A stretch of DNA of 64,000 nt from Chitinophaga pinensis. Lineage in GTDB: Bacteria > Bacteroidota > Bacteroidia > UBA4408. Position numbers and translations under genes: made by a program. Shown here one piece after another: positions 1 through 64,000 of this stretch (the stretch's first letter is position 1; each line of letters starts with the position of its first letter). The stretch covers positions 334,403 through 398,402 of the forward strand of contig CAMAVS010000001.1 in NCBI GenBank assembly GCA_945861665.1. The letters are read 5' to 3'. The notes beneath the pieces were generated by a model. The model was not told where the DNA came from. It worked only from the letters and a program-made list of their open reading frames with translations, and did no database searches.

Positions 1-12
1 ATGAGTCAATAT

Positions 13-1872
13 TTATTGAATATTATTTTCTTGTAACCAATTTTCAAGCACCACCAAATACCATATTCTACTCCAAGTAATTCTTTTATCACCGTTCATA
101 AAATGCTGCCACAAATCAAGTGTTTCCTTTTCATTAAAATAGCCTCTACTTGCCAGTGCATTCATCTTTTGTTCACAAAAGTCTTTTATCTCCTTTTTCA
201 TCCATCCATCCCAAGGCAGTGTAAATCCCATTTTCGGACGATTAACAATTTCATTAGGCAATAAATCACCCAACGAATCAACCAATAATTTTTTTGGTGT
301 ATGCGGATACTTTAAGCTATCTGTAATTCCTAATACATACTCAACTAAAGTATAATCTAAAAAAGGAACCCTCACCTCTAAGGCATGTGCCATACTCATT
401 TGATCGGTATCTCTCAACAACACATTTTGCATATAGGTGCTAATTTCAGCCATTGACACGAAACCCAGTATATTATTTTTTGTTTGTTTTAACTCTCTTA
501 TTATTTCAAAAACTCTATTGGCTTTCAACTCTCCTTTATGAAACTTCTTTATTTCACTATCGCTATAAACCTTTCGTGCCAATGGATAGGTGTTCACTAA
601 CTCAAATGTGTTGCATTCCAATAACTCACCTATCTTCTCCGAAACAATGCCCGGCTTAATGGTTTTATAAATTCCGGCAGCAAATGACTTTGAAAAAGCG
701 GGGAAAGAAGAAACCCAATTTTTATTTTGTAAACTTATACTGCGTTTAAACACATCGTAACCTGCAAATAGTTCGTCACCACCCAGTCCTGATAATGCCA
801 TAGTAATACCGGCATTCTTAGTAGCTTTTGAAACAATGTAGGTGTTAGGGCCATCGCCACTGGGATGATCCAAGGCTTTTAGTGCGTGTGGTAGTTCATT
901 TACAAAATCATTAATCTTTAATTTAATTTCGTGGTGTTCGGTATTGAATTTATTGGCCACCATTTGCGCATAAACGGCTTCACTGAATTCTGCTTCATCA
1001 AAAGTAACAGAAAATGTTTGCACTTTTTTGGTTGAGACTTGAGACATAATTGCAACGATGGCACATGAATCTATTCCTCCAGAAAGAAATGCTCCAAACG
1101 GAACATCTGCCACTAAGTGCCTTTGAACAGATTTTGTAAGCAATTGCTTTACCTTATTACAAACCGATGGGTAATTCAAATCGGCATCCTTTTTACTTTC
1201 CGTGCTGAGCTTCCAATACTGCTTTACTTCAATGCTTTTACCTACTCCAATTCGCAAATAATGTCCGGGCAATAACATATTCACCCCCTCAATAATTGTC
1301 TGTGGTGCATGTACGGTTTGATATCGAATATAATCTGGCAATGCTCCTTCATTCAGTTTTTTAGCTACCAAACCACTCGCTAAAACGGATCTCAATTCAG
1401 AAGAAAAAACTAATACTTCCTTGTTGTAATAGTAATACAAAGGTTTAATTCCCAACCTATCACGCGCAATAAATAATTCGAAATTTGCATTATCCCAAAT
1501 AGCAAAAGCGTACATTCCATTGAAACGATTCAAACAATCAGCTCCCCATTTACTAAAAGCTGCCAGTATTACTTCACTGTCCGTATTCGTTTGGAAGAGA
1601 TAATCAGATAGTTCATTTTTGATTTCAAGGTAATTATACAATTCACCGTTATATACCATTGTATACCTCTTATCAAACGAATGCATAGGTTGATGCCCGG
1701 CAGAAGAAAGGTCAATGATAGATAGCCTTCTGTGACCAAGTGCAATTTTATCAATGGCATAAACACCTTTATCATTGGGACCTCTTTGAGCCAAACGATT
1801 ATTCATCGCCTCTATTTTGGGAATAGAAACTTCGGGACTTGAAATACCGTAAATGCCATTAATACCGCACAT
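13..1872 (-). CDS. asnB: Asparagine synthase (glutamine-hydrolysing), AsnB family
   Basis: This 619-residue protein starts MCGINGIYG, which puts the catalytic Cys at position 2 as in class II glutamine amidotransferases. The N-terminal ~200 residues are the glutaminase domain. The synthetase half has the PPi-loop motif SGGIDS near residue 260 and the later SGLGGDELFAGYD block. AsnB proteins use glutamine nitrogen and ATP to amidate aspartate. In polysaccharide loci, members of the family are often thought to amidate sugar acids instead. It is the last of five tightly packed minus-strand genes, 2 nt after the glycosyltransferase gene, so a role in surface glycan modification is plausible. The substrate cannot be told from sequence. 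Confidence 0.93.
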   Translation of the reverse strand: MCGINGIYGISSPEVSIPKIEAMNNRLAQRGPNDKGVYAIDKIALGHRRLSIIDLSSAGHQPMHSFDKRYTMVYNGELYNYLEIKNELSDYLFQTNTDSEVILAAFSKWGADCLNRFNGMYAFAIWDNANFELFIARDRLGIKPLYYYYNKEVLVFSSELRSVLASGLVAKKLNEGALPDYIRYQTVHAPQTIIEGVNMLLPGHYLRIGVGKSIEVKQYWKLSTESKKDADLNYPSVCNKVKQLLTKSVQRHLVADVPFGAFLSGGIDSCAIVAIMSQVSTKKVQTFSVTFDEAEFSEAVYAQMVANKFNTEHHEIKLKINDFVNELPHALKALDHPSGDGPNTYIVSKATKNAGITMALSGLGGDELFAGYDVFKRSISLQNKNWVSSFPAFSKSFAAGIYKTIKPGIVSEKIGELLECNTFELVNTYPLARKVYSDSEIKKFHKGELKANRVFEIIRELKQTKNNILGFVSMAEISTYMQNVLLRDTDQMSMAHALEVRVPFLDYTLVEYVLGITDSLKYPHTPKKLLVDSLGDLLPNEIVNRPKMGFTLPWDGWMKKEIKDFCEQKMNALASRGYFNEKETLDLWQHFMNGDKRITWSRIWYLVVLENWLQENNIQ

Positions 1873-1874
1873 AT

Positions 1875-2942
1875 TTATTTTCTATCGAGTAATTGCATAA
1901 GTGTATCTGTCCATTTTTCAAGCGTTAACTTTTGGGCCATCTTATTACTCTCTTCTCCCATTTTAACCAATTCTTGCTTTGGTAAATTTACTACCTTTTT
2001 TAGTAAGGATTTTAAGTCACTGTCATTCCCTGCTTCAAAAACAAATCCGTTATCACCTTCGTTCACAAATAAATGGGCAGCACCCACTTTGTTGCTGCAT
2101 AATAGAGGAAAACCTGCTGCGGCAAATTCGTGAACCACAACCCCCCAAGGTTCCACTAAACTAGGCAATACAAAAACATCTGTATTTTTTATGTATTCAC
2201 TCATTTGTTCGGGCTGCACAAAACCAAAATGTTTAATTTTTGAATGGTTTATCGGTGTTATGTTACCTACACCTAAACACCATAACTCCCATTCATTCGG
2301 CTGCTCATCTTGCAAAGCAACAAATGCGTCCCACAATGTTTTAATGCCCTTAAAATCGTAATAACGTCCAACATAAATAAATCTTTTTTCGATTCGCTTT
2401 AATTTATGCTCTTTATACATTTCATAATTAGAAAGAAACAAATCGGTATTCGCCGAGTAAAAACCTGTTAAGATGTTATCATTTGTGAAACCCAATTTAT
2501 GTGCGAATTTCATTTGCGGTTCTCCCGGAATCCAACAATGTGAAAAATAGTTCCTTATGCTGTACTTGCTAAACAGACTTGCTATATGCTGCTTTAAGGT
2601 TCCTTTCCAATGATTATCAAAGCCAACAATGGTAGGCATTTCACCCTTTAAGCACTTGCATACTTTGAGATATTTTTTATTTATCCAACCACTGCAATAT
2701 ACAATATCTGGTCCTATTTTTTGGGCTAATGCTAATAGTTGATCGACATCAAAATTACTTTCATCATAAACGGTTATTGTATCCGAAAACTTAAAATCGA
2801 ATGGCGCTTCCTTGTTTACCTTATACCGAACGATATGAATTTCCAACGAATATTTTTCGTGCAGCTTTTTTATGCAGGATAAGAAATAACCTGCTAACTC
2901 GGTATACAAAAAAAGTATTTTCTTAGTTTCCTTTTGATGCAT
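1875..2942 (-). CDS. GT4-type glycosyltransferase
   Basis: The product is a GT-B fold glycosyltransferase of family GT4 type, about 355 residues. The C-terminal donor-binding half has FIYVGRYYDFKGI and the E-x7-E motif in VEPWGVVVHEFAA. I chose the second Met (MHQKETKK) at 2942; a start at 2957 is also open. The gene overlaps the end of the upstream SGNH gene by about 20 nt and is followed 2 nt later by asnB, which implies translational coupling. It probably adds a sugar to a lipid-linked glycan at the cytoplasmic face of the inner membrane. Donor and acceptor are unknown. Confidence 0.88.
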   Translation of the reverse strand: MHQKETKKILFLYTELAGYFLSCIKKLHEKYSLEIHIVRYKVNKEAPFDFKFSDTITVYDESNFDVDQLLALAQKIGPDIVYCSGWINKKYLKVCKCLKGEMPTIVGFDNHWKGTLKQHIASLFSKYSIRNYFSHCWIPGEPQMKFAHKLGFTNDNILTGFYSANTDLFLSNYEMYKEHKLKRIEKRFIYVGRYYDFKGIKTLWDAFVALQDEQPNEWELWCLGVGNITPINHSKIKHFGFVQPEQMSEYIKNTDVFVLPSLVEPWGVVVHEFAAAGFPLLCSNKVGAAHLFVNEGDNGFVFEAGNDSDLKSLLKKVVNLPKQELVKMGEESNKMAQKLTLEKWTDTLMQLLDRK

Positions 2943-3876
2943 TGCTGTAATTATCAATCATACCTTTCATAATTGGATATTCTTCCCTGGCCAAAAAAGC
3001 TTGCCCTAAATTATTAAAATGTATATTATCGCGATACATAGAATTATTTATAGGATTATTTAATTCCAACACATAAGCCGTTTTAGTGCTATCTAGGAAT
3101 GCTATAATTTTTTGTCCATTTTCATCATATTTCTTGTTGTAAATTTCATTTAATGTAGGATGTAAAATAACGCACAAGGAAATATTTTTTTGTTTACAAT
3201 AGTCAATAAAAAAATGCCAACCTGAATTTTTATTCACATTTACGGTACTTATTTGATTTGCATCTAACTTTGCATAAACAAGCTTGTTCATATTTAGTTT
3301 TACTTCTGCCCAGGGTAAAAAATATCTAAAAAATACCTCTCCTATTGCAGAAAAAGGTTTTTTATCAGGATAATTTACGTTTTTACCAACAATTTTTTCG
3401 TATCCCATACAATCGTATAAATCATGACTACTAAATACAAGTACGATCATATTGCAATTAAAATCGCCATACTTTTTCAAATAGGCTGCAGCATTATCGG
3501 GTCCCCAACTTCCTGAAGATATATTTAATACGCGTATATTTTTAGCGTATTCTTTGTTAAGTTTATCCTCCAGTAATGTAGAAGCTAAGCTGTCTTGATC
3601 GGTTAGTGTGCCACCGTTGATAACCGAATCACCAAATTTTAAAATTCGAATATTATCCTTATCCGACAAGGGTTTACTTCGCATTGAAAATTCATTTGTA
3701 ATTAGGTTATTTCCAAACCTCTTAATTTTTTGATTCGGTGCATAAATATACTCAAAATCAGCATCTTCAATATACAATGCTGGTGTTCCGAAGCTCCAAA
3801 AAATCCTTAAAATCAATTCAGTTAATAGTACTGAAACAATGCAAACTAAGAATGTTTTTTTCAGCTTACTATTCAT
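2923..3876 (-). CDS. SGNH/GDSL-like membrane-anchored protein
   Basis: This 317-residue protein has an N-terminal hydrophobic segment (about residues 8-25) that should anchor it in the inner membrane with the bulk outside the cytoplasm. The motif KFGDSVINGG near residue 80 matches block I of SGNH hydrolases. SSGSWGPDN is a plausible block II and DNIHFNNLGQ near the C-terminus supplies the D-x-x-H block. Family members act as O-acetyl esterases or acyltransferase partners on glycans. Its position between a polymerase gene (8-nt overlap) and a glycosyltransferase gene suggests acyl decoration of the same polysaccharide. The substrate is inferred only from context. Confidence 0.72.
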   Translation of the reverse strand: MNSKLKKTFLVCIVSVLLTELILRIFWSFGTPALYIEDADFEYIYAPNQKIKRFGNNLITNEFSMRSKPLSDKDNIRILKFGDSVINGGTLTDQDSLASTLLEDKLNKEYAKNIRVLNISSGSWGPDNAAAYLKKYGDFNCNMIVLVFSSHDLYDCMGYEKIVGKNVNYPDKKPFSAIGEVFFRYFLPWAEVKLNMNKLVYAKLDANQISTVNVNKNSGWHFFIDYCKQKNISLCVILHPTLNEIYNKKYDENGQKIIAFLDSTKTAYVLELNNPINNSMYRDNIHFNNLGQAFLAREEYPIMKGMIDNYSNASKGN

Positions 3877-5188
3877 TCCTTTTAACTTTTACGAGTTCTT
3901 CTTGCAGAGCAACTTCCATTGGTTTAAAGGTTGTAAAAACAGTTAATATAATAACAAGCTGAATAGTGTATGGATTTAAAGAAGCCGTTAACCACGACTC
4001 GAAAAATACAGAAAATAAAACTGCATACATAGCCGGTATAGCTGAGCGAGATTGTTTGGCAGCTTGAATAAATTGCAAAAGAAATGCTTGTAAATAAAGC
4101 ACCAAACCAATCAAACCTGTATCAAGCCAAAAAGTAAGAAAAGTGTTGTGAGCGTGTCCCTGATGTCCCTTCCTACTGAGTATTTCATAATATTGTCCAA
4201 ATATCCATTCGGTATAACCAAATCCTCTACCAAGAAAAAAGTTATACTGTATTTGCTCCCAAGCAAAAGCCCAAGCAATAATCCTTCCTGATCCTTCTTT
4301 AAGTGTATCCACTCTAAAATAATCTTCAAGTCCCAGCGCTATCACTATGGGTACGATGTTACTTGTTATTAGCTGATAACCGAATAAAAATATAATAAAA
4401 ATGATGAAACCGATAAAAGGAGACGCCTTGTATAAATACCTAAAAATAACAAAGATAACTATTGCCGTTAATGCACTTCGTGATGCTGACAAAATAAGTG
4501 AATAGAAAATCAGGAAATAGATTATCCTTTTTTCATTAGCCGTAAATAAATTTTTAAAATATTCAGAAATCACACTGAATAATAAAAAAAACATTAGCAA
4601 AAATATCCCTAACCCATTCGGATTTCCTAAAGTTCCTCGAAAACGATCGGCTAAGTATACCACATCGTGAGAAATATATTTCAAAACCAAGCCTATCAAA
4701 AGCATTGCAGAACCAAAAAAAATTAATTCACGAAAAAACTGAACACCTTTTACAGAATAGGCTTTATGCACAAAATTAGGTACAACCAAAATAATCAAAA
4801 AGTAAGAAAGCACTTTCGAAAAAGATGTTCCTGCATAGGGACTATAGATAATACAAAAAAGTGCTACCAAAAAAAATGGAATATACTTTTGGTGAAAATT
4901 TTGAAAGGGGGTAAAATTTTTTCTGTCAAAAAGTACAAATGCGGCAAGCAAAAGTATATATATATTTTTCACATCAACTGAAAAAGCGAGTGATTTTACC
5001 CTGCTGTCTGAAATCATTAAAATAAAAAAGAAACCAATCAATATTTCAGCATAATAATCCCTCCGCTTGAAGATAATTACAGTTAGCGGAATAAGCCCAT
5101 AAGATAATGGTGCCGAATATATTCCTACTAACAGCCAAACAATTAAAATTGCTATAAACGAAACGTTACTTTTTACGTAATCAATCAA
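3869..5188 (-). CDS. O-antigen ligase/polymerase-like membrane protein
   Basis: The 439-residue protein is almost entirely hydrophobic, with about ten to twelve membrane segments and one larger periplasmic loop. That loop (about residues 300-350) holds RGFGYTEW and the GHAHNTFL stretch, typical of the Wzy_C/O-antigen ligase family, where a His-Asn pair follows the RG motif. Such proteins polymerise or ligate lipid-linked oligosaccharides on the outer face of the inner membrane. Wzy and WaaL types cannot be separated from sequence. It follows the aminotransferase gene after an 11-nt gap and overlaps the SGNH gene. Confidence 0.85.
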   Translation of the reverse strand: MIDYVKSNVSFIAILIVWLLVGIYSAPLSYGLIPLTVIIFKRRDYYAEILIGFFFILMISDSRVKSLAFSVDVKNIYILLLAAFVLFDRKNFTPFQNFHQKYIPFFLVALFCIIYSPYAGTSFSKVLSYFLIILVVPNFVHKAYSVKGVQFFRELIFFGSAMLLIGLVLKYISHDVVYLADRFRGTLGNPNGLGIFLLMFFLLFSVISEYFKNLFTANEKRIIYFLIFYSLILSASRSALTAIVIFVIFRYLYKASPFIGFIIFIIFLFGYQLITSNIVPIVIALGLEDYFRVDTLKEGSGRIIAWAFAWEQIQYNFFLGRGFGYTEWIFGQYYEILSRKGHQGHAHNTFLTFWLDTGLIGLVLYLQAFLLQFIQAAKQSRSAIPAMYAVLFSVFFESWLTASLNPYTIQLVIILTVFTTFKPMEVALQEELVKVKRNE

Positions 5189-5199
5189 TTTTATTGAAA

Positions 5200-6333
5200 T
5201 TATTTAGCATAAAAATGAGCGATGCACTGAGTTACTCTTGTAATTTCTTCTGATTGAAGTTCATAATAAAATGGCAATCGAATGAGGCAATCGGAGAACT
5301 TCTCGCTATTCGGCAATTCACGGCCATCGTGCTTATCCTTATAGTAAGGTGATTTGTGAAGTGATAAATAGTGAAAAACAGCATATATATTATTGGCCCT
5401 TAAATGCGCTATTAATTTTTCTCTTTCCTCGGGTGTTTTAGTTACCAAGTAATATAAGTGAGCATTATTTGAAGCATAAGTGGGTATGTTCGGTAAGCTT
5501 ATACGGTCCGCCTGTTCAAGAGGCGAAAGTTCTGCATGATACTGATTCCAAATTAATTTTCTTTTGGTTTGTATATTATCAATATTCTCTAATTGTGCAT
5601 ATAAAAATGCCGCTATAATATCCGAAGGCAAAAAGGATGAACCAATGTCCACCCATCCGTATTTATCAATCTCTCCACGAAAAAAAGCTGAGCGATTTGT
5701 GCCTTTCTCTCTAATTATTTCAGCCCGTTTACAGTATTTATCATCGTTTATAGTAAGCATTCCGCCTTCACCCGAAATAATATTTTTAGTTTCGTGAAAA
5801 GAAAATGCCCCTAATTGCCCAATGCTACCCAAGGGTTTGTCCTTGTAATATGAATCTATAGATTGTGCCGCATCTTCCACCACAATTAAATTGTGCCTTT
5901 TGGCAATTTCCACTATTGGGTCCATATTGCAAGCAATACCTGCATAGTGAACCGGAACAATGACTTTGGTTTTAGTGGTAATGAGTTGTTCTATTTTATC
6001 TTCATCCATATTGGGATTATTGTATTTACTGTCGACAAATACAATTTTTGCCCCTCTCAATACAAAAGCATTCACAGTTGAAACAAAGGTATAGGATGGT
6101 GCTATTACCTCATCCCCCGGTTGTATATCTAACAATATAGCTGCCATTTCAAGCGCATCTGTACAGGAAGTAGTAAGTAATACTTTTTTAAATCCGTATC
6201 TCTTTTCGAAAAAATCGTGGCACTTTTTTGTAAAAATACCATCACCCGATATTTTTTGCGATAAAACAGCCTCGGTTATATAAGTCGTTTCTTTTCCGGT
6301 AAGATATGGTTTATTGAAGCTTATAAAGTTCAT
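5200..6333 (-). CDS. dTDP-4-amino-4,6-dideoxygalactose transaminase-like (RffA/WecE family)
   Basis: This 377-residue protein is a PLP-dependent sugar aminotransferase of the DegT/DnrJ/EryC1 family. FHETKNIISGEGGM carries the PLP Lys, and the DEVIAPSYTFVSTVNAF and VVEDAAQS blocks are typical. The overall pattern is closest to RffA/WecE, which transfers an amino group from glutamate to dTDP-4-keto-6-deoxyglucose to give dTDP-Fuc4N. It is the first gene of the minus-strand polysaccharide operon, so the glycan probably contains a 4-amino-4,6-dideoxy sugar. The exact sugar product is inferred. The partner genes for dTDP-sugar synthesis are not in the window. Confidence 0.88.
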   Translation of the reverse strand: MNFISFNKPYLTGKETTYITEAVLSQKISGDGIFTKKCHDFFEKRYGFKKVLLTTSCTDALEMAAILLDIQPGDEVIAPSYTFVSTVNAFVLRGAKIVFVDSKYNNPNMDEDKIEQLITTKTKVIVPVHYAGIACNMDPIVEIAKRHNLIVVEDAAQSIDSYYKDKPLGSIGQLGAFSFHETKNIISGEGGMLTINDDKYCKRAEIIREKGTNRSAFFRGEIDKYGWVDIGSSFLPSDIIAAFLYAQLENIDNIQTKRKLIWNQYHAELSPLEQADRISLPNIPTYASNNAHLYYLVTKTPEEREKLIAHLRANNIYAVFHYLSLHKSPYYKDKHDGRELPNSEKFSDCLIRLPFYYELQSEEITRVTQCIAHFYAK

Positions 6334-6385
6334 TTATACAACGATTTAGTGATACCCGATTGAAAAGGTAAATTTATTAATTTTT

Positions 6386-6420
6386 TTGTATGTGGCATTT
6401 GGCTTTGTGCTTTATATTTG
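6386..6420 (+). promoter_or_regulatory. Candidate promoter of the comB-like gene
   Basis: TATATTTG at 6413-6420 fits the Bacteroidota -7 consensus TAnnTTTG, and a TTG lies at 6386-6388 with a 24-nt spacer, slightly long. The -7 box ends 8 nt before the ATG at 6429, so the mRNA would have almost no leader. This rules out the upstream in-frame ATG at 6390, which lies inside the promoter. Confidence 0.5.
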
Positions 6421-6428
6421 TCATTAAT

Positions 6429-7151
6429 ATGGAAAAACATAAAAAAACAATACAGGTTTGCTTTACTCCTGTTTTATTTCCTTTGTATGAATCATCGGAC
6501 GCGATTGTAGTGGTAATTGATGTATTAAGAGCAACCTCTGCAATAGTGACTGCATTTGAGAACGGTGTAAGCAGAATAATACCTGTTTCGACAGTAGAAG
6601 AAGCAATAGAATACAAAAACAAGGGTTACTTAGCTGCTGCTGAAAGGGATGGTATTATAATTGAAGGGTTTGAATTGGGTAATTCTCCCTTTGGTTATAT
6701 GCAAGAAAAAGTAAAAGGCAAAGATGTTGTTATTACGACCACTAATGGAACCAAAGCAATTAATGTTGCCAAAAACTCACACAAAGTTATAATTGGCTCC
6801 TTTTTAAATTTAAAAGCGGTAACGGATTATTTAATCAAGGAAAACAAAGATGTATTGTTTTTATGTGCCGGATGGAAGGATAAATTTAATATGGAAGATA
6901 GCCTGTTTGCCGGTGCAGTTGCAACTGAATTGGTAAAGAGTAGCTTTTTTGAAACAGAATGTGACTCAACAACGGCTACCATTCAGTTATATAGCTTAGC
7001 AAAAGCTGACCTGTATTCCTTTTTAGGAAACTCATCGCACCGATATAGATTAGCAAAATTAAACTTAGAAAAAGATATTCGCTATTGCTTGCAGGAAAGT
7101 ATCAGTGATAAAGTTCCGATTTATAAAAATGGGAGTATTGTTGATAGTTGA
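6429..7151 (+). CDS. comB: 2-phosphosulfolactate phosphatase family protein
   Basis: The 240-residue product belongs to the ComB family. Typical blocks are VVVIDVLRATSAIVTAFENG, AAERDG, FELGNSPF, TTTNGTKAIN and FLCAGWKDKFNMEDSLFAGA. In methanogens ComB removes phosphate from 2-phosphosulfolactate on the way to coenzyme M. Bacteroidota carry close homologues without a coenzyme M pathway, so the real substrate here is uncertain (sulfolactate-related metabolism is one possibility). I chose ATG 6429 because the promoter overlaps the earlier ATG. It is a single gene, divergent from the polysaccharide operon. Confidence 0.87.
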   Translation: MEKHKKTIQVCFTPVLFPLYESSDAIVVVIDVLRATSAIVTAFENGVSRIIPVSTVEEAIEYKNKGYLAAAERDGIIIEGFELGNSPFGYMQEKVKGKDVVITTTNGTKAINVAKNSHKVIIGSFLNLKAVTDYLIKENKDVLFLCAGWKDKFNMEDSLFAGAVATELVKSSFFETECDSTTATIQLYSLAKADLYSFLGNSSHRYRLAKLNLEKDIRYCLQESISDKVPIYKNGSIVDS

Positions 7152-7350
7152 TATTTGTTGGTTGAAGAGCCCACTTCGGGAAGAATTCAGAGATATTATA
7201 AGAAAGTGAGCGAATCAAAATAATAGTAAGAAAAAGTTAAAAACTTAGCGTATATCATTAATCTTGGTTAAAACCTATGGCAATAATGAAAATTTAGTTT
7301 TTTACATAATCTAATTGACTCTTACATCTTGATATACTTAAATATCGGCT

Positions 7351-7578
7351 CTAATAACCCTTATTTTTCTTCAAGGGCTCAAGCAAATTTTCCAAACCAT
7401 TCATTTTTATTTCGTAAAGCGTTTGTAATAGTATGCCCAGTTTATCTTTTGGAAATCCCTTTCTGCTAAACCACTCTAAATAGGAAACAGGTAAATCGCA
7501 CAATATTCTGCCCTTAAACCTTCCGTAAGGCATTTGAATTTCAACTAATTGTAAAAGTAACTGGGGATTGGCTTGCAC
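7351..7578 (-). CDS. DUF3820 family small protein
   Basis: This 75-residue protein matches the DUF3820 pattern: MPYGRFKGR, LCDLPVSYLEWFSRKGFPKDKLG and YEIKMNGLENLL. The function of the family is unknown, though the short fold resembles the small domain found beside some exonucleases. The start is GTG at 7578. It lies just two codons after the clpS stop and in the same reading frame, so coupling is very likely. Confidence 0.8.
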   Translation of the reverse strand: MQANPQLLLQLVEIQMPYGRFKGRILCDLPVSYLEWFSRKGFPKDKLGILLQTLYEIKMNGLENLLEPLKKNKGY

Positions 7579-7584
7579 GAACTC

Positions 7585-7866
7585 TTATTCAATCACAGCC
7601 GACAAGCCTCTGTTTAACAACTCGTCTTTTAACGGCTTTAATTGTTTAAAAGTGCCTAACTTAACGTCACACTTGCCTTTATAGTGAATTAAAAGAGTGC
7701 ATTGTTCTGCCTGTATTTCATCGTGTCCACAAACTTCAACTAAGCTATCAATCACAAAATCGAATGTATTTACGTCATCATTGTATATAAGTAATGAATT
7801 TGGTTTTGCCGTTTGTGGTTTTTTATCCGTTAACTCAAGTATTTCTGTCTCTGAATTAAATTGCAT
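7585..7866 (-). CDS. clpS: ATP-dependent Clp protease adaptor ClpS
   Basis: ClpS hands N-degron substrates to ClpA/ClpC-ClpP. The 93-residue protein has the core motif YNDDVNTFDFVIDSL, the His of VCGHDEIQAEQC and the IHYKGKC strand that forms the N-degron pocket. Length and domain are normal for the family, with a flexible N-terminal tail of about 25 residues. It begins 21 nt after the stop of the 2040-residue envelope protein gene and may share its transcript. Confidence 0.95.
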   Translation of the reverse strand: MQFNSETEILELTDKKPQTAKPNSLLIYNDDVNTFDFVIDSLVEVCGHDEIQAEQCTLLIHYKGKCDVKLGTFKQLKPLKDELLNRGLSAVIE

Positions 7867-7887
7867 AGCTTTTCTTTTTTGAAATTT

Positions 7888-10800
7888 TTATTTGCCGCCA
7901 GTTAAATTTTTTGCTTCATCAATTGTAATTTGTTTACCATCCTTGTAAGCAACCACAAAAGCTTCACCCAATCCCTTTTCAATAACTTCTACTTTTGTAG
8001 TGTTTGCAGATGCAAAATCAACATAAGCACCAACTGAATAAATTGTAGTGCCACTGCTAGTTTGGTAATGCTCTACACCTTTGTTGATTATTTCAAAATA
8101 AATAGCAGCTACATTATTTGGTACATCTTTGTTGTATTCACCAATGTTTACTTTGTACACCACTCCATTTATAAATACAGATTTAGGTACTGCTGCTATC
8201 TCAACCACATTTTCTGTTTTAACAATATCAGGCGAAGGAATATTTTCTGCTACTTTCTTTTCCTCTACTTTATTTTCAATCGCAAGTTGCTCAACAACAA
8301 TCTTTTTATTTTCTGCTGTTTTAACAATATCAGACGAAGGAATATTTTCTGCTACTTTCTTTTCCTCTACTTTATTTTCAATCGCAAGTTGTTCAACAGC
8401 AGTCTTTTTATTTTCTGGCGAACTAATAACTGGATCTTCTTTTTTAGGAACCAGAGTATTAGCATTTATATCAAAACTAGCAATTTTTGTGCTGTTGTTT
8501 GTATTGTTCGGCATTTGATTGATAGTAGAATAATTCACAAAAATTTCATTTCCATTTTGTTCAGTTAACTTTCGTGCCTCGCCAGTTGTAATACGTTTAC
8601 CATTATAGTATGCAGTAACAAAAGCATCTTTTACTCCGAAGCCCACTAAATTTTTCTTAGCTATTATTGCAATTGCTTCGCTATTAAAAATACCAGAACT
8701 ATATCTATAATAGCCATTGCTAGTTTTTTCAAAATACAAAGGTTGTATATTGAACAATTGGGATGATTTAACAGGATTACCATATACGCCCACTTGAACA
8801 GTGTACACTAAGCCCTTCACTTGCTCAAATGTAACTGCAGCAGCTTCTCCTTTGCTTTCATCCGTATTTGATTTTAATTCTACAACCGTTTGATTTATAT
8901 TATTTATAGGAGGCGTTACAGTATTGCTGTTTTCTTTACCAATATTGGAATTATTGGTAACAGCAGTATTACTATTTTGCGAATTCGTATTACTACTATT
9001 ATTATTTGCCAATTGTTTTGAAGCAGTGATCGCTTGTCCGTTACAATCTCTTCCATCACCAATCATTGCTTTTGCCTCTTCAATGTTTATTCTTTTCCCA
9101 TTGCAATATGCTACAACAAATGCATCTTTATAACCAATGCCATTAATTTCTTTTCTCACAGCATTCGCTGCATCAAATATTTTAAAAATACCGGCAGTAT
9201 AACGTGTGATACCGGACGCTGTAGTCTCACCCATTACTGGTGCAAAATCCTTAAATAACTCTTGTGGAATAGGGTTTCGGAATGCTCCAATTTGCACTTT
9301 AAAAACAAGCCCCTTTGGTAACTTATCATTTATGGGAATAGGGTTCTTTTTACTGTAAGCAGGGACTATTTTCTTTTCAAATACTACCTCTTGGGTTAGC
9401 TCGTTATTTTCATTTACAACTTGTGAAACAGATAACACCAGGGCATTGTTTGATTTAGAGTTTGTATTTGCAGCATTGGTTGCATTCGAAGTATTTGTAT
9501 TGCTTGCCACTGAATTACTTTCATTTGTCGCATTATTCGCTTTATTTTCCTTTACAGAAGAGTTATCGGTTTGTTTGTTTAAAGTATTAACCGCATTGTC
9601 TGTTGCAGTATTCTGGTTATTCGAGTTATCCGCTAAAACACTTTTCTCTTTATATGCTTCTGCTTGCTTTACTTTGTTTGCCGTTGCACCATCTAACTGA
9701 TTCAAATATTTCTGCGCTTCCTCATTCTTGCTTACAGCTTGTTTTGTTGCAGTTTCAGCTAACATATTTGTTGAATCTGATTTCTGCGAATTTCTTTTTG
9801 ACGATTCATCGTATACTTTATATTTACGCAACTCTTCTATAGAGTATACAATTTTACCCGTATCAACATTTATTTTAGCAAAACCTAATAATTCTTGAGA
9901 GAAACGTTGCTCGCTTTCCGCTTGTGTTTTAAAATTATCTGCTTGCTTACGCTGTACCGTACTTTCTTGTTTCAATTTATCTGCATCACTCTTCAACAAT
10001 GCATAATTGATATAATCTGATGACTTAATAACAAAATTATACTCTTCTTCACTTAGGCTGCTGTTGATTGTTGTCCCGATAACTAACGGAAGCTCTTTGT
10101 TCATTGTTGGTTGTTCATTATCCTTTACAACATTTGCAACATCAGCATCTTTATTTGTTTTAGTTTGACTGGGATTTTGCGAATTGTCAGCCAAAACATT
10201 TGTATCTGCATTCTTATATATTGCATAAGTAGACGCTTGTTTATCAAGTGCTATTTTTTCATATTCAGCAGCTCTCTCCAGTATCTTCTCCTTTTCCACA
10301 TCATCATTAGAGGCTGAAGCAATCGTTCTCAATTTAGCGGCTTCGTTATTATAATAATCAGCTTCTGTGTTTACTACAACAGCCCTTGAAGCATAATCAC
10401 TATTAGGATTGGATTTTGCCATATCAGCAATCACAGAAGCATTGTTTTTGTATTGCAACTGATTAGCAGTAGACAACGTTTCATACGCCTTCACATTCCT
10501 AACTTGTGCCTGTCGAGCAAATACTTGTGATTTATTATACATAGCAAACTTTTCATCCTGTACTTTTGAATTTTGTGCTTCAAGTTTTAAGGAATCTGAT
10601 TGTTTTTTATAATCCGATGCTTGTTTGAATTGCTCATTAGCAATAATTGCTTGCGCTGATGCTTCCGGCAAACCATATTTACTGCTATTAGTGGATATGG
10701 TTTTAGATTTTGCCTCAAGCCTGGATTGCTCAGCAATAGCAGCTGTTCTTTTTAACTCAGGAATTTTTTCTTTGCTTTCATCAACGGTAGTTAATTTTTC

Positions 10801-13800
10801 TTCTTGCTGTGATTCTAGATCAGCTATCCTTTTTGTAATCTCTTCTTTAACTTTTTTCTTCTTTGTTTTTTCGAGTAGTTCCTTTTGTTTAATTAAATCA
10901 CTATAAATTGCTTTTGCCCATTGCTCATTTAATTCTATTTTTTTGTTTTCTTTTGCAATTGGATCGGAGATTAAATCCACATCCTCTAACTGCTTAGAAT
11001 AATTTGAATTGTAATCTGCAACTTCAGTCCCACCATTTCCATCCTTGTTCTTAGCCTCCTCTTTCTCCAATGCTTTTACCGACTTATTACCTGCATCTGC
11101 CAGTTCTTGCTTTTCATTTTCAGCACTCTCAAGCTCTTTTACTTTTGTTTTTAATTCAGCTTTTTCTGTTTTATTCGAACTTAACTTTGCTTGTTTATTC
11201 AAAGCATTAATGTCTACCTTTAAAGATTCTGCCCAATTTGCATTCACCTCAGCCATCTTCTTCTCTTTCTCTAACTCTGATATTTTTGCCAAATTAACAT
11301 CGTCTAATTGCTTTTGATAATTTACATTATAATCAGTAGAAACTATATTCGATTTATTTTCACTCGCATTCGTTGATGTTCCATTATCAACTTTCCCATT
11401 TTGGGCATTCGGGTTAACCGCATTATCTTTATTAGTATTCGTATTGCTTTGAGATGGATTATTCACCGAATTATCTGTCAGTTGATTTGAGCTAGTGTTG
11501 TTTGTTTTTGAATTTGCATTATCCTTGCTTGCTGTCTCCTGTTTCCCATTTTGACTCTCGTACTCAGCAATTTGTTTGGCCAATTTCTGTTTATCGACCT
11601 CATCCATTTCTTTCGAAGTATTATCTGGAGTATTATTCAAATTGCTTACTACCTGCACTATAATTTGCGATTGTTGTTGCAACTCATCTGCCTCTTTGTT
11701 TAATCTTACTGCATTCCATTTTAATTTAACAGATTGCTCCTGCCGTTGCTTTTTATCGTCATTCAGTTCGGCCAGCTGATTTAACATTGCACCTTTTACT
11801 TGTTCATCTTTGGATGCATCTGCTTGCTTCTTTAAATCAGCCGCTTCTAAATCCATATCCCTCGCTTGATTTTCTAACTCAACCGCTTTATTGCTATCCT
11901 TTTCTGCCTCTTTCCTTTTTGCATCCGATTGTTGTTGCATAACCACAGAAACATTATCAATGCTCGACTTTTTAATTTCTCCCTTTTCAATTGCTGCTTG
12001 TTGCTCATTTAATTTAATGATGGATTCTTTTGAATTAGATTTAATCGCTATATCTAACTCACTTGCATATTTATCGGCATCTCTCGCTTCTTTTTGCTTT
12101 TGATCGGCATTCGCTTCTAAATCCTTTGCTAAATTATACGAGACAATTGCCTGTTGTGCACTTTGCTTCGACTCCTTTTCCAATTGATTCGCCTTGTCTA
12201 ACTCCGCTTGCTTTTGTATTGGATCGTTAAAAGCATTTGCAGCTTGTTTTATTTCTTCTGATTGTTTTGCTTTGTTTTGCGACTCTTCGTTTTTAATATT
12301 TGAGTACGTAAATGCCTCGTCCGACTGATCTTGTGCCGCATCTGCTTCACGTTGAGCATCCTTTGCATCGTTTTTTGCCATTTTAACCAAATCTTCGTTG
12401 GTTAAATTTTTACCTATTGTTCCACCCTTACTATTGGTATTATTTTCGGCTGATGAATTATTTGCATTTGAAACATCTGAGAATTTGTTAGTTTCTTTTT
12501 CTTGAATGCTATTAGTGTTATTTTGATCACTCTCTTTTACTAAATTATTTTCCAATTCTTCGGTGTAATTAACATCCAAATTTGCCTTTTCACGAATGAG
12601 CGCAATGCCTGCTTGAAAAGTTTCTTCATCCACCGTAAAATCGTCAAAATTGTTATAGATACTAAGCTTATCTATGCCATTTTCCTTTTTCATATTTATT
12701 TTTTGCTTCAGTGGACGAATAGTTTGTTGCTCAGGAATATCAACCAATACACTTTGAGCTATGAAGCCATCTGTTTCAACTGTAAACAAATATTTAGCGC
12801 CACTTGGCACATTCACGATATAGGTTCCTGTTTTTTCGCTGCTATTAAAGACCCCTACCAATTTATTATTAGAAGCATTTTTTACGATAATTTTAGACTT
12901 AGGATGAACCCCTTCATCATCTGTAGTATAAAACTTACCCTTAATCAATGCTGTAGTTACAGCTAGTCGTCCAACTTTTATTTTATAAACACCTATGTTC
13001 CCATCAACACTTCCTCTTCGGGAGGAAAAATAAGCTACTTCGTTGGAAGTATCAGGAATGTACAATAAGTCATCATCAGGAGAACTGATCGGAAAATCCA
13101 TATTAACCGGATTGCTCCATTGCTGAGACCCTTCATTGTAAACCGATTTAAAGACATCATAACCACCAATACTATTATGTCCTTTCGAACAAAAGTAAAG
13201 GGTTTTATTCTTTTCGCTGAAATAAGGATAATCCTCATCATAGGAAGTGTTAATTGTCGTTCCTAAGTTCTGCGGTATGCTAAATTCACCATTGGGTGTT
13301 TTTTTGATTCGAAATATTTCTTTCCCATTTTTATCGTTATCACCATAACTTGAAATATACAAATCAGTTGTTTTCGGACTTGATACTAAAACTGATTCTT
13401 CACTCTTCTTCTTGTCGGTAGATGTTTTAAAATCATCGGGCTTTACAATTAATTTTGAATCTATGAGTCCTAAATCATAGGCGCGAAAATATTCGCTCAT
13501 TGCAAGATCCTTCTTTTGCATAACAACCAAATCCTTCACATTTTTCAGCAATTCCAATCCGTTGTTACACATTTCAATTTGCCTATCCACTTTTAATTTT
13601 GTCAAGAACTTAGTGGATGCTTTTTTCTTATAAACATTGTATGCTCCAATTGCATCACTAAAACGGTAATTAACGTGATAAGCACGACCTAAGTAATAAA
13701 ACACCTCATTATCCACAACTTCAGGCTTTTTAGAAGCAAACTCCAAGAAAGCAATCGGTTTTCCCTTATCTGCATCTGCAAAAAGGATACAAACTCCGTA

Positions 13801-14010
13801 TTTGTAATTAAAATTGGGATCTTTAGGATATAAACTCAGTAATTGTGAGTACAAAGGCATTGCCTTAACAAATTGATCTTCCTGATAAAATTTCTCGGCT
13901 TGTTTTTTTACTTCTTCTTCAGAATCATAATTCTGTGCAGGCACAAAACCACACGACAGCATTAAAACCGTATATATAACAAGTATGGAGGTGAGTTTTT
14001 TATAACTCAT
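7888..14010 (-). CDS. Giant envelope protein: TPR, PD40 propeller, coiled coil, three SPOR-like domains
   Basis: The 2040-residue product starts with a signal peptide; LMLSC could be a lipobox. Then follow TPR-type helices (about 35-115), PD40/WD40-like propeller blades (about 225-350, e.g. DEDYPYFSEKNKTLYFCSKG and NEVAYFSSRRGS) and a carboxypeptidase-regulatory-like beta domain (about 355-440). A very long Ala/Lys/Glu/Gln-rich coiled-coil region interrupted by Asn/Ser-rich linkers runs from about 540 to 1550. Three related SPOR-like modules (about 1565-1645, 1733-1813 and 1950-2033) each have VxxVQIGxxxNP and DAFVVAYxNGKRI-type motifs. The N-terminal order recalls the T9SS-linked PorE family, but I see no OmpA domain. 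Peptidoglycan binding by the SPOR-like modules is inferred. Confidence 0.85.
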   Translation of the reverse strand: MSYKKLTSILVIYTVLMLSCGFVPAQNYDSEEEVKKQAEKFYQEDQFVKAMPLYSQLLSLYPKDPNFNYKYGVCILFADADKGKPIAFLEFASKKPEVVDNEVFYYLGRAYHVNYRFSDAIGAYNVYKKKASTKFLTKLKVDRQIEMCNNGLELLKNVKDLVVMQKKDLAMSEYFRAYDLGLIDSKLIVKPDDFKTSTDKKKSEESVLVSSPKTTDLYISSYGDNDKNGKEIFRIKKTPNGEFSIPQNLGTTINTSYDEDYPYFSEKNKTLYFCSKGHNSIGGYDVFKSVYNEGSQQWSNPVNMDFPISSPDDDLLYIPDTSNEVAYFSSRRGSVDGNIGVYKIKVGRLAVTTALIKGKFYTTDDEGVHPKSKIIVKNASNNKLVGVFNSSEKTGTYIVNVPSGAKYLFTVETDGFIAQSVLVDIPEQQTIRPLKQKINMKKENGIDKLSIYNNFDDFTVDEETFQAGIALIREKANLDVNYTEELENNLVKESDQNNTNSIQEKETNKFSDVSNANNSSAENNTNSKGGTIGKNLTNEDLVKMAKNDAKDAQREADAAQDQSDEAFTYSNIKNEESQNKAKQSEEIKQAANAFNDPIQKQAELDKANQLEKESKQSAQQAIVSYNLAKDLEANADQKQKEARDADKYASELDIAIKSNSKESIIKLNEQQAAIEKGEIKKSSIDNVSVVMQQQSDAKRKEAEKDSNKAVELENQARDMDLEAADLKKQADASKDEQVKGAMLNQLAELNDDKKQRQEQSVKLKWNAVRLNKEADELQQQSQIIVQVVSNLNNTPDNTSKEMDEVDKQKLAKQIAEYESQNGKQETASKDNANSKTNNTSSNQLTDNSVNNPSQSNTNTNKDNAVNPNAQNGKVDNGTSTNASENKSNIVSTDYNVNYQKQLDDVNLAKISELEKEKKMAEVNANWAESLKVDINALNKQAKLSSNKTEKAELKTKVKELESAENEKQELADAGNKSVKALEKEEAKNKDGNGGTEVADYNSNYSKQLEDVDLISDPIAKENKKIELNEQWAKAIYSDLIKQKELLEKTKKKKVKEEITKRIADLESQQEEKLTTVDESKEKIPELKRTAAIAEQSRLEAKSKTISTNSSKYGLPEASAQAIIANEQFKQASDYKKQSDSLKLEAQNSKVQDEKFAMYNKSQVFARQAQVRNVKAYETLSTANQLQYKNNASVIADMAKSNPNSDYASRAVVVNTEADYYNNEAAKLRTIASASNDDVEKEKILERAAEYEKIALDKQASTYAIYKNADTNVLADNSQNPSQTKTNKDADVANVVKDNEQPTMNKELPLVIGTTINSSLSEEEYNFVIKSSDYINYALLKSDADKLKQESTVQRKQADNFKTQAESEQRFSQELLGFAKINVDTGKIVYSIEELRKYKVYDESSKRNSQKSDSTNMLAETATKQAVSKNEEAQKYLNQLDGATANKVKQAEAYKEKSVLADNSNNQNTATDNAVNTLNKQTDNSSVKENKANNATNESNSVASNTNTSNATNAANTNSKSNNALVLSVSQVVNENNELTQEVVFEKKIVPAYSKKNPIPINDKLPKGLVFKVQIGAFRNPIPQELFKDFAPVMGETTASGITRYTAGIFKIFDAANAVRKEINGIGYKDAFVVAYCNGKRINIEEAKAMIGDGRDCNGQAITASKQLANNNSSNTNSQNSNTAVTNNSNIGKENSNTVTPPINNINQTVVELKSNTDESKGEAAAVTFEQVKGLVYTVQVGVYGNPVKSSQLFNIQPLYFEKTSNGYYRYSSGIFNSEAIAIIAKKNLVGFGVKDAFVTAYYNGKRITTGEARKLTEQNGNEIFVNYSTINQMPNNTNNSTKIASFDINANTLVPKKEDPVISSPENKKTAVEQLAIENKVEEKKVAENIPSSDIVKTAENKKIVVEQLAIENKVEEKKVAENIPSPDIVKTENVVEIAAVPKSVFINGVVYKVNIGEYNKDVPNNVAAIYFEIINKGVEHYQTSSGTTIYSVGAYVDFASANTTKVEVIEKGLGEAFVVAYKDGKQITIDEAKNLTGGK
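8221..8424 (-). repeat. Two-copy 102-bp in-frame tandem repeat
   Basis: Positions 8221-8322 and 8323-8424 are near-identical copies encoding a 34-residue unit (VEQLAIENKVEEKKVAENIP at its core). The repeat lies in the linker between SPOR-like modules 2 and 3 of the giant envelope protein. The low divergence points to a recent duplication. Confidence 0.92.
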
Positions 14011-14059
14011 AAATGCCTTCTATTTCTTAATTTAAAATAATGACTAAACCCTTAACTCA

Positions 14060-14067
14060 CAAATGTA
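14060..14067 (-). promoter_or_regulatory. Candidate -7 box for the giant envelope gene
   Basis: On the minus strand this reads TACATTTG, matching TAnnTTTG, 50 nt before the ATG at 14010. No TTG is found at a good distance upstream, so the assignment is weak. Confidence 0.35.
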
Positions 14068-14139
14068 ATGATATTAGTTGATTTTATGTAACCTAATCAA
14101 ATTCTATTTAAAGATACAAAAAAGAATGATTTTCCATAA

Positions 14140-14167
14140 TTGTGGCAAGTAATACGATTTAACTTTG
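14140..14167 (+). promoter_or_regulatory. Promoter of the Sua5/TsaC gene
   Basis: TTG at 14140-14142, a 17-nt spacer, and TAACTTTG at 14160-14167 match the Bacteroidota promoter consensus. The box ends 15 nt before the ATG at 14183 and contains the rival in-frame start at 14165, which can therefore be dismissed. Confidence 0.7.
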
Positions 14168-14182
14168 TATATCTTTGGATCT

Positions 14183-14803
14183 ATGTTATTGCACCTAAAC
14201 GAAAAAAATATTGATAATAGTTCGATCAGAAAAATAACAGAATGCTTAGCTGATGGAGGCGTTATCATTTACCCTACCGATACAGTATATGGAATGGGAT
14301 GTGATATCCATAAAATGAAAACTGTAGAACGAATTTGTAAGCTTAAAAACATATCTTCAGCAACAGTGAATTTTTCATTTATTTGTTATGACTTAAGCCA
14401 CATTTCCGACTATACTAAATCATTGGAAACACAGGTGTACAAACTGATGAAAAAGACCCTGCCGGGTCCTTTTACATTTATTTTAGAATTAAACAACAAA
14501 GTACCCATTTTTTTTAAAAGCAAAAAGAAAACCGTTGGAATTCGCATACCAAACAATACCATTTGTAGGCAAATAGTAAAAGAATTGGGCAATCCAATTA
14601 TGTCAACTTCTATTCACGATGAGGACGAAATCATTGAATATACCACCGACCCTCAGTTAATTTATGAGAAATACAAAGACAAAGTAGACATAGTAGTTGC
14701 AGGGGGATATGGCCATAATGCAGCATCTACTGTAGTAGATTGTACCGAAGGTGAATACACCATCCTTCGACAAGGAATGGGAATACTTGAAGAATATTTA
14801 TAA
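14183..14803 (+). CDS. L-threonylcarbamoyladenylate synthase (Sua5/YciO/YrdC family)
   Basis: The product (206 residues) makes threonylcarbamoyl-AMP from threonine, bicarbonate and ATP for the t6A37 modification of ANN-decoding tRNAs. The YrdC signature is present: GGVIIYPTDTVYGMGCD, the LPGPFTFILE block and VGIRIPNN. It is a single-domain protein without the C-terminal Sua5 extension. The start at 14183 is set by the promoter position. A repeat-rich protein gene follows after 11 nt. Confidence 0.9.
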   Translation: MLLHLNEKNIDNSSIRKITECLADGGVIIYPTDTVYGMGCDIHKMKTVERICKLKNISSATVNFSFICYDLSHISDYTKSLETQVYKLMKKTLPGPFTFILELNNKVPIFFKSKKKTVGIRIPNNTICRQIVKELGNPIMSTSIHDEDEIIEYTTDPQLIYEKYKDKVDIVVAGGYGHNAASTVVDCTEGEYTILRQGMGILEEYL

Positions 14804-14814
14804 ACGAAAACATA

Positions 14815-15708
14815 ATGAGTAAGAAAATTAAAACGATTACAATTTTTAAAGAGGTAAAATTAGCCGGAATTGATGCAAAAGAATCATTGTCAATGCTCCA
14901 GGAGCTCGACAGGAATAAAAATATAATTCGTGAAGTCCATTATTCGGATGAAGAAGAGGAGCAGGTAACTGAAACCAGCTACAATGAAAAAGGACTTGTT
15001 GTTCGCGAAAAAGTTCATTTTATCATTGATGATTTAAACGAAGAATTAGTCATAGAATACAACGGTGCCAATAAAAGAACAAAAGAAACAAAAGCTTACA
15101 ATGGTGCAGTACAAGAAATAAAAACACGTGAATACGATGCAAACAATAATCTAATAAAGGGTATTTTATCTGATGGTGATGGAGAAATGGAAGAATACGA
15201 TACCTATGAATACAATGAACATCAAAAGGTTATATCCTATAAAAGATTCAACTACGAAAACAAAGTAATACTGAAATCGGATGTATTATATAACGATGAA
15301 AAAGAAGTAATAGAAGAAAACCGTTGGAGTAAAGAAGATGGTGAAACTAAAATACTTTTTGATACTATAATAAAAGATAAGTCACCCGATTCAACAGCAT
15401 ATAACAAAGAAGGTAAAATTACACACCGTGTAAGAAACACCTATAATGAAAAGAGACAATTGGAAAAAGAAGTTGTTGAATCGACCATTGGCGGCTTACA
15501 AAAACTAACTACCTATTATACATATAATGAGGATGGAAAAATTACAGAAACTCGCAACTTGGATGGAAAGGAAACATTGCTTAAACAAACAAGCTTTTTG
15601 TACAATGAAAACGGGAATATAATTACCGAAACACTTTACGAAGACTTGCCAAATATGGCTTCAACGAATATTAAATTGAGGTACGAGTATGAATTTTATG
15701 AGGACTAA
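14815..15708 (+). CDS. Cytosolic protein with YD/RHS-like short repeats
   Basis: The 297-residue protein has no signal peptide or membrane segment and is highly charged. From about residue 55 it carries about nine degenerate repeats of the type (Y)N-E-x-G-x-I (SYNEKGLV, TYNEDGKITE, LYNENGNIITE and others), spaced about 20-35 residues apart. The pattern resembles the YD/RHS or MORN class of beta-hairpin repeats. No catalytic or toxin domain is visible. It starts 11 nt after the Sua5/TsaC gene and is probably cotranscribed with it. Its stop overlaps by 4 nt the stop of the convergent gene at 15705. Function is unknown. Confidence 0.8.
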   Translation: MSKKIKTITIFKEVKLAGIDAKESLSMLQELDRNKNIIREVHYSDEEEEQVTETSYNEKGLVVREKVHFIIDDLNEELVIEYNGANKRTKETKAYNGAVQEIKTREYDANNNLIKGILSDGDGEMEEYDTYEYNEHQKVISYKRFNYENKVILKSDVLYNDEKEVIEENRWSKEDGETKILFDTIIKDKSPDSTAYNKEGKITHRVRNTYNEKRQLEKEVVESTIGGLQKLTTYYTYNEDGKITETRNLDGKETLLKQTSFLYNENGNIITETLYEDLPNMASTNIKLRYEYEFYED

Positions 15709-16694
15709 TTAATTCCTTGCTCTAAGTTTACTTTTAAAATCAACTTGTTTGAGCCAATAACAAAAAAGGAATTATCGTCAATAAACGCTATTTCATATAA
15801 ATTATATGCTTGCTTGGTATCAATTCGCTGCCATTTACTTTCCGATTTCTTATTCACATAAATAATTCCTTTACAGGCAGTTGAAACAATGTAATTGGCA
15901 TTGGCATCAATGTCCCAAAAAAGCCCATCCTCATTCGTTTTAAGGGAATTTGAACCTTCTGAAGAAAATATCATTCCATTCGATTGAAAATTCGCATTGT
16001 AACTACCAACAAAATAGCTGTTTCCTTCATTAAAGAACATTTCGTGATATAAACCTGAATAAGCTATTGATTTTTTCTGCCACTTTTCGTTCGCTGATTT
16101 TGCAATTATTTTTGTACCAATGAAGGGATTGTAACTCAAGGCACAAAGCTGATTGTTGTTTATATCCATATCCCAAATCATTGAAAAAGCTGAACTGTAT
16201 ACTTCTGTCCAGGTATTTCCTCTGTCGGCCGTTTTTAAAATAAAACCAAGAGGAACGGTTCGTTTACCAAGGGTAATTTTACTTTTACCGCCACAAATAT
16301 AGGCTGTATTATTATCTATTACCGCTATGTTATAAAAGGTTGAATTATCATAGCCTTTTACTTTCATTACATTCCAATCGTTTTTAGATTTACAATAATT
16401 GTATACAAAACCACCTTCTCCACAAACAATCATATTGTCATCGTCAAACTTATCGAGTTTTAATAAGTGTTTGCCCTTATTAGGATAATTAATTTTTGAA
16501 AGTTCGCCCTTATCGTTCAATTCATATAGAATACCAAACTTGCCACAAGCCCAATAATTGTTTGTTCCTGTTTTTTTAATATCGTAAAATGAACTATCGC
16601 TTGAGTTTGCTGAACAACTAATGAATTCAACCTTTTGGGAATATCCTTGAAAAGTTAAAAAAACAAATAAAATTAAAATCAATCTCATTTTCAT
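15705..16694 (-). CDS. Secreted BNR/Ycf48-like beta-propeller protein
   Basis: With the start at 16694 (MKMRLILILFVFLTFQGYSQ) the protein has 329 residues and a clean signal peptide. A longer reading to 16769 would bury that signal peptide. Repeated units such as GNTWTEVYSS, AYICGG and ILYELNDKGE resemble sialidase-type BNR or Ycf48-like propeller blades. No catalytic residues are seen, so an extracytoplasmic scaffold or binding role is more likely than enzyme activity. It lies 156 nt downstream of the amidase gene on the same strand. Confidence 0.68.
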   Translation of the reverse strand: MKMRLILILFVFLTFQGYSQKVEFISCSANSSDSSFYDIKKTGTNNYWACGKFGILYELNDKGELSKINYPNKGKHLLKLDKFDDDNMIVCGEGGFVYNYCKSKNDWNVMKVKGYDNSTFYNIAVIDNNTAYICGGKSKITLGKRTVPLGFILKTADRGNTWTEVYSSAFSMIWDMDINNNQLCALSYNPFIGTKIIAKSANEKWQKKSIAYSGLYHEMFFNEGNSYFVGSYNANFQSNGMIFSSEGSNSLKTNEDGLFWDIDANANYIVSTACKGIIYVNKKSESKWQRIDTKQAYNLYEIAFIDDNSFFVIGSNKLILKVNLEQGIN

Positions 16695-16850
16695 ACAAAC
16701 ATCGTTCTGATTCAGATACGTTTTTTTGTTCCCATTGGTTTTATTTAGCAAATGCGCCTCTATAAACAATTATACGAACATCTTTCCTTTTCATAGGGCA
16801 ACAAAAGTAAAATAAAATGCAATTTACAAAAAATATCAATACCTAAAATC

Positions 16851-18161
16851 TTACTTATTTGAAGTCATTGGTAGATAATACCTCAATATAGCATCATAAT
16901 AGGCATTGGCAACCTGCTTAACCCTTACTGACGTACTGATTCCATTGATACTTGTTGTGAGTTCACTCAATAATTTGCATTCTTTTTCATTGTCCTGATA
17001 AAGGCTTTCACCATATACCATTGTTCCGTGAATAAGTCTTGTAAGGGCTAAATTTCGAATAAACACACCATCCCCCTTAGTTTCCAGGGACTCTTTTTCC
17101 AAATACTCAGCATCCTTTTTGGTTGCCAAAGGCACTTGTAATACCTTTTCAAAACTAGCCGTAACATTTGAAGATAAAGCAATCGAAGATTCTATATCAT
17201 TTGTAATTATTAAACGCAACAACTCTAATCTATTTTCGAGCTTTTCGAAATATTCATTTTTTATGTTTCCAGGAACAAAAGTCATACAGAAGTTTTTTGG
17301 GGTAACACCCGTCCAAGGAATATTTTTTTCGTTTACATTGTAATGCACTACTAGGGCTAAATCGGGATGGAAATTATTTATTTTCAGTGCACGTTCACGC
17401 ATATCGGCAAACTTAAAATAGGTTTGAAAAATATCACTGCGGTTGCGTTTTTTAATAAAACGATTTTTCTCTTCTAAGGTAATTTCCTTATTCGCATAAG
17501 CATCTTCAAAGGTTTTATTGTTAGCACTTTTTAGCCATTCATCGTAGCTAATTCCAAATGCAGATTGCCCTGATTTTTCTCGTGTAAGCAGTACTGTTGC
17601 ACCTTGCGACTCCAACTTTTCTTTTAGAAAATGAGCAGTTGCCAAGGTTAAATTCCCTTCAATAAGTTCAATTGGTGTTTGTATTCCCTTTAGTGAATCC
17701 TTCTTTAAACGTAGGTATTTGTATTCTATCTTCCCTAACTCCATATCGCCCGAAATATGACCGGGGTCAATTGCTATTTTTTTTCCTTTTAAAAGTTGGA
17801 GAGTATCAGGAACAAGATTTTCGTTCTTGTTTTTTGCCGCACTAAAATCAAATTTCTTATCTCCTTTATTTTTAAAAATGTTCAACAAACTATCATACGA
17901 TACAGTCGCCAAAAGGTATTTAAAAGTTGGTAATTCGCTCCAGAATATTTTACACTCTACCTTATTGTTTAATTTACTGTTTGCCGATTCATATATACTT
18001 ACACCTTTATTATCAATAGAATAATAAGCCGATAAGGAATTATTTAAATCAATATAAGTAGATACATTTTTACGTGCAACAGCAACAAGAGAGTCGGTAT
18101 TGATATTATTTCCAGGACTTACAAACGATGCTAAAAAATGAAAGAAAGCAATAAGCAACAT
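16851..18161 (-). CDS. N-acetylmuramoyl-L-alanine amidase (Amidase_3 type)
   Basis: This 436-residue protein has an N-terminal signal peptide (MLLIAFFHFLASFVSP). The zinc-amidase fold starts near residue 130. The likely zinc ligands are His in KIAIDPGH, Glu in LIEGNLTLATA and His in LALVVHYN. A late Glu in TMVYGESLYQ may be the catalytic base. Such enzymes cut the MurNAc-L-Ala bond of peptidoglycan in the periplasm. The ~120-residue segment before the catalytic domain is unrecognised. The gene begins 4 nt after kdsD, so the two are probably one operon. Confidence 0.82.
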   Translation of the reverse strand: MLLIAFFHFLASFVSPGNNINTDSLVAVARKNVSTYIDLNNSLSAYYSIDNKGVSIYESANSKLNNKVECKIFWSELPTFKYLLATVSYDSLLNIFKNKGDKKFDFSAAKNKNENLVPDTLQLLKGKKIAIDPGHISGDMELGKIEYKYLRLKKDSLKGIQTPIELIEGNLTLATAHFLKEKLESQGATVLLTREKSGQSAFGISYDEWLKSANNKTFEDAYANKEITLEEKNRFIKKRNRSDIFQTYFKFADMRERALKINNFHPDLALVVHYNVNEKNIPWTGVTPKNFCMTFVPGNIKNEYFEKLENRLELLRLIITNDIESSIALSSNVTASFEKVLQVPLATKKDAEYLEKESLETKGDGVFIRNLALTRLIHGTMVYGESLYQDNEKECKLLSELTTSINGISTSVRVKQVANAYYDAILRYYLPMTSNK

Positions 18162-18165
18162 AGCA

Positions 18166-19131
18166 TTAAAGTATTCCTTCTCTCAATAAATCGTGTAAAT
18201 GAACAAAGCCTACATAGCGACTTTTATCCATTACTACTATTTGAGATATGTTATACTGCTTCATTACTTTAAGTGCATCGACAGCAAATTCTTTCGCGTC
18301 AATTGTCTTTGGAGTTTTATTCATAATGGAACTTGCAACCGTATTCATCTGCAATCCATTCTTTTCCAACATCCTTCTTAAATCACCATCCGTAATTATT
18401 CCTTTTAATTTCCCTGTTTCAACTACTGCAACAGCACCCAATCGCTTAGAGGATATTTCAAGAATTACTTTCTTAATAGAATCAGTAGGCTTTACAAGTG
18501 GTTTCTGATTTTGCTCCGAAATATCACTTACCTTCAAGTACAATTTTTTTCCCAAGGCACCGCCCGGATGAAATTTTGCAAAATCTTGCTCACTGAATTT
18601 TTTACATTCCAACAAACAAACTGCCAAAGCATCTCCCATTGCCAATTGTGCTGTGGTGCTGGAAGTAGGCGCTAAATTATTCGGACAAGCTTCTTTTTCA
18701 ACTGTAGTGTTTAATACATAATCCGATTGTTTTGCCAAATAGGAGTCAAGATTCCCAACAATTGCAATCAATTTATTATTACCACTTTTAAGTAAAGGAA
18801 TCAACACCTTGATTTCGGGAGTATTTCCACTTTTAGAGATACAAATAATGCAATCCTCTTTTTGAATAGTTCCTAAATCACCGTGAATAGCATCAGCTGC
18901 GTGCATAAATATAGCAGGAGTACCTGTCGAATTAAAAGTAGCCACTATTTTATTCGCAATAATGGCACTTTTTCCAATACCGCTAATAATGACTCTTCCT
19001 TTACTTTTGTGAATAAATTTTACACTTTCAATAAAATCATTATTGATGTAGCGTGTTAAATTACTAACCGCTGCAGCCTCAATTTTTAAGGTATTTACAG
19101 CAATTTTTTTTAGTTCATCGTTTGATTTCAC
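18166..19131 (-). CDS. kdsD: Arabinose-5-phosphate isomerase KdsD/GutQ
   Basis: The enzyme interconverts ribulose-5-phosphate and arabinose-5-phosphate, the first step of Kdo synthesis for lipopolysaccharide. The 321-residue product has an SIS domain (GRVIISGIGKSAIIANK, HAADAIHGDLG and ICISKSGNTPE) followed by two CBS domains (about 205-320), the standard KdsD arrangement and length. It is divergent from recQ and leads the amidase gene. Confidence 0.95.
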   Translation of the reverse strand: MKSNDELKKIAVNTLKIEAAAVSNLTRYINNDFIESVKFIHKSKGRVIISGIGKSAIIANKIVATFNSTGTPAIFMHAADAIHGDLGTIQKEDCIICISKSGNTPEIKVLIPLLKSGNNKLIAIVGNLDSYLAKQSDYVLNTTVEKEACPNNLAPTSSTTAQLAMGDALAVCLLECKKFSEQDFAKFHPGGALGKKLYLKVSDISEQNQKPLVKPTDSIKKVILEISSKRLGAVAVVETGKLKGIITDGDLRRMLEKNGLQMNTVASSIMNKTPKTIDAKEFAVDALKVMKQYNISQIVVMDKSRYVGFVHLHDLLREGIL

Positions 19132-19206
19132 CTATTTGTATAATTTTAACTAATTAGTGAACAAAATGTAGCTTATTTCAAAAATATTTGTTATATATTT
19201 ACGGTA

Positions 19207-19214
19207 CAAATGTA
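19207..19214 (-). promoter_or_regulatory. Candidate -7 box for kdsD
   Basis: The minus strand reads TACATTTG, 76 nt upstream of the kdsD start in the 130-nt gap shared with divergent recQ. No well-placed TTG accompanies it. Confidence 0.35.
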
Positions 19215-19261
19215 GTTTAAATTAAAAACTCATACTAAAAGACGTACAAAAAAATAAAACG

Positions 19262-21463
19262 ATGTTAGAAGTTGATTCAATACCATTAAATGCACACTTA
19301 CACAAATACTTTGGATTCGATAGTTTTAAAGGTGACCAAGAAAAAATAATTACAAGCATATTAGAAGGGAAAGACACTTTCGTAATCATGCCTACCGGTG
19401 GTGGAAAATCAATGTGCTATCAACTACCAGCATTTATCAGTGAAGGTACAGCTATAATAATTTCGCCATTAATTGCCTTGATGAAAAATCAAGTGGATGC
19501 TATACGTAACTATGGCTCGGAGGATGGCGTTGCACATTTTATGAATTCATCTCTTACAAAAGCAGAAATTACTGAAGTAAAAAAAGATATAACTGCCGGA
19601 AAAACCAAGTTACTCTATGTTGCACCAGAATCACTTACAAAAGAAGAAAATGTAAATTTTTTAAAAGATATTAGAATATCCTTTTTTGCAATAGATGAAG
19701 CTCATTGTATATCGGAATGGGGGCACGATTTTAGACCTGAATATAGAAGATTAAGACCTATCATTGAAGCCATTGGAACAGTTCCCATTATGGCATTAAC
19801 AGCAACAGCTACCCCAAAAGTACAAGAAGATATTCGGAAAAACTTAGGAATGAACGATGCGGCAGTTTATAAATCATCATTTAATCGTCCTAACCTATAT
19901 TACGATGTAAGGCCTAAACAAAATGTTGCAAAAGAAATAATCAAATATATTCGACAACACCAAGGGAAATCTGGTATCATTTATTGCTTAAGCAGAAAAA
20001 AAGTAGAGGAACTTGCAGAAATATTAAAAGTAAATGGAATAAAAGCATTGCCCTACCATGCAGGATTAGATGCCGGTACTCGAGCTAAAACGCAAGATAT
20101 GTTTTTGATGGAAGATATTGATGTAATAGTAGCAACCATTGCATTTGGTATGGGTATCGATAAACCGGATGTACGCTTTGTGATTCATCATGATATTCCA
20201 AAAAGCTTAGAAGGATATTACCAAGAAACGGGGCGTGCTGGGCGTGATGGAGGAGAAGGAAACTGTGTTACTTTTTACAGTTATGACGATATCGTAAAGC
20301 TTGAAAAATTCATGAAGGGGAAGCCAGTTGCCGAACAAGAAATCGGGCAACAACTTTTATTCGAAACAGTTGCCTATGCTGAAACATCTAGCTGCAGAAG
20401 AAAAGTTCTTTTGCACTATTTTGGTGAAACATATAATGAATCAAATTGCAACAAAAAGTGTGACAATTGTGCTCATCCAAAACAACGATTTGAAGGGATG
20501 GACAGTGTGGTGCTTGTTTTGAATACTATTAAAGCAGTAAAAGAAAAATTCAAAGCAAAACACATTGCTCAAGTACTAATGGGTGTAGAATCTACACAGG
20601 TGCAATCATACAAACACGATACCTTAGATATTTTTAGTGACGGTGCTGAAGAGAATGAAAAATATTGGAATGCAATCATGAGGCAGTGTATTGTAAGTGA
20701 CTTTATCATAAAGGACATTGAGAATTATGGTTTATTAAAAGTAAGTGTAATAGGAAATGAGTTCTTAAAAAAACCTCATAGTATTATGCTTACCAAAGAT
20801 GTTGATTACGATGCAATAAACGGTGACGATGATAATATAACAGGAGGAAGTGGCGGAAGAAGTTCTGCCGCAGATGAAACGTTATTTTCAATGCTAAAAG
20901 ACCTAACTAAAAAAATTGCTAAACAAAAAAGTGTACCTCCTTTTGTTGTTTTCCAAGAACCATCTTTAGAAGATATGGCTATTCAGTATCCTATCACAAT
21001 GGAAGAAATGAAAAATATTTCGGGTGTAGGGACAGGAAAAGCGATTCGGTTCGGGAAAGAATTTGTTGAAATGATTGCGAAGTATGTTGAGGAAAATGAA
21101 ATTGAGCGTCCTCAAGATATGGTAGTGAAATCGGTAGTAAACAAGAGTGGGATGAAAGTATATATCATTCAAAGTATTGACAGAATGCTACCTTTGAACG
21201 ACATAGCGAAAGCAAAAGGAATTAGTATGGATGAGGTTATCACAGAAATTGAACACATTGTTTCATCGGGAACAAAAGTAAATATTGCCTATTATGTAAA
21301 CGATATAATGGATGAGGAAAAAAGAGAAGAAATATTCGAATACTTTAAAACAGCCGAAACGGATTCTATTAAGGAAGCATTGGATGAATTAGGTGAATAT
21401 GAATACACTGAAGATGAAATACGTTTAGTACGTATTAAGTTTATTAGTGAAATGGGACATTAA
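19262..21463 (+). CDS. recQ: ATP-dependent DNA helicase RecQ
   Basis: RecQ unwinds DNA 3' to 5' in recombination and fork repair. The 733-residue protein has Walker A in MPTGGGKSMCYQLP (about residue 45), DEAH in AIDEAHCISEWGHDFRPEY, motif VI in GRAGRDGG, the RQC zinc cysteines (CRRK...CNKKCDNC, about 379-403) and a winged helix. An HRDC-like region follows (about residues 570-620), and an extra ~110-residue acidic C-terminal extension is present, as in other Bacteroidota RecQ proteins. The gene is monocistronic or leads the small gene 31 nt downstream. Confidence 0.95.
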   Translation: MLEVDSIPLNAHLHKYFGFDSFKGDQEKIITSILEGKDTFVIMPTGGGKSMCYQLPAFISEGTAIIISPLIALMKNQVDAIRNYGSEDGVAHFMNSSLTKAEITEVKKDITAGKTKLLYVAPESLTKEENVNFLKDIRISFFAIDEAHCISEWGHDFRPEYRRLRPIIEAIGTVPIMALTATATPKVQEDIRKNLGMNDAAVYKSSFNRPNLYYDVRPKQNVAKEIIKYIRQHQGKSGIIYCLSRKKVEELAEILKVNGIKALPYHAGLDAGTRAKTQDMFLMEDIDVIVATIAFGMGIDKPDVRFVIHHDIPKSLEGYYQETGRAGRDGGEGNCVTFYSYDDIVKLEKFMKGKPVAEQEIGQQLLFETVAYAETSSCRRKVLLHYFGETYNESNCNKKCDNCAHPKQRFEGMDSVVLVLNTIKAVKEKFKAKHIAQVLMGVESTQVQSYKHDTLDIFSDGAEENEKYWNAIMRQCIVSDFIIKDIENYGLLKVSVIGNEFLKKPHSIMLTKDVDYDAINGDDDNITGGSGGRSSAADETLFSMLKDLTKKIAKQKSVPPFVVFQEPSLEDMAIQYPITMEEMKNISGVGTGKAIRFGKEFVEMIAKYVEENEIERPQDMVVKSVVNKSGMKVYIIQSIDRMLPLNDIAKAKGISMDEVITEIEHIVSSGTKVNIAYYVNDIMDEEKREEIFEYFKTAETDSIKEALDELGEYEYTEDEIRLVRIKFISEMGH

Positions 21464-21494
21464 TTAAAGAATCAATAACCTTCGATTTATCTAT

Positions 21495-21722
21495 ATGAAA
21501 AAATACTCCATTAAATTACGATACAATACCGAATGCAACGACAACCGCCTTTATTGGCGTGTACTTATTGATGGAAAGGAACATCTTGCCGAAAGTGTTA
21601 ATTTCACCATTCCGGTTACCACAACCTGCGATTTTTTAAAGGACAAAGGCCTTACAAAACACCACATTTCATGTGAAAGCGACAACCTTGTTTGGGAAGG
21701 CGATGTGTTGACGGTGAATTAA
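21495..21722 (+). CDS. Small conserved-looking protein of unknown function
   Basis: The 75-residue product has no signal peptide or membrane segment. Its alternating polar/hydrophobic pattern (YSIKLRYN, YWRVLIDGK, SVNFTIPVTT) suggests a small beta fold. It has two Cys residues in the C-terminal half and one near the N-terminus. It sits 31 nt behind recQ and ends exactly where the convergent S46 peptidase gene ends. I do not recognise a family. Confidence 0.68.
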   Translation: MKKYSIKLRYNTECNDNRLYWRVLIDGKEHLAESVNFTIPVTTTCDFLKDKGLTKHHISCESDNLVWEGDVLTVN

Positions 21723-23891
21723 CTACTCCACTATCGTCATTTCATCAATCAATCTTTTTGCACCTGCAAATTTATCGATGATAAAAAGTGTATAGCGAAT
21801 ATCAAGTGAAATATTTCGAACCTGTGATGGGTCGTACATAATATCGCTCATAGTACCTTCCCAGTTACGGTCGAAATTAGTGCCTACCAACTCCCCTTTT
21901 CCATTAAAAACGGGACTGCCAGAATTACCACTAGTAGTATGATTTGAAGCTATAAAAGCTACATGTATGTCGCCATCCTTATCAGCATAGCGGCCAAAAT
22001 CTTTTTTAATATAAAGCTCCTTTAAACGCTTCGGAACACAAAACTCTTCATCGTCCTGTATTTCCTTTTCCATCACACCAGTTAAGGTTGTAAAATAATC
22101 GTACTGTATTCCATCCTTAGGGTAATAGCTGCCTACCTTTCCGTAAGCTACCCTCAGCGTTGAATTCGCATCCGGGAAGAATTTTTTGTTTGGCATTACT
22201 TCACGTAGTGCTTTCATATATATTTTATTCAAAGCAGCAATTTCACTATCAGAATTTGCAACTTGATCTCTTACCTTTCTGTTATATGTTTCGTACAAAC
22301 TTTGTATCAATTGATAACCGTCATCCTTCTCAAGCCTTCCTCTATTTTTGTCGAAATTGATGAAAATATTTTCTATTTTACCAGTATTAAACACCAATGT
22401 CTTTGAAAAAATCCTATCTGCAAACAAGCCAATATCTCCTTTGTATTTTTTATCAATGTCCCTAAAAATGTCGGCTTGTGATTCTATATCTATATCGTTG
22501 TGATAAACAGAAAGCATTTCAATAAATATTTTTTTATCGGCAACGCTGTTGTACGATTTAATAAAATTAGCACTTGTCCTTTTTAACTCTGCAATCGCTT
22601 TTTTGTATTCTGCTTCATTGCGATTTTCACTCTTTGCTAAACTCATTACTTTGTAATATTCGAACAAATGTGTAAGCAAATCGACACTCATTATGCCCTC
22701 GATAAAATAATCACGTGCTTTGTTTAAGGGTCTGAATTTTTTATAGGCAAGCTCTATATCAGCAAGTAAATATTGATATTTGCTTTTTAGTTCCGGTCTG
22801 TCATTTAAGCTGGCAGTAAATTGTTCCTCAAAAACTTTCTTTTTGTTAATTGCATCGTATTTTTTTAATCCGTTTACTTCTCCAATCATTTTTTTATACC
22901 CGTTGCTAATACTTGCAAATTTTGAAGCATACCGTAATCGAAGCGTATCGCTTTTACGCATTTCTGTTTTTAGAATATTCAGTCTTTTTTCGCGTAATTT
23001 TATTTTTTCAGGATCGGCTTCATTTACAATCATATCAACGGCAAACGAAGTTAAGTATTCGTTGGTGCGACCCGGAAAACCATAAACCATTGTAAAATCG
23101 TTTTCTTCCACACCTTTTAATGAAATTGGAATATGATGTTTCGGTTTATACGGTACATTACTTGCAGCAAAGGCTGACGGCTTATTGTCCTTATCGGCAT
23201 AAATCCTAAAAAGTGAAAAATCGGCATTGTGGCGTGGCCAAATCCAATTGTCGGTTTCGCCACCATACCTACCAATACTCTCGGGAGGAGCACCTACCAA
23301 ACGAATATCTTTAAACACCTCAGTAACAAACAAATAATATTCATTTCCATTGTAAAATGGTTTCACAAAAGCTTCGTAATGACTTCCCTCAACGGCCTCC
23401 ATTTCAATTTTTTTTGAAATAGCCAGCGATTTAATGTTTCGGCTTCGTACACTCATTGAATCACTAAGAACCTCGAGTACTTTTGATGTTACATCTTCCA
23501 TTCGAACAATGAACGTAACGGTTAATCCGGGCGTAGGTAATTCCTCTTCACTTTTTATCGCCCAATAGCCATTTTTTAAATAATTATTTTTCACCGAACT
23601 ATGAGATTGTATAAAACTATAACCACAATGATGGTTGGTTAGCAATAATCCTTTATCCGAAATTATTTCACCGGTACAACCTCCACCAAACAAAACCACA
23701 GCATCCTTCAAAGATGTTTTATTTACGCTGTAAATATCTTCTGCACTTAGCTTTAATCCTTTACTCTGCATATCGGTTTCATTTAGCTGCTTAAGCAAAA
23801 TAGGCAACCACATACCTTCATCGGCATGTGCATTAAACCTAATAAATAACAACAAAAAAAACAGCACCTTTCTCATAATTGATCTTTTCAA
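21723..23891 (-). CDS. S46 family dipeptidyl-peptidase, DPP11-like
   Basis: This 722-residue periplasmic serine peptidase has a signal peptide followed by the typical mature start DEGMWLP. The triad is visible: His in LLTNHHCGY (near residue 90), Asp in NADFSLFR, and Ser in GNSGSPV (near residue 660). Eighteen residues after that Ser stands Arg (NFDRNWEG). In Porphyromonas enzymes this position is Gly in DPP7 and Arg in DPP11, and Arg gives preference for Asp/Glu at P1. I therefore infer an acidic-specific DPP11 activity that releases dipeptides for uptake. The start may be the internal Met six residues in. Confidence 0.93.
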   Translation of the reverse strand: MKRSIMRKVLFFLLLFIRFNAHADEGMWLPILLKQLNETDMQSKGLKLSAEDIYSVNKTSLKDAVVLFGGGCTGEIISDKGLLLTNHHCGYSFIQSHSSVKNNYLKNGYWAIKSEEELPTPGLTVTFIVRMEDVTSKVLEVLSDSMSVRSRNIKSLAISKKIEMEAVEGSHYEAFVKPFYNGNEYYLFVTEVFKDIRLVGAPPESIGRYGGETDNWIWPRHNADFSLFRIYADKDNKPSAFAASNVPYKPKHHIPISLKGVEENDFTMVYGFPGRTNEYLTSFAVDMIVNEADPEKIKLREKRLNILKTEMRKSDTLRLRYASKFASISNGYKKMIGEVNGLKKYDAINKKKVFEEQFTASLNDRPELKSKYQYLLADIELAYKKFRPLNKARDYFIEGIMSVDLLTHLFEYYKVMSLAKSENRNEAEYKKAIAELKRTSANFIKSYNSVADKKIFIEMLSVYHNDIDIESQADIFRDIDKKYKGDIGLFADRIFSKTLVFNTGKIENIFINFDKNRGRLEKDDGYQLIQSLYETYNRKVRDQVANSDSEIAALNKIYMKALREVMPNKKFFPDANSTLRVAYGKVGSYYPKDGIQYDYFTTLTGVMEKEIQDDEEFCVPKRLKELYIKKDFGRYADKDGDIHVAFIASNHTTSGNSGSPVFNGKGELVGTNFDRNWEGTMSDIMYDPSQVRNISLDIRYTLFIIDKFAGAKRLIDEMTIVE

Positions 23892-23918
23892 TTTTTATAT
23901 TTTTTATTAAATCAAAAA

Positions 23919-23952
23919 CAAAGGTATTATTTGCTTTTAAAGTATATTTCAA
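23919..23952 (-). promoter_or_regulatory. Promoter of the S46 peptidase gene
   Basis: On the minus strand, TTG (23952-23950), a 23-nt spacer and TACCTTTG (23926-23919) match the Bacteroidota consensus, 28 nt before the start codon. Confidence 0.6.
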
Positions 23953-24077
23953 GACTTTCTTAATACCTATAAAAAGCTACCGTTAACTAAATAAAGTGTA
24001 ACAGAAATTCCATTAAACAGTTTAAATTTAATTCTATTAATTATATTTACATAAAAAAAATTACAGATTTTACTTTT

Positions 24078-27000
24078 ATGGTAAAAAAATTAGTCCTTTC
24101 CATTTTTCTGTTAGTCTTCTCGATTAATTCGTTTGCAACACACTTAATGGGAGGTGAAATTACTTGGGATTGTTTAGGTAATGGCCAGTATATTTTCACC
24201 ATGAAGGTTTACCGCGACTGCAACGGAGTCGCATTTAATACGGTTGGACAACAGTTGGATGTGCACAACAACCCTTTTGTACTTTCAATTCAAATGTCAA
24301 TTTTGGTTTCTGTTACCGATATTTCTCCAAAATGCAACGGTTTAGGCCCTACTATTTTTTGCCCCCCCAACAATGGAATGGGAGGAGGTCAGGGAGCTGT
24401 TCAAGAAATAATTTTACAATCACCACCTGTTACACTTCCGGGAACACCACCTGCCCAGGGTTGGATATTTTCTTGGCAAAACTGCTGTCGTAATAATATG
24501 GCTGGAGGTGGAAATGGTAATATGTTATACAACTACAATGCCGGTCAAGTTGCAGACGGAATGGCATTAAGAGCAAAAATGTTCAACTATCAAAATAAAC
24601 TCGCAGACCCTTGCTTTGACTCATCACCCATGTTTGCAGAAAGACCTTCCCCAATTATTTGCGGTAGTCAGTATTATGCATATAACCACAATGCTTTTGA
24701 TAAAGAATTGGATTCATTGCGTTACTACTGGGATGAACCATTAAACAATTATGCAGGTGTGTGGGCAGCAGGAAACCCTCCACCAATAGCTTATTGGCCA
24801 GGATACAGCATGGCTGTTCCATTGCCAAGTACTCTACAAAACATAAACAATATCCCTGCTGTTCTTGATCCCGTAACCGGACAAATATCATTTACCTCCT
24901 ACACTATCGGCAACTTTGTTACAGTAGTTAGAGTTGATGCTTATAAATGCGGAACCTTGGTAGCTCAAATTTTTAGAGAAATACAAGTTACCATCCTTCC
25001 ATGTGGTTTAAATACGGCCCCAGATGTATTGCCTCCATTTCAAAATGCACAAGGTCAGTATACCGATTATTGCGATACAGTAAACGTGGGCTCGCTCGTT
25101 ACCTTTGATATTAAAGCGGTTGACTTAGAATGGTTACCAACAGGTGCAAAGCAAACTATTTCCTTAAATGCATCAGGCGGTATGTTTGGTGCAGGCTTTG
25201 TAAACCCAAATGCCGGATGTTTACACCCACCTTGTGCTACATTAAATGCGCCACCACCCAACTCAGGTCAAGATAGTATTGTTACAACCTTTACTTGGCA
25301 AGTTACTTGCGATCACATAGCGCTAAACGAAGAATGTCCAGCAAACTTAAATACCTACACATTCAACATAGAAACAAAAGACGATTATTGCCCCGCACCC
25401 CAGCAAAATATCACAACAATTTGTATAACAGTTATACCCTTACCTTATATGCCAAGTCCCGACTTGCGCTGTGTGTCGGTATTACCCAATGGTGACATAA
25501 CATTAACCTGGATTACACCACCCGACCCCGGCAATAACTTTAACAGTTATCACGTTTATGCAACAACAAATCCGGCCGGACCTTATACGCTAATAGATAG
25601 TATTTTCAATTACAATCAAACCAGTTATACGCACGTTGGTGCAGGTGGGAATGCCGGTACAATATATTATTTTGTAAAGAGCCGATCGGGCTGTAACGGG
25701 AAAGTTAAAAACTACCCTATTGATACCTTACAATCTATTTTCCTTAACGTTCAAAACTTAGCAAACATTGCCACGCTAAATTGGAATCCGTTGCACACCC
25801 CGGCTAATCTACCTTCAACATTATTGCCTTACCGAATTTTCAAGGAATACCCTGCCGGAGTTTGGAATCAAGTAGCTACAACCAATAACTTATTTTGGAG
25901 CGAGCCTATTAACTTATGCAGTATTCAAATAAACTATAGAGTAGAAATTAGTGATGCTTCAGGATGTATATCTTCTTCCAATATTGATGGTGATATTTTT
26001 GCGGATGTAACACCTCCTGCTATTCCTGCACTTGACAGTGTTACCGTAAATCCTGCAACTGGGATAGCTTCCATAAGCTGGATAACAAACAATACCGATA
26101 CCGATGGATACATTATTTATAAATTGATTAGCGGTGTTTGGACTCCAATTGATACAGTATACGGTATGAATACTTCTACTTATGTCAATTTAAATTCAAC
26201 GGCCGGAAATGGCTCTGAAGAATATTGTGTAGCTGCATTTGACAGCTGTTTTAATGTAGGTGGTAAAAGCATTCTTCACAATACTATCTACCTTCAAGAT
26301 ACGATTGACTTGTGCGATGGTGGAAGCCATTTAAGTTGGAATAAATACGTTAATTGGGCAGGTGGTGTTTCTAAATACGATGTATACACAAGTACAAATG
26401 GAGGACCATTTACCTTTGTTACAACTGTACCAGGAACCGATACAATGGCTACACACGGACCATTGACACAATTCTCCAATTACTGTTATTTTGTACGTGC
26501 TTGGAATCAAGGAGGAACAAAATCCTCTACCTCAAACCAAGTGTGTAAAATAGCCAATTTGCCTGCTCAACCCGTATTTAACTACTTACGCTATGTTACT
26601 GTTGAAGATGTGAACAAAGTTGAAGTGGCATTTTATGTTGATATAAATGCAGGTTCTTCACTTTACAAAGTGATGAGATCGCTTGACTTAAATGGTGTAT
26701 ATGTAGAATTGGGGCAAATTGCTCCTAACGGAAGCGCAACCTTATTATTTACAGATTTAACGGCCGAAACAGGAGTAAGAAGCTACTACTATAAAATTAT
26801 TGCAGTTGACAATTGTGGTGCCGATGGAATGATTTCAAACCAAGGACGCACTATCTATTTAACAGCAAGAGCTGAAGCTGATTTAACAAACATTCTTAAC
26901 TGGAACGATTATGAGTTGTGGTTAGGAAGTGTTCAAAAATACCACATTTACCGTTCATTGGATGGTGGTGTCACATTTAACACCTCTCCTATTGCGTCTA

Positions 27001-27431
27001 TTACTTATGGACAAGAAACTACATATAAGGATGATATTTCAGGAAACATCGCCAAAGATGGTATATACTGTTATTATATACAAGGTGTTGAAGGAGCAGG
27101 AAACGTTTATTTATTTGTTGACTCGAGTAAATCGAACATTGCTTGTGCACAACAAGATCCAAGTTTATTTATACCAAACGCCTTTACACCTGGTGGCAAA
27201 AACCCTATCTTTAGGCCTGAAAATGTGTTTGTAAATGTAGAAGGTTACTCTTTTGTAATATTTGACCGCTGGGGTGAAAAAATATTTGAAACCTCCGACC
27301 CTAAAGGTGGGTGGGATGGAACCTTCAAAGGAGACAAATGCCAAATGGATGTGTACGTATATTTATTACGATACAAAGGACTCGGCAAAAAAGTAATCAA
27401 TAAAAGAGGTACAGTAACACTAGTAAAATAA
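24078..27431 (+). CDS. Large secreted FN3-type protein with T9SS type B sorting domain
   Basis: The 1117-residue protein has a signal peptide ending near SFATHLMGGEITW, a start shared by many Bacteroidota gliding-associated adhesins. The N-terminal ~450 residues are Cys-rich and unassigned. From about 460 to 1020 there are six or so fibronectin-III-like modules with repeated YxVYxSxxGGxF-type strands. The last ~85 residues (IPNAFTPGGKNPIFRP, FDRWGEKIFE, GGWDGTFKG) are the gliding-motility/CHU_C type B domain, which directs export and surface attachment by T9SS. Adhesion is the likely role; the ligand is unknown. Confidence 0.9.
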   Translation: MVKKLVLSIFLLVFSINSFATHLMGGEITWDCLGNGQYIFTMKVYRDCNGVAFNTVGQQLDVHNNPFVLSIQMSILVSVTDISPKCNGLGPTIFCPPNNGMGGGQGAVQEIILQSPPVTLPGTPPAQGWIFSWQNCCRNNMAGGGNGNMLYNYNAGQVADGMALRAKMFNYQNKLADPCFDSSPMFAERPSPIICGSQYYAYNHNAFDKELDSLRYYWDEPLNNYAGVWAAGNPPPIAYWPGYSMAVPLPSTLQNINNIPAVLDPVTGQISFTSYTIGNFVTVVRVDAYKCGTLVAQIFREIQVTILPCGLNTAPDVLPPFQNAQGQYTDYCDTVNVGSLVTFDIKAVDLEWLPTGAKQTISLNASGGMFGAGFVNPNAGCLHPPCATLNAPPPNSGQDSIVTTFTWQVTCDHIALNEECPANLNTYTFNIETKDDYCPAPQQNITTICITVIPLPYMPSPDLRCVSVLPNGDITLTWITPPDPGNNFNSYHVYATTNPAGPYTLIDSIFNYNQTSYTHVGAGGNAGTIYYFVKSRSGCNGKVKNYPIDTLQSIFLNVQNLANIATLNWNPLHTPANLPSTLLPYRIFKEYPAGVWNQVATTNNLFWSEPINLCSIQINYRVEISDASGCISSSNIDGDIFADVTPPAIPALDSVTVNPATGIASISWITNNTDTDGYIIYKLISGVWTPIDTVYGMNTSTYVNLNSTAGNGSEEYCVAAFDSCFNVGGKSILHNTIYLQDTIDLCDGGSHLSWNKYVNWAGGVSKYDVYTSTNGGPFTFVTTVPGTDTMATHGPLTQFSNYCYFVRAWNQGGTKSSTSNQVCKIANLPAQPVFNYLRYVTVEDVNKVEVAFYVDINAGSSLYKVMRSLDLNGVYVELGQIAPNGSATLLFTDLTAETGVRSYYYKIIAVDNCGADGMISNQGRTIYLTARAEADLTNILNWNDYELWLGSVQKYHIYRSLDGGVTFNTSPIASITYGQETTYKDDISGNIAKDGIYCYYIQGVEGAGNVYLFVDSSKSNIACAQQDPSLFIPNAFTPGGKNPIFRPENVFVNVEGYSFVIFDRWGEKIFETSDPKGGWDGTFKGDKCQMDVYVYLLRYKGLGKKVINKRGTVTLVK

Positions 27432-27469
27432 AAGAACTTAATACAAATAATTTATATTAAGTTCTTTTG
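27432..27469 (+). terminator. Rho-independent terminator after the T9SS type B gene
   Basis: A perfect 13-bp stem (27432-27444 with 27456-27468) closes an 11-nt loop and ends in a short T-run. It begins at the stop codon of the gene. Confidence 0.7.
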
Positions 27470-27560
27470 AAATCCCTCAACTCAGAGTTTGCTACGAATA
27501 AAGACGTCAAATATCGATAGCTATATAGAGACTAGACGTTTTAAAATTAATATTTCCTAT

Positions 27561-29939
27561 CTAACTCCCACAAGCTTCACAATCATCTGGATTATCCAAG
27601 GAACAAGCTAATTCTGCTGCAATGGTTTCTTCTGTAAGGTCGGATTCGGTTACTACAGGTCGCATTTGCTCTTCAGCTTGGTGCTCAACGGTAAACTTAA
27701 TGGCATCGGCAGCAGCTTTTGTTCTTAAGTAATACATTCCGGTTTTAAGTCCTTTGCCCCAAGCATAAAAATGCATAGAGGTAAGTTTCGCAAAATTCGG
27801 ATTTTGTATAAATAAGTTTAAGGATTGGCTCTGGCAAATGTAAGCACCTCTGTCGGCAGCCATATCAATAATTGCTTTTTGAGAAATTTCCCACACCGTT
27901 TTATATATCTCTTTAATATTTTGTGGCACCTCATCAATGTCCTGCACCGAACCGTTTGCTGCAATTACCTTGTTCTTCAACCTGTCATTCCAAATGCCCA
28001 ACTTCACAAGGTCTTTTAATAAGTGCTTGTTTACGATTACAAACTCACCCGAAAGTACTCTGCGTGTGTAAATGTTGGAAGTATATGGTTCAAAACATTC
28101 GTTATTACCCAATATTTGAGAAGTAGATGCAGTTGGCATAGGAGCAAGTAATAAAGAATTTCTTACTCCGTGTTTCATCACCTCTTCCTTTAAAATATCC
28201 CATTCCCAACGAAGACTTGGTGTAACGCCCCACATATCGAATTGGAATATACCTTGCGAAACAGGTGAGCCTTGGTATGTTTGGTAAGGACCGTCTAACT
28301 TCGCTAAATCTTTCGATGCTGTCATTGCAGCATAATAAATGGTTTCGTGTATCTCTTTGTTTAAGGTACGTGCATCGTCTGAATCGAATGCCATACGCAA
28401 CAACATAAATGTATCGGCCAAACCTTGTACACCAATACCTATTGGACGGTGACGCATATTTGAATTACGCGCCTCTGCAACAGGATAGTAATTGCGGTCG
28501 ATAATTTTATTTAAATTTTTAGTAATTACATAGGTAATTTCAAACAACTTTTGGTGATCGAATTTACCGTCAATAACAAAACGAGGCAAAGCAATGGATG
28601 CTAAATTACAAACCGCTATTTCATCGCTGGAAGTATATTCAATAATTTCAGTACACAAGTTAGAAGACTTGATGGTACCTAAGTTTTTCTGATTTGATTT
28701 TTCGTTACAAGCATCTTTGTAAAGCATATAAGGATTTCCTGTCTCTATTTGAGAGTCCAATACTGCAGCCCATAAATCACGTGCTTTAATTACTTTGCGC
28801 GCACGCCCTTCTTCTTCGTAACGTGTGTACAATGCTTCAAATTCTTTTCCATAGCAATCAGCCAAGCCTGGTGCTTCATTCGGACAGAACAAGCTCCAAT
28901 CGCCTTCTTCCTTTACACGATTCATAAACAAATCGGAAATCCACAAGGCTAAGAACAAGTCACGCGCACGTACTTCTTCTTTACCGTTGTTTTTTCTTAA
29001 ATCAAGGAACTCATAAATATCAGCATGCCAAGGCTCCAAGTAAATAGCAAATGAACCTTTGCGTTTTCCTCCACCTTGGTCGACATAACGTGCAGTATCG
29101 TTGAATACACGTAACATTGGAACAATTCCATTGGATGTGCCATTGGTTCCTTTTATATACGAACCGGTTGCACGCACATTGTGGATGCTCAATCCTATTC
29201 CTCCTGCCGATTGAGATATTTTAGCACAATTTTTTAATGTATCGTAAATACCATCAATACTGTCGTCTTTCATTGTTAACAAAAAGCACGATGACATTTG
29301 AGGCTTAGGTGTTCCTGCGTTAAACAAGGTAGGTGTAGCGTGCGTAAACCAACGCTCACTCATTAAATTGTATGTTTCAATGGCTGCATCAATATCGTCC
29401 TTGTGTATACCAATTGCTACACGCATAATCATATGCTGAGGACGTTCTGCAACTTTGCCGTTTAACTTCAGCAAATAACTTTTCTCAAGCGTTTTAAAAC
29501 CAAAATAATCGTAACCAAAATCTCTATCGTATATAATAGTAGAATCCAGCAACTGAGCATTTTTTTGAATGATCTCGTGTACATCATCTGCTAATAATGG
29601 TGCCTTTTTACCGTTCTTTGGGTCGATGTAACAATACAAGGCTTCCATTGTTTTTGAAAAAGACTTGTTGGTATTTTTATGCAAGTTTGACACAGCAATT
29701 CTCGATGCCAACAATGCATAATCAGGGTGTTTGGTAGTTAACGAAGCAGCTATTTCTGCAGCCAAGTTATCTAGTTCGCTAGTAGTAACTCCTTCGTAAA
29801 TCCCTTCAATTACCTTCATTGCAACCGGCACAGGATTTAAGTGAATGGGATCCAATCCATAGCATAGCTTTTGAACCCTAGCTGTGATTTTGTCAAACTT
29901 TACCGATTCACGGTTTCCATCTCTTTTTATTACATACAT
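27561..29939 (-). CDS. nrdA: Ribonucleoside-diphosphate reductase large subunit, class I, eukaryote-like
   Basis: NrdA reduces ribonucleoside diphosphates using a thiyl radical generated by NrdB. The 792-residue protein has an N-terminal ATP-cone ([12 protein letters not shown]...KITARVQKL), the redox Cys in QMSSCFLL, the thiyl-radical Cys in [11 protein letters not shown], its redox partner in IAVCNLAS, and the C-terminal CEACGS shuttle cysteines. Blocks such as [20 protein letters not shown] and [11 protein letters not shown] are far closer to animal RRM1 than to E. coli NrdA, and the length equals that of human RRM1. It lies 62 nt downstream of nrdB. Confidence 0.96.
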
Positions 29940-30001
29940 ATATATTAAAATGTTTTTTTATTGTGGTTATTATTTACAGTATCTTATTTATGCTTATCGC
30001 A

Positions 30002-30964
30002 TTAAAAATCTTCGTCTAGTGAAAACTGTTTGTCTTCTTGTTTACCCATTACACCACTTTTTTGGTATTCGGCAACACGCTTTTCAAAAAAATTGGTTTT
30101 ACCTTGAAGCGAAATTGATTCCATAAAATCGAAAGGATTAACAGCGTTGTATGCTTTTTGACAACCCAATGCAAGCAACAGTCTATCGGCAACAAATTCA
30201 ATGTAGGTGCACATCATATCAGCATTCATACCAATTAAACGAACAGGAAGAGAGTCGGTTACAAATTCTTTTTCAATTTCAACAGCGTTGGTAATAATAT
30301 CCGTTACCTTACTTTGTGATAGCTTAGTTTGCAATTCAGAGTATAATAAACAGGCAAAATCACAATGCAAACCCTCATCGCGTGAGATTAGTTCATTTGA
30401 GAAACTAAGTCCCGGCATTAAGCCTCTCTTCTTTAACCAAAATATGGAACAAAAACTTCCCGAAAAGAAAATACCCTCAACAGCAGCAAAAGCAATTAAA
30501 CGCTCAGCGAAAGTTCCATTACCAATCCATTTAAGTGCCCACTCAGCTTTTTTACCAACGGCAGGTATTGTATCAATGGCGTGAAACAATTTATCTTTCT
30601 CAATAGGATCCTTTATATAATTATCTATTAACAAAGAATAAGTTTCGGAGTGAATATTCTCCATCATAATTTGGTAACCGTAAAAGCAACGTGCTTCCGG
30701 GTACTGCACCTCATTCATAAAATTAATAGCAAGATTTTCGTTTACAATACCATCGCTGGCAGCAAAAAAAGCCAATACGTGTTTTACAAAATGACGTTCA
30801 TCATCGTTTAACTTTGAATTCCAATCATTCATATCAGATGCTAAATCAATTTCTTCAGCCGTCCAAAAACTTGCTTCTGCTTTTTTATACATTTCCCAAA
30901 TCGCTTTGTGCTTTATCGGAAAAAGTACAAATCGGTCTTTATTTTCTTTTAGTATAGGCTCCAT
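30002..30964 (-). CDS. nrdB: Ribonucleoside-diphosphate reductase small subunit, class I, eukaryote-like
   Basis: NrdB holds the di-iron/tyrosyl radical cofactor. In the 320-residue protein the metal ligands begin with Asp71 (AASDGIV), Glu102 and His105 in MENIHSETY, with the radical Tyr at 109, and Glu/His later in EGIFFSG and DEGLHCDF. The blocks [17 protein letters not shown] and [15 protein letters not shown] are nearly those of animal R2. It comes first in the nrdB-nrdA operon. The presence of the Tyr supports a tyrosyl-radical enzyme rather than a Mn/Fe class Ic or metal-free type. Confidence 0.96.
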
Positions 30965-31293
30965 TTTATTTCTTCTTAAAAATCATTTGATATCTTCGTT
31001 TTCTTATTTCCCTCTGTCCGACAAAAAAACGGTTGAATTATAAAATTTTATCTGTAAACATTTTATATCAAACGGTGTATGCCTTTTACGGTTTACAAAT
31101 TTTTACAAAAAAAGGCATTAAGGCAAGTTGATTAGATTAACAAACGAACGAAGTTATGAACATCGGAAAAGTGTCATGAGTGTTATTTAAAAACGAAAAT
31201 CGTTAACAGCACTCATTGAAATGCACTTTTAAACATCGTGTATATTTTTTTTCTGAAAAAATAATATTAAAAATTGTATTTAGAAAAATATTA
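30965..31293. other. 329-bp gene-free region upstream of nrdB with inverted repeats
   Basis: No ORF of note lies here. Two hairpin-capable segments are visible: ATGCCTTTT at 31079-31087 against AAAAGGCAT at 31110-31118, and a two-tier structure with TGAGTG (31177-31182) against CACTCA (31210-31215) enclosing AACGA/TCGTT. I see no TAnnTTTG box on the minus strand and no convincing NrdR box pair. It presumably contains the nrdBA control region. Confidence 0.5.
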
Positions 31294-31869
31294 TTAAGAG
31301 GCAAATTTTAATTGCGCAAACTTCTCCAATTTATTAAACCATCTTTTGCCAAATTTTCTTATCAGAGGGTCTTTTAAAAAACGGTAAATAGGAACATCCA
31401 ACGCATCCCCGCATTTACAAGCAGAGGAGCAAATATCCCATTTACTATAATTTAAATTTGTATAATACTTTGTTTTTTCTACTCGTATCGGATAAAGGTG
31501 ACAAGATATTGGTTTTTTGAATTTTATTTTACCCTCATAATACGCTTTTTCAATAGCACATTTAGCAATATTACTTGCATCAAAACATACAAATGCACAA
31601 TGCTTTTCACCACCCACCAATGGAGTAACATAATCACCGTCCAAATCCACCACAAAAACACCTTGCCTTTCAACTTCAGCAATCCCTTCTGAACTCATAT
31701 AAGGTTTTATCTTATCCAGTATTTTTTCCATTGTATGCAATTCCGATTCCTCTAAAGGCGCACCCGACTCTCCCAAAACACAACATTGCCCCTTACAAGC
31801 ATTTAAGTCGCATACAAACTTTTTGTCCAGTATATCCTCCGATACTAATGTATTCTCTATTGCTATCAT
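31294..31869 (-). CDS. DUF3109 family Cys-rich protein
   Basis: The 191-residue cytosolic protein matches the DUF3109 family: VCDLNACKGQCCVLGESGAPL at the N-terminus, then GEKHCAFVCFD, KPISCHLYPIR and WDICSSACKCG. The conserved cysteines resemble those of YkgJ-type proteins and could bind zinc or an iron-sulfur cluster. Function is unknown. It is 28 nt downstream of the porin gene and probably cotranscribed. The gene keeps all the usual Cys motifs. Confidence 0.87.
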   Translation of the reverse strand: MIAIENTLVSEDILDKKFVCDLNACKGQCCVLGESGAPLEESELHTMEKILDKIKPYMSSEGIAEVERQGVFVVDLDGDYVTPLVGGEKHCAFVCFDASNIAKCAIEKAYYEGKIKFKKPISCHLYPIRVEKTKYYTNLNYSKWDICSSACKCGDALDVPIYRFLKDPLIRKFGKRWFNKLEKFAQLKFAS

Positions 31870-31897
31870 ATATCTCCCAGTATTTTGCGCACCTAAT

Positions 31898-32950
31898 TTA
31901 AAATGAAATAGCTAACGATACAACAACCGTAGCAATATTATTTACGAATTCATTGTTGTTTAGAAATACATTGTCCTTAGATATAATTTTTTTTGCTTCA
32001 ATTCGAAAAAGCATATTCTCATCCAAATAGTAATCAATATTAACAGAAATTGCTGAAGCTTGAAGATTGAAAGGAGTTACTGTTGGAATAACAATGCCCC
32101 ATTCATCTCCAAAATAGTCAACACGGAGACAAGACGAATAGTGTGAATCTATTTTATACTTAATAAAAAGAGCAGGTGAATACCAAGAGAGCATTTTTTT
32201 ATCGATATTACTTTTTTCCTCAAACCCAATATCAAAAACAGCTGCCAATGACACTTTACTTGTAAGGATATAGGTGCAATACAAATCGTGAAAATGCCTA
32301 AGACGCATAAGCGAGTCGGGAGAATTACGTCCTTCACCTATAAAATTGCTATAGTTGAATAACACTTTTTTAATTGGATAAAATTGTGCTTGCACACCCA
32401 CTGCCTTGTTGGAATTTTGTTCACTCATATTTTGCCAACCATTTAAAACCAATGCAACTATTGCCCATTTATCATTGGGCAAAAAGGTTACTTTAACTCC
32501 ACTTTCATAATACGGTGAGTTCTCAGCACAAAAAGACCGTGTTAATGTCCAATTATCCTTTGAAATTGATGTTTCTAAGCCAATGTGGGAAGGGAAAATT
32601 CCCGCATCAAGCCATACTTTTTTTTGTAATTTAACTCCAACATTTGCTTCATTTATATATTGTAACAAAGGGGGCTCCGCACTATAATTAGCCTTAACAT
32701 AAGTGCCTGTATGCAATGCAACGCTTCCTCTTACTTGCTCCGAGTTGTTCTTTAAACTTACTATCAAATTATTCACATTTACCTCGTTGTGACGACTATG
32801 ATTGTATGCCAGTGAAATATTTTTACCAGTTGGTTTATTAAAATTGTATGCATAATACAAATCTGCAAAGCCAGTCATTTTAATTGCACTATTCTGAGCA
32901 TTAGCCATTGTGATTACTAAAAAATAAAGCAATACAAATTTTGTTTTCAA
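31898..32950 (-). CDS. Outer-membrane beta-barrel protein, OmpL-like porin (BBP2 type)
   Basis: The 350-residue protein has a signal peptide (to ITMANAQ) and a series of amphipathic strands ending in an aromatic-rich C-terminus (VVSLAISF), as for outer-membrane barrels. MTGFADLYYAYNFNKP, NHSRHNEVNVN, DAGIFPSHIGLE and YYESGVKVTF are typical of the putative beta-barrel porin-2 family. Its substrate is not known. The gene is divergent from glyS and leads a DUF3109 gene. Confidence 0.82.
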   Translation of the reverse strand: MKTKFVLLYFLVITMANAQNSAIKMTGFADLYYAYNFNKPTGKNISLAYNHSRHNEVNVNNLIVSLKNNSEQVRGSVALHTGTYVKANYSAEPPLLQYINEANVGVKLQKKVWLDAGIFPSHIGLETSISKDNWTLTRSFCAENSPYYESGVKVTFLPNDKWAIVALVLNGWQNMSEQNSNKAVGVQAQFYPIKKVLFNYSNFIGEGRNSPDSLMRLRHFHDLYCTYILTSKVSLAAVFDIGFEEKSNIDKKMLSWYSPALFIKYKIDSHYSSCLRVDYFGDEWGIVIPTVTPFNLQASAISVNIDYYLDENMLFRIEAKKIISKDNVFLNNNEFVNNIATVVVSLAISF

Positions 32951-32969
32951 AAGAAGTAATATCTAGACA

Positions 32970-32977
32970 CAAAAGTA
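32970..32977 (-). promoter_or_regulatory. Candidate -7 box for the porin gene
   Basis: The minus strand reads TACTTTTG 20 nt before the start codon; no spaced TTG is seen. Confidence 0.4.
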
Positions 32978-33043
32978 ACAATTAACTCTTCGTTAAATGT
33001 CACAGGAATAAATATTGAAAGATAAACACATCGATATAATTTA

Positions 33044-33051
33044 TAATTTTG
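33044..33051 (+). promoter_or_regulatory. Candidate -7 box for glycyl-tRNA synthetase
   Basis: TAATTTTG ends only 7 nt before the ATG at 33059, which would make the mRNA leaderless or nearly so. The nearest TTG is 26 nt upstream, longer than usual. Confidence 0.45.
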
Positions 33052-33058
33052 CAAAACT

Positions 33059-34600
33059 ATGGCAAACCAAGAAGATATTTTCAAAAACATTATTTCCCAC
33101 TCAAAGGAGTACGGATTTATTTTTCAGAGTAGTGAAATTTACGATGGCTTAAGTGCTGTTTACGATTACGGACAGATGGGTGTTGAATTAAAAAAAAATT
33201 TACGAGAATATTGGTGGAAATCGATGGTTCAAATGCACGAAAATATAGTAGGGATTGACACTGCAATTTTTATGCACCCAACTACTTGGAAAGCATCTGG
33301 GCACATAGATGCATTTAATGACCCATTAATAGACAACAAAGACAGCAAAAAAAGATACCGTGCAGATGTGTTGGTAGAAGAATACCTTTCGAAAATTGAA
33401 GCGAAGATTCAAAAAGAAGTAGATAAAGCAAAAGAACGCTTTGCCGAATCATTCAATGAAGCGACATTTCGTTCGACAAATTCCCGTGTGATTGAGAATC
33501 AAACAAAAATTGAAACTATCAATACACGCTTTAAAAATGCATTGGACAAAAACGAATTGACTGAAGTCAGGCAAATTATTATCGATTGCGAAATTGTTTG
33601 TCCTATTTCTGGTTCAAAAAACTGGACAGACGTACGTCAGTTTAACTTGATGTTTAGCACTTCTATGGGTTCGGTGAGTGAAGATGCGAGTACCATCTAT
33701 TTACGGCCGGAAACGGCACAAGGTATTTTTGTAAATTTTTTAAATGTCCAAAAATCAGGCAGAATGAAAATCCCGTTTGGAATAGCACAAACCGGAAAAG
33801 CTTTTCGCAATGAGATTGTAGCACGACAATTTATTTTTCGTATGCGCGAGTTTGAACAAATGGAAATGCAATTTTTTGTTCGTCCAGGTACCGAAAAGGA
33901 ATGGTATAATTACTGGAAAGAAACGCGTATGAAATGGCATAATTCATTAGGGCTTGGAGAAACAAATTACCGATTTCATAACCACATAAAATTAGCACAC
34001 TATGCCAATGCTGCATGCGACATTGAATTTAAATTTCCATTTGGATTTAAAGAATTAGAAGGCATTCATAGTCGTACCGACTTTGATTTAAAAGCACATG
34101 AACAATATTCGGGAAAAAAATTGCAATACTTCGATTCAGAGTTAAATCAAAATTATGTACCTTACGTAGTAGAAACATCCGTTGGTCTTGATAGATTGTT
34201 TCTTGCAGTAATTTCGAAAGCATATACTGAGGAAAAACTAGAAGATGGCACTACTCGTGTAACATTAAACTTACCCCCTTTTTTAGCACCAATAAAAGTA
34301 GCAGTATTCCCGCTTATTAAGAAAGATAATTTACCTGAGAAGGCACACGAAATAATGAATCTATTAAAATACGATAATGCCTGTATTTACGATGAAAAAG
34401 ATACTATCGGTAAACGTTACAGAAGGCAAGATGCCATTGGAACTCCATTTTGTGTAACCATCGACCATCAATCGCTGGAAGACAATGCAGTAACCCTGCG
34501 TTATCGCGACACAATGCAGCAAGAGCGAGTAAACATTAATGCTTTGGCACAAATTATTGAGGATAAAGTAAGTTTTAAAAAACAACTTAGTTTGCTGTAA
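33059..34600 (+). CDS. glyS: Glycine--tRNA ligase, dimeric type
   Basis: The 513-residue enzyme charges tRNA-Gly and is of the single-chain alpha2 type found in Bacteroidota, archaea and eukaryotes. Class II motifs are visible: motif 2 with GKAFRNEI and FRMREFEQMEMQFF, motif 3 with ETSVGLDRLFLAV, and YLRPETAQGIFVNF. The anticodon-binding domain spans about residues 405-510. Divergent from the porin gene, it appears monocistronic. Confidence 0.96.
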   Translation: MANQEDIFKNIISHSKEYGFIFQSSEIYDGLSAVYDYGQMGVELKKNLREYWWKSMVQMHENIVGIDTAIFMHPTTWKASGHIDAFNDPLIDNKDSKKRYRADVLVEEYLSKIEAKIQKEVDKAKERFAESFNEATFRSTNSRVIENQTKIETINTRFKNALDKNELTEVRQIIIDCEIVCPISGSKNWTDVRQFNLMFSTSMGSVSEDASTIYLRPETAQGIFVNFLNVQKSGRMKIPFGIAQTGKAFRNEIVARQFIFRMREFEQMEMQFFVRPGTEKEWYNYWKETRMKWHNSLGLGETNYRFHNHIKLAHYANAACDIEFKFPFGFKELEGIHSRTDFDLKAHEQYSGKKLQYFDSELNQNYVPYVVETSVGLDRLFLAVISKAYTEEKLEDGTTRVTLNLPPFLAPIKVAVFPLIKKDNLPEKAHEIMNLLKYDNACIYDEKDTIGKRYRRQDAIGTPFCVTIDHQSLEDNAVTLRYRDTMQQERVNINALAQIIEDKVSFKKQLSLL

Positions 34601-34769
34601 TTGGAAAAGTCGCTTGACTTTCTAATCATCAGTTCAATACTGAGCTATGTGACAAATTAGTGTACATTATTATAAAACAAGCGATGCAACGAAAATCAAG
34701 TGTAGGATTACATTACAATATAGATTATTCAGGGTAAAGAATAAACGGCCTTCCGCTAAATTGATAAAA

Positions 34770-35000
34770 TTATTTTGTATCAGGTGCAATACAAGTTACA
34801 ACAGAGCCATTAATCGCTGCATCTGCACGAACAACTTGCTCATACTTTTCAATATCATTTTTATTTCCGCAAGCTTGTGGGTAATTTATTGTTGAATCAA
34901 CTCCTCCCAATTTAAATGTATGAGAACAAGTTTCGCACTTATTACAAGAAAATGTAATTACTGCAAAAATAATTAAAACAAAGGAAAGTGCATTTTTCAC
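34770..35000 (-). CDS. Small Cys-rich lipoprotein
   Basis: The 76-residue product has a lipoprotein signal (LIIFAVITFSC) with the predicted lipidated Cys at 19. The mature peptide is only 58 residues, with three more Cys residues in NKCETC and SHTF-side positions plus two late Cys. It is not clearly related to the two lipoproteins next to it beyond the overall design. Function is unknown. Confidence 0.7.
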   Translation of the reverse strand: MKNALSFVLIIFAVITFSCNKCETCSHTFKLGGVDSTINYPQACGNKNDIEKYEQVVRADAAINGSVVTCIAPDTK

Positions 35001-35050
35001 AATATTGGATTTAGAATAATTGCAGTAAAAATAGAAAATTAAAAGTAATA

Positions 35051-35080
35051 AAAAAAGCCACTTTAATTAAAGTGGCCTTT
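35051..35080 (-). terminator. Terminator after the first duplicated lipoprotein gene
   Basis: A 20-nt perfect palindrome (35057-35076) is flanked by A-runs on the left and T-runs on the right, so it can end transcription in both directions. It lies just downstream of the minus-strand gene at 35099. Confidence 0.8.
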
Positions 35081-35098
35081 TTTATTACAAAGTGAAAA

Positions 35099-35296
35099 TT
35101 ATTTTGCTGCCCAAGTGCAAATTCCACCTGCAGTACAGCTAGCCTCTAAAGTATCAGCATCTTTCTTTTTCAAGTCATTATAATCTTGAGAAACAGTTAT
35201 ACCAAATACTGTACAAGTACAAGTGTAATCTTTTTTACAAGAAGCCATTGATAATACAATCATTGCAGCCGAAGCAAATAATACTAATTTTTTCAT
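35099..35296 (-). CDS. Small Cys-rich lipoprotein, copy A
   Basis: The 65-residue lipoprotein has lipobox LSMASC and a 45-residue mature part with the pattern KKDYTCTCTVFGI and a Cys pair near the end. It is a paralogue of the gene at 35449. The signal peptides are identical and the mature parts share KKDYTCTCT, FGIT, DLKKKDAD and CTW. It has its own promoter and terminator. The family is a common tiny Bacteroidota lipoprotein of unknown role. Confidence 0.8.
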   Translation of the reverse strand: MKKLVLFASAAMIVLSMASCKKDYTCTCTVFGITVSQDYNDLKKKDADTLEASCTAGGICTWAAK

Positions 35297-35333
35297 TTTT
35301 TTTAATTTTAGTAATAATTATTTTAATTGAATA

Positions 35334-35364
35334 CAAATCTAATACAAACTTTTTAAAATAGCAA
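35334..35364 (-). promoter_or_regulatory. Promoter of lipoprotein copy A
   Basis: Minus strand: TTG (35364-35362), a 20-nt spacer, TAGATTTG (35341-35334). The box lies 38 nt before the start codon. Confidence 0.7.
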
Positions 35365-35448
35365 AAAAAAGGATCAATAAGAGAAATATTCTTACCACTG
35401 CTTTATATTTTACAAAGTAATGAGTTATAAAACTCAAATTGGCAAATA

Positions 35449-35646
35449 CTACATAACCGTCCAAGTACAAAGCGAACTAGCAGTACAAGCTGCACCAAGA
35501 GCATCAGCATCTTTCTTCTTCAAATCCTTGTATTCATAAGATGAAGTAATACCAAAATAGGTACAAGTACAAGTGTAATCCTTCTTACAAGAAGCCATTG
35601 ACAATACAATCATAGCAGCCGAAGCAAATAATACTAATTTTTTCAT
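35449..35646 (-). CDS. Small Cys-rich lipoprotein, copy B
   Basis: This is the paralogue of the 35099 gene, 65 residues with the start set at 35646 by alignment with copy A; the codon two positions earlier is TTG. The signal peptide and KKDYTCTCT are identical to copy A, and the DNA over the first ~85 nt differs at only a few positions. The later part has diverged (SSYEYKDL against SQDYNDL). The pattern fits a recent tandem duplication that included the promoter. Confidence 0.8.
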   Translation of the reverse strand: MKKLVLFASAAMIVLSMASCKKDYTCTCTYFGITSSYEYKDLKKKDADALGAACTASSLCTWTVM

Positions 35647-35674
35647 TTTCAATAATTTAAGGTTAATAATAGGA

Positions 35675-35704
35675 CAAAACTAACACATCCTTTTAAACTA
35701 CCAA
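35675..35704 (-). promoter_or_regulatory. Promoter of lipoprotein copy B
   Basis: Minus strand: TTG (35704-35702), a 19-nt spacer, TAGTTTTG (35682-35675). This is a good match to the Bacteroidota consensus, placed 29 nt before the start. Confidence 0.7.
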
Positions 35705-35781
35705 AAAATAAACTTACAAATTATTACTAAATACGACCAAACTAAATTCTATATTGATAGCTTCTTACTAAAAAAAAATTA

Positions 35782-35789
35782 TACTTTTG
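35782..35789 (+). promoter_or_regulatory. Candidate -7 box of the peptide-use cluster
   Basis: TACTTTTG lies 24 nt before the ATG at 35813. A TTG at 35754-35756 is 25 nt away, slightly beyond the usual spacing. Confidence 0.45.
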
Positions 35790-35812
35790 GCTTCCTATTA
35801 AAAAAACAACCT

Positions 35813-37057
35813 ATGAAAAAACATATTTTCTTTTACGGTGCATTTTTGTTTACAATCTCTGGTATGGCACAAACGCCAATCAGTAAAGGTGTATTTGAAA
35901 GCACACGACCTGGCTTCTATGAAAACTCTATACTAAAAGGAATTGAAGACTTTGACTTAAGTCAAAAACCGGAAAGTGAAAAAGTAAAACGTTTTAAACT
36001 CGATTTTTCCACCTATAATATACCAAAAGACCCTTCAAAATATAAATCACAATGGTACAACGACCCTATTTCGCAAGGAAATACAGGTACTTGCTGGTGT
36101 TTTTCTGCAACTTCCTACTATGAATCTGAAGTTTTTAGAATAACAAAACAAAAAGTAAAGTTATCAGAAGCTTATGCTGTTTACTGGCAATATGTAGAGC
36201 GTGCAAAATACTTTGTGAAAGAACGTGGAAATATGACCTTGGGTGAAGGCTCGGAATCGAATGCCGTTACTGCCATGTACAAAAAATATGGTGCTGTTCC
36301 CTACTCCGATTATTCCGGATTAAAAATAGGACAAACTTATTTAGCACACGATAAACTGTTCGTAGAATTTGAGGCATATCTAAAAAGTATTAAAGCAGCC
36401 GGTGCTTGGAATGAAGATGATATCGTTGCCACGGTTAAGTCAATTTTAAATTATTATATGGGCGAACCACCCACAAAAATAAGCGTGAATAATAAATCGA
36501 TGAGCCCAAAAGATTACTTGAAAGATTTTTTAAAGATAAATATGGAAGACTACATTGAGATTATGTCCCTTATGAGTGAACCATTTTATTCAAAAACAGA
36601 ATACAAAGTACCTGATAATTGGTGGCACAATGCCGATTACTATAATGTTCCTTTAACCGACTTTATGAATACATTAAAAAATGGAATACGAGCAGGTTAT
36701 ACTATTTGCATCGGTGGCGATGTTTCTGAGCCGGGCTTCGACAAAACTGCGCAAGCCGCTGTAGTTCCAACATTTGATATCCCTTCGGACTACATTGATG
36801 ATAATGCTCGTCAATTTCGTTTTTCAAATGGAACTACAACAGATGATCATGGAATACACCTAGTTGGATATTTAGAACAAGGTGGAAAAGATTGGTATTT
36901 AATAAAAGACTCGGGATCGGGATCACGCAACTGCGGAAAAGCAAGTAACTGTTTTGGCTATTATTTTTTTACAGAAGATTACGTGAAACTAAAAATGATG
37001 ACTTACACCATTCACAAAGATGCCGCAAAAGAATTGTTGCTTAAATTTCCAAAATAA
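35813..37057 (+). CDS. Secreted papain-like (C1) peptidase, bleomycin-hydrolase-like
   Basis: The 414-residue protein has a signal peptide to about residue 19 (SGMAQ). The oxyanion Gln88 and nucleophile Cys94 lie in ISQGNTGTCWCF, and the catalytic His (about 346) in DDHGIHLVGY. The usual Asn of the triad (NSWG) is replaced by Asp in LIKDSGSGS. The layout with a ~200-residue insert between Cys and His recalls C1B bleomycin hydrolase/aminopeptidase C, but here the enzyme is exported. It heads a run with DPP4, a POT transporter and a thioredoxin-like gene, consistent with peptide breakdown outside the cytoplasm. Confidence 0.82.
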   Translation: MKKHIFFYGAFLFTISGMAQTPISKGVFESTRPGFYENSILKGIEDFDLSQKPESEKVKRFKLDFSTYNIPKDPSKYKSQWYNDPISQGNTGTCWCFSATSYYESEVFRITKQKVKLSEAYAVYWQYVERAKYFVKERGNMTLGEGSESNAVTAMYKKYGAVPYSDYSGLKIGQTYLAHDKLFVEFEAYLKSIKAAGAWNEDDIVATVKSILNYYMGEPPTKISVNNKSMSPKDYLKDFLKINMEDYIEIMSLMSEPFYSKTEYKVPDNWWHNADYYNVPLTDFMNTLKNGIRAGYTICIGGDVSEPGFDKTAQAAVVPTFDIPSDYIDDNARQFRFSNGTTTDDHGIHLVGYLEQGGKDWYLIKDSGSGSRNCGKASNCFGYYFFTEDYVKLKMMTYTIHKDAAKELLLKFPK

Positions 37058-37080
37058 TATTACCATTCAAAACTGTTAAA

Positions 37081-39285
37081 ATGAAACTTTTCAAATCAAT
37101 TTGTGCTTTTCTTGCTCTTTTTCACTTTTCCAATACCATCCAATCACAGGTGGTTAGTAAGTCGAAAGAATTAACGCTATATGATATTTGGGCAAGCGGT
37201 GCCTTTGCACAAAAATCAATTAACGGGTTGGAATCAATGAATGATGGTGATTATTTTACCACCATTGAAAAATATAAATTCGGGCAATGCATTGTTCGCC
37301 AATCATACAAAACAGGAGAAGTAAAAGACACTCTTTTAAAAGGTGAATGGTTTGTAAAAAATCTCACATCAGCACCTTTAATAATTGATGGCTATAGGTT
37401 TAGTGCTGATGAAAAGAAGGTTTTAATCAGCTCCCAAACTGAGCAAATATACCGTCATTCTTCTAAAGCATTTAACCAAGTATACGATTTAAAAACTAAA
37501 AAAATAACTGCGGTCTCTAACTTGGGAAAACAGATGTATGCCAGTTTTTCGGCCGATGGAAACAAGGTAGCTTTTGTTCGGGACAATAATATTTTTATTA
37601 GTGATTTAATAAGCGGTACAGAAACTCAGATTACGAGTGATGGTTACCGAAATAAAATTATTAATGGTGCAAATGATTGGGTTTATGAAGAAGAATTTAG
37701 TTTTAGTATTTGCTTTTTTTGGAGTCCTAATGGTGATAAAATAGCCTATTACAAGTTTGATGAGAGCAATGTAAAAGAATATGATATGACTGAATATGGT
37801 AGTTTATATCCTGGTCAATACAAGTATAAATACCCAAAAGCCGGAGAAGATAATTCTATTGTAAGTTTACACGTATACAATTTAACCGACAAAAAAACCA
37901 TAAAAATTGATGTTGGTTCAAATCCCGACCAATATATTCCTCGCGTTAAATGGACAAACAACAACAATACACTTTCATTCCAACGTCTTAATCGTTTACA
38001 AAACAAATTAGAACTTTTATTAGCTGATGCTACAACAGGTGTTTCTAAAACAATCATAACAGAAGAATCCAATACCTATGTTGAGGTGGTTGATTTTTTA
38101 ACTTTTTTGAAAGACAATAAAACATTTATTTGGAACAGTGAAAAAGATGGCTATCAACACTTATACTTATATGACATCAACGGAAAAGAAATCATACAAC
38201 TCACAAAAGAAAAGTGGGATGTGATGAAATTTTATGGTGTGGACGAAAAAACAGGAACGCTCTTTTACCAATCAGCAGAACCATCTCCTACGCAACGAGA
38301 TGTGTACTCTATTAAGACAGATGGAAGTAAAAAAACAAAGTTGTCGTCACAATTAGGAACAAACGATGCGCGATTCAGTAATTCATTTAATTATTTTATC
38401 AATTACTATTCAAATGCAAACACCCCTTTATATATCACCCTAAACGATTCGAAGGGAAAAGAATTAAGGGTATTGGAGGACAACGCCATATTAAAAAGAA
38501 AATTAGCCGAATACACTTTATCAAAAAAAGAATTCTTACAGGTTCCTACCCCCGATTCATTGCAGCTAAATGCTTGGATGATTAAACCTTTTAACTTTAA
38601 CCCAAACAAACCTTATCCGATGTTAATGATAACGTATGGAGGTCCCGGTATAAATACTGTGAATGATGCTTGGGAAGGTGCGGGTTTTATGTGGCATCAA
38701 TTAATGGCACAAAAAGGATACATCATTGTATCGGTTGACAACAGAGGTACGGGAGCAAGAGGAGCAGATTTCAAAAAATGCACATACAAACAATTGGGGA
38801 AATTAGAAATACAAGATCAGGCTTGGGCAGCAATTTATCTTACACATTTACCCTATGCCATAAAAAATAGAATTGGAATGTGGGGTTGGAGTTATGGAGG
38901 CTATATGAGCTCATTGGCAATCACTAAACATCCAAACACTTTTAAAGCAGCTGTTGCCATTGCACCTGTAACCAACTGGCGTTATTACGATAATATTTAT
39001 ACTGAAAGGTATTTGCAAAAACCACAAGATAATCCGGTGGGATATGATGATAATTCGCCTATTAATTTTGTGGATGACTTAACCGGAAAATACCTGTTGA
39101 TTCACGGAATGTCTGACGACAATGTTCATTTTCAAAATTCGGTTGAGATGATAGATGCATTGGAAAAAAAGAATAAACAGTTTGATTTAATGATATACCC
39201 AAACAAAAATCACGGTATTGGTGGCGGAAATACACGATTGAATTTGTACACAAAAGTTACAGACTTCCTAATAAAGAATCTTTAA
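37081..39285 (+). CDS. Dipeptidyl-peptidase IV (S9B)
   Basis: DPP4 removes X-Pro and X-Ala dipeptides from peptide N-termini. The 734-residue protein has a signal peptide, an eight-bladed propeller (about 50-480) with the Glu pair that grips the substrate N-terminus in DWVYEEEFSF, and a C-terminal alpha/beta-hydrolase domain. The triad is Ser604 in GWSYGGY, Asp in MSDDNVHF and His in PNKNHGI. It begins 23 nt after the papain-like gene and 42 nt before the POT gene, which supports a single peptide-use operon. Confidence 0.95.
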   Translation: MKLFKSICAFLALFHFSNTIQSQVVSKSKELTLYDIWASGAFAQKSINGLESMNDGDYFTTIEKYKFGQCIVRQSYKTGEVKDTLLKGEWFVKNLTSAPLIIDGYRFSADEKKVLISSQTEQIYRHSSKAFNQVYDLKTKKITAVSNLGKQMYASFSADGNKVAFVRDNNIFISDLISGTETQITSDGYRNKIINGANDWVYEEEFSFSICFFWSPNGDKIAYYKFDESNVKEYDMTEYGSLYPGQYKYKYPKAGEDNSIVSLHVYNLTDKKTIKIDVGSNPDQYIPRVKWTNNNNTLSFQRLNRLQNKLELLLADATTGVSKTIITEESNTYVEVVDFLTFLKDNKTFIWNSEKDGYQHLYLYDINGKEIIQLTKEKWDVMKFYGVDEKTGTLFYQSAEPSPTQRDVYSIKTDGSKKTKLSSQLGTNDARFSNSFNYFINYYSNANTPLYITLNDSKGKELRVLEDNAILKRKLAEYTLSKKEFLQVPTPDSLQLNAWMIKPFNFNPNKPYPMLMITYGGPGINTVNDAWEGAGFMWHQLMAQKGYIIVSVDNRGTGARGADFKKCTYKQLGKLEIQDQAWAAIYLTHLPYAIKNRIGMWGWSYGGYMSSLAITKHPNTFKAAVAIAPVTNWRYYDNIYTERYLQKPQDNPVGYDDNSPINFVDDLTGKYLLIHGMSDDNVHFQNSVEMIDALEKKNKQFDLMIYPNKNHGIGGGNTRLNLYTKVTDFLIKNL

Positions 39286-39327
39286 ATAATTTAATTACCT
39301 TAGCTTAACTAAAAACTATATATATAT

Positions 39328-41235
39328 ATGAGTACATTAAAACATCCAAAAGGTCTCTACTTGCTTTTCGTAACTGAAATGTGGGAGCGCTTCAGTTATT
39401 ATGGAATGCGTGCAATTTTTGTACTTTTCCTTACCAAAGCATTATTGTTTGATAAAGCATTTGCAAGTGGAATCTATGGCAGCTATACCGGATTAGTATA
39501 TTTAACACCACTGATTGGTGGTTATATGGCTGATAGATATTGGGGAAACAGAAAGTCGATTGTTATAGGAGGAATTATGATGGCCTTTGGACAGTTTTTA
39601 ATGTTTATGGCAGGTTCATTTTATGAAAACATAGATGTAGCTCGCATTTTTATGATGTTTGGACTTACTGCACTTATTTTGGGTAACGGTTTCTTTAAAC
39701 CAAACATTTCTACGATGGTTGGTCAATTATATCCGAAAGGTGATAAAAAAATTGATTCGGCTTTTACTATTTTTTATATGGGAATTAACTTAGGTGCCTT
39801 CCTTTCTCCATTAATTTGTGGCGGTTTGGGAGACACCGGCAATCCTGCTGATTTCAAATGGGGCTTTTTAGCCGCTTGTATTGGAATGAGTGTAAGTACC
39901 ATTTTGTTTGTTTGGCTAAAAAATCATTATTTGGTAACACCCGAAGGACTTCCTGTTGGGGCTTCACATAATAAAAACAGAGAAACCAGTGATATTGATA
40001 CAGCCGCAGAAGCAAAATCTGAATTTACAAAAGGGCAAATTTTCACTTGGATTGGTGTTGAAATTGCATTATTTACTTTGTTCTATTTCCTTGATCAAGG
40101 TATAATAGGATCCTTCATTTTCTCATTGTCTATTGCTGCCCCTGGCTTTATTATTTCAGACAGAAGTCTTACTAAAATTGAGAAAGAGCGTATTTGGGTA
40201 ATTTTTATTGTTGCATTTTTTGTTATCTTTTTTTGGGCGGCTTTTGAACAAGCAGGTGCTTCGTTAACATTCTTTGCTGAAGAACAAACAATTCGTGAAG
40301 TTGGACTACATATATCCAAAAGTGTTATAAGTTCTATCTTTCTTGCTCTTATTGCAATACTTGGATTTATTGGATTAAAAGTTTTTAAGCAAATGAATAA
40401 CGAACAAAAAGGTGTTAAAGAACTAATTTTGTTTTTAGTTGTATCAGCAATAGCTTATTTGGTTTACGCAATTGCTCAATTCCCTGCTGAAGGAAGCGAA
40501 ATAGAGTCAATTCCTGCTAGCTTTTTTCAATCCGTTAACGCTATAGCTATTGTTATTTTTGCCCCATTATTTTCAATTTTATGGACATTTTTAGGCAAAA
40601 AAAATATGGAACCCGCCTCTCCCTATAAGCAATCTATTGGCTTGTTATTACTGGCCTTGGGTTATGTTGTAATAGCCTTTGGTGTAAAAGGAATTGAACC
40701 TTCTACCAAAGTAAATATGATGTGGTTATTAAGCTTATACCTCATTCATACTTTCGGTGAATTGTGTTTATCCCCAATAGGCTTATCAATGGTAAATAAG
40801 TTAGCACCCATAAAATTTGCCTCATTGCTTATGGGTGTATGGTTTCTGTCTACAGCTTCTGCAAATAAATTTGCCGGAACCTTGAGTTCGTATTATCCCG
40901 AAACTATGGTAACAGTTAATGCTGTTGAATCACAACAAACTGAAAAAAGCATAGTGCTTTGTACTAAGTTAGATAAACCTGAAGTAATTAATGGAGTTAA
41001 CTATGTAAGCATTGATGCCATTTCTTTTGAAGGAGTGAAAGATAAAGGAGTGAAGGCTTCTATTGTTAAAGGTATTTTTCAAGATTCTTTAACAAAAGAA
41101 AAAATATTTTTAGGGTATAAAATAGATAGTCTCTACGCCTTCTTTATGCTTTTTGTTGTTATGGCAGGAGTTGCTTCAATCATTTTATTCATATTATCGA
41201 AAAGGTTATTAAAAATGATGAACGGGGTACAATAA
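39328..41235 (+). CDS. POT/PTR family proton-coupled peptide transporter
   Basis: This 635-residue inner-membrane MFS transporter imports di- and tripeptides with protons. The POT signature ExxERFxYYG is in TEMWERFSYYG, with FFKPNIST and SPIGLSMVNK further on. It has the extra helices of bacterial POTs. An extracytoplasmic segment of about 75 residues lies between the last two membrane helices (about 530-605), which is longer than in the E. coli members. It follows DPP4, whose dipeptide products it would take up. Confidence 0.93.
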   Translation: MSTLKHPKGLYLLFVTEMWERFSYYGMRAIFVLFLTKALLFDKAFASGIYGSYTGLVYLTPLIGGYMADRYWGNRKSIVIGGIMMAFGQFLMFMAGSFYENIDVARIFMMFGLTALILGNGFFKPNISTMVGQLYPKGDKKIDSAFTIFYMGINLGAFLSPLICGGLGDTGNPADFKWGFLAACIGMSVSTILFVWLKNHYLVTPEGLPVGASHNKNRETSDIDTAAEAKSEFTKGQIFTWIGVEIALFTLFYFLDQGIIGSFIFSLSIAAPGFIISDRSLTKIEKERIWVIFIVAFFVIFFWAAFEQAGASLTFFAEEQTIREVGLHISKSVISSIFLALIAILGFIGLKVFKQMNNEQKGVKELILFLVVSAIAYLVYAIAQFPAEGSEIESIPASFFQSVNAIAIVIFAPLFSILWTFLGKKNMEPASPYKQSIGLLLLALGYVVIAFGVKGIEPSTKVNMMWLLSLYLIHTFGELCLSPIGLSMVNKLAPIKFASLLMGVWFLSTASANKFAGTLSSYYPETMVTVNAVESQQTEKSIVLCTKLDKPEVINGVNYVSIDAISFEGVKDKGVKASIVKGIFQDSLTKEKIFLGYKIDSLYAFFMLFVVMAGVASIILFILSKRLLKMMNGVQ

Positions 41236-41253
41236 TATAAAGAGTAAAAAACG

Positions 41254-41814
41254 ATGAAAAAAACAGGCTCTTTACTTATGGCATTCACTTTCATTGCGAG
41301 TATTACCTTTGCTCAAAAGGAAAAGAAAGCGGAAGTCGAAGTCGAAAAAATAAATTGGCTTAGCTTTAAGGATGCTACTGCGCAAAATAAAAAAAAGCCG
41401 AAAAAAATATTCATTGATACCTACACCGATTGGTGTGGATGGTGTAAAAGGATGGACGTTACTACCTTTGAAGACAAAGAGGTTGTGGCAATTATGAATA
41501 AATATTTTTATGCAATAAAATTCAATGCCGAAGGAAAAGACACCATTCTTTATAACGGCAAAACATATACCAATATGAATCCAACAGCTCCACGTGGAAC
41601 ACACCAACTGGCGGTTGAACTGTTAAATGGTAAGCTAGGATACCCAACCTCTGTATATTTAGATGAGCAAATGAAATTACTGCAACCAATACCTGGCTAT
41701 ATGGATGCAAAATCGTTTAAGCAAGTATTAATTTATTTTGCCGAAGACTATAACAAAAAAATGTCGTGGGAAGATTTTCGACAAAACTACGATGAATTGA
41801 TGAAGAAAAAGTAA
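41254..41814 (+). CDS. Exported thioredoxin-like protein (DUF255/thioredoxin_7 type)
   Basis: The 186-residue protein has a signal peptide (to TFAQKE) and a thioredoxin fold with the redox motif WCGWCKRMD near residue 62, followed by TFEDKEVV and YPTSVYLDEQ with the cis-Pro. It could act as a periplasmic disulfide reductase or thiol protein. The gene starts 18 nt after the POT gene and ends the operon. Its link to peptide use may be only positional. Confidence 0.85.
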   Translation: MKKTGSLLMAFTFIASITFAQKEKKAEVEVEKINWLSFKDATAQNKKKPKKIFIDTYTDWCGWCKRMDVTTFEDKEVVAIMNKYFYAIKFNAEGKDTILYNGKTYTNMNPTAPRGTHQLAVELLNGKLGYPTSVYLDEQMKLLQPIPGYMDAKSFKQVLIYFAEDYNKKMSWEDFRQNYDELMKKK

Positions 41815-41870
41815 GTAGAGCCTGAATCGAAAAAAAAGAAAAGGAATTCCTAATATTTATTTTAATTAAG

Positions 41871-42215
41871 TTGGATTTAAAAGAAAATATAATTCAGGTA
41901 CTAAAGCAACAAAAACACACTTATGGTGAGTTGGCAAAATACCTTAACCTTTCAACATCTGAATTAGACAAAGCATTCGCAACCAACTCATTAGATGTTC
42001 GAACTCTCGAAACTATTGCAAAAGAATTAAAATTACCCCTATACAGGCTTTTTCGCGACCCAATAGGGAATATAACTCAATCTACAGAGTATTACAAAGA
42101 ACTTGGATTTAACTTGGAAGATATTATTAAACTGAAAACCAAATTGGATATTGCTTTACAGGAAATTGAGTTCTTGAAAAAGGAACTTGAAAATGAAAGA
42201 GCAAAAAATAGTTAA
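41871..42215 (+). CDS. Small HTH protein with C-terminal coiled coil
   Basis: The 114-residue product has a Cro/C1-type helix-turn-helix (about residues 15-65: TYGELAKYLNLSTSELDKAF, TLETIAKELKLPLYRLF) followed by a Lys/Glu coiled coil (about 85-112). The start is TTG at 41871; no ATG is available in the frame. It may be a DNA-binding regulator that dimerises by the coiled coil. Its end overlaps the end of the convergent glucosaminidase gene by a few nt. Confidence 0.75.
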   Translation: MDLKENIIQVLKQQKHTYGELAKYLNLSTSELDKAFATNSLDVRTLETIAKELKLPLYRLFRDPIGNITQSTEYYKELGFNLEDIIKLKTKLDIALQEIEFLKKELENERAKNS

Positions 42216-43144
42216 CGGATTCTTTTTCGAAGACTTAACTTTTGTCCGGCTTTAGGCTCAGTACCCTCACTCATATTGTTTTTACGATACAACTTTTTAA
42301 GTTTAACCCCATATTGCTGTGAAATGCTGTACATCGTTTCTCCTTGAGCTACAGTATGAAGACGTTGCTGTGCATCATTCTTTTTTGGTTGAATATAAAC
42401 ACATTGTTTAGTGCCTATAATCGTTAGCAGAGACGCATCATTAAAACGGCACAACATACTTACAGGCAAATCTAATTGTTTTGCCAAAGATACGTAAGTG
42501 TCACCTTTTTTTGACAACACGTATTTTATATTGTTATTGTAAAAAACAGATCGGTCATTATTAGTTTGTAATTTTTTATCGCTATGGTTATTATTGCTAG
42601 GTGCTAAGGATGCAATTGTAGTAACCGCATCGTATTCGTATAACTTATTTTTTTCTATAATATCAATAAGCATTTCGGCATACTTGGGATTTGTAGCATA
42701 ACCAGCTTGTTTGAGTCCATTTGCCCAGCCTTTATAATCGTTACTTTTTAAAGAAAACAAAAAATTATAACGCGTGCGTGTTTTCAAAAAGTTGGAATGA
42801 TCGTTAAAGGAATCTAATACCTTCTCGTATTTTCTAAAACATTCATTTTTTGTATCATCATCTTGAATAAAAGTAGCACCCGTCCATTCAATATGACATT
42901 TTATTCCAAAATGGTTGTTCGCATAAACTGCTAAAGGACTATTTCCGTTGTCAGATTCCAACATTCCTTGAGCAAGGGTTATGCTTGCTGGGATAGCAAA
43001 CTGAAACATTTCTTTTATTGCATCGTCCTTGTACTTTGACACATATTCAGCAGACCGCATTTTGTATTCCGAAGGCTGTGCAATAACAGAGCAAACAAAA
43101 ATAAGCGAAACTACTAACAGAACTAAACCATTACAATTCTTCAT
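42212..43144 (-). CDS. Glucosaminidase (GH73 type) with two LysM domains
   Basis: The 310-residue exported protein has a signal peptide to VIAQ, then a mannosyl-glycoprotein endo-beta-N-acetylglucosaminidase domain (about 30-165). The domain includes ITLAQGMLESDNGNSPLA, with the catalytic Glu, and NNHFGIKCH. Two LysM modules follow (about 205-255 and 262-308; HTVAQGETMYSISQQYGV). It cuts the glycan strands of peptidoglycan and binds them through LysM. This is a common Bacteroidota cell-wall hydrolase. Confidence 0.92.
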   Translation of the reverse strand: MKNCNGLVLLVVSLIFVCSVIAQPSEYKMRSAEYVSKYKDDAIKEMFQFAIPASITLAQGMLESDNGNSPLAVYANNHFGIKCHIEWTGATFIQDDDTKNECFRKYEKVLDSFNDHSNFLKTRTRYNFLFSLKSNDYKGWANGLKQAGYATNPKYAEMLIDIIEKNKLYEYDAVTTIASLAPSNNNHSDKKLQTNNDRSVFYNNNIKYVLSKKGDTYVSLAKQLDLPVSMLCRFNDASLLTIIGTKQCVYIQPKKNDAQQRLHTVAQGETMYSISQQYGVKLKKLYRKNNMSEGTEPKAGQKLSLRKRIR

Positions 43145-43167
43145 ATTTTAAAGCAGTATGAATAATG

Positions 43168-43175
43168 CAAAGGTA
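43168..43175 (-). promoter_or_regulatory. Candidate -7 box for the glucosaminidase gene
   Basis: The minus strand reads TACCTTTG 23 nt before the start codon; a TTG partner is not at normal spacing. Confidence 0.4.
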
Positions 43176-43303
43176 TTCGCTTGTTTACAGGTAATTACAT
43201 TATAACAAAGTGGTTTTAAACATTGATGTGTTAAATACTAAAATAATATAGCCTAGAGACAGAAATTTGAAAAAGAATTTAGATAATTAAAATACATATC
43301 GTA

Positions 43304-43315
43304 ATATTGCAATAT
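43304..43315 (+). promoter_or_regulatory. Candidate ArsR operator
   Basis: ATATTGCAATAT is a perfect 12-bp palindrome 20 nt before the arsR start. It overlaps a poor -7 box (TAATATTG). ArsR-type repressors bind such AT-rich dyads over the promoter. Confidence 0.5.
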
Positions 43316-43335
43316 AATAATTGATATTAAAAAAA

Positions 43336-43661
43336 ATGGGCGCAACAAAAACTGAACATTTTACAGACAAACAAAACGAAATTGCTTTACTCACAAAAGC
43401 ATTAGGACACCCTGCAAGAATTAATATTATGGAATATCTTATAAGTGTGGATACTTGTATTTTACCGACATTGTAAACGAACTTCCATTAGCTCAGCCAA
43501 CAGTTTCACAACACTTGAAAGAACTCAAAAATGCAGGACTTATAAAAGGAAGTATTGACGGAAATGCTATCTGTTATTGCATAGACGAAAAATCAATTGA
43601 AAAGTTAATAAGCTACTTTTCAAAAAGTATGACAAAATTTAAAAGCAAATCTTGCTGTTAA
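43336..43661 (+). pseudogene. arsR: arsR-family regulator broken by a 1-nt frameshift
   Basis: Reading from ATG 43336 gives MGATKTEHFTDKQNEIALLT and [14 protein letters not shown]...VDTC, a normal ArsR start, but hits a stop at 43474. From about 43455 a second frame gives [20 protein letters not shown], the recognition helix, and runs to KSCC at 43661. Adding one T near 43459 would rebuild a ~108-residue ArsR protein with the metal-site Cys of VDTC. Either the gene is dead or the base is a sequencing error. No standard slippery site is present. Confidence 0.85.
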
Positions 43662-43680
43662 ACAAATAAAATAAATCAAA

Positions 43681-44136
43681 ATGATATTATCAGAATTTAA
43701 AAAACATTTAAAAACCTTAACCGAAGTACCCTTTTTAAAACTAGCCGGAAACAATATTCGAAAATATTTTCGGATTACAGAAGTAGGGCAAATAAACAAA
43801 CGATTTATTGACTGTGTAGAAACTGTAAGAAATGATATTGTAATCTCAATGCAACTTTGGAAAAGTGTTGATTTTTGGCACAAATTAGACCCAAACAAAC
43901 TAAATACAATTATTAAACTTTCTGAAAAGAAATTAGGAATTGACGACCACAAAATTGAAATTGAATACCAAAGCGAAACTATTGGAAAGTATGGAGTAAA
44001 ATTTGATAATGGAATTTTTATTTTAACATGTAGAAATACTGCTTATCTTGCTTCTTACAACTGTGGAATTCCGTCATTGAAAACAATTAAAGAAAAAACA
44101 CAATCTTATTGCACACCAGGTGGTGATTGCTATTAA
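43681..44136 (+). CDS. DUF6428 family protein of arsenic loci
   Basis: This 151-residue cytosolic protein resembles DUF6428 proteins, which in Flavobacteria sit between arsR and arsC: TEVGQINKRFIDCVETVR, KLNTIIKLSEKKLGI, IEIEYQSETIGKYG, and a Cys-containing C-terminus (SYCTPGGDCY). The family's function is not known; the Cys tail suggests metal or arsenite binding. The usual tail in my memory has more Cys (CC pairs), and here one is Tyr. It starts 19 nt after the arsR remnant. Confidence 0.78.
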   Translation: MILSEFKKHLKTLTEVPFLKLAGNNIRKYFRITEVGQINKRFIDCVETVRNDIVISMQLWKSVDFWHKLDPNKLNTIIKLSEKKLGIDDHKIEIEYQSETIGKYGVKFDNGIFILTCRNTAYLASYNCGIPSLKTIKEKTQSYCTPGGDCY

Positions 44137-44146
44137 CTCAACAGCT

Positions 44147-44278
44147 ATGACTTTAAAAGAATTTATCTTAAAATATAAAAAGCCAATTATTATTACAGTT
44201 GCAATTACTGTACTTCAATTAATTTGGGGATTTGACCCAAAATTTTGTATCATAAACATAATTTGGTTATTTGTTTAA
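44147..44278 (+). CDS. 43-residue single-pass membrane protein
   Basis: ATG 44147 starts MTLKEFILKYKKPIIITVAI, followed by a hydrophobic helix, GFDPKF and another short hydrophobic stretch to INIIWLFV. The ORF fills the gap between the DUF6428 gene (10 nt before) and arsC (15 nt after), which supports its being a real gene of the operon. I do not recognise a family. Confidence 0.55.
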   Translation: MTLKEFILKYKKPIIITVAITVLQLIWGFDPKFCIINIIWLFV

Positions 44279-44293
44279 TTCATTATAAAGTAA

Positions 44294-44722
44294 GTGATAA
44301 AAAACATATTAGTGCTTTGCACGGGAAATAGTTGTAGAAGCCAAATAGCACATGGTTATTTAGAACATTTTATAGACAGTATAAATATAAAAGTTTATAG
44401 TGCGGGAGTGGAAACTCACGGAGTAAATCCAAAAGCAATTGCCACAATGAAAGTAGACGGCATTGATATTTCAAACCATACTTCAAATAACATTGAAGAA
44501 TATTTTAGTGTGGACTTTGATTTTGTAATTACAGTTTGCGACAATGCCAAAGAACGCTGCCCTATCTTTCCTACAAAGGCAAAGAAATTTCATTATAACT
44601 TTCCTGACCCAACAAAAGCAACAGGAAAAAAGGAAGAAATAAACGAAGAGTTTAGACGAGTAAGACAACTCATAAAAGAATATTGCGAAGAATTTGTAAA
44701 AGAAAACTTGCCAACTAAATAA
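44294..44722 (+). CDS. arsC: Arsenate reductase, low-molecular-weight phosphatase type
   Basis: ArsC reduces arsenate to arsenite with thioredoxin. The 142-residue protein has the P-loop CTGNSCRS near the N-terminus and the second and third redox Cys in TVCDNAKERCP (about 80 and 87), so the three-Cys relay of the thioredoxin-coupled enzyme is intact. The start is GTG at 44294. No arsenite efflux gene (arsB or acr3) follows, unlike typical operons. Confidence 0.93.
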   Translation: MIKNILVLCTGNSCRSQIAHGYLEHFIDSINIKVYSAGVETHGVNPKAIATMKVDGIDISNHTSNNIEEYFSVDFDFVITVCDNAKERCPIFPTKAKKFHYNFPDPTKATGKKEEINEEFRRVRQLIKEYCEEFVKENLPTK

Positions 44723-44747
44723 AAAAAACAACAGATAACAGTCAGTT

Positions 44748-44778
44748 TTGCAAAAGTGGGGCAATTTTACTAAATTTG
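44748..44778 (+). promoter_or_regulatory. Promoter of the SIMPL-domain gene
   Basis: TTG at 44748-44750, a 20-nt spacer and TAAATTTG at 44771-44778 match the consensus. The 5' leader would be about 105 nt and holds a 24-codon ORF (44812-44886). Confidence 0.65.
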
Positions 44779-44892
44779 AGCAAGCAATTACAATTGAATG
44801 AAATTACTACCATGAACATTCTACTAAAAAAAACACCTTCGCCACACCAAAACGTTACTGGCAATTACAAACAACATATTAAATAACAACAT

Positions 44893-45624
44893 ATGAAAGC
44901 ACATCTTAATAGCATAATTATTTCTTCCGCAATAGTCTTAACAGCATTAACCTTTTCTATTGCCTTTAAAAATAGAAACAGAACAAGTAATTCTATTTCA
45001 GTAACAGGACTTGGTAGTAAAGATTTTGTTTCCGACCTAATAGTATGGAGTGGGTCTTTTATTAGAAAGAGTGGAAACTTAAAAGATGCATATTCGGAAC
45101 TTGACAAGGACAGAGAAAACATAAAAAACTATTTGATTTCAAAGGGTATAAAATTCGACAATATAATATTTTCAGCTGTTGACATCAATAAGGAATTTGA
45201 AGATGTATATGATAATTCTGGCAACAAAACAAAATCTATATTTTCAGGTTACCGACTAACGCAAAATATACAAATTGAATCAAAGGAAGTTGACAAAGTA
45301 GAAGATGTTTCAAGACAAGTGAGTGAATTAATAAACTCAGGTATTGAATTTTATTCTGAAAACCCACAATATTATTATACAAAATTAGCCGAACTAAAAA
45401 TAGAGATGATTGCTGAAGCAACTAAAGATGCTAATACTCGATCCGAAAAAATTGCTGAAAATGCAGGAAGTAGCGTTGGCCGACTAAAAAACGCTGACAT
45501 GGGAGTTTTTCAAATTGTTGCCCAAAATTCAGCAGAAGAATACTCATGGGGAGGTTCATTTAACACGACATCAAAAAGAAAGACAGCTACGATTACAGTA
45601 AAACTTGAATATGAAACAGAGTAA
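44893..45624 (+). CDS. SIMPL domain (DUF541) protein
   Basis: The 243-residue protein has an N-terminal membrane anchor or uncleaved signal (about 8-26) and a SIMPL domain: SISVTGLGSKDFVSDLIVW, GIKFDNIIFSAVDINKE, SGYRLTQNIQIESKEVDKV and NTTSKRKTATITVKLEYE at the end. These proteins form periplasmic or surface oligomers of poorly known function. It has its own promoter, so it is probably separate from the arsenic genes. Confidence 0.85.
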   Translation: MKAHLNSIIISSAIVLTALTFSIAFKNRNRTSNSISVTGLGSKDFVSDLIVWSGSFIRKSGNLKDAYSELDKDRENIKNYLISKGIKFDNIIFSAVDINKEFEDVYDNSGNKTKSIFSGYRLTQNIQIESKEVDKVEDVSRQVSELINSGIEFYSENPQYYYTKLAELKIEMIAEATKDANTRSEKIAENAGSSVGRLKNADMGVFQIVAQNSAEEYSWGGSFNTTSKRKTATITVKLEYETE

Positions 45625-45709
45625 CTGCCACTAACACTAGTTAAAACTAAAAAAGGTGTTATTTTAAAAGCCGTAACTAGCCTATTCCTTTTACCATTAC
45701 TATATATTG

Positions 45710-45745
45710 AAATGAAAGGGGACTTCCCTTTTCAGGAAAATCCCC
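45710..45745 (-). terminator. Terminator downstream of tRNA-His
   Basis: On the minus strand a hairpin (GGGGA with TCCCC and an inner TTCC/GGAA-type stem, 45745-45718) is followed by TTTTCATTTC. It starts 5 nt after the tRNA 3' end. Confidence 0.65.
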
Positions 45746-45750
45746 ATTTG

Positions 45751-45824
45751 GGTGGATGATGGGGCTCGAACCCACGACCCTCGGTACCACAAACCGATGC
45801 TCTAACCAACTGAGCTACAACCAC
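45751..45824 (-). tRNA. tRNA-His (GTG anticodon)
   Basis: The minus strand folds as a cloverleaf: acceptor GTGGTTG/CATCCAC, D arm GCTC/GAGC, anticodon stem TCGGT/ACCGA with loop TTGTGGT (anticodon GTG), and T arm GTGGG/CCCAT with loop TTCGAGC. Position 73 is C and an extra G stands at -1 (45825), the two identity marks of tRNA-His. The CCA end is not encoded. The acceptor stem has a T5-T68 mismatch. Confidence 0.95.
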
Positions 45825-45918
45825 CATTTGATAATCAGACTGCAAAGATAATTTTTTTATTTTATTTGGCGCCATTTTATTAAAGAGGATAAAAATTAAT
45901 AAATCGCTTTTATTAAAA

Positions 45919-45926
45919 TAACTTTG
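45919..45926 (+). promoter_or_regulatory. Candidate -7 box for priA
   Basis: TAACTTTG ends 16 nt before the ATG at 45943; no TTG lies at the expected distance. Confidence 0.45.
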
Positions 45927-45942
45927 CACTTTAAAGATAACG

Positions 45943-48423
45943 ATGCAACGCAAAACCTTTTTTATTGATGTTATTTTACCCCTTCCCTTACCCAATAGTT
46001 ATACCTATAGAGTTCCGCAGGAGTTAAATGATTTGGTACAAATTGGAAAACGTGTAATTGTGTCCTTTGGGAAGGGGAAATTATACACAGCCATCATTAA
46101 AACCATTCACGAAACAGCACCCAAAAAGTACGAAGCAAAATACATCGATACTGTGTTGGATAATTATCCGATAGTGAATGAAAAGCAACTGCACTTGTGG
46201 GATTGGATAGCTGCCTACTATATGTGTAATACTGGCGATGTGATGAATGCCGCATTGCCATCTGGATTAAAACTATCGAGCGAAACAAAAATAATATTAT
46301 CGCCAAACTTCGACAAAGAAACAATGACGTCTTTAACGGACAAGGAATATATCATTGCCGAAGCACTTGAAATTCGCAATGCGCTTACCTTACTTGAAAT
46401 AGGTGAAATACTAAACACCAAAACCATTCACCCCATTATAAAAACACTTCTCGAAAAAAATGTAATTCTTATTCAGGAAGAAGTAAAAGAAAAATACAAA
46501 GCAAAGACCGAAATATTCGTACAGCTCACTGAATATGCTGCCGATGAAAATAATCTTCAACAGATTTTTAATTCACTCGAGAAAAAAGCATACAAACAAT
46601 TAGAGCTATTGGTGGCCTTTATTCACTTATCAAAAAGTGAATTAATTATACACATCAAAAAAAGCACCTTATTAAAAAGCTGCGATGCAGGTGAAACAGC
46701 ACTGAGTGGGTTGGTTAAAAAAAATGTATTTGAGCTTATTAGCAACGAAACAAGCAGATTAGAAAAAGGCATTGACAGCAACAAAATAAAGGAATTGAAT
46801 GAAATACAGGAAGCAGCTTTCTTAAAAATAAAACAATTTTTTGTAGAAAAAAATGTAACACTTTTACACGGTGTTACTTCCAGTGGCAAAACAGAAATAT
46901 ACATCAAACTCATTGAAGAAACATTACAACAAGGCAAACAAGTACTTTACTTACTGCCAGAAATTGCCCTCACAACACAAATAATTAACCGTCTCCAAAT
47001 TTCATTCGGCAATAAAGTTGGTGTTTACCATTCAAAATTTAACGAAAATGAGCGTGTTGAAATATGGAACAATGTATTAGGCATTTCACCAGCAGATACT
47101 GTCCCCTACTCGATTGTATTAGGGGCACGTTCTTCTTTGTTCTTGCCATTTTCTAATTTAGGATTAATTATTGTTGACGAAGAGCACGACAATTCCTATA
47201 AGCAACAAAATCCGGCACCACGCTATAATGCGCGCGATGGGGGTATTTATTTGGCACACATTCACAAGGCAAAAGTGCTATTGGGCTCGGCAACACCTTG
47301 TATAGAAACCTACTACAATGCCCTTAACGGGAAATATGGATTAGTAGAATTACACAAACGTTTTGGCGATGTTAAAATGCCCATCATTGAAATTGTAAAT
47401 GTGAAAGATGAAGCACGCAAAAAAAGAATGAAGTCGCATTTTTCAAAAACACTGTTAGATGGCATTCAACTTGCATTGGACGAAAAGGAGCAAGTTATAC
47501 TTTTTCAAAATCGAAGAGGTTTTGCTCCTATGTTGGAATGTAGCACCTGTGCTTGGGTTCCACAATGCACCCAATGCGATGTAAGCTTAACCTACCATAA
47601 AGCCAGTAATTTATTACGCTGTCATTATTGCGGATATTCAATTAAACTTCCACAAACTTGTGGAGCTTGTGGAGGCACCGAATTAAAAATGCATGGTTTT
47701 GGAACCGAAAAAATAGAAGAAGAATTATCCATATATTTTCCCACGGCACGCATTGGAAGAATGGACTTAGATACTACACGTTCAAAATTTGCTTACAAAC
47801 AAATATTACACGATTTTGAAGAACACAACATTGATGTTTTAGTAGGTACGCAAATGGTTACTAAAGGGTTGGACTTTAACAATGTGAGCTTGGTGGGAGT
47901 GTTAAGTGCCGATAGCCTTATTTCCTTTCCCGATTTTAGAGCCTATGAAAACGGTTACCAACTTATGGCTCAAGTAAGTGGCAGGGCCGGAAGAAAGAAA
48001 AAACAGGGGAAAGTAATTATACAGAGTTCAAATCCTTCCTTATCGATATTACAACAAGTTGTGGCAAACGATTACCTAACAATGTACAACGAGCAGTTAA
48101 GCGAAAGAAAAAACTACCACTACCCTCCTTTTTACCGACTGATAAAAATAACAACCGTACATAAAAACATTGAGCAAGTGAATAGTTCAGCAGCCTATTT
48201 AGCAGGCGAGCTTCGCACCTTTTTCGGAAAAAGGGTATTGGGGCCCGAATTCCCAATAGTGGCAAGAATCCGAAATGCCTACCATAAAACCATCTTACTC
48301 AAAATTGAACGAGAACCCTCTATCGGCAAATCAAAACAGTTTATTAACGATGCACTTATTCGTTTTAAAACACATAACGAACATAAAATGGTACGTTTAA
48401 TAGTGGATGTAGACCCTATTTAA
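45943..48423 (+). CDS. priA: Primosomal protein N' (PriA helicase)
   Basis: PriA restarts stalled replication forks. The 826-residue protein has the N-terminal DNA-binding domain (to about 105), Walker A in GVTSSGKTEIYIKLI (about 315), DEEH in VDEEHDNSYKQ, and the zinc-binding insertion with eight Cys (CSTCAWVPQC, CHYCGYS, CGACGG; about 530-580). The helicase C block is QVSGRAGRKKKQGKV. All core motifs are intact. It ends convergent with thiL, 24 nt apart. Confidence 0.96.
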   Translation: MQRKTFFIDVILPLPLPNSYTYRVPQELNDLVQIGKRVIVSFGKGKLYTAIIKTIHETAPKKYEAKYIDTVLDNYPIVNEKQLHLWDWIAAYYMCNTGDVMNAALPSGLKLSSETKIILSPNFDKETMTSLTDKEYIIAEALEIRNALTLLEIGEILNTKTIHPIIKTLLEKNVILIQEEVKEKYKAKTEIFVQLTEYAADENNLQQIFNSLEKKAYKQLELLVAFIHLSKSELIIHIKKSTLLKSCDAGETALSGLVKKNVFELISNETSRLEKGIDSNKIKELNEIQEAAFLKIKQFFVEKNVTLLHGVTSSGKTEIYIKLIEETLQQGKQVLYLLPEIALTTQIINRLQISFGNKVGVYHSKFNENERVEIWNNVLGISPADTVPYSIVLGARSSLFLPFSNLGLIIVDEEHDNSYKQQNPAPRYNARDGGIYLAHIHKAKVLLGSATPCIETYYNALNGKYGLVELHKRFGDVKMPIIEIVNVKDEARKKRMKSHFSKTLLDGIQLALDEKEQVILFQNRRGFAPMLECSTCAWVPQCTQCDVSLTYHKASNLLRCHYCGYSIKLPQTCGACGGTELKMHGFGTEKIEEELSIYFPTARIGRMDLDTTRSKFAYKQILHDFEEHNIDVLVGTQMVTKGLDFNNVSLVGVLSADSLISFPDFRAYENGYQLMAQVSGRAGRKKKQGKVIIQSSNPSLSILQQVVANDYLTMYNEQLSERKNYHYPPFYRLIKITTVHKNIEQVNSSAAYLAGELRTFFGKRVLGPEFPIVARIRNAYHKTILLKIEREPSIGKSKQFINDALIRFKTHNEHKMVRLIVDVDPI

Positions 48424-48447
48424 ATAAGTGACTTTGCAAACTTTTAA

Positions 48448-49509
48448 CTAAACTGCCCCCTCCGCATCTTTCTTAAGCAACGAATCCCAGCCTTGCGCAG
48501 TAATAGGGTATAATGCACCATTGCGAGCAACCAAATTTACTCCTGAACTTTTATTTGTAATATGACCAATAACAGTTAAACTTGGGTTCCCTTTTATTTT
48601 ATCGTAATCGCCAATATCAACCGTAAAAAGCAATTCATAATCTTCTCCTCCGCTCAATGCACAAACTGTAGGGTCTAACGTAAATTCCTTCGCCATATTT
48701 ATAGTTGTAGGGTCAATGGGGATTTTTTCCTCGTATATGCTGCAACCTACTTCCGACTGATTGCAGATGTGTAATATTTCTGAAGATAATCCGTCTGAAA
48801 TATCAATCATTGAAGTAGGCTTTACTTTTAATTCTTTCAACAATTCCAATATATCGCTTCGGGTTTCCGGTTTCAACTGCCGTTCAATGATATAATCATT
48901 CCCTTCCAAATCAGGCTGAATATTCGGATTTGCTTTAAAAACCTGTTTTTCTCTTTCTAATAACTGTAATCCAACATAAGCACCACCCAAGTCGCCCGAA
49001 ACAACAATTAAATCATTTTCTTTGGCTGTATTCCTATACACAATTTCATCAATATCGGCATACCCAATGGCAGTAATACTTATTACTAATCCTGAATTCG
49101 AAGACGTGGTGTCGCCACCAACTAAATCAATATTATATTTCTCACAAGCCAACAACATTCCATCATACAATTCTTCTAAGGCTTCAACCGAGAAACGATT
49201 GGATATAGCAATACCAACTGTTATTTGTGCTGGTATCGCATTCATAGCAACAATATCTGAGAGATTTACTACAACAGACTTATAACCCAAATGTTTTAAG
49301 GGAGTATACATCAAGTCAAAGTGTACTCCTTCCACCAACATATCTGTAGTGATAAGTGTTTGTTTGTTTTTGTAATCTACCACCGCGGCATCATCGCCAA
49401 TACCTCTTACAGAGGTTTTTTGCTTTATTTTTATATTTCTAGTAAGGTGCTTAATAAGTCCAAATTCCCCTAATTCGCTTAACTCAGTTCTGTTTTTTGA
49501 TTGATCCAT
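48448..49509 (-). CDS. thiL: Thiamine-monophosphate kinase
   Basis: ThiL phosphorylates thiamine monophosphate to the active diphosphate. The ~353-residue protein shows ELGEFGLIKHLT, GIGDDAAVVD, TTDMLVEGVHFDL, DIVAMNAIPAQITVG, VGGDTTSS and SGGEDYELLF, all ThiL signatures. The start MDQSKN at 49509 fits family length better than 49539. It follows no other thiamine gene here. A box TATTTTTG (49521-49514) directly upstream could be its -7 element. Confidence 0.95.
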   Translation of the reverse strand: MDQSKNRTELSELGEFGLIKHLTRNIKIKQKTSVRGIGDDAAVVDYKNKQTLITTDMLVEGVHFDLMYTPLKHLGYKSVVVNLSDIVAMNAIPAQITVGIAISNRFSVEALEELYDGMLLACEKYNIDLVGGDTTSSNSGLVISITAIGYADIDEIVYRNTAKENDLIVVSGDLGGAYVGLQLLEREKQVFKANPNIQPDLEGNDYIIERQLKPETRSDILELLKELKVKPTSMIDISDGLSSEILHICNQSEVGCSIYEEKIPIDPTTINMAKEFTLDPTVCALSGGEDYELLFTVDIGDYDKIKGNPSLTVIGHITNKSSGVNLVARNGALYPITAQGWDSLLKKDAEGAV

Positions 49510-49585
49510 ACCGCAAAAATAATTTTTTATTGAATACAAATCTTAATACTCTATAATTTTTATTCAAAAATAAAAAGGGTAATTA

Positions 49586-50401
49586 CTATAAGAATTTACA
49601 ACTCAACAAGGCAATGTCGTCAATGTAATTTTTTTCTTGTTTAAATTTATTCAACACAAATATGGTATGATTGTTTAGTTCATTCATTCCACTTGCCGAC
49701 TTTTCCAATATAATGTTCTTTAAATTTTCCATTCCAAATGCTTCGTTTGCATCGTTGTCCTGTTCCGTTAAACCATCTGTATAACAAACTAATACCGTTG
49801 AAGGATTAACGGTAATAATGCCCTCGCGCATTTTGGGAATATCATCCAACATACCCAGTCCGATACAACCTGTAGTAAGAAAAAGCGATGTGTTTTTATA
49901 AACCAATATTGGTGGATTATGACCCGCATTAATGTAGGTAAGAAAACGCGTTATGTAATTGTATTTTGCAATAAAAAGTGTTACGAATTTTTCCCCTTTT
50001 GCGTTTTCATTTACCAATCTGTTTAGGTCAGTAACAATTTCGTTTAAAGATGATGTGGTTTTAAACAAAGCACGCAAATTTGCTTGAAAGTTTGCCATCA
50101 ACAATGCTGCCGAAACTCCCTTACCAGATACATCGGCAATACAAAAAGCAACCTCATTTTCATTTAAACGTATAAAATCGTAATAATCACCTCCCACTTG
50201 ATGCTGCGCCTGATACAAGGCATCCACATCCATTTTTTCATCGTTTGGCAATTTTCTTGGAAATAACATTGACTGCATTTCAGAGGCCAATTCTAATTCC
50301 TTTTCAACACCTTCTAGCAAAGAGTTCAGCCTAAGATTTGTTATTTTCCTTTTCTGAGCAGCAGTCTTAATATTCGTATTATTTGAATTTTGCTTTACCA
50401 C
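49586..50401 (-). CDS. PP2C-type serine phosphatase (SpoIIE/RsbU-like)
   Basis: The 271-residue protein is a SpoIIE-family phosphatase: MQSMLFPRKLP and HQVGGDYYDFI, the metal-binding Asp in IADVSGKGVSAALLMA, INAGHNPPILV, and CYTDGLTE. There is only a short (~35-residue) N-terminal segment and no visible sensor domain, so it probably acts with a separate partner such as an anti-sigma antagonist or a sensor kinase. It lies 76 nt upstream of thiL on the same strand. Confidence 0.88.
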   Translation of the reverse strand: MVKQNSNNTNIKTAAQKRKITNLRLNSLLEGVEKELELASEMQSMLFPRKLPNDEKMDVDALYQAQHQVGGDYYDFIRLNENEVAFCIADVSGKGVSAALLMANFQANLRALFKTTSSLNEIVTDLNRLVNENAKGEKFVTLFIAKYNYITRFLTYINAGHNPPILVYKNTSLFLTTGCIGLGMLDDIPKMREGIITVNPSTVLVCYTDGLTEQDNDANEAFGMENLKNIILEKSASGMNELNNHTIFVLNKFKQEKNYIDDIALLSCKFL

Positions 50402-50554
50402 AACTTAAACATTGGTTTGTATAAATGTAGTTAAAAATTATTTTAAAATCAATAGTACTTTAGACTAAACTACGATTATTACATACCAAAATTTGTAAAA
50501 TACAGGTATAAGTGTTATTTATTGCCTCAGTATTTGAAAATGAACAAAACGCTA

Positions 50555-50585
50555 TTGTATTTTACCGATAAATTATATAGCTTTG
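50555..50585 (+). promoter_or_regulatory. Promoter of the pyrophosphatase gene
   Basis: TTG at 50555-50557, a 20-nt spacer and TAGCTTTG at 50578-50585 match the consensus. The leader is about 70 nt, longer than for other genes in the window. Confidence 0.7.
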
Positions 50586-50661
50586 CAACCCTTAAAACAA
50601 AAAACCAATAAAGTATAATCGACTGATTGATACCATTTAAGAAGAAATTAAAAGAAAATTT

Positions 50662-53382
50662 ATGGAGAACAACATTATTTATTTAGCTCCCGCATTAGGG
50701 ATTTTAGGATTGATAGTAATGGCAATAAAATCGGCTTGGGTTAGTAAGCAAGATGCTGGGGATAAAAACATGCAAGAACTTGCCGGCTATATAGCTGATG
50801 GGGCAATGGCATTTCTAAAAGCAGAGTGGAAAGTACTCAGCATTTTTGTGGTTTTTGCAGCTGCGTTATTAGCCTATTCAGGAACTATCCACGAAATCAA
50901 TGGAAGAGAAATTCATGGAAGTTGGATTATAGCAGTGTCTTTCATCTTAGGAGCTATTTTTTCTGCTACTGCTGGATATATAGGGATGAAAGTTGCTACT
51001 AAAGCAAACGTTCGTACAACTCAAGCTGCTAAAACAAGTTTAAAACAAGCATTGAAGGTTTCTTTTACCGGTGGAACTGTTATGGGATTAGGTGTTGCGG
51101 GATTAGCAGTGTTGGGTTTAGGTGGCTTATTCATAGTTTTCTTAAAAATATTTAATGTTGTTAATGTTGATAGCAATGAAATGAAAACTGCTATTGAGGT
51201 ATTAACAGGATTCTCTTTGGGGGCAGAGTCAATTGCATTGTTTGCTCGTGTAGGTGGAGGAATTTATACAAAAGCAGCTGACGTTGGTGCTGATTTGGTT
51301 GGTAAAGTAGAGGCAGGTATTCCTGAGGACGATGTTAGAAACCCTGCAACTATTGCAGATAATGTAGGAGATAACGTAGGTGATGTAGCGGGTATGGGTG
51401 CCGATTTATTTGGTTCTTATGTGGCAACAATTCTTGCAACAATGGTATTGGGACAAGAAATTGTTTTAAAGGATAATTTTGGTGGAATGTCCCCAATCCT
51501 TTTACCAATGGTTATTTGTGGATTAGGAATTGTGTTCTCAATTGTTGGGACTTGGTTCGTTACTATAAAGGATGAAAAATCGAATGTTCAAACTGCATTG
51601 AATCTTGGTAATTGGGCTTCAATGTTAATTACTGTTGTTGCATCCTATTTTATTGTAATGTATATGTTACCAGAAGGAGATATTTCTTTACGTGGTATTG
51701 TATTTACAAAAATGGGCGTGTTCGGTGCTATTTTAGTTGGAACTGTAGTAGGTGCAATTATGAGTATTGTAACTGAGTATTATACTGCAATGGGTAAGCC
51801 TCCAGTAAATTCTATTATTCAGCAATCTTCTACCGGTCACGCTACAAACATAATTGGTGGCTTAGCAGTTGGTATGAAATCAACCGTTATTCCAATTTTA
51901 ACGTTGGCAGCTGGTATTATGGGTTCATACTATTGTGCAGGATTATATGGTGTAGCAATTGCTGCAGCAGGAATGATGGCAACTACTGCTATGCAATTAG
52001 CAATTGACGCTTTTGGCCCCATTGCAGATAATGCAGGTGGTATTGCTGAAATGAGTCAATTACCTCCTGAAGTTCGTGAGCGTACTGATAATTTGGATGC
52101 TGTAGGTAACACAACAGCTGCAACAGGAAAAGGATTTGCTATAGCTTCAGCAGCACTAACATCATTGGCATTGTTTGCTGCCTTTGTTGGAATTGCGGGT
52201 ATTGATGCAATTGATATTTACAAAGCTCCTGTATTAGCAGGTTTATTTGTAGGTGGAATGATTCCTTTTATTTTCTCTGCCTTGTGTATTCAGGCTGTAG
52301 GTAAAGCTGCAATGGACATGGTACAAGAAGTACGCAGACAGTTTCGCGAAATTCCGGGAATTATGGAATACAAAGCAAAACCTGAATACGAAAAATGTGT
52401 TGCTATTTCTACCAAAGCATCTATCCGTGAAATGATGATGCCGGGTGCTATAGCATTAATTACTCCTGTAATTGTTGGATTTGTTTTCGGACCCGAAGTA
52501 TTGGGAGGTTTACTAGCAGGTGTAACAGTATCAGGTGTATTGATGGGAATTTTTCAAAGTAACGCAGGTGGTGCTTGGGACAATGCCAAAAAATCATTTG
52601 AGAAAGGTGTAATGATTAACGGTGAAATGTTTTACAAAAAATCAGAGCCACACAAAGCATCTGTAACAGGTGATACTGTCGGTGATCCATTTAAAGATAC
52701 CTCCGGACCATCAATGAATATTTTAATTAAATTAATGTCGATTGTATCCTTGGTAATTGCTCCATACATTGCTGTTAATAGCAGTGAATCAACTAATGAA
52801 AATGGAAAAACTACCGTTACAGTTGTAACAATGGTTGATTCAAATGCGGTTAAATTACCAAACTTGGCTGAAGTAAAATCAGAATTAGTATTGGATAAAT
52901 CGCATTCATTTGTTGAATTTTCTATCAAACATTTACTTACCAATTCAAAAGGAAGTTTTGCAGTTGATAGTGGGTATTTGAATATGACAGGGGATTTAGC
53001 TACCTCTACTATTTATCTTGAAATTGATGTTAAATCAGTAAATACTAAAAATGAAGACAGGGACGAGCACTTAAAAAATGCAGATTTCTTTGATGCAGCG
53101 AAATACCCTACTATGAAATTCGTAGCGAATACAATTCAAACTTCGGATGGAAGATATAAATATAAGGCTATTGGTGATCTTACTGTTAAAGATGTGACTA
53201 TGCCAATTGTGTTGTCTTTTAACTATGCAGGTGAAATTGAAAATCCAATGAGTAAGTCTATGGCCTATAGTTTTGAAGGTATCTTTAGTATTAATCGCGT
53301 TGATTTTCACGTTGGTGATGCTAGCCCGATGGTAGGAAATGATGTAACAATTAACTTCTCTGCTGAGGCATATAAAAAATAA
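50662..53382 (+). CDS. hppA: Membrane ion-pumping pyrophosphatase with C-terminal YceI domain
   Basis: The protein couples PPi hydrolysis to H+ or Na+ export. Residues 1 to about 715 are an M-PPase with some sixteen membrane helices and the catalytic loops EAGIPEDDVRNPATIADNVG, DAFGPIADNAGGIAEMS and DNLDAVGNTTAATGKG. The Ala in GNTTAATGKG marks the K+-dependent type. After the last helix (about 685-705) a ~35-residue linker leads to a complete YceI domain (about 740-906: LDKSHSFVEFSIKHL, DRDEHLKNADFFD, IGDLTVKDVTMPIVL). M-PPase C-termini face the periplasm, which is where YceI proteins normally work. The total of 906 residues is far above the usual 670-770. The pumped ion cannot be told with certainty. 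Confidence 0.95.
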   Translation: MENNIIYLAPALGILGLIVMAIKSAWVSKQDAGDKNMQELAGYIADGAMAFLKAEWKVLSIFVVFAAALLAYSGTIHEINGREIHGSWIIAVSFILGAIFSATAGYIGMKVATKANVRTTQAAKTSLKQALKVSFTGGTVMGLGVAGLAVLGLGGLFIVFLKIFNVVNVDSNEMKTAIEVLTGFSLGAESIALFARVGGGIYTKAADVGADLVGKVEAGIPEDDVRNPATIADNVGDNVGDVAGMGADLFGSYVATILATMVLGQEIVLKDNFGGMSPILLPMVICGLGIVFSIVGTWFVTIKDEKSNVQTALNLGNWASMLITVVASYFIVMYMLPEGDISLRGIVFTKMGVFGAILVGTVVGAIMSIVTEYYTAMGKPPVNSIIQQSSTGHATNIIGGLAVGMKSTVIPILTLAAGIMGSYYCAGLYGVAIAAAGMMATTAMQLAIDAFGPIADNAGGIAEMSQLPPEVRERTDNLDAVGNTTAATGKGFAIASAALTSLALFAAFVGIAGIDAIDIYKAPVLAGLFVGGMIPFIFSALCIQAVGKAAMDMVQEVRRQFREIPGIMEYKAKPEYEKCVAISTKASIREMMMPGAIALITPVIVGFVFGPEVLGGLLAGVTVSGVLMGIFQSNAGGAWDNAKKSFEKGVMINGEMFYKKSEPHKASVTGDTVGDPFKDTSGPSMNILIKLMSIVSLVIAPYIAVNSSESTNENGKTTVTVVTMVDSNAVKLPNLAEVKSELVLDKSHSFVEFSIKHLLTNSKGSFAVDSGYLNMTGDLATSTIYLEIDVKSVNTKNEDRDEHLKNADFFDAAKYPTMKFVANTIQTSDGRYKYKAIGDLTVKDVTMPIVLSFNYAGEIENPMSKSMAYSFEGIFSINRVDFHVGDASPMVGNDVTINFSAEAYKK

Positions 53383-53397
53383 GCATAGCTTATCTTA

Positions 53398-53438
53398 TAA
53401 AAAAAGAGGATTGTAGAAATACAATCCTCTTTTTATTT
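53398..53438. terminator. Bidirectional terminator between hppA and the YHYH remnant
   Basis: An 11-bp stem (53405-53415 with 53420-53430) closes a GAAA loop and has an A-run before and a T-run after, so it serves both converging genes. Confidence 0.88.
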
Positions 53439-53465
53439 TGAGTAAAATCTAAAAATCTTATTTAC

Positions 53466-54080
53466 CTATTTAACAATCGTAATTCTCTTATTAAGTACTT
53501 CTGTACCATTCGACATTTTAATAAAATACTCCCCACTATATAAGGTTTTTGTATCAAAATAAGCAATAGTACTACCCTGAAATAAAATTGTATTTTGTAC
53601 CAATTGTCCTTTTACATCGTACAAATCAATATATATATTTTCTTTGGTTAAATGATTCACCTGAATAACCACGAGGTCGCTCGAAGGATTAGGAAAAACA
53701 GTAACATTTATTCTTTCGTTTACATTATCAGAAACAAACGAGGGTATATATGTTGAAACAGCCTCGCCTATAGAAGCAACATTCGCAGCACTTTTAACCC
53801 CATAAAAAGTAGGACCTACTACATATGGATAAGCAGAATTCCAATTTTGATCAACAGTAGCAAAGTAACAATATATACCACTTGGGTATTCAGGTGTTAC
53901 ACAAAATCTACCATTGTGTTCATCTAAATAATCAGAATTCACAGTAGGAATATATTCATAATCTTCTCTAAAATATCCTATAGGATAGGTTGCATTCACT
54001 GCCGGACCGGGAGTAACAATTGTTCCATCGGCATATTGAGTTCTGGTATTAATATTGCGTTTATTGTAGCTCGATTTCAT
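53466..54080 (-). pseudogene. 5'-truncated YHYH protein with T9SS type A sorting domain
   Basis: The 204 residues match the C-terminal half of YHYH proteins: MKSSYNKRNI, TPGPAVNATYPIGYFREDYEY, LDEHNGRFCVTPEYPSGIY and AYPYVVGPTFYG. A T9SS type A tail follows (VTVFPNPSSDLVVIQV...KRITIVK). The signal peptide and the YHYH motif itself are missing. The first ATG is an internal Met of the original protein. It overlaps the truncated MbnH-like gene by 4 nt. Without a signal peptide it cannot reach T9SS, so it is probably dead. Confidence 0.8.
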
Positions 54081-54811
54081 ACGTTTCTTCCGTAATCGTT
54101 CAGTGTTGTGTCAACAGGCAATCCATTGTTCTCAAATTGAAGATTGGTAAACAACGGTTCAGTATGACAGGAAGAACATTTTTTTTGAAACAAAATATAA
54201 CCATTGTTTTGCTGAACAGTAAAGTTAGTAAGCTTGCGCATCACACTATCGTATTTTGAGTTTGCACTCACCAAGGTCAGCAGAAATTGAGATATTGCTT
54301 TCAGTGTATGCTCCCCTGTAATGATACTGTCATTAAATGCAGTAAAAAATAATTTAGAATAAACACTTGAATGTTGCAATTTTGCTACCACATTTGCTAT
54401 ACTTTCTCCCATTTCATTGGAATGACTAATGGGTGCTAATGCTTGCATATCCAATTGATTGATTGCTCCATCCCACATAAATGTTTTATACCAAGCTAAA
54501 TTCATTAATGCAGGTGAGTTGCGTGTACCTACTTTATCGTCAATGCCGTGACTCAATGCATGATCAACGTGTGTAAATGCAGTATACTGTGAATGACAAC
54601 TTGCGCAGGAGATGCTGCCATTTCGTGAAAGAATGGGGTCATAAAAAAGCTTCCTACCCAATTCTATTTTCTTTTCAGACAAAGGGTTTTTCGAAAAATC
54701 GTATTGCGGAACAGGAAAATTATCAGGTTTGTAAAAAAGAGTTTGAGTACGAATAACAAAAGCAAATGATACAAAACAAGCAATTGAAAATAGAACTACT
54801 GCTTTTTTCAT
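54077..54811 (-). pseudogene. 3'-truncated di-heme cytochrome c peroxidase, MbnH-like
   Basis: The 244-residue product has a signal anchor, the CCP/MauG start (NPLSEKKIELGRKLFYDPILS), and both heme sites: CASCH at 69-73 and CSSCH at 212-216. It then stops abruptly after LNDYGRNV, about 90 residues before the normal end, losing the segment with the last heme ligands. The break coincides with the start of the YHYH remnant. Upstream is its MbnP-like partner. MbnH enzymes oxidise a Trp of MbnP to kynurenine; this copy is unlikely to be active. Confidence 0.82.
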
Positions 54812-54813
54812 TT

Positions 54814-55509
54814 TTACTCGACCCTAAAAATTTCAACCGCCTTTTCGGAAAGCGATACTGCTTGCTTACTAGGCGACATTATTTGATTTTGTTGCGACAA
54901 ATCTATGCTCTCTATAAAATTCTTAATATCTAAAACTATATCTACCTTTTTATTTTCCTCCACTTTTAATATCACTTTTTGCAATGCATTGAATGGATAT
55001 TGATAACCTCCTAAATGAAATTGAAATGCATTGTTTCGCGATTTACACACATTACTCCGCCCCTCTAATTTTAAATTGACATAGCCGCTTTGCCAAGTCC
55101 AGTACATTCCTTTTGTTGGATCTAAATCACCTCCCATTGCACCCGAAACATTGGTAAGACTATCAATGCCTAAATTAAACCTTATTGTATTGTAAATAAT
55201 ATTAGAAGCTCCCGCAATGACAATTGTTAAGGATTTATCGTCTGCAAAATCAATTAAATGAAAACTATTTTCTTCCTTCCATACAATTTTATCATCCTTT
55301 AGTAATTCAATTGCAGAAATATAAAATTTAAACGCTTCAATTTGTATACTATCACCTTTGCTCAATGTATAAAACAAATTGTTCGGGGTGAGAATTGAAT
55401 TGCCAAACATTGGATGGAATACAATTGATGTTTTTTGTTCAGTCTGTGCAAGTGCCAGGAATGATTTAAAAGCAAAAATTAAAAGAATAAAAACGCATCT
55501 TAATTTCAT
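54814..55509 (-). CDS. MbnP-like copper-binding protein
   Basis: With the start at 55509 (MKLRCVFILLIFAF) the protein has 231 residues and a signal peptide to ALAQ. The MbnP family pattern is clear: PNNLFYTLSKGDSIQIEAFKFYIS, HLIDFAD, GDLDPTKGMYWTWQSGYVN and FHLGGY. The Trp-rich GMYWTWQSGY block includes the position modified in methanotroph MbnP. It lies 2 nt before the MbnH-like gene. Periplasmic copper handling is the inferred role. Confidence 0.85.
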   Translation of the reverse strand: MKLRCVFILLIFAFKSFLALAQTEQKTSIVFHPMFGNSILTPNNLFYTLSKGDSIQIEAFKFYISAIELLKDDKIVWKEENSFHLIDFADDKSLTIVIAGASNIIYNTIRFNLGIDSLTNVSGAMGGDLDPTKGMYWTWQSGYVNLKLEGRSNVCKSRNNAFQFHLGGYQYPFNALQKVILKVEENKKVDIVLDIKNFIESIDLSQQNQIMSPSKQAVSLSEKAVEIFRVE

Positions 55510-55579
55510 TTTACTGCCTTTAAAGTTACTGTTAAAGATATTATTTAAACGCTTGCCCGGCAAGAATGAAGATATTGGA

Positions 55580-56068
55580 CTAAACTTTGCTTTTCAAATT
55601 CAACATTTTGATGGCTGTAACTGCTGCTTCCTCCCCTTTGTTTCCGTGTTTTCCTCCTGAGCGGTCGATGGCTTGTTGCTGATTGTTGGTGGTAAGCACC
55701 CCGAATATAACAGGGCTATTATATTTGATATTTAATTGTGTGATACCGTTTGCAACGGCATCGCATATAAAATCGAAATGTTTTGTTTCGCCCTGTATAA
55801 CGCAACCTAAACATATTACAGCATCAATGTTATTTGCTTTTTCCAGGAGCAATTGTGCGCCCAAAGTAAGTTCGAAACTTCCGGGTACCCAATGCGTAAA
55901 AATATTTTCTTGCTTTGCTCCTGCTTTTAATAAAACATCAACAGCACCTTGAAGCAGTGCCGATGTAATTTCGGTATTCCATTCAGAAACAACAATTCCA
56001 AAACGGAAAGCATTGGCATTGGGAATTTCTCCGGGAAAATTAGATAAGTTTTTATGTGCAGAGGACAT
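55580..56068 (-). CDS. ribH: 6,7-dimethyl-8-ribityllumazine synthase
   Basis: RibH condenses 5-amino-6-ribitylaminouracil with a butanone phosphate in riboflavin synthesis. The 162-residue protein has FGIVVSEWNTEIT, VPGSFELTLGAQ, ICLGCVIQGETKHFDFIC and the catalytic His in that block, and FGVLTTNNQQQAIDRSGG. Length is normal. It starts 6 nt after the TPR protein gene. Confidence 0.96.
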   Translation of the reverse strand: MSSAHKNLSNFPGEIPNANAFRFGIVVSEWNTEITSALLQGAVDVLLKAGAKQENIFTHWVPGSFELTLGAQLLLEKANNIDAVICLGCVIQGETKHFDFICDAVANGITQLNIKYNSPVIFGVLTTNNQQQAIDRSGGKHGNKGEEAAVTAIKMLNLKSKV

Positions 56069-56074
56069 TAAAAA

Positions 56075-56755
56075 TTAAATTCCTGCTACTTGATGAGCTT
56101 TCACTAAGTATTTTTCAATCTCTTTTCCTTCGTTGCTTTCAAAATACTCTGATTTTATTTGCTCGTATATTTTAATGGCATTCGCATAGTTGTTCAACTC
56201 TTCGTATGCCAATCCCGCTTTCATTAAATAAATAGGCGTTGTAAATTTATTCTCCTGAACTTTAGCTGCTTTTAAGTAATAAGTAATTGCCTCTTCGGTT
56301 TTACCTAATTCCATATTTGCATCACCAATAGCTGCTGTAGCAACCGGTTCAAGAATTATATCGTCCGTATCAAAATCATTTAATTCTTTAATAGCATCTT
56401 CAAATTTACCTGTCTTCAAATAACAGATACCCAAGTAATAGTGTGCCAAATTAGCACTTTTGGTAACTCCGTACTCTTCAACAATGTATTTAAAGCCATC
56501 GTTATTTCCATCACCGTTAATTGCTTTTTTCAAAGAATCTTGTTCAAAGTATTTCTCAGCCATAAACATTGCTCTTTGCGCATCTTGCTCTTTTGGACCA
56601 ACATACAATTTCCCCCAAGCAAAATAACCGGCAATGATGAGAACGATGCCTCCTAAAATAACAGCTAAGCTCTTCTTGTTTTCTTCAATATAATGTTCTG
56701 TTTTACTGTAAGCTTCTTGAACATCAACTAATACTTCATCTTTATCTTGTGCCAT
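56075..56755 (-). CDS. Membrane-anchored TPR protein (YfgM-like)
   Basis: The 226-residue protein (start MAQDKDEV at 56755) has a short cytosolic tail, one membrane helix (SLAVILGGIVLIIAGYFAW, about 29-47) and a periplasmic domain of about four TPRs (NLAHYYLGICYLKTGKFEDAI and similar). It resembles YfgM-type proteins tied to the Sec translocon and periplasmic folding. The earlier start at 56806 overlaps the promoter and is rejected. Confidence 0.85.
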   Translation of the reverse strand: MAQDKDEVLVDVQEAYSKTEHYIEENKKSLAVILGGIVLIIAGYFAWGKLYVGPKEQDAQRAMFMAEKYFEQDSLKKAINGDGNNDGFKYIVEEYGVTKSANLAHYYLGICYLKTGKFEDAIKELNDFDTDDIILEPVATAAIGDANMELGKTEEAITYYLKAAKVQENKFTTPIYLMKAGLAYEELNNYANAIKIYEQIKSEYFESNEGKEIEKYLVKAHQVAGI

Positions 56756-56773
56756 TTTATAAAATTTGAAATG

Positions 56774-56803
56774 CAAAATTAATTTTTTCTTGCCAAGAAG
56801 CAA
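56774..56803 (-). promoter_or_regulatory. Promoter of the TPR-ribH operon
   Basis: Minus strand: TTG (56803-56801), a 19-nt spacer, TAATTTTG (56781-56774), 18 nt before the start codon chosen. Confidence 0.65.
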
Positions 56804-56996
56804 CATTTTAAGGCAAGAAATAGCGTATTTACTTAAAATAGATCTATTATAGACCTAAACTCACAAATTACAGGCAATTGTCCCTTTTGATAGCCAATTA
56901 ACAAACAAATTACCATTTTATTAATTGCTGGAAATTAAAATACAAGCAGGTTTTTAATTTATGTTTACCTTCGTGCCCTTATAAATTAGGAATTAA

Positions 56997-57929
56997 GTGC
57001 AAAAAAAATTACTTCCCATTACGATTCATTCACTCAGAATTTTGTTGGGGGCTTCTTTTTTGTTTTCGGGTTTTGTAAAACTATACCCCATTGAACCTTT
57101 TGAGTTTAATTTTGTGGACCAAGGTTTTGCCAATTGGTATACAGCACCCTTTATGGCACGATTTATTATCTCCTTTGAATTTTTATTGGGGCTGTTATTG
57201 GTGCTGAATTATAACTTGAAGCGTTTTACCTTAAAAGCTACCATTGGGCTACTCCTATTTTTTACCCTTTATCTCATTTTTGGAATCATTAAGGACGGAA
57301 ATACAGAAAACTGTGGCTGTTTTGGCACCTTCCTAAAAATGACTCCACTAGAGTCGATTATAAAAAACATATTTTTGCTATCCATAGCTTTTACCTTGTA
57401 TTATTTGCACAACGACTATGAATGGAAATATAAAAAAATCGTTTTTATTAGTTCCCTATTACTGTCTTTGGCAACACCAATGATTCTTAATCCGATTGAT
57501 TTATTTATGTCGCGGAATCAGCAAACCGAAAAGGTAGGATACAAAATTGATTTGGATATGTTGTACAACAATCCTAAATATACTCCACCTGCAGTAGATT
57601 TACTCCAAGGAAAACAAATAGTAGCCTTTTTTTCTATTACATGTAAACATTGCCGAATAGGTGCTTTTAAGTTAGGCATTTTAAAAAAGCAACATCCTAA
57701 TATGCCTGTTCATGTAATTTTAATGGGCGATACAGCTTACTTAAAATCCTATTACAGGGAAACAAAATCAGAAATATTACCTATCTCTTTCTATAACGAT
57801 GAAAAAATATTTAAAGTAATTGGTCCAGGAGTGCCCGTTGTTTTTGTGTTAGACAATGGCATAGTAAAAAGCAAAATGTTCGGTTTAATTCGAGATGATG
57901 ATAAAGAGTTGAATTCATTATTGAATTAA
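56997..57929 (+). CDS. MauE/DoxX-like membrane protein with thioredoxin-like domain
   Basis: The 310-residue protein starts at GTG 56997. Its first ~155 residues form four membrane helices of the DoxX/MauE type (LRILLGASFLFSGFVKL, NCGCFG loop). The C-terminal half (about 195-308) looks like a thioredoxin/redoxin domain with CKHC near residue 215 and GPGVPVVFVLDNG as the cis-Pro strand. The N-terminal CGCFG and C-terminal CKHC suggest electron transfer across the membrane and a thiol-redox role in the periplasm. The partner is unknown. Confidence 0.83.
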   Translation: MQKKLLPITIHSLRILLGASFLFSGFVKLYPIEPFEFNFVDQGFANWYTAPFMARFIISFEFLLGLLLVLNYNLKRFTLKATIGLLLFFTLYLIFGIIKDGNTENCGCFGTFLKMTPLESIIKNIFLLSIAFTLYYLHNDYEWKYKKIVFISSLLLSLATPMILNPIDLFMSRNQQTEKVGYKIDLDMLYNNPKYTPPAVDLLQGKQIVAFFSITCKHCRIGAFKLGILKKQHPNMPVHVILMGDTAYLKSYYRETKSEILPISFYNDEKIFKVIGPGVPVVFVLDNGIVKSKMFGLIRDDDKELNSLLN

Positions 57930-57941
57930 GTATATACCATT

Positions 57942-57976
57942 AAAAAAGCCCCGCGAGTACTCGCGGGGCTTTTTTA
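57942..57976. terminator. Strong bidirectional terminator
   Basis: A perfect 22-nt palindrome (57948-57969, GC-rich) is flanked by A6 and T6. It serves the MauE-like gene and the convergent deaD gene. Confidence 0.95.
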
Positions 57977-57996
57977 TTCTATAAACTAAAGTATTA

Positions 57997-59835
57997 CTAC
58001 CACTTCTTCTTTTTAAAATCGCCACCACCGGTTGATGATTTTTTACCACCGTATGAAAAATCGCGTTTTTCGCGGCTTCCGCCACCTCCACCACCGTAGC
58101 TTCCTTTTCCTTCACCACCACCACTGCTGCCGGTTCTTCTTCTGAAACCACCACCGCCTCCTGAGCTACCTGATCCACCGGAACCACCTTCACTGCGTGA
58201 ACGACCACGTGAAGTACTGCTACCGCCACCGGAAGCTTCAACACGTACACTGCGTCCGTTTAACTTTTGTCCTTTAAAAGCTTCGCTCACTATTTGTGAT
58301 AACCTTGGCTCTACTTCAAAGAAGGAGAAACTGCTTTTTACATCTATTCTTCCCACTGCATCTTTATCAAGGGATGTTATTTTACAAACCATATCACGTA
58401 ATGAAAGCACATTTAAATCGTCCATTTCACCTACGTTTATAAAAAATCTTCCCGAATTCTCATTTGATTGAGAAGCACCTTCGCTACCGCGTTCATTTCT
58501 TCTGCTGCTATCTACGTTTAAGTCCGGAGCATTTTTATAGTAATCCAAAAAGCGGTTAAACTCTTCGCTTATCATACGCTTAATTAATTCTTCTTTGCTT
58601 ATGTCTTTAAGAAGGTCCATTACTTGAGGCAAAAATTGTTCTATTTCCCTTTCGTTAACTGGAACATCGTGTATTTTATTTACCAAGTGAATCAATTGTT
58701 TTTCACACACTTCAACACCACCCGGCAATTTATCGTGAGTGAATTTTTTACCTACTTGTTTTTCAATTTGTTTAATTTTAAACACCTCTTTGCTATTGAT
58801 GATAACAATAGAAATACCTGATTTGCCTGCTCTTGCAGTCCTTCCGCTTCTGTGTGTATAGTTTTCAATATCATCAGGCAAATTATAATTGATAACGTGT
58901 GTAATGTCGTTTACGTCAATTCCGCGTGCAGCAACATCGGTTGCCACCAACATATTCAATGTTTTACCGCGGTAACGCTTCATCACAGAATCGCGTTGTT
59001 GTTGCGACAAATCACCGTGCAATGCATCGGCATTGTAACCGTCTCTGATTAATTTTTCTGCTATTTCCTGTGTCTCCATTCGGGTACGGCAGAAAACGAT
59101 TCCAAAAATATCGGGATTGTAATCTGCTATTCTTTTTAGGGCACTGTACTTATCACGTGCTTGAACCACATAATACTTATGTTCAATATTATCGGCACCT
59201 TGGTTTTGTTTACCTACGGTAATCTCAAACGGATTACTCATGTATGCTTTTGCAATACGAGCTACTTCGTATGGCATTGTTGCAGAGAATAACCAGGTGT
59301 TTTTCTCACTGGGTGTTTCAGATAAAATACTGTCTAAGTCTTCTTTGAAACCCATATTCAACATCTCATCTGCTTCATCCAATACTACTACTTTAATAGA
59401 CTGTAATTTTACTCTTCTACGCTTTATCATATCCACCATACGTCCTGGAGTTGCAACAATAATTTGTGCTCCCCTAGATACTTCGCGTATTTGAGTTTCG
59501 ATGCTGGCACCACCATATATTGCTACAATATTGGCACTTTTAACATACTTGGTAAAACTTTGTAAGTCTCGTGTTATTTGCAAACACAATTCGCGTGTAG
59601 GGCAAATAATTAAAGCTTGTGTATTTCTATCTTCAAAATCAATTAATTTTGTAAGCGGTAATCCAAAAGCAGCCGTTTTTCCTGTTCCTGTTTGAGCAAG
59701 ACCAATTAAATCGCGGTTACCCTTAATCAATTCGGGTATTGCTTCTAGTTGAATGGGTGTTGGAGTTTCAAAACCCATTTCGGTAATAGCCTTAGCTATA
59801 ATGGCATCAATGCCTAATTCTTCAAATTTGTTCAT
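57997..59835 (-). CDS. deaD: DEAD-box RNA helicase (DeaD/CsdA type)
   Basis: The 612-residue helicase has AQTGTGKTAAFGLP, PTRELCLQ, VLDEADEML, the SAT motif and HRSGRTARAGKSG. A DbpA-type RNA-binding domain (about 468-540: FFINVGEMDDLNVLSLRDM) follows, then a Gly/Ser/Arg-rich tail of about 70 residues with RGRSRS and SYGGGGGGSRE runs. Such helicases help ribosome assembly and cold adaptation. A structured ~145-nt leader precedes it. Confidence 0.95.
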   Translation of the reverse strand: MNKFEELGIDAIIAKAITEMGFETPTPIQLEAIPELIKGNRDLIGLAQTGTGKTAAFGLPLTKLIDFEDRNTQALIICPTRELCLQITRDLQSFTKYVKSANIVAIYGGASIETQIREVSRGAQIIVATPGRMVDMIKRRRVKLQSIKVVVLDEADEMLNMGFKEDLDSILSETPSEKNTWLFSATMPYEVARIAKAYMSNPFEITVGKQNQGADNIEHKYYVVQARDKYSALKRIADYNPDIFGIVFCRTRMETQEIAEKLIRDGYNADALHGDLSQQQRDSVMKRYRGKTLNMLVATDVAARGIDVNDITHVINYNLPDDIENYTHRSGRTARAGKSGISIVIINSKEVFKIKQIEKQVGKKFTHDKLPGGVEVCEKQLIHLVNKIHDVPVNEREIEQFLPQVMDLLKDISKEELIKRMISEEFNRFLDYYKNAPDLNVDSSRRNERGSEGASQSNENSGRFFINVGEMDDLNVLSLRDMVCKITSLDKDAVGRIDVKSSFSFFEVEPRLSQIVSEAFKGQKLNGRSVRVEASGGGSSTSRGRSRSEGGSGGSGSSGGGGGFRRRTGSSGGGEGKGSYGGGGGGSREKRDFSYGGKKSSTGGGDFKKKKW

Positions 59836-59930
59836 ATAATTTTTGTTTGTTAATATAAATTGTTCGTCAATAATGGGATATTATTGAGTTGAATCGAACA
59901 ACTTTCAGTAGCATAACTACCTCTTCGACA

Positions 59931-59986
59931 GGCAGTTTAATTGTTGTTTAATTCGTCTCGGAAAAATTCCCGTTTTTTAAACTGCC
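59931..59986 (-). promoter_or_regulatory. Long hairpin at the 5' end of the deaD leader
   Basis: GGCAGTTTAA (59931-59940) is the exact reverse complement of TTAAACTGCC (59977-59986). The 36-nt loop holds a second stem (CGGGAA against TTTCCG type). The outer stem begins right where transcription from the -7 box at 59988-59995 should start, so it may be a 5'-terminal mRNA stem-loop. Confidence 0.6.
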
Positions 59987-59987
59987 G

Positions 59988-59995
59988 CAAAGATA
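59988..59995 (-). promoter_or_regulatory. Candidate -7 box for deaD
   Basis: Minus strand TATCTTTG, about 155 nt before the deaD start; no TTG at standard spacing. Confidence 0.5.
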
Positions 59996-60078
59996 CTATT
60001 TATTTATGAATTAGCTAATTAACAAATTTTTACAAATTTCATTTTTAGCATTTACAAAAACAAAGACAGGCTACAAAC

Positions 60079-60660
60079 TCAATGGATTAAGGCATTGTGG
60101 ATGCTTATAATTTGCGGCAACAAAAGTTCATTTGCATTATTACTGATTACAAAAGAGGATTGTTTTGTTTTTTCTTCATCGCTCCATTGACTTGCCATAA
60201 TTTTTTCAATAGCCTCTCCTGTAAGATTACTGCGCTTTTTCACTCTTTCAATTCTTGTTTCTTTGTCTGCAATAACAGTAATGATACTATCCATCTCTTT
60301 ATCCAATCCGGTTTCAAATAGTATAGCAGCTTCTTTCAGAATATATTTTTTATCCCCTTTCTCTTCCAACCAATTTTCAAACCTTTTCTTTACCAGGGGA
60401 TGAATAATGGCATTTAGTTTTTGCAATTCGTGTGGATTAGAGAATACACGTTCACTTAATTTTTTTCGGTCCAGCTTGTTATCGATATCTAATATGGATG
60501 CTCCAAAGGTTTCAACAATTTTAATTATTACAGCATTCGATTCACTTATTTTTTTTGCTTCTTCATCGGCATAAAAAACAGGCACTCCCATTTTTTCAAA
60601 AACATTACAAACGTATGTTTTACCACTTCCAATACCACCTGTAATTCCTACTTTTATCAT
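60079..60660 (-). CDS. coaE: Dephospho-CoA kinase
   Basis: CoaE adds the 3'-phosphate in the last step of coenzyme A synthesis. The 193-residue protein has the P-loop GITGGIGSGKTYV at the N-terminus, VFYADEEAK, the lid region and ADKETRIERVKKR. Length is normal. Its start overlaps the stop of the upstream ybbR gene by 4 nt. Confidence 0.95.
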   Translation of the reverse strand: MIKVGITGGIGSGKTYVCNVFEKMGVPVFYADEEAKKISESNAVIIKIVETFGASILDIDNKLDRKKLSERVFSNPHELQKLNAIIHPLVKKRFENWLEEKGDKKYILKEAAILFETGLDKEMDSIITVIADKETRIERVKKRSNLTGEAIEKIMASQWSDEEKTKQSSFVISNNANELLLPQIISIHNALIH

Positions 60661-61655
60661 TTGTATTGCAATATGTACTCAACTTTTTGCGGATAAATTT
60701 GCCAATTCAAAACATAATCAGGTGTTTTTGCCAAACTAACTTTTAGCTTATTGCTTTTGTTAGAATCGTTTGCATTGTATTCGGCAACAGCCGTAAACAT
60801 TTCGGGTTTTACTTTTTCAAAGTTACTGAGTGCTACCGTATACTTCACTTTTATTTTATCGGGAAAGGTTTTGATGGTGTAATTTTCAGGAACATTACTT
60901 ACGCTAATTGGAATTTCAATATTTGCTTCAGTATACCTCTCTACAGGTATGTTTACGACAATAATTTTTGATGAAAAATCAAGCGATTCAAATTCTTTAC
61001 CAATTTTAAGCGGCAGATTAACTTGCAATGATTTGTTTAAATGTGTTATGTTTACTTTTTCCGTTTCAATGTACGTTAACTTATCAAGTATGCTGACGGG
61101 TCCACTTATAACTACTTTTGTCGGACTTACCTTCATCATACCACTTAGTTGATATTGCTTTTCAAACATGTATTTAAAATTTAGTTTTACAGGAAGTACT
61201 TTAAACACTCTTTTGTCGTAATAAAAATTAATGGTATCGGTTGTTATAAAATTAATTTTCATATTATTATTAAGCTGTTCTACAAACTCAGAAATAAGCT
61301 GGTTGGTAGCCACAAAATAATCCTTCCCATTATTTTTGCTGCTACTGTTTTTTTCACTTATAAAAAGTGTGTCTGAACGATTTAACAGTATATAGGAATA
61401 TAATAAAAAACCTTTTGCCGTAACAGAAGCATCTATAGAGGAGGGTAATTTGTTTGTAATAATTTTGTCGGGTGGAAAGTTCGTATACTTCAATTGAAAC
61501 GTGAGAGTAGTTGTATAACTATTAGATAAAACCGTAAGTAACCAAAACAACAAAGAAACAACAATGCAGATAATGAATACAGAAAATTTGCCGTTTACAA
61601 TAAAGGATCTTTCTTGTATAAAATCACGAATGAGTTGGAAAATATTTTTTTGCAT
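60657..61655 (-). CDS. YbbR-like domain protein
   Basis: The 332-residue protein has a short N-terminal cytosolic tail, one membrane helix (FSVFIICIVVSLLFWLLTVLS, about 24-44) and an extracytoplasmic part with YbbR-type repeats (VKLNFKYMFEKQYQLSG...PTKVVISGPVSILDKLTYIETE). In Firmicutes the relative CdaR regulates a diadenylate cyclase; no such gene is adjacent here. It is cotranscribed with coaE. Confidence 0.82.
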   Translation of the reverse strand: MQKNIFQLIRDFIQERSFIVNGKFSVFIICIVVSLLFWLLTVLSNSYTTTLTFQLKYTNFPPDKIITNKLPSSIDASVTAKGFLLYSYILLNRSDTLFISEKNSSSKNNGKDYFVATNQLISEFVEQLNNNMKINFITTDTINFYYDKRVFKVLPVKLNFKYMFEKQYQLSGMMKVSPTKVVISGPVSILDKLTYIETEKVNITHLNKSLQVNLPLKIGKEFESLDFSSKIIVVNIPVERYTEANIEIPISVSNVPENYTIKTFPDKIKVKYTVALSNFEKVKPEMFTAVAEYNANDSNKSNKLKVSLAKTPDYVLNWQIYPQKVEYILQYK

Positions 61656-61710
61656 TAGAAGTAAATACGGTGTAAAATAACTAAATCTGCTTACGAATCA
61701 CAAGAAAATA

Positions 61711-61740
61711 AAATGTCCCGCCAAAATGCGGGACACCTTT
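61711..61740 (-). terminator. Terminator after the choice-of-anchor-B gene
   Basis: GTCCCGC (61715-61721) pairs with GCGGGAC (61728-61734) around a 6-nt loop, followed on the minus strand by a T-rich run (ATTTTATTTTC). Confidence 0.85.
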
Positions 61741-61756
61741 ATTGTATTTAATGAAA

Positions 61757-64000
61757 TTAATATTTTACCACTTTCAATACATTAGATATTTTTTGTCCGT
61801 TTACTAACTGAACAAAATACATTCCATTTGCATAATTACTGCCAATGGCTATACTTCCTTCCGTTGAAGACAATTTTATTTCTTCGGTAATACGGCCTGT
61901 TATATCCGTTACTCTTAATACTGCATTTTTTGACGCATCCATTAAATAAGATACGGTTGTTGTTCCATTAAAGGGATTTGGAAAAACTGCAATGTGATTT
62001 TTAAGTATAAAAGCACTTTCATCTAATCCGGCAGGCCCTTCCATTACCTCAAACTTATCAATTCCACCCTCAACCAAATGACCTGAATTTGCTTGATCAA
62101 CAATGCTAGCAACAAAATTCATTGTAGCCGTTGGTGTAATAAAATTAGAGATTTTAAATACTTTATTTACCCAAGTTGAATTATTGGGAGTATTTAAGGT
62201 AATGACTTCAATAGGAACTGTTGTTTGCCCGTTACTTAAACTTATCGTTAATGTATCGTCAGCCAGACCAACATTTCCACCACCATTATAAAACCATCTA
62301 TAATAACTTATGTGAGAATCTATGAATACAGTTGCATCAAAAGTCGGTGATGTTAAAGTCGTAAATCCATCGTCTACATCATCGTCTCCGGGTTGTCCAC
62401 CTGCATTACCAGTAACATAGCATTTATCGGAACAATCATTGTTCACATCAACACCTGGGTTGGCAGGGATTCCATTATTTGATGTTCCTACAGGAATACC
62501 TCTTACCCAAGAACCTGATACTGCATTTCCAGATACTGTCCAATTATAATTAAAAGCAAAATCATCGTATATAGCAGTATCCAACTCTATACCAAAATCA
62601 GCATTTGGGCCATTAATTAAAACGTTGTTATCACATACTGTTTGATAGCCCAAAGCACCTGCAATCCAATCATAGTTACCCGGAATAACAGCACATTTTG
62701 TATAATTTCCCAAGTTGTTAGTGGTCATATTATATGAGTTGTTTGCATTAAAAACATTTACTTGAATATTGGGAACGGGTGTTACCGCATTGGAATCTTT
62801 AACAATACCTGAAATGTTAACTGCGTTTGGGCTGAACAATTGAACAGAAAGACTTGTTAAAATACCATTCGTAAGTACAACACCAGTAATTGTTTTAGAA
62901 TTGTAACCAGCCTTAGTAAATGTAACAGAATATGTTCCTGCATCTGGTGTTCCTGTTTTATAATCACCGACAATGTCAGTACTATCAAGAATACTCAATG
63001 CTTGAATTGAAACTTGAACACCTGTTATTGGAGTAAAGCAAATGCTATCCACAATGTTCCCTTCCAGATAACAAGCTCTTACATAATTAGGAGTGTATAC
63101 AAATAAACCTAAGCCCATATCAGACACAACCATAGTTCCAGAAGGTAAAAATGGATATACTCCCCAAACACCAGCATAACCACCACCTGAAAGCGGATTG
63201 GCATCATACCATCCTACATTCACTAAATTTTGTGGACGATGTGCATCTGTTATTACAACACCATCTTTGTACCAAGATGAAATGGCATAATCGTTTAAGA
63301 TATGTGTATTGTGAACAATTGACTGCGATCCCGGATTTTGAGACTGAATTTTATCCATAAACTTTATATTGGCAGTATTTGAAACATCGAAAGCTGCCAA
63401 CCAAGAATTGTCCACCTCATCGGTTGTAAACAGAAAGTGTCCATTATCGCTTAACCAAGTATTGTGCGTAAAATTGTTGGGCGTATTCTGACCTTGTATC
63501 TCAACAGGATTTGCCTTATTCGATACATCTACAGCCATAAAATAACCATTGTATACTTCTCCTGCCCATACGGTATCATTTCTAACATAACCATCGTGTA
63601 CATATCTAACATTATACATTCCTGCATAAGTAGGATTCCATGGGTCGGTTAAATCACCTATTATAAAACCCTGATTGCTTACATTGCTTCCGTATAAATA
63701 GACAAAGCCATTGTCGATATGTAATGCATGTATTGAATTTAATTGTTGGTTGGGACCTGGAATTATAGGCGCCCATTGTTTAATAGGTAAATTTAATCCA
63801 GGCAAATTTCTTAAATCAATTATTTGTAATCCACCACCACCTTCAGTAGTTACATAAGCGTAACGCCCCCAAACTTTTACCTCACGCCAAATGGATTGAA
63901 TCCCCGGTATTTGAGCAACTTGAGTAGGTGAAGCAGGATTGGTAACATCCACAATGGAAAGACCAAATTGGTGGCCGACTAATGCATATTCATTACCCAA
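61757..64000 (-). CDS. Choice-of-anchor-B family T9SS protein, N-terminus outside window
   Basis: At least 747 residues are visible; the start lies beyond position 64000. The first ~320 are LVIVD-like propeller repeats (GLSIVDVTNPASPTQVA, AAFDVSNTANIKFMDKI), the signature of choice-of-anchor-B proteins. Two carboxypeptidase-regulatory-like domains follow (about 325-395 and 395-470), then an unassigned beta domain. A T9SS type A tail ends the protein (IAVFPNPFNGTTTVSYLMD, ITGRITEEIKL, GMYFVQLVNGQ). It is a surface or secreted protein; its ligand is unknown. Confidence 0.9.
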   Translation of the reverse strand: MGNEYALVGHQFGLSIVDVTNPASPTQVAQIPGIQSIWREVKVWGRYAYVTTEGGGGLQIIDLRNLPGLNLPIKQWAPIIPGPNQQLNSIHALHIDNGFVYLYGSNVSNQGFIIGDLTDPWNPTYAGMYNVRYVHDGYVRNDTVWAGEVYNGYFMAVDVSNKANPVEIQGQNTPNNFTHNTWLSDNGHFLFTTDEVDNSWLAAFDVSNTANIKFMDKIQSQNPGSQSIVHNTHILNDYAISSWYKDGVVITDAHRPQNLVNVGWYDANPLSGGGYAGVWGVYPFLPSGTMVVSDMGLGLFVYTPNYVRACYLEGNIVDSICFTPITGVQVSIQALSILDSTDIVGDYKTGTPDAGTYSVTFTKAGYNSKTITGVVLTNGILTSLSVQLFSPNAVNISGIVKDSNAVTPVPNIQVNVFNANNSYNMTTNNLGNYTKCAVIPGNYDWIAGALGYQTVCDNNVLINGPNADFGIELDTAIYDDFAFNYNWTVSGNAVSGSWVRGIPVGTSNNGIPANPGVDVNNDCSDKCYVTGNAGGQPGDDDVDDGFTTLTSPTFDATVFIDSHISYYRWFYNGGGNVGLADDTLTISLSNGQTTVPIEVITLNTPNNSTWVNKVFKISNFITPTATMNFVASIVDQANSGHLVEGGIDKFEVMEGPAGLDESAFILKNHIAVFPNPFNGTTTVSYLMDASKNAVLRVTDITGRITEEIKLSSTEGSIAIGSNYANGMYFVQLVNGQKISNVLKVVKY

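Follow-up and report, generated by a model that had tools for sequence, protein, structure and literature searches.

Gene layout and the joint between mbnH and yhyh

The window, a stretch of 64,000 nucleotides, contains on its minus strand three genes in the order mbnP, mbnH and yhyh, of which the last two are truncated. The features of this locus are the following:

54814..55509, minus strand: mbnP, an intact MbnP-family gene (PF20243, 153.4 bits, profile positions 2-189 of 189)
54077..54811, minus strand: mbnH remnant of 244 aa, ending in ...LNDYGRNV* (TIGR04039, profile positions 3-203 of 336)
54083..54086, minus strand: putative deletion joint, placed by aligning its codons one by one with those of 74 mbnH and 53 yhyh homologues
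53466..54080, minus strand: yhyh remnant of 204 aa, starting with MKSSYNKRN (PF14240, positions 125-187 of 193; PF18962, positions 1-75 of 75)

The probable start of mbnP is the ATG at 55509, although the mechanically called ORF begins earlier, with a TTG (55563). In the mbnH frame, family sequence continues up to Gly-Arg242 (Arg codon at 54088-54086), after which come Asn-Val and the stop at 54077; an earlier note on this DNA had described a peroxidase frame that runs to LNDYGR and ends after two foreign residues, and both the ORF and the profile match proved this description exact. Its reading of the next frame as starting from an internal Met (MKSSY) of a YHYH protein was likewise confirmed, as evidenced by the correspondence of the start codon at 54080 to an internal Met of full-length YHYH proteins and by a PF14240 match confined to the end of the profile. 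The codon preceding this Met specifies an invariant Arg (CGT, 54083-54081) and is the first yhyh codon to be retained.

Comparison with full-length relatives placed the last mbnH base at 54086 and the first yhyh base at 54083, which narrowed the interval of 54077-54097 originally proposed for the joint. Just two A's (54085 and 54084) lie between the two parts, and each can be attributed to one side: to mbnH as the first base of ATG or ATA, the commonest next codons, and to yhyh as the third base of GTA or ACA, which are common preceding codons. As judged from the homologues, the nearest being only ~70% identical, microhomology at the joint amounts to at most ~1 nt, and a search of the region for direct repeats of at least 12 nt yielded none. 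A deletion that caused a frameshift would explain why mbnH stops two residues past the joint. The ATG of yhyh and the TGA of the mbnH frame form an ATGA overlap (54080-54077), and this stop-start arrangement is a by-product of the deletion's frame. A repeat-mediated deletion through the Arg-Met-Lys codons present near the joint in both genes was rejected, since recombination of this kind would keep the frame and does not explain the AACGT found between GGAAGA and ATGAAA.

Elsewhere in the window, on the plus strand, a gene for an HppA membrane pyrophosphatase (50662-53382, 906 aa) has a complete YceI-like domain as its in-frame continuation. A similar HppA-YceI fusion occurs in two other Bacteroidota genomes (L129, L130), and Cys-rich tails take the place of the YceI-like domain in L131 and L132. 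No paper on the fusion was found in the literature searched.

Conservation of the cluster among relatives

Using MbnP as the query and one genome per species, we collected 80 loci, 79 of which carry mbnH. The mbnH product reaches its C-terminus in all 75 uncut homologues, the other four running off contig ends; chance cannot explain the truncation in the window, since none of these 75 is truncated. Directly after mbnH, yhyh is found in 39 of the 79 loci; in 15 it lies further downstream and in four upstream of mbnP, which shows that the mbnP-mbnH cluster of Bacteroidota often includes yhyh as a third gene. The interval that is missing here measures 1,054-1,359 bp in relatives (median 1,108 bp; 35 measurable loci). 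The relatives closest to the source genome that were available for comparison are at the family level, none being of the same genus, and the mbnH homologues most similar among genomes of that family (G002, G003, G006, G007) all extend to the C-terminus.

The intact three-gene order was found in many relatives, including the two nearest, L003 and L006, in which mbnP, mbnH and yhyh are adjacent and 1,185 and 1,202 bp, respectively, occupy the interval at which the window has two bases. The cluster of L003 (CANJUD010000002.1), a Bacteroidota metagenome-assembled genome, resembles that of the window in gene order and strand, with 58%, 70% and 66% identity for mbnP, mbnH and yhyh over the retained parts, and the identity of 66-70% is sustained right up to the joint. 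It differs in that its mbnH (335 aa) and yhyh (453 aa) are full-length, in the 1,185 bp that the window does not have and in its unlike flanking genes. The same short forms of mbnH and yhyh were sought in the examined loci and, contig ends aside, were absent.

These comparisons support the proposal of the earlier note that one deletion between neighboring mbnH and yhyh genes gave rise to the present arrangement, and we consider it probable that a single event of ~1.1-1.2 kb within the mbnP-mbnH-yhyh cluster produced both truncated genes. Starting from an ancestor with the common Bacteroidota arrangement of the three genes on one strand, the deletion would have taken the 3' part of mbnH and the 5' half of yhyh together with the short spacer between them. 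Near-blunt joining between two Arg codons (54086/54083) would then have led to the frameshift that ends mbnH two residues on, and MbnP would have been left intact beside the broken mbnH and yhyh. Two independent truncations, or an older rearrangement in which more sequence was lost, could in principle be envisaged from the loci in which yhyh lies further downstream (15/79) or upstream of mbnP (4/79) and from those relatives that have genes in between; however, mbnH and yhyh are adjacent in L003 and L006, and a near-blunt joint of in-order remnants requires just one event, such that we regard this history as very unlikely.

It was also considered whether the cell harbors intact mbnH and yhyh genes, the joint being an artefact of the assembler or of a minority strain in a mixed sample. 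The assembly comprises 13 contigs and may derive from such a sample, and remnants free of decay, as found here, would also be expected from such an error. Assemblers, however, collapse across repeats, whereas the two sides share only ~1 nt at the joint and the region has no direct repeat of at least 12 nt; moreover, the joint lies deep within a long contig, and the missing 1.1 kb was not found on the remaining contigs, the genome being rated 99.79% complete. When the lost parts were searched for in the genome itself, that of yhyh gave no match, and the sole match to that of mbnH was a different MauG-like gene on contig C6 (45%). An assembly error is unlikely, because there is almost no shared sequence at the joint and next to nothing in the way of leftover pieces on other contigs.

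Within L003, positions 8001-15496 encode on one strand MbnP, MbnH, YHYH, a secreted protein, a second YHYH protein, an Lcl_C-domain protein and a HupE/UreJ-type membrane protein. This composition suggests that L003 has a more extensive locus for metal handling at the cell surface, with no more than its first three genes remaining in the window.

Content and condition of the remnants

The mbnH remnant retains the N-terminal CCP_MauG domain (PF03150, 168.7 bits, profile positions 2-146 of 149) and both CXXCH heme-attachment motifs, at residues 69-73 and 212-216, with ~70% identity to L003 and L006 over residues 3-242. Against TIGR04039 it scores 136.8 bits, below the NCBIfam cut-off of 362.85, as does the intact L003 orthologue at 211.3. 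The C-terminal ~93 residues (~28% of the protein) are gone, and with them 22 columns at which at least 97% of the homologues agree. Among these losses are PYMHDGR (268-274) and His284-Tyr285 (L003 numbering), motifs that are invariant in 74/74 relatives. With respect to the di-heme enzymes BthA and MauG (PMC6405878; PDB 6e1c, 3l4m), a full-length relative can be aligned with BthA almost from end to end, whereas the remnant ends ahead of the segment aligned with the distal-ligand region of the second heme. The column of Tyr285 holds Tyr in BthA and Met in cytochrome c peroxidases, and the six-coordinate heme is bound by Met and His in peroxidases and by Tyr and His in BthA and MauG (PMC6405878). 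Our reading of the aligned columns is that Tyr285 marks the putative distal ligand of the second heme; aligned columns were used here since the published BthA ligand numbers (His371, Tyr463) gave inconsistent alignment offsets. The remnant would therefore be unable to function as a di-heme enzyme, having lost the invariant PYMHDGR and His-Tyr motifs, including the column aligned with that ligand.

The yhyh remnant consists of only the last third of the YHYH domain (PF14240) and, behind it, an entire type IX secretion sorting tail. It aligns to residues 247/248-453 of the full-length L003 protein, and its identity to L003 and L006 is 66%. The signal peptide and the first ~247 residues, including the NYHHHQNP motif, were lost together with 82 conserved columns, leaving the remnant without the full YHYH domain and its His-rich motif. 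Since the signal peptide is gone, the YHYH remnant is presumably not exported.

Mismatches at family-conserved columns number 2/77 in the mbnH remnant and 0/48 in the yhyh remnant, which is within the range of intact homologues, and the codon-position bias of both lies inside their 5-95% range. Pseudogene decay of the remnants was considered on these measures and rejected, as neither conserved columns nor codon position distinguishes them from intact homologues. Since the remnants are open and undecayed, the deletion either is recent on the scale of the divergence from the nearest known relatives or is an assembly error.

The same features could be taken to indicate functional mini-proteins, namely a truncated heme protein and a translationally coupled C-terminal part of YHYH, in that both frames are open, conserved residues are retained and stop and start overlap in ATGA. 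We find this highly improbable: neither short form has a counterpart in the examined homologues, contig ends aside, the YHYH part has a type IX secretion tail yet no signal peptide, the MbnH part is without motifs that no relative dispenses with, and the overlap needs no explanation beyond the frame in which the deletion joined the genes. The event is probably an ordinary gene-disrupting deletion of recent date.

MbnP beside a broken partner enzyme

The genome contains one copy of MbnP, and its sequence shows 0 mismatches at the 32 columns that are at least 95% conserved among homologues. Against TIGR04052 it scores 40.6 (cut-off, 140). A full-length second enzyme of the MbnH/MauG type (379 aa), which keeps PYMHDGR, is encoded at an unlinked position on contig C6 (G000:C6). 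Its gene (L128:6395-8280) overlaps that of a 249-aa protein that matches no Pfam family, and no MbnP gene adjoins it. The claim that MbnP remains intact held, with the whole of PF20243 covered; the further claim, that it is thereby left without a modifying enzyme, is plausible but not established, given the second enzyme on C6.

In the MbnP/MbnH pair of methanobactin producers, and in MopE/SACCP and CorA/CorB of methanotrophs, a secreted partner likewise adjoins a MauG-like di-heme enzyme (PMC3621798, PMC3912023). A Trp residue at the copper site of MopE and CorA is oxidised to kynurenine, for which the adjoining enzyme is suspected (PMC3621798, PMC3912023). The Bacteroidota MbnP and MbnH proteins, even when full-length, fall far below the cut-offs of TIGR04052 and TIGR04039, and the partner enzyme in the window is broken. 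That the MbnP of the window is a substrate of its MbnH in the first place is a proposal drawn from distant homologues. M. alcaliphilum tolerated losing its equivalent of this peroxidase gene, and the partner has been suggested still to bind copper (PMC3912023).

MbnP in the present genome may be unmodified, may be served by the second MbnH/MauG-like enzyme or may be heading to decay. That it still works without a dedicated MbnH, whether in unmodified form or with the unlinked enzyme acting in trans, is a tentative idea that we rate as unlikely; if true, it would provide a natural knock-out of the pair. In a survey of 149 genomes of the class, MbnP was present in 108 and YHYH in 52, and a literature search found no paper linking YHYH with MbnP.

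The locus represents a clean, well-bounded case of gene loss by deletion and, if real, a natural mbnH/yhyh double knock-out beside an intact mbnP. The frequency of yhyh in the cluster also gives a hint that this uncharacterised secreted protein acts in the same pathway as MbnP and MbnH, and such a shared pathway may perhaps be one of copper handling at the cell surface.
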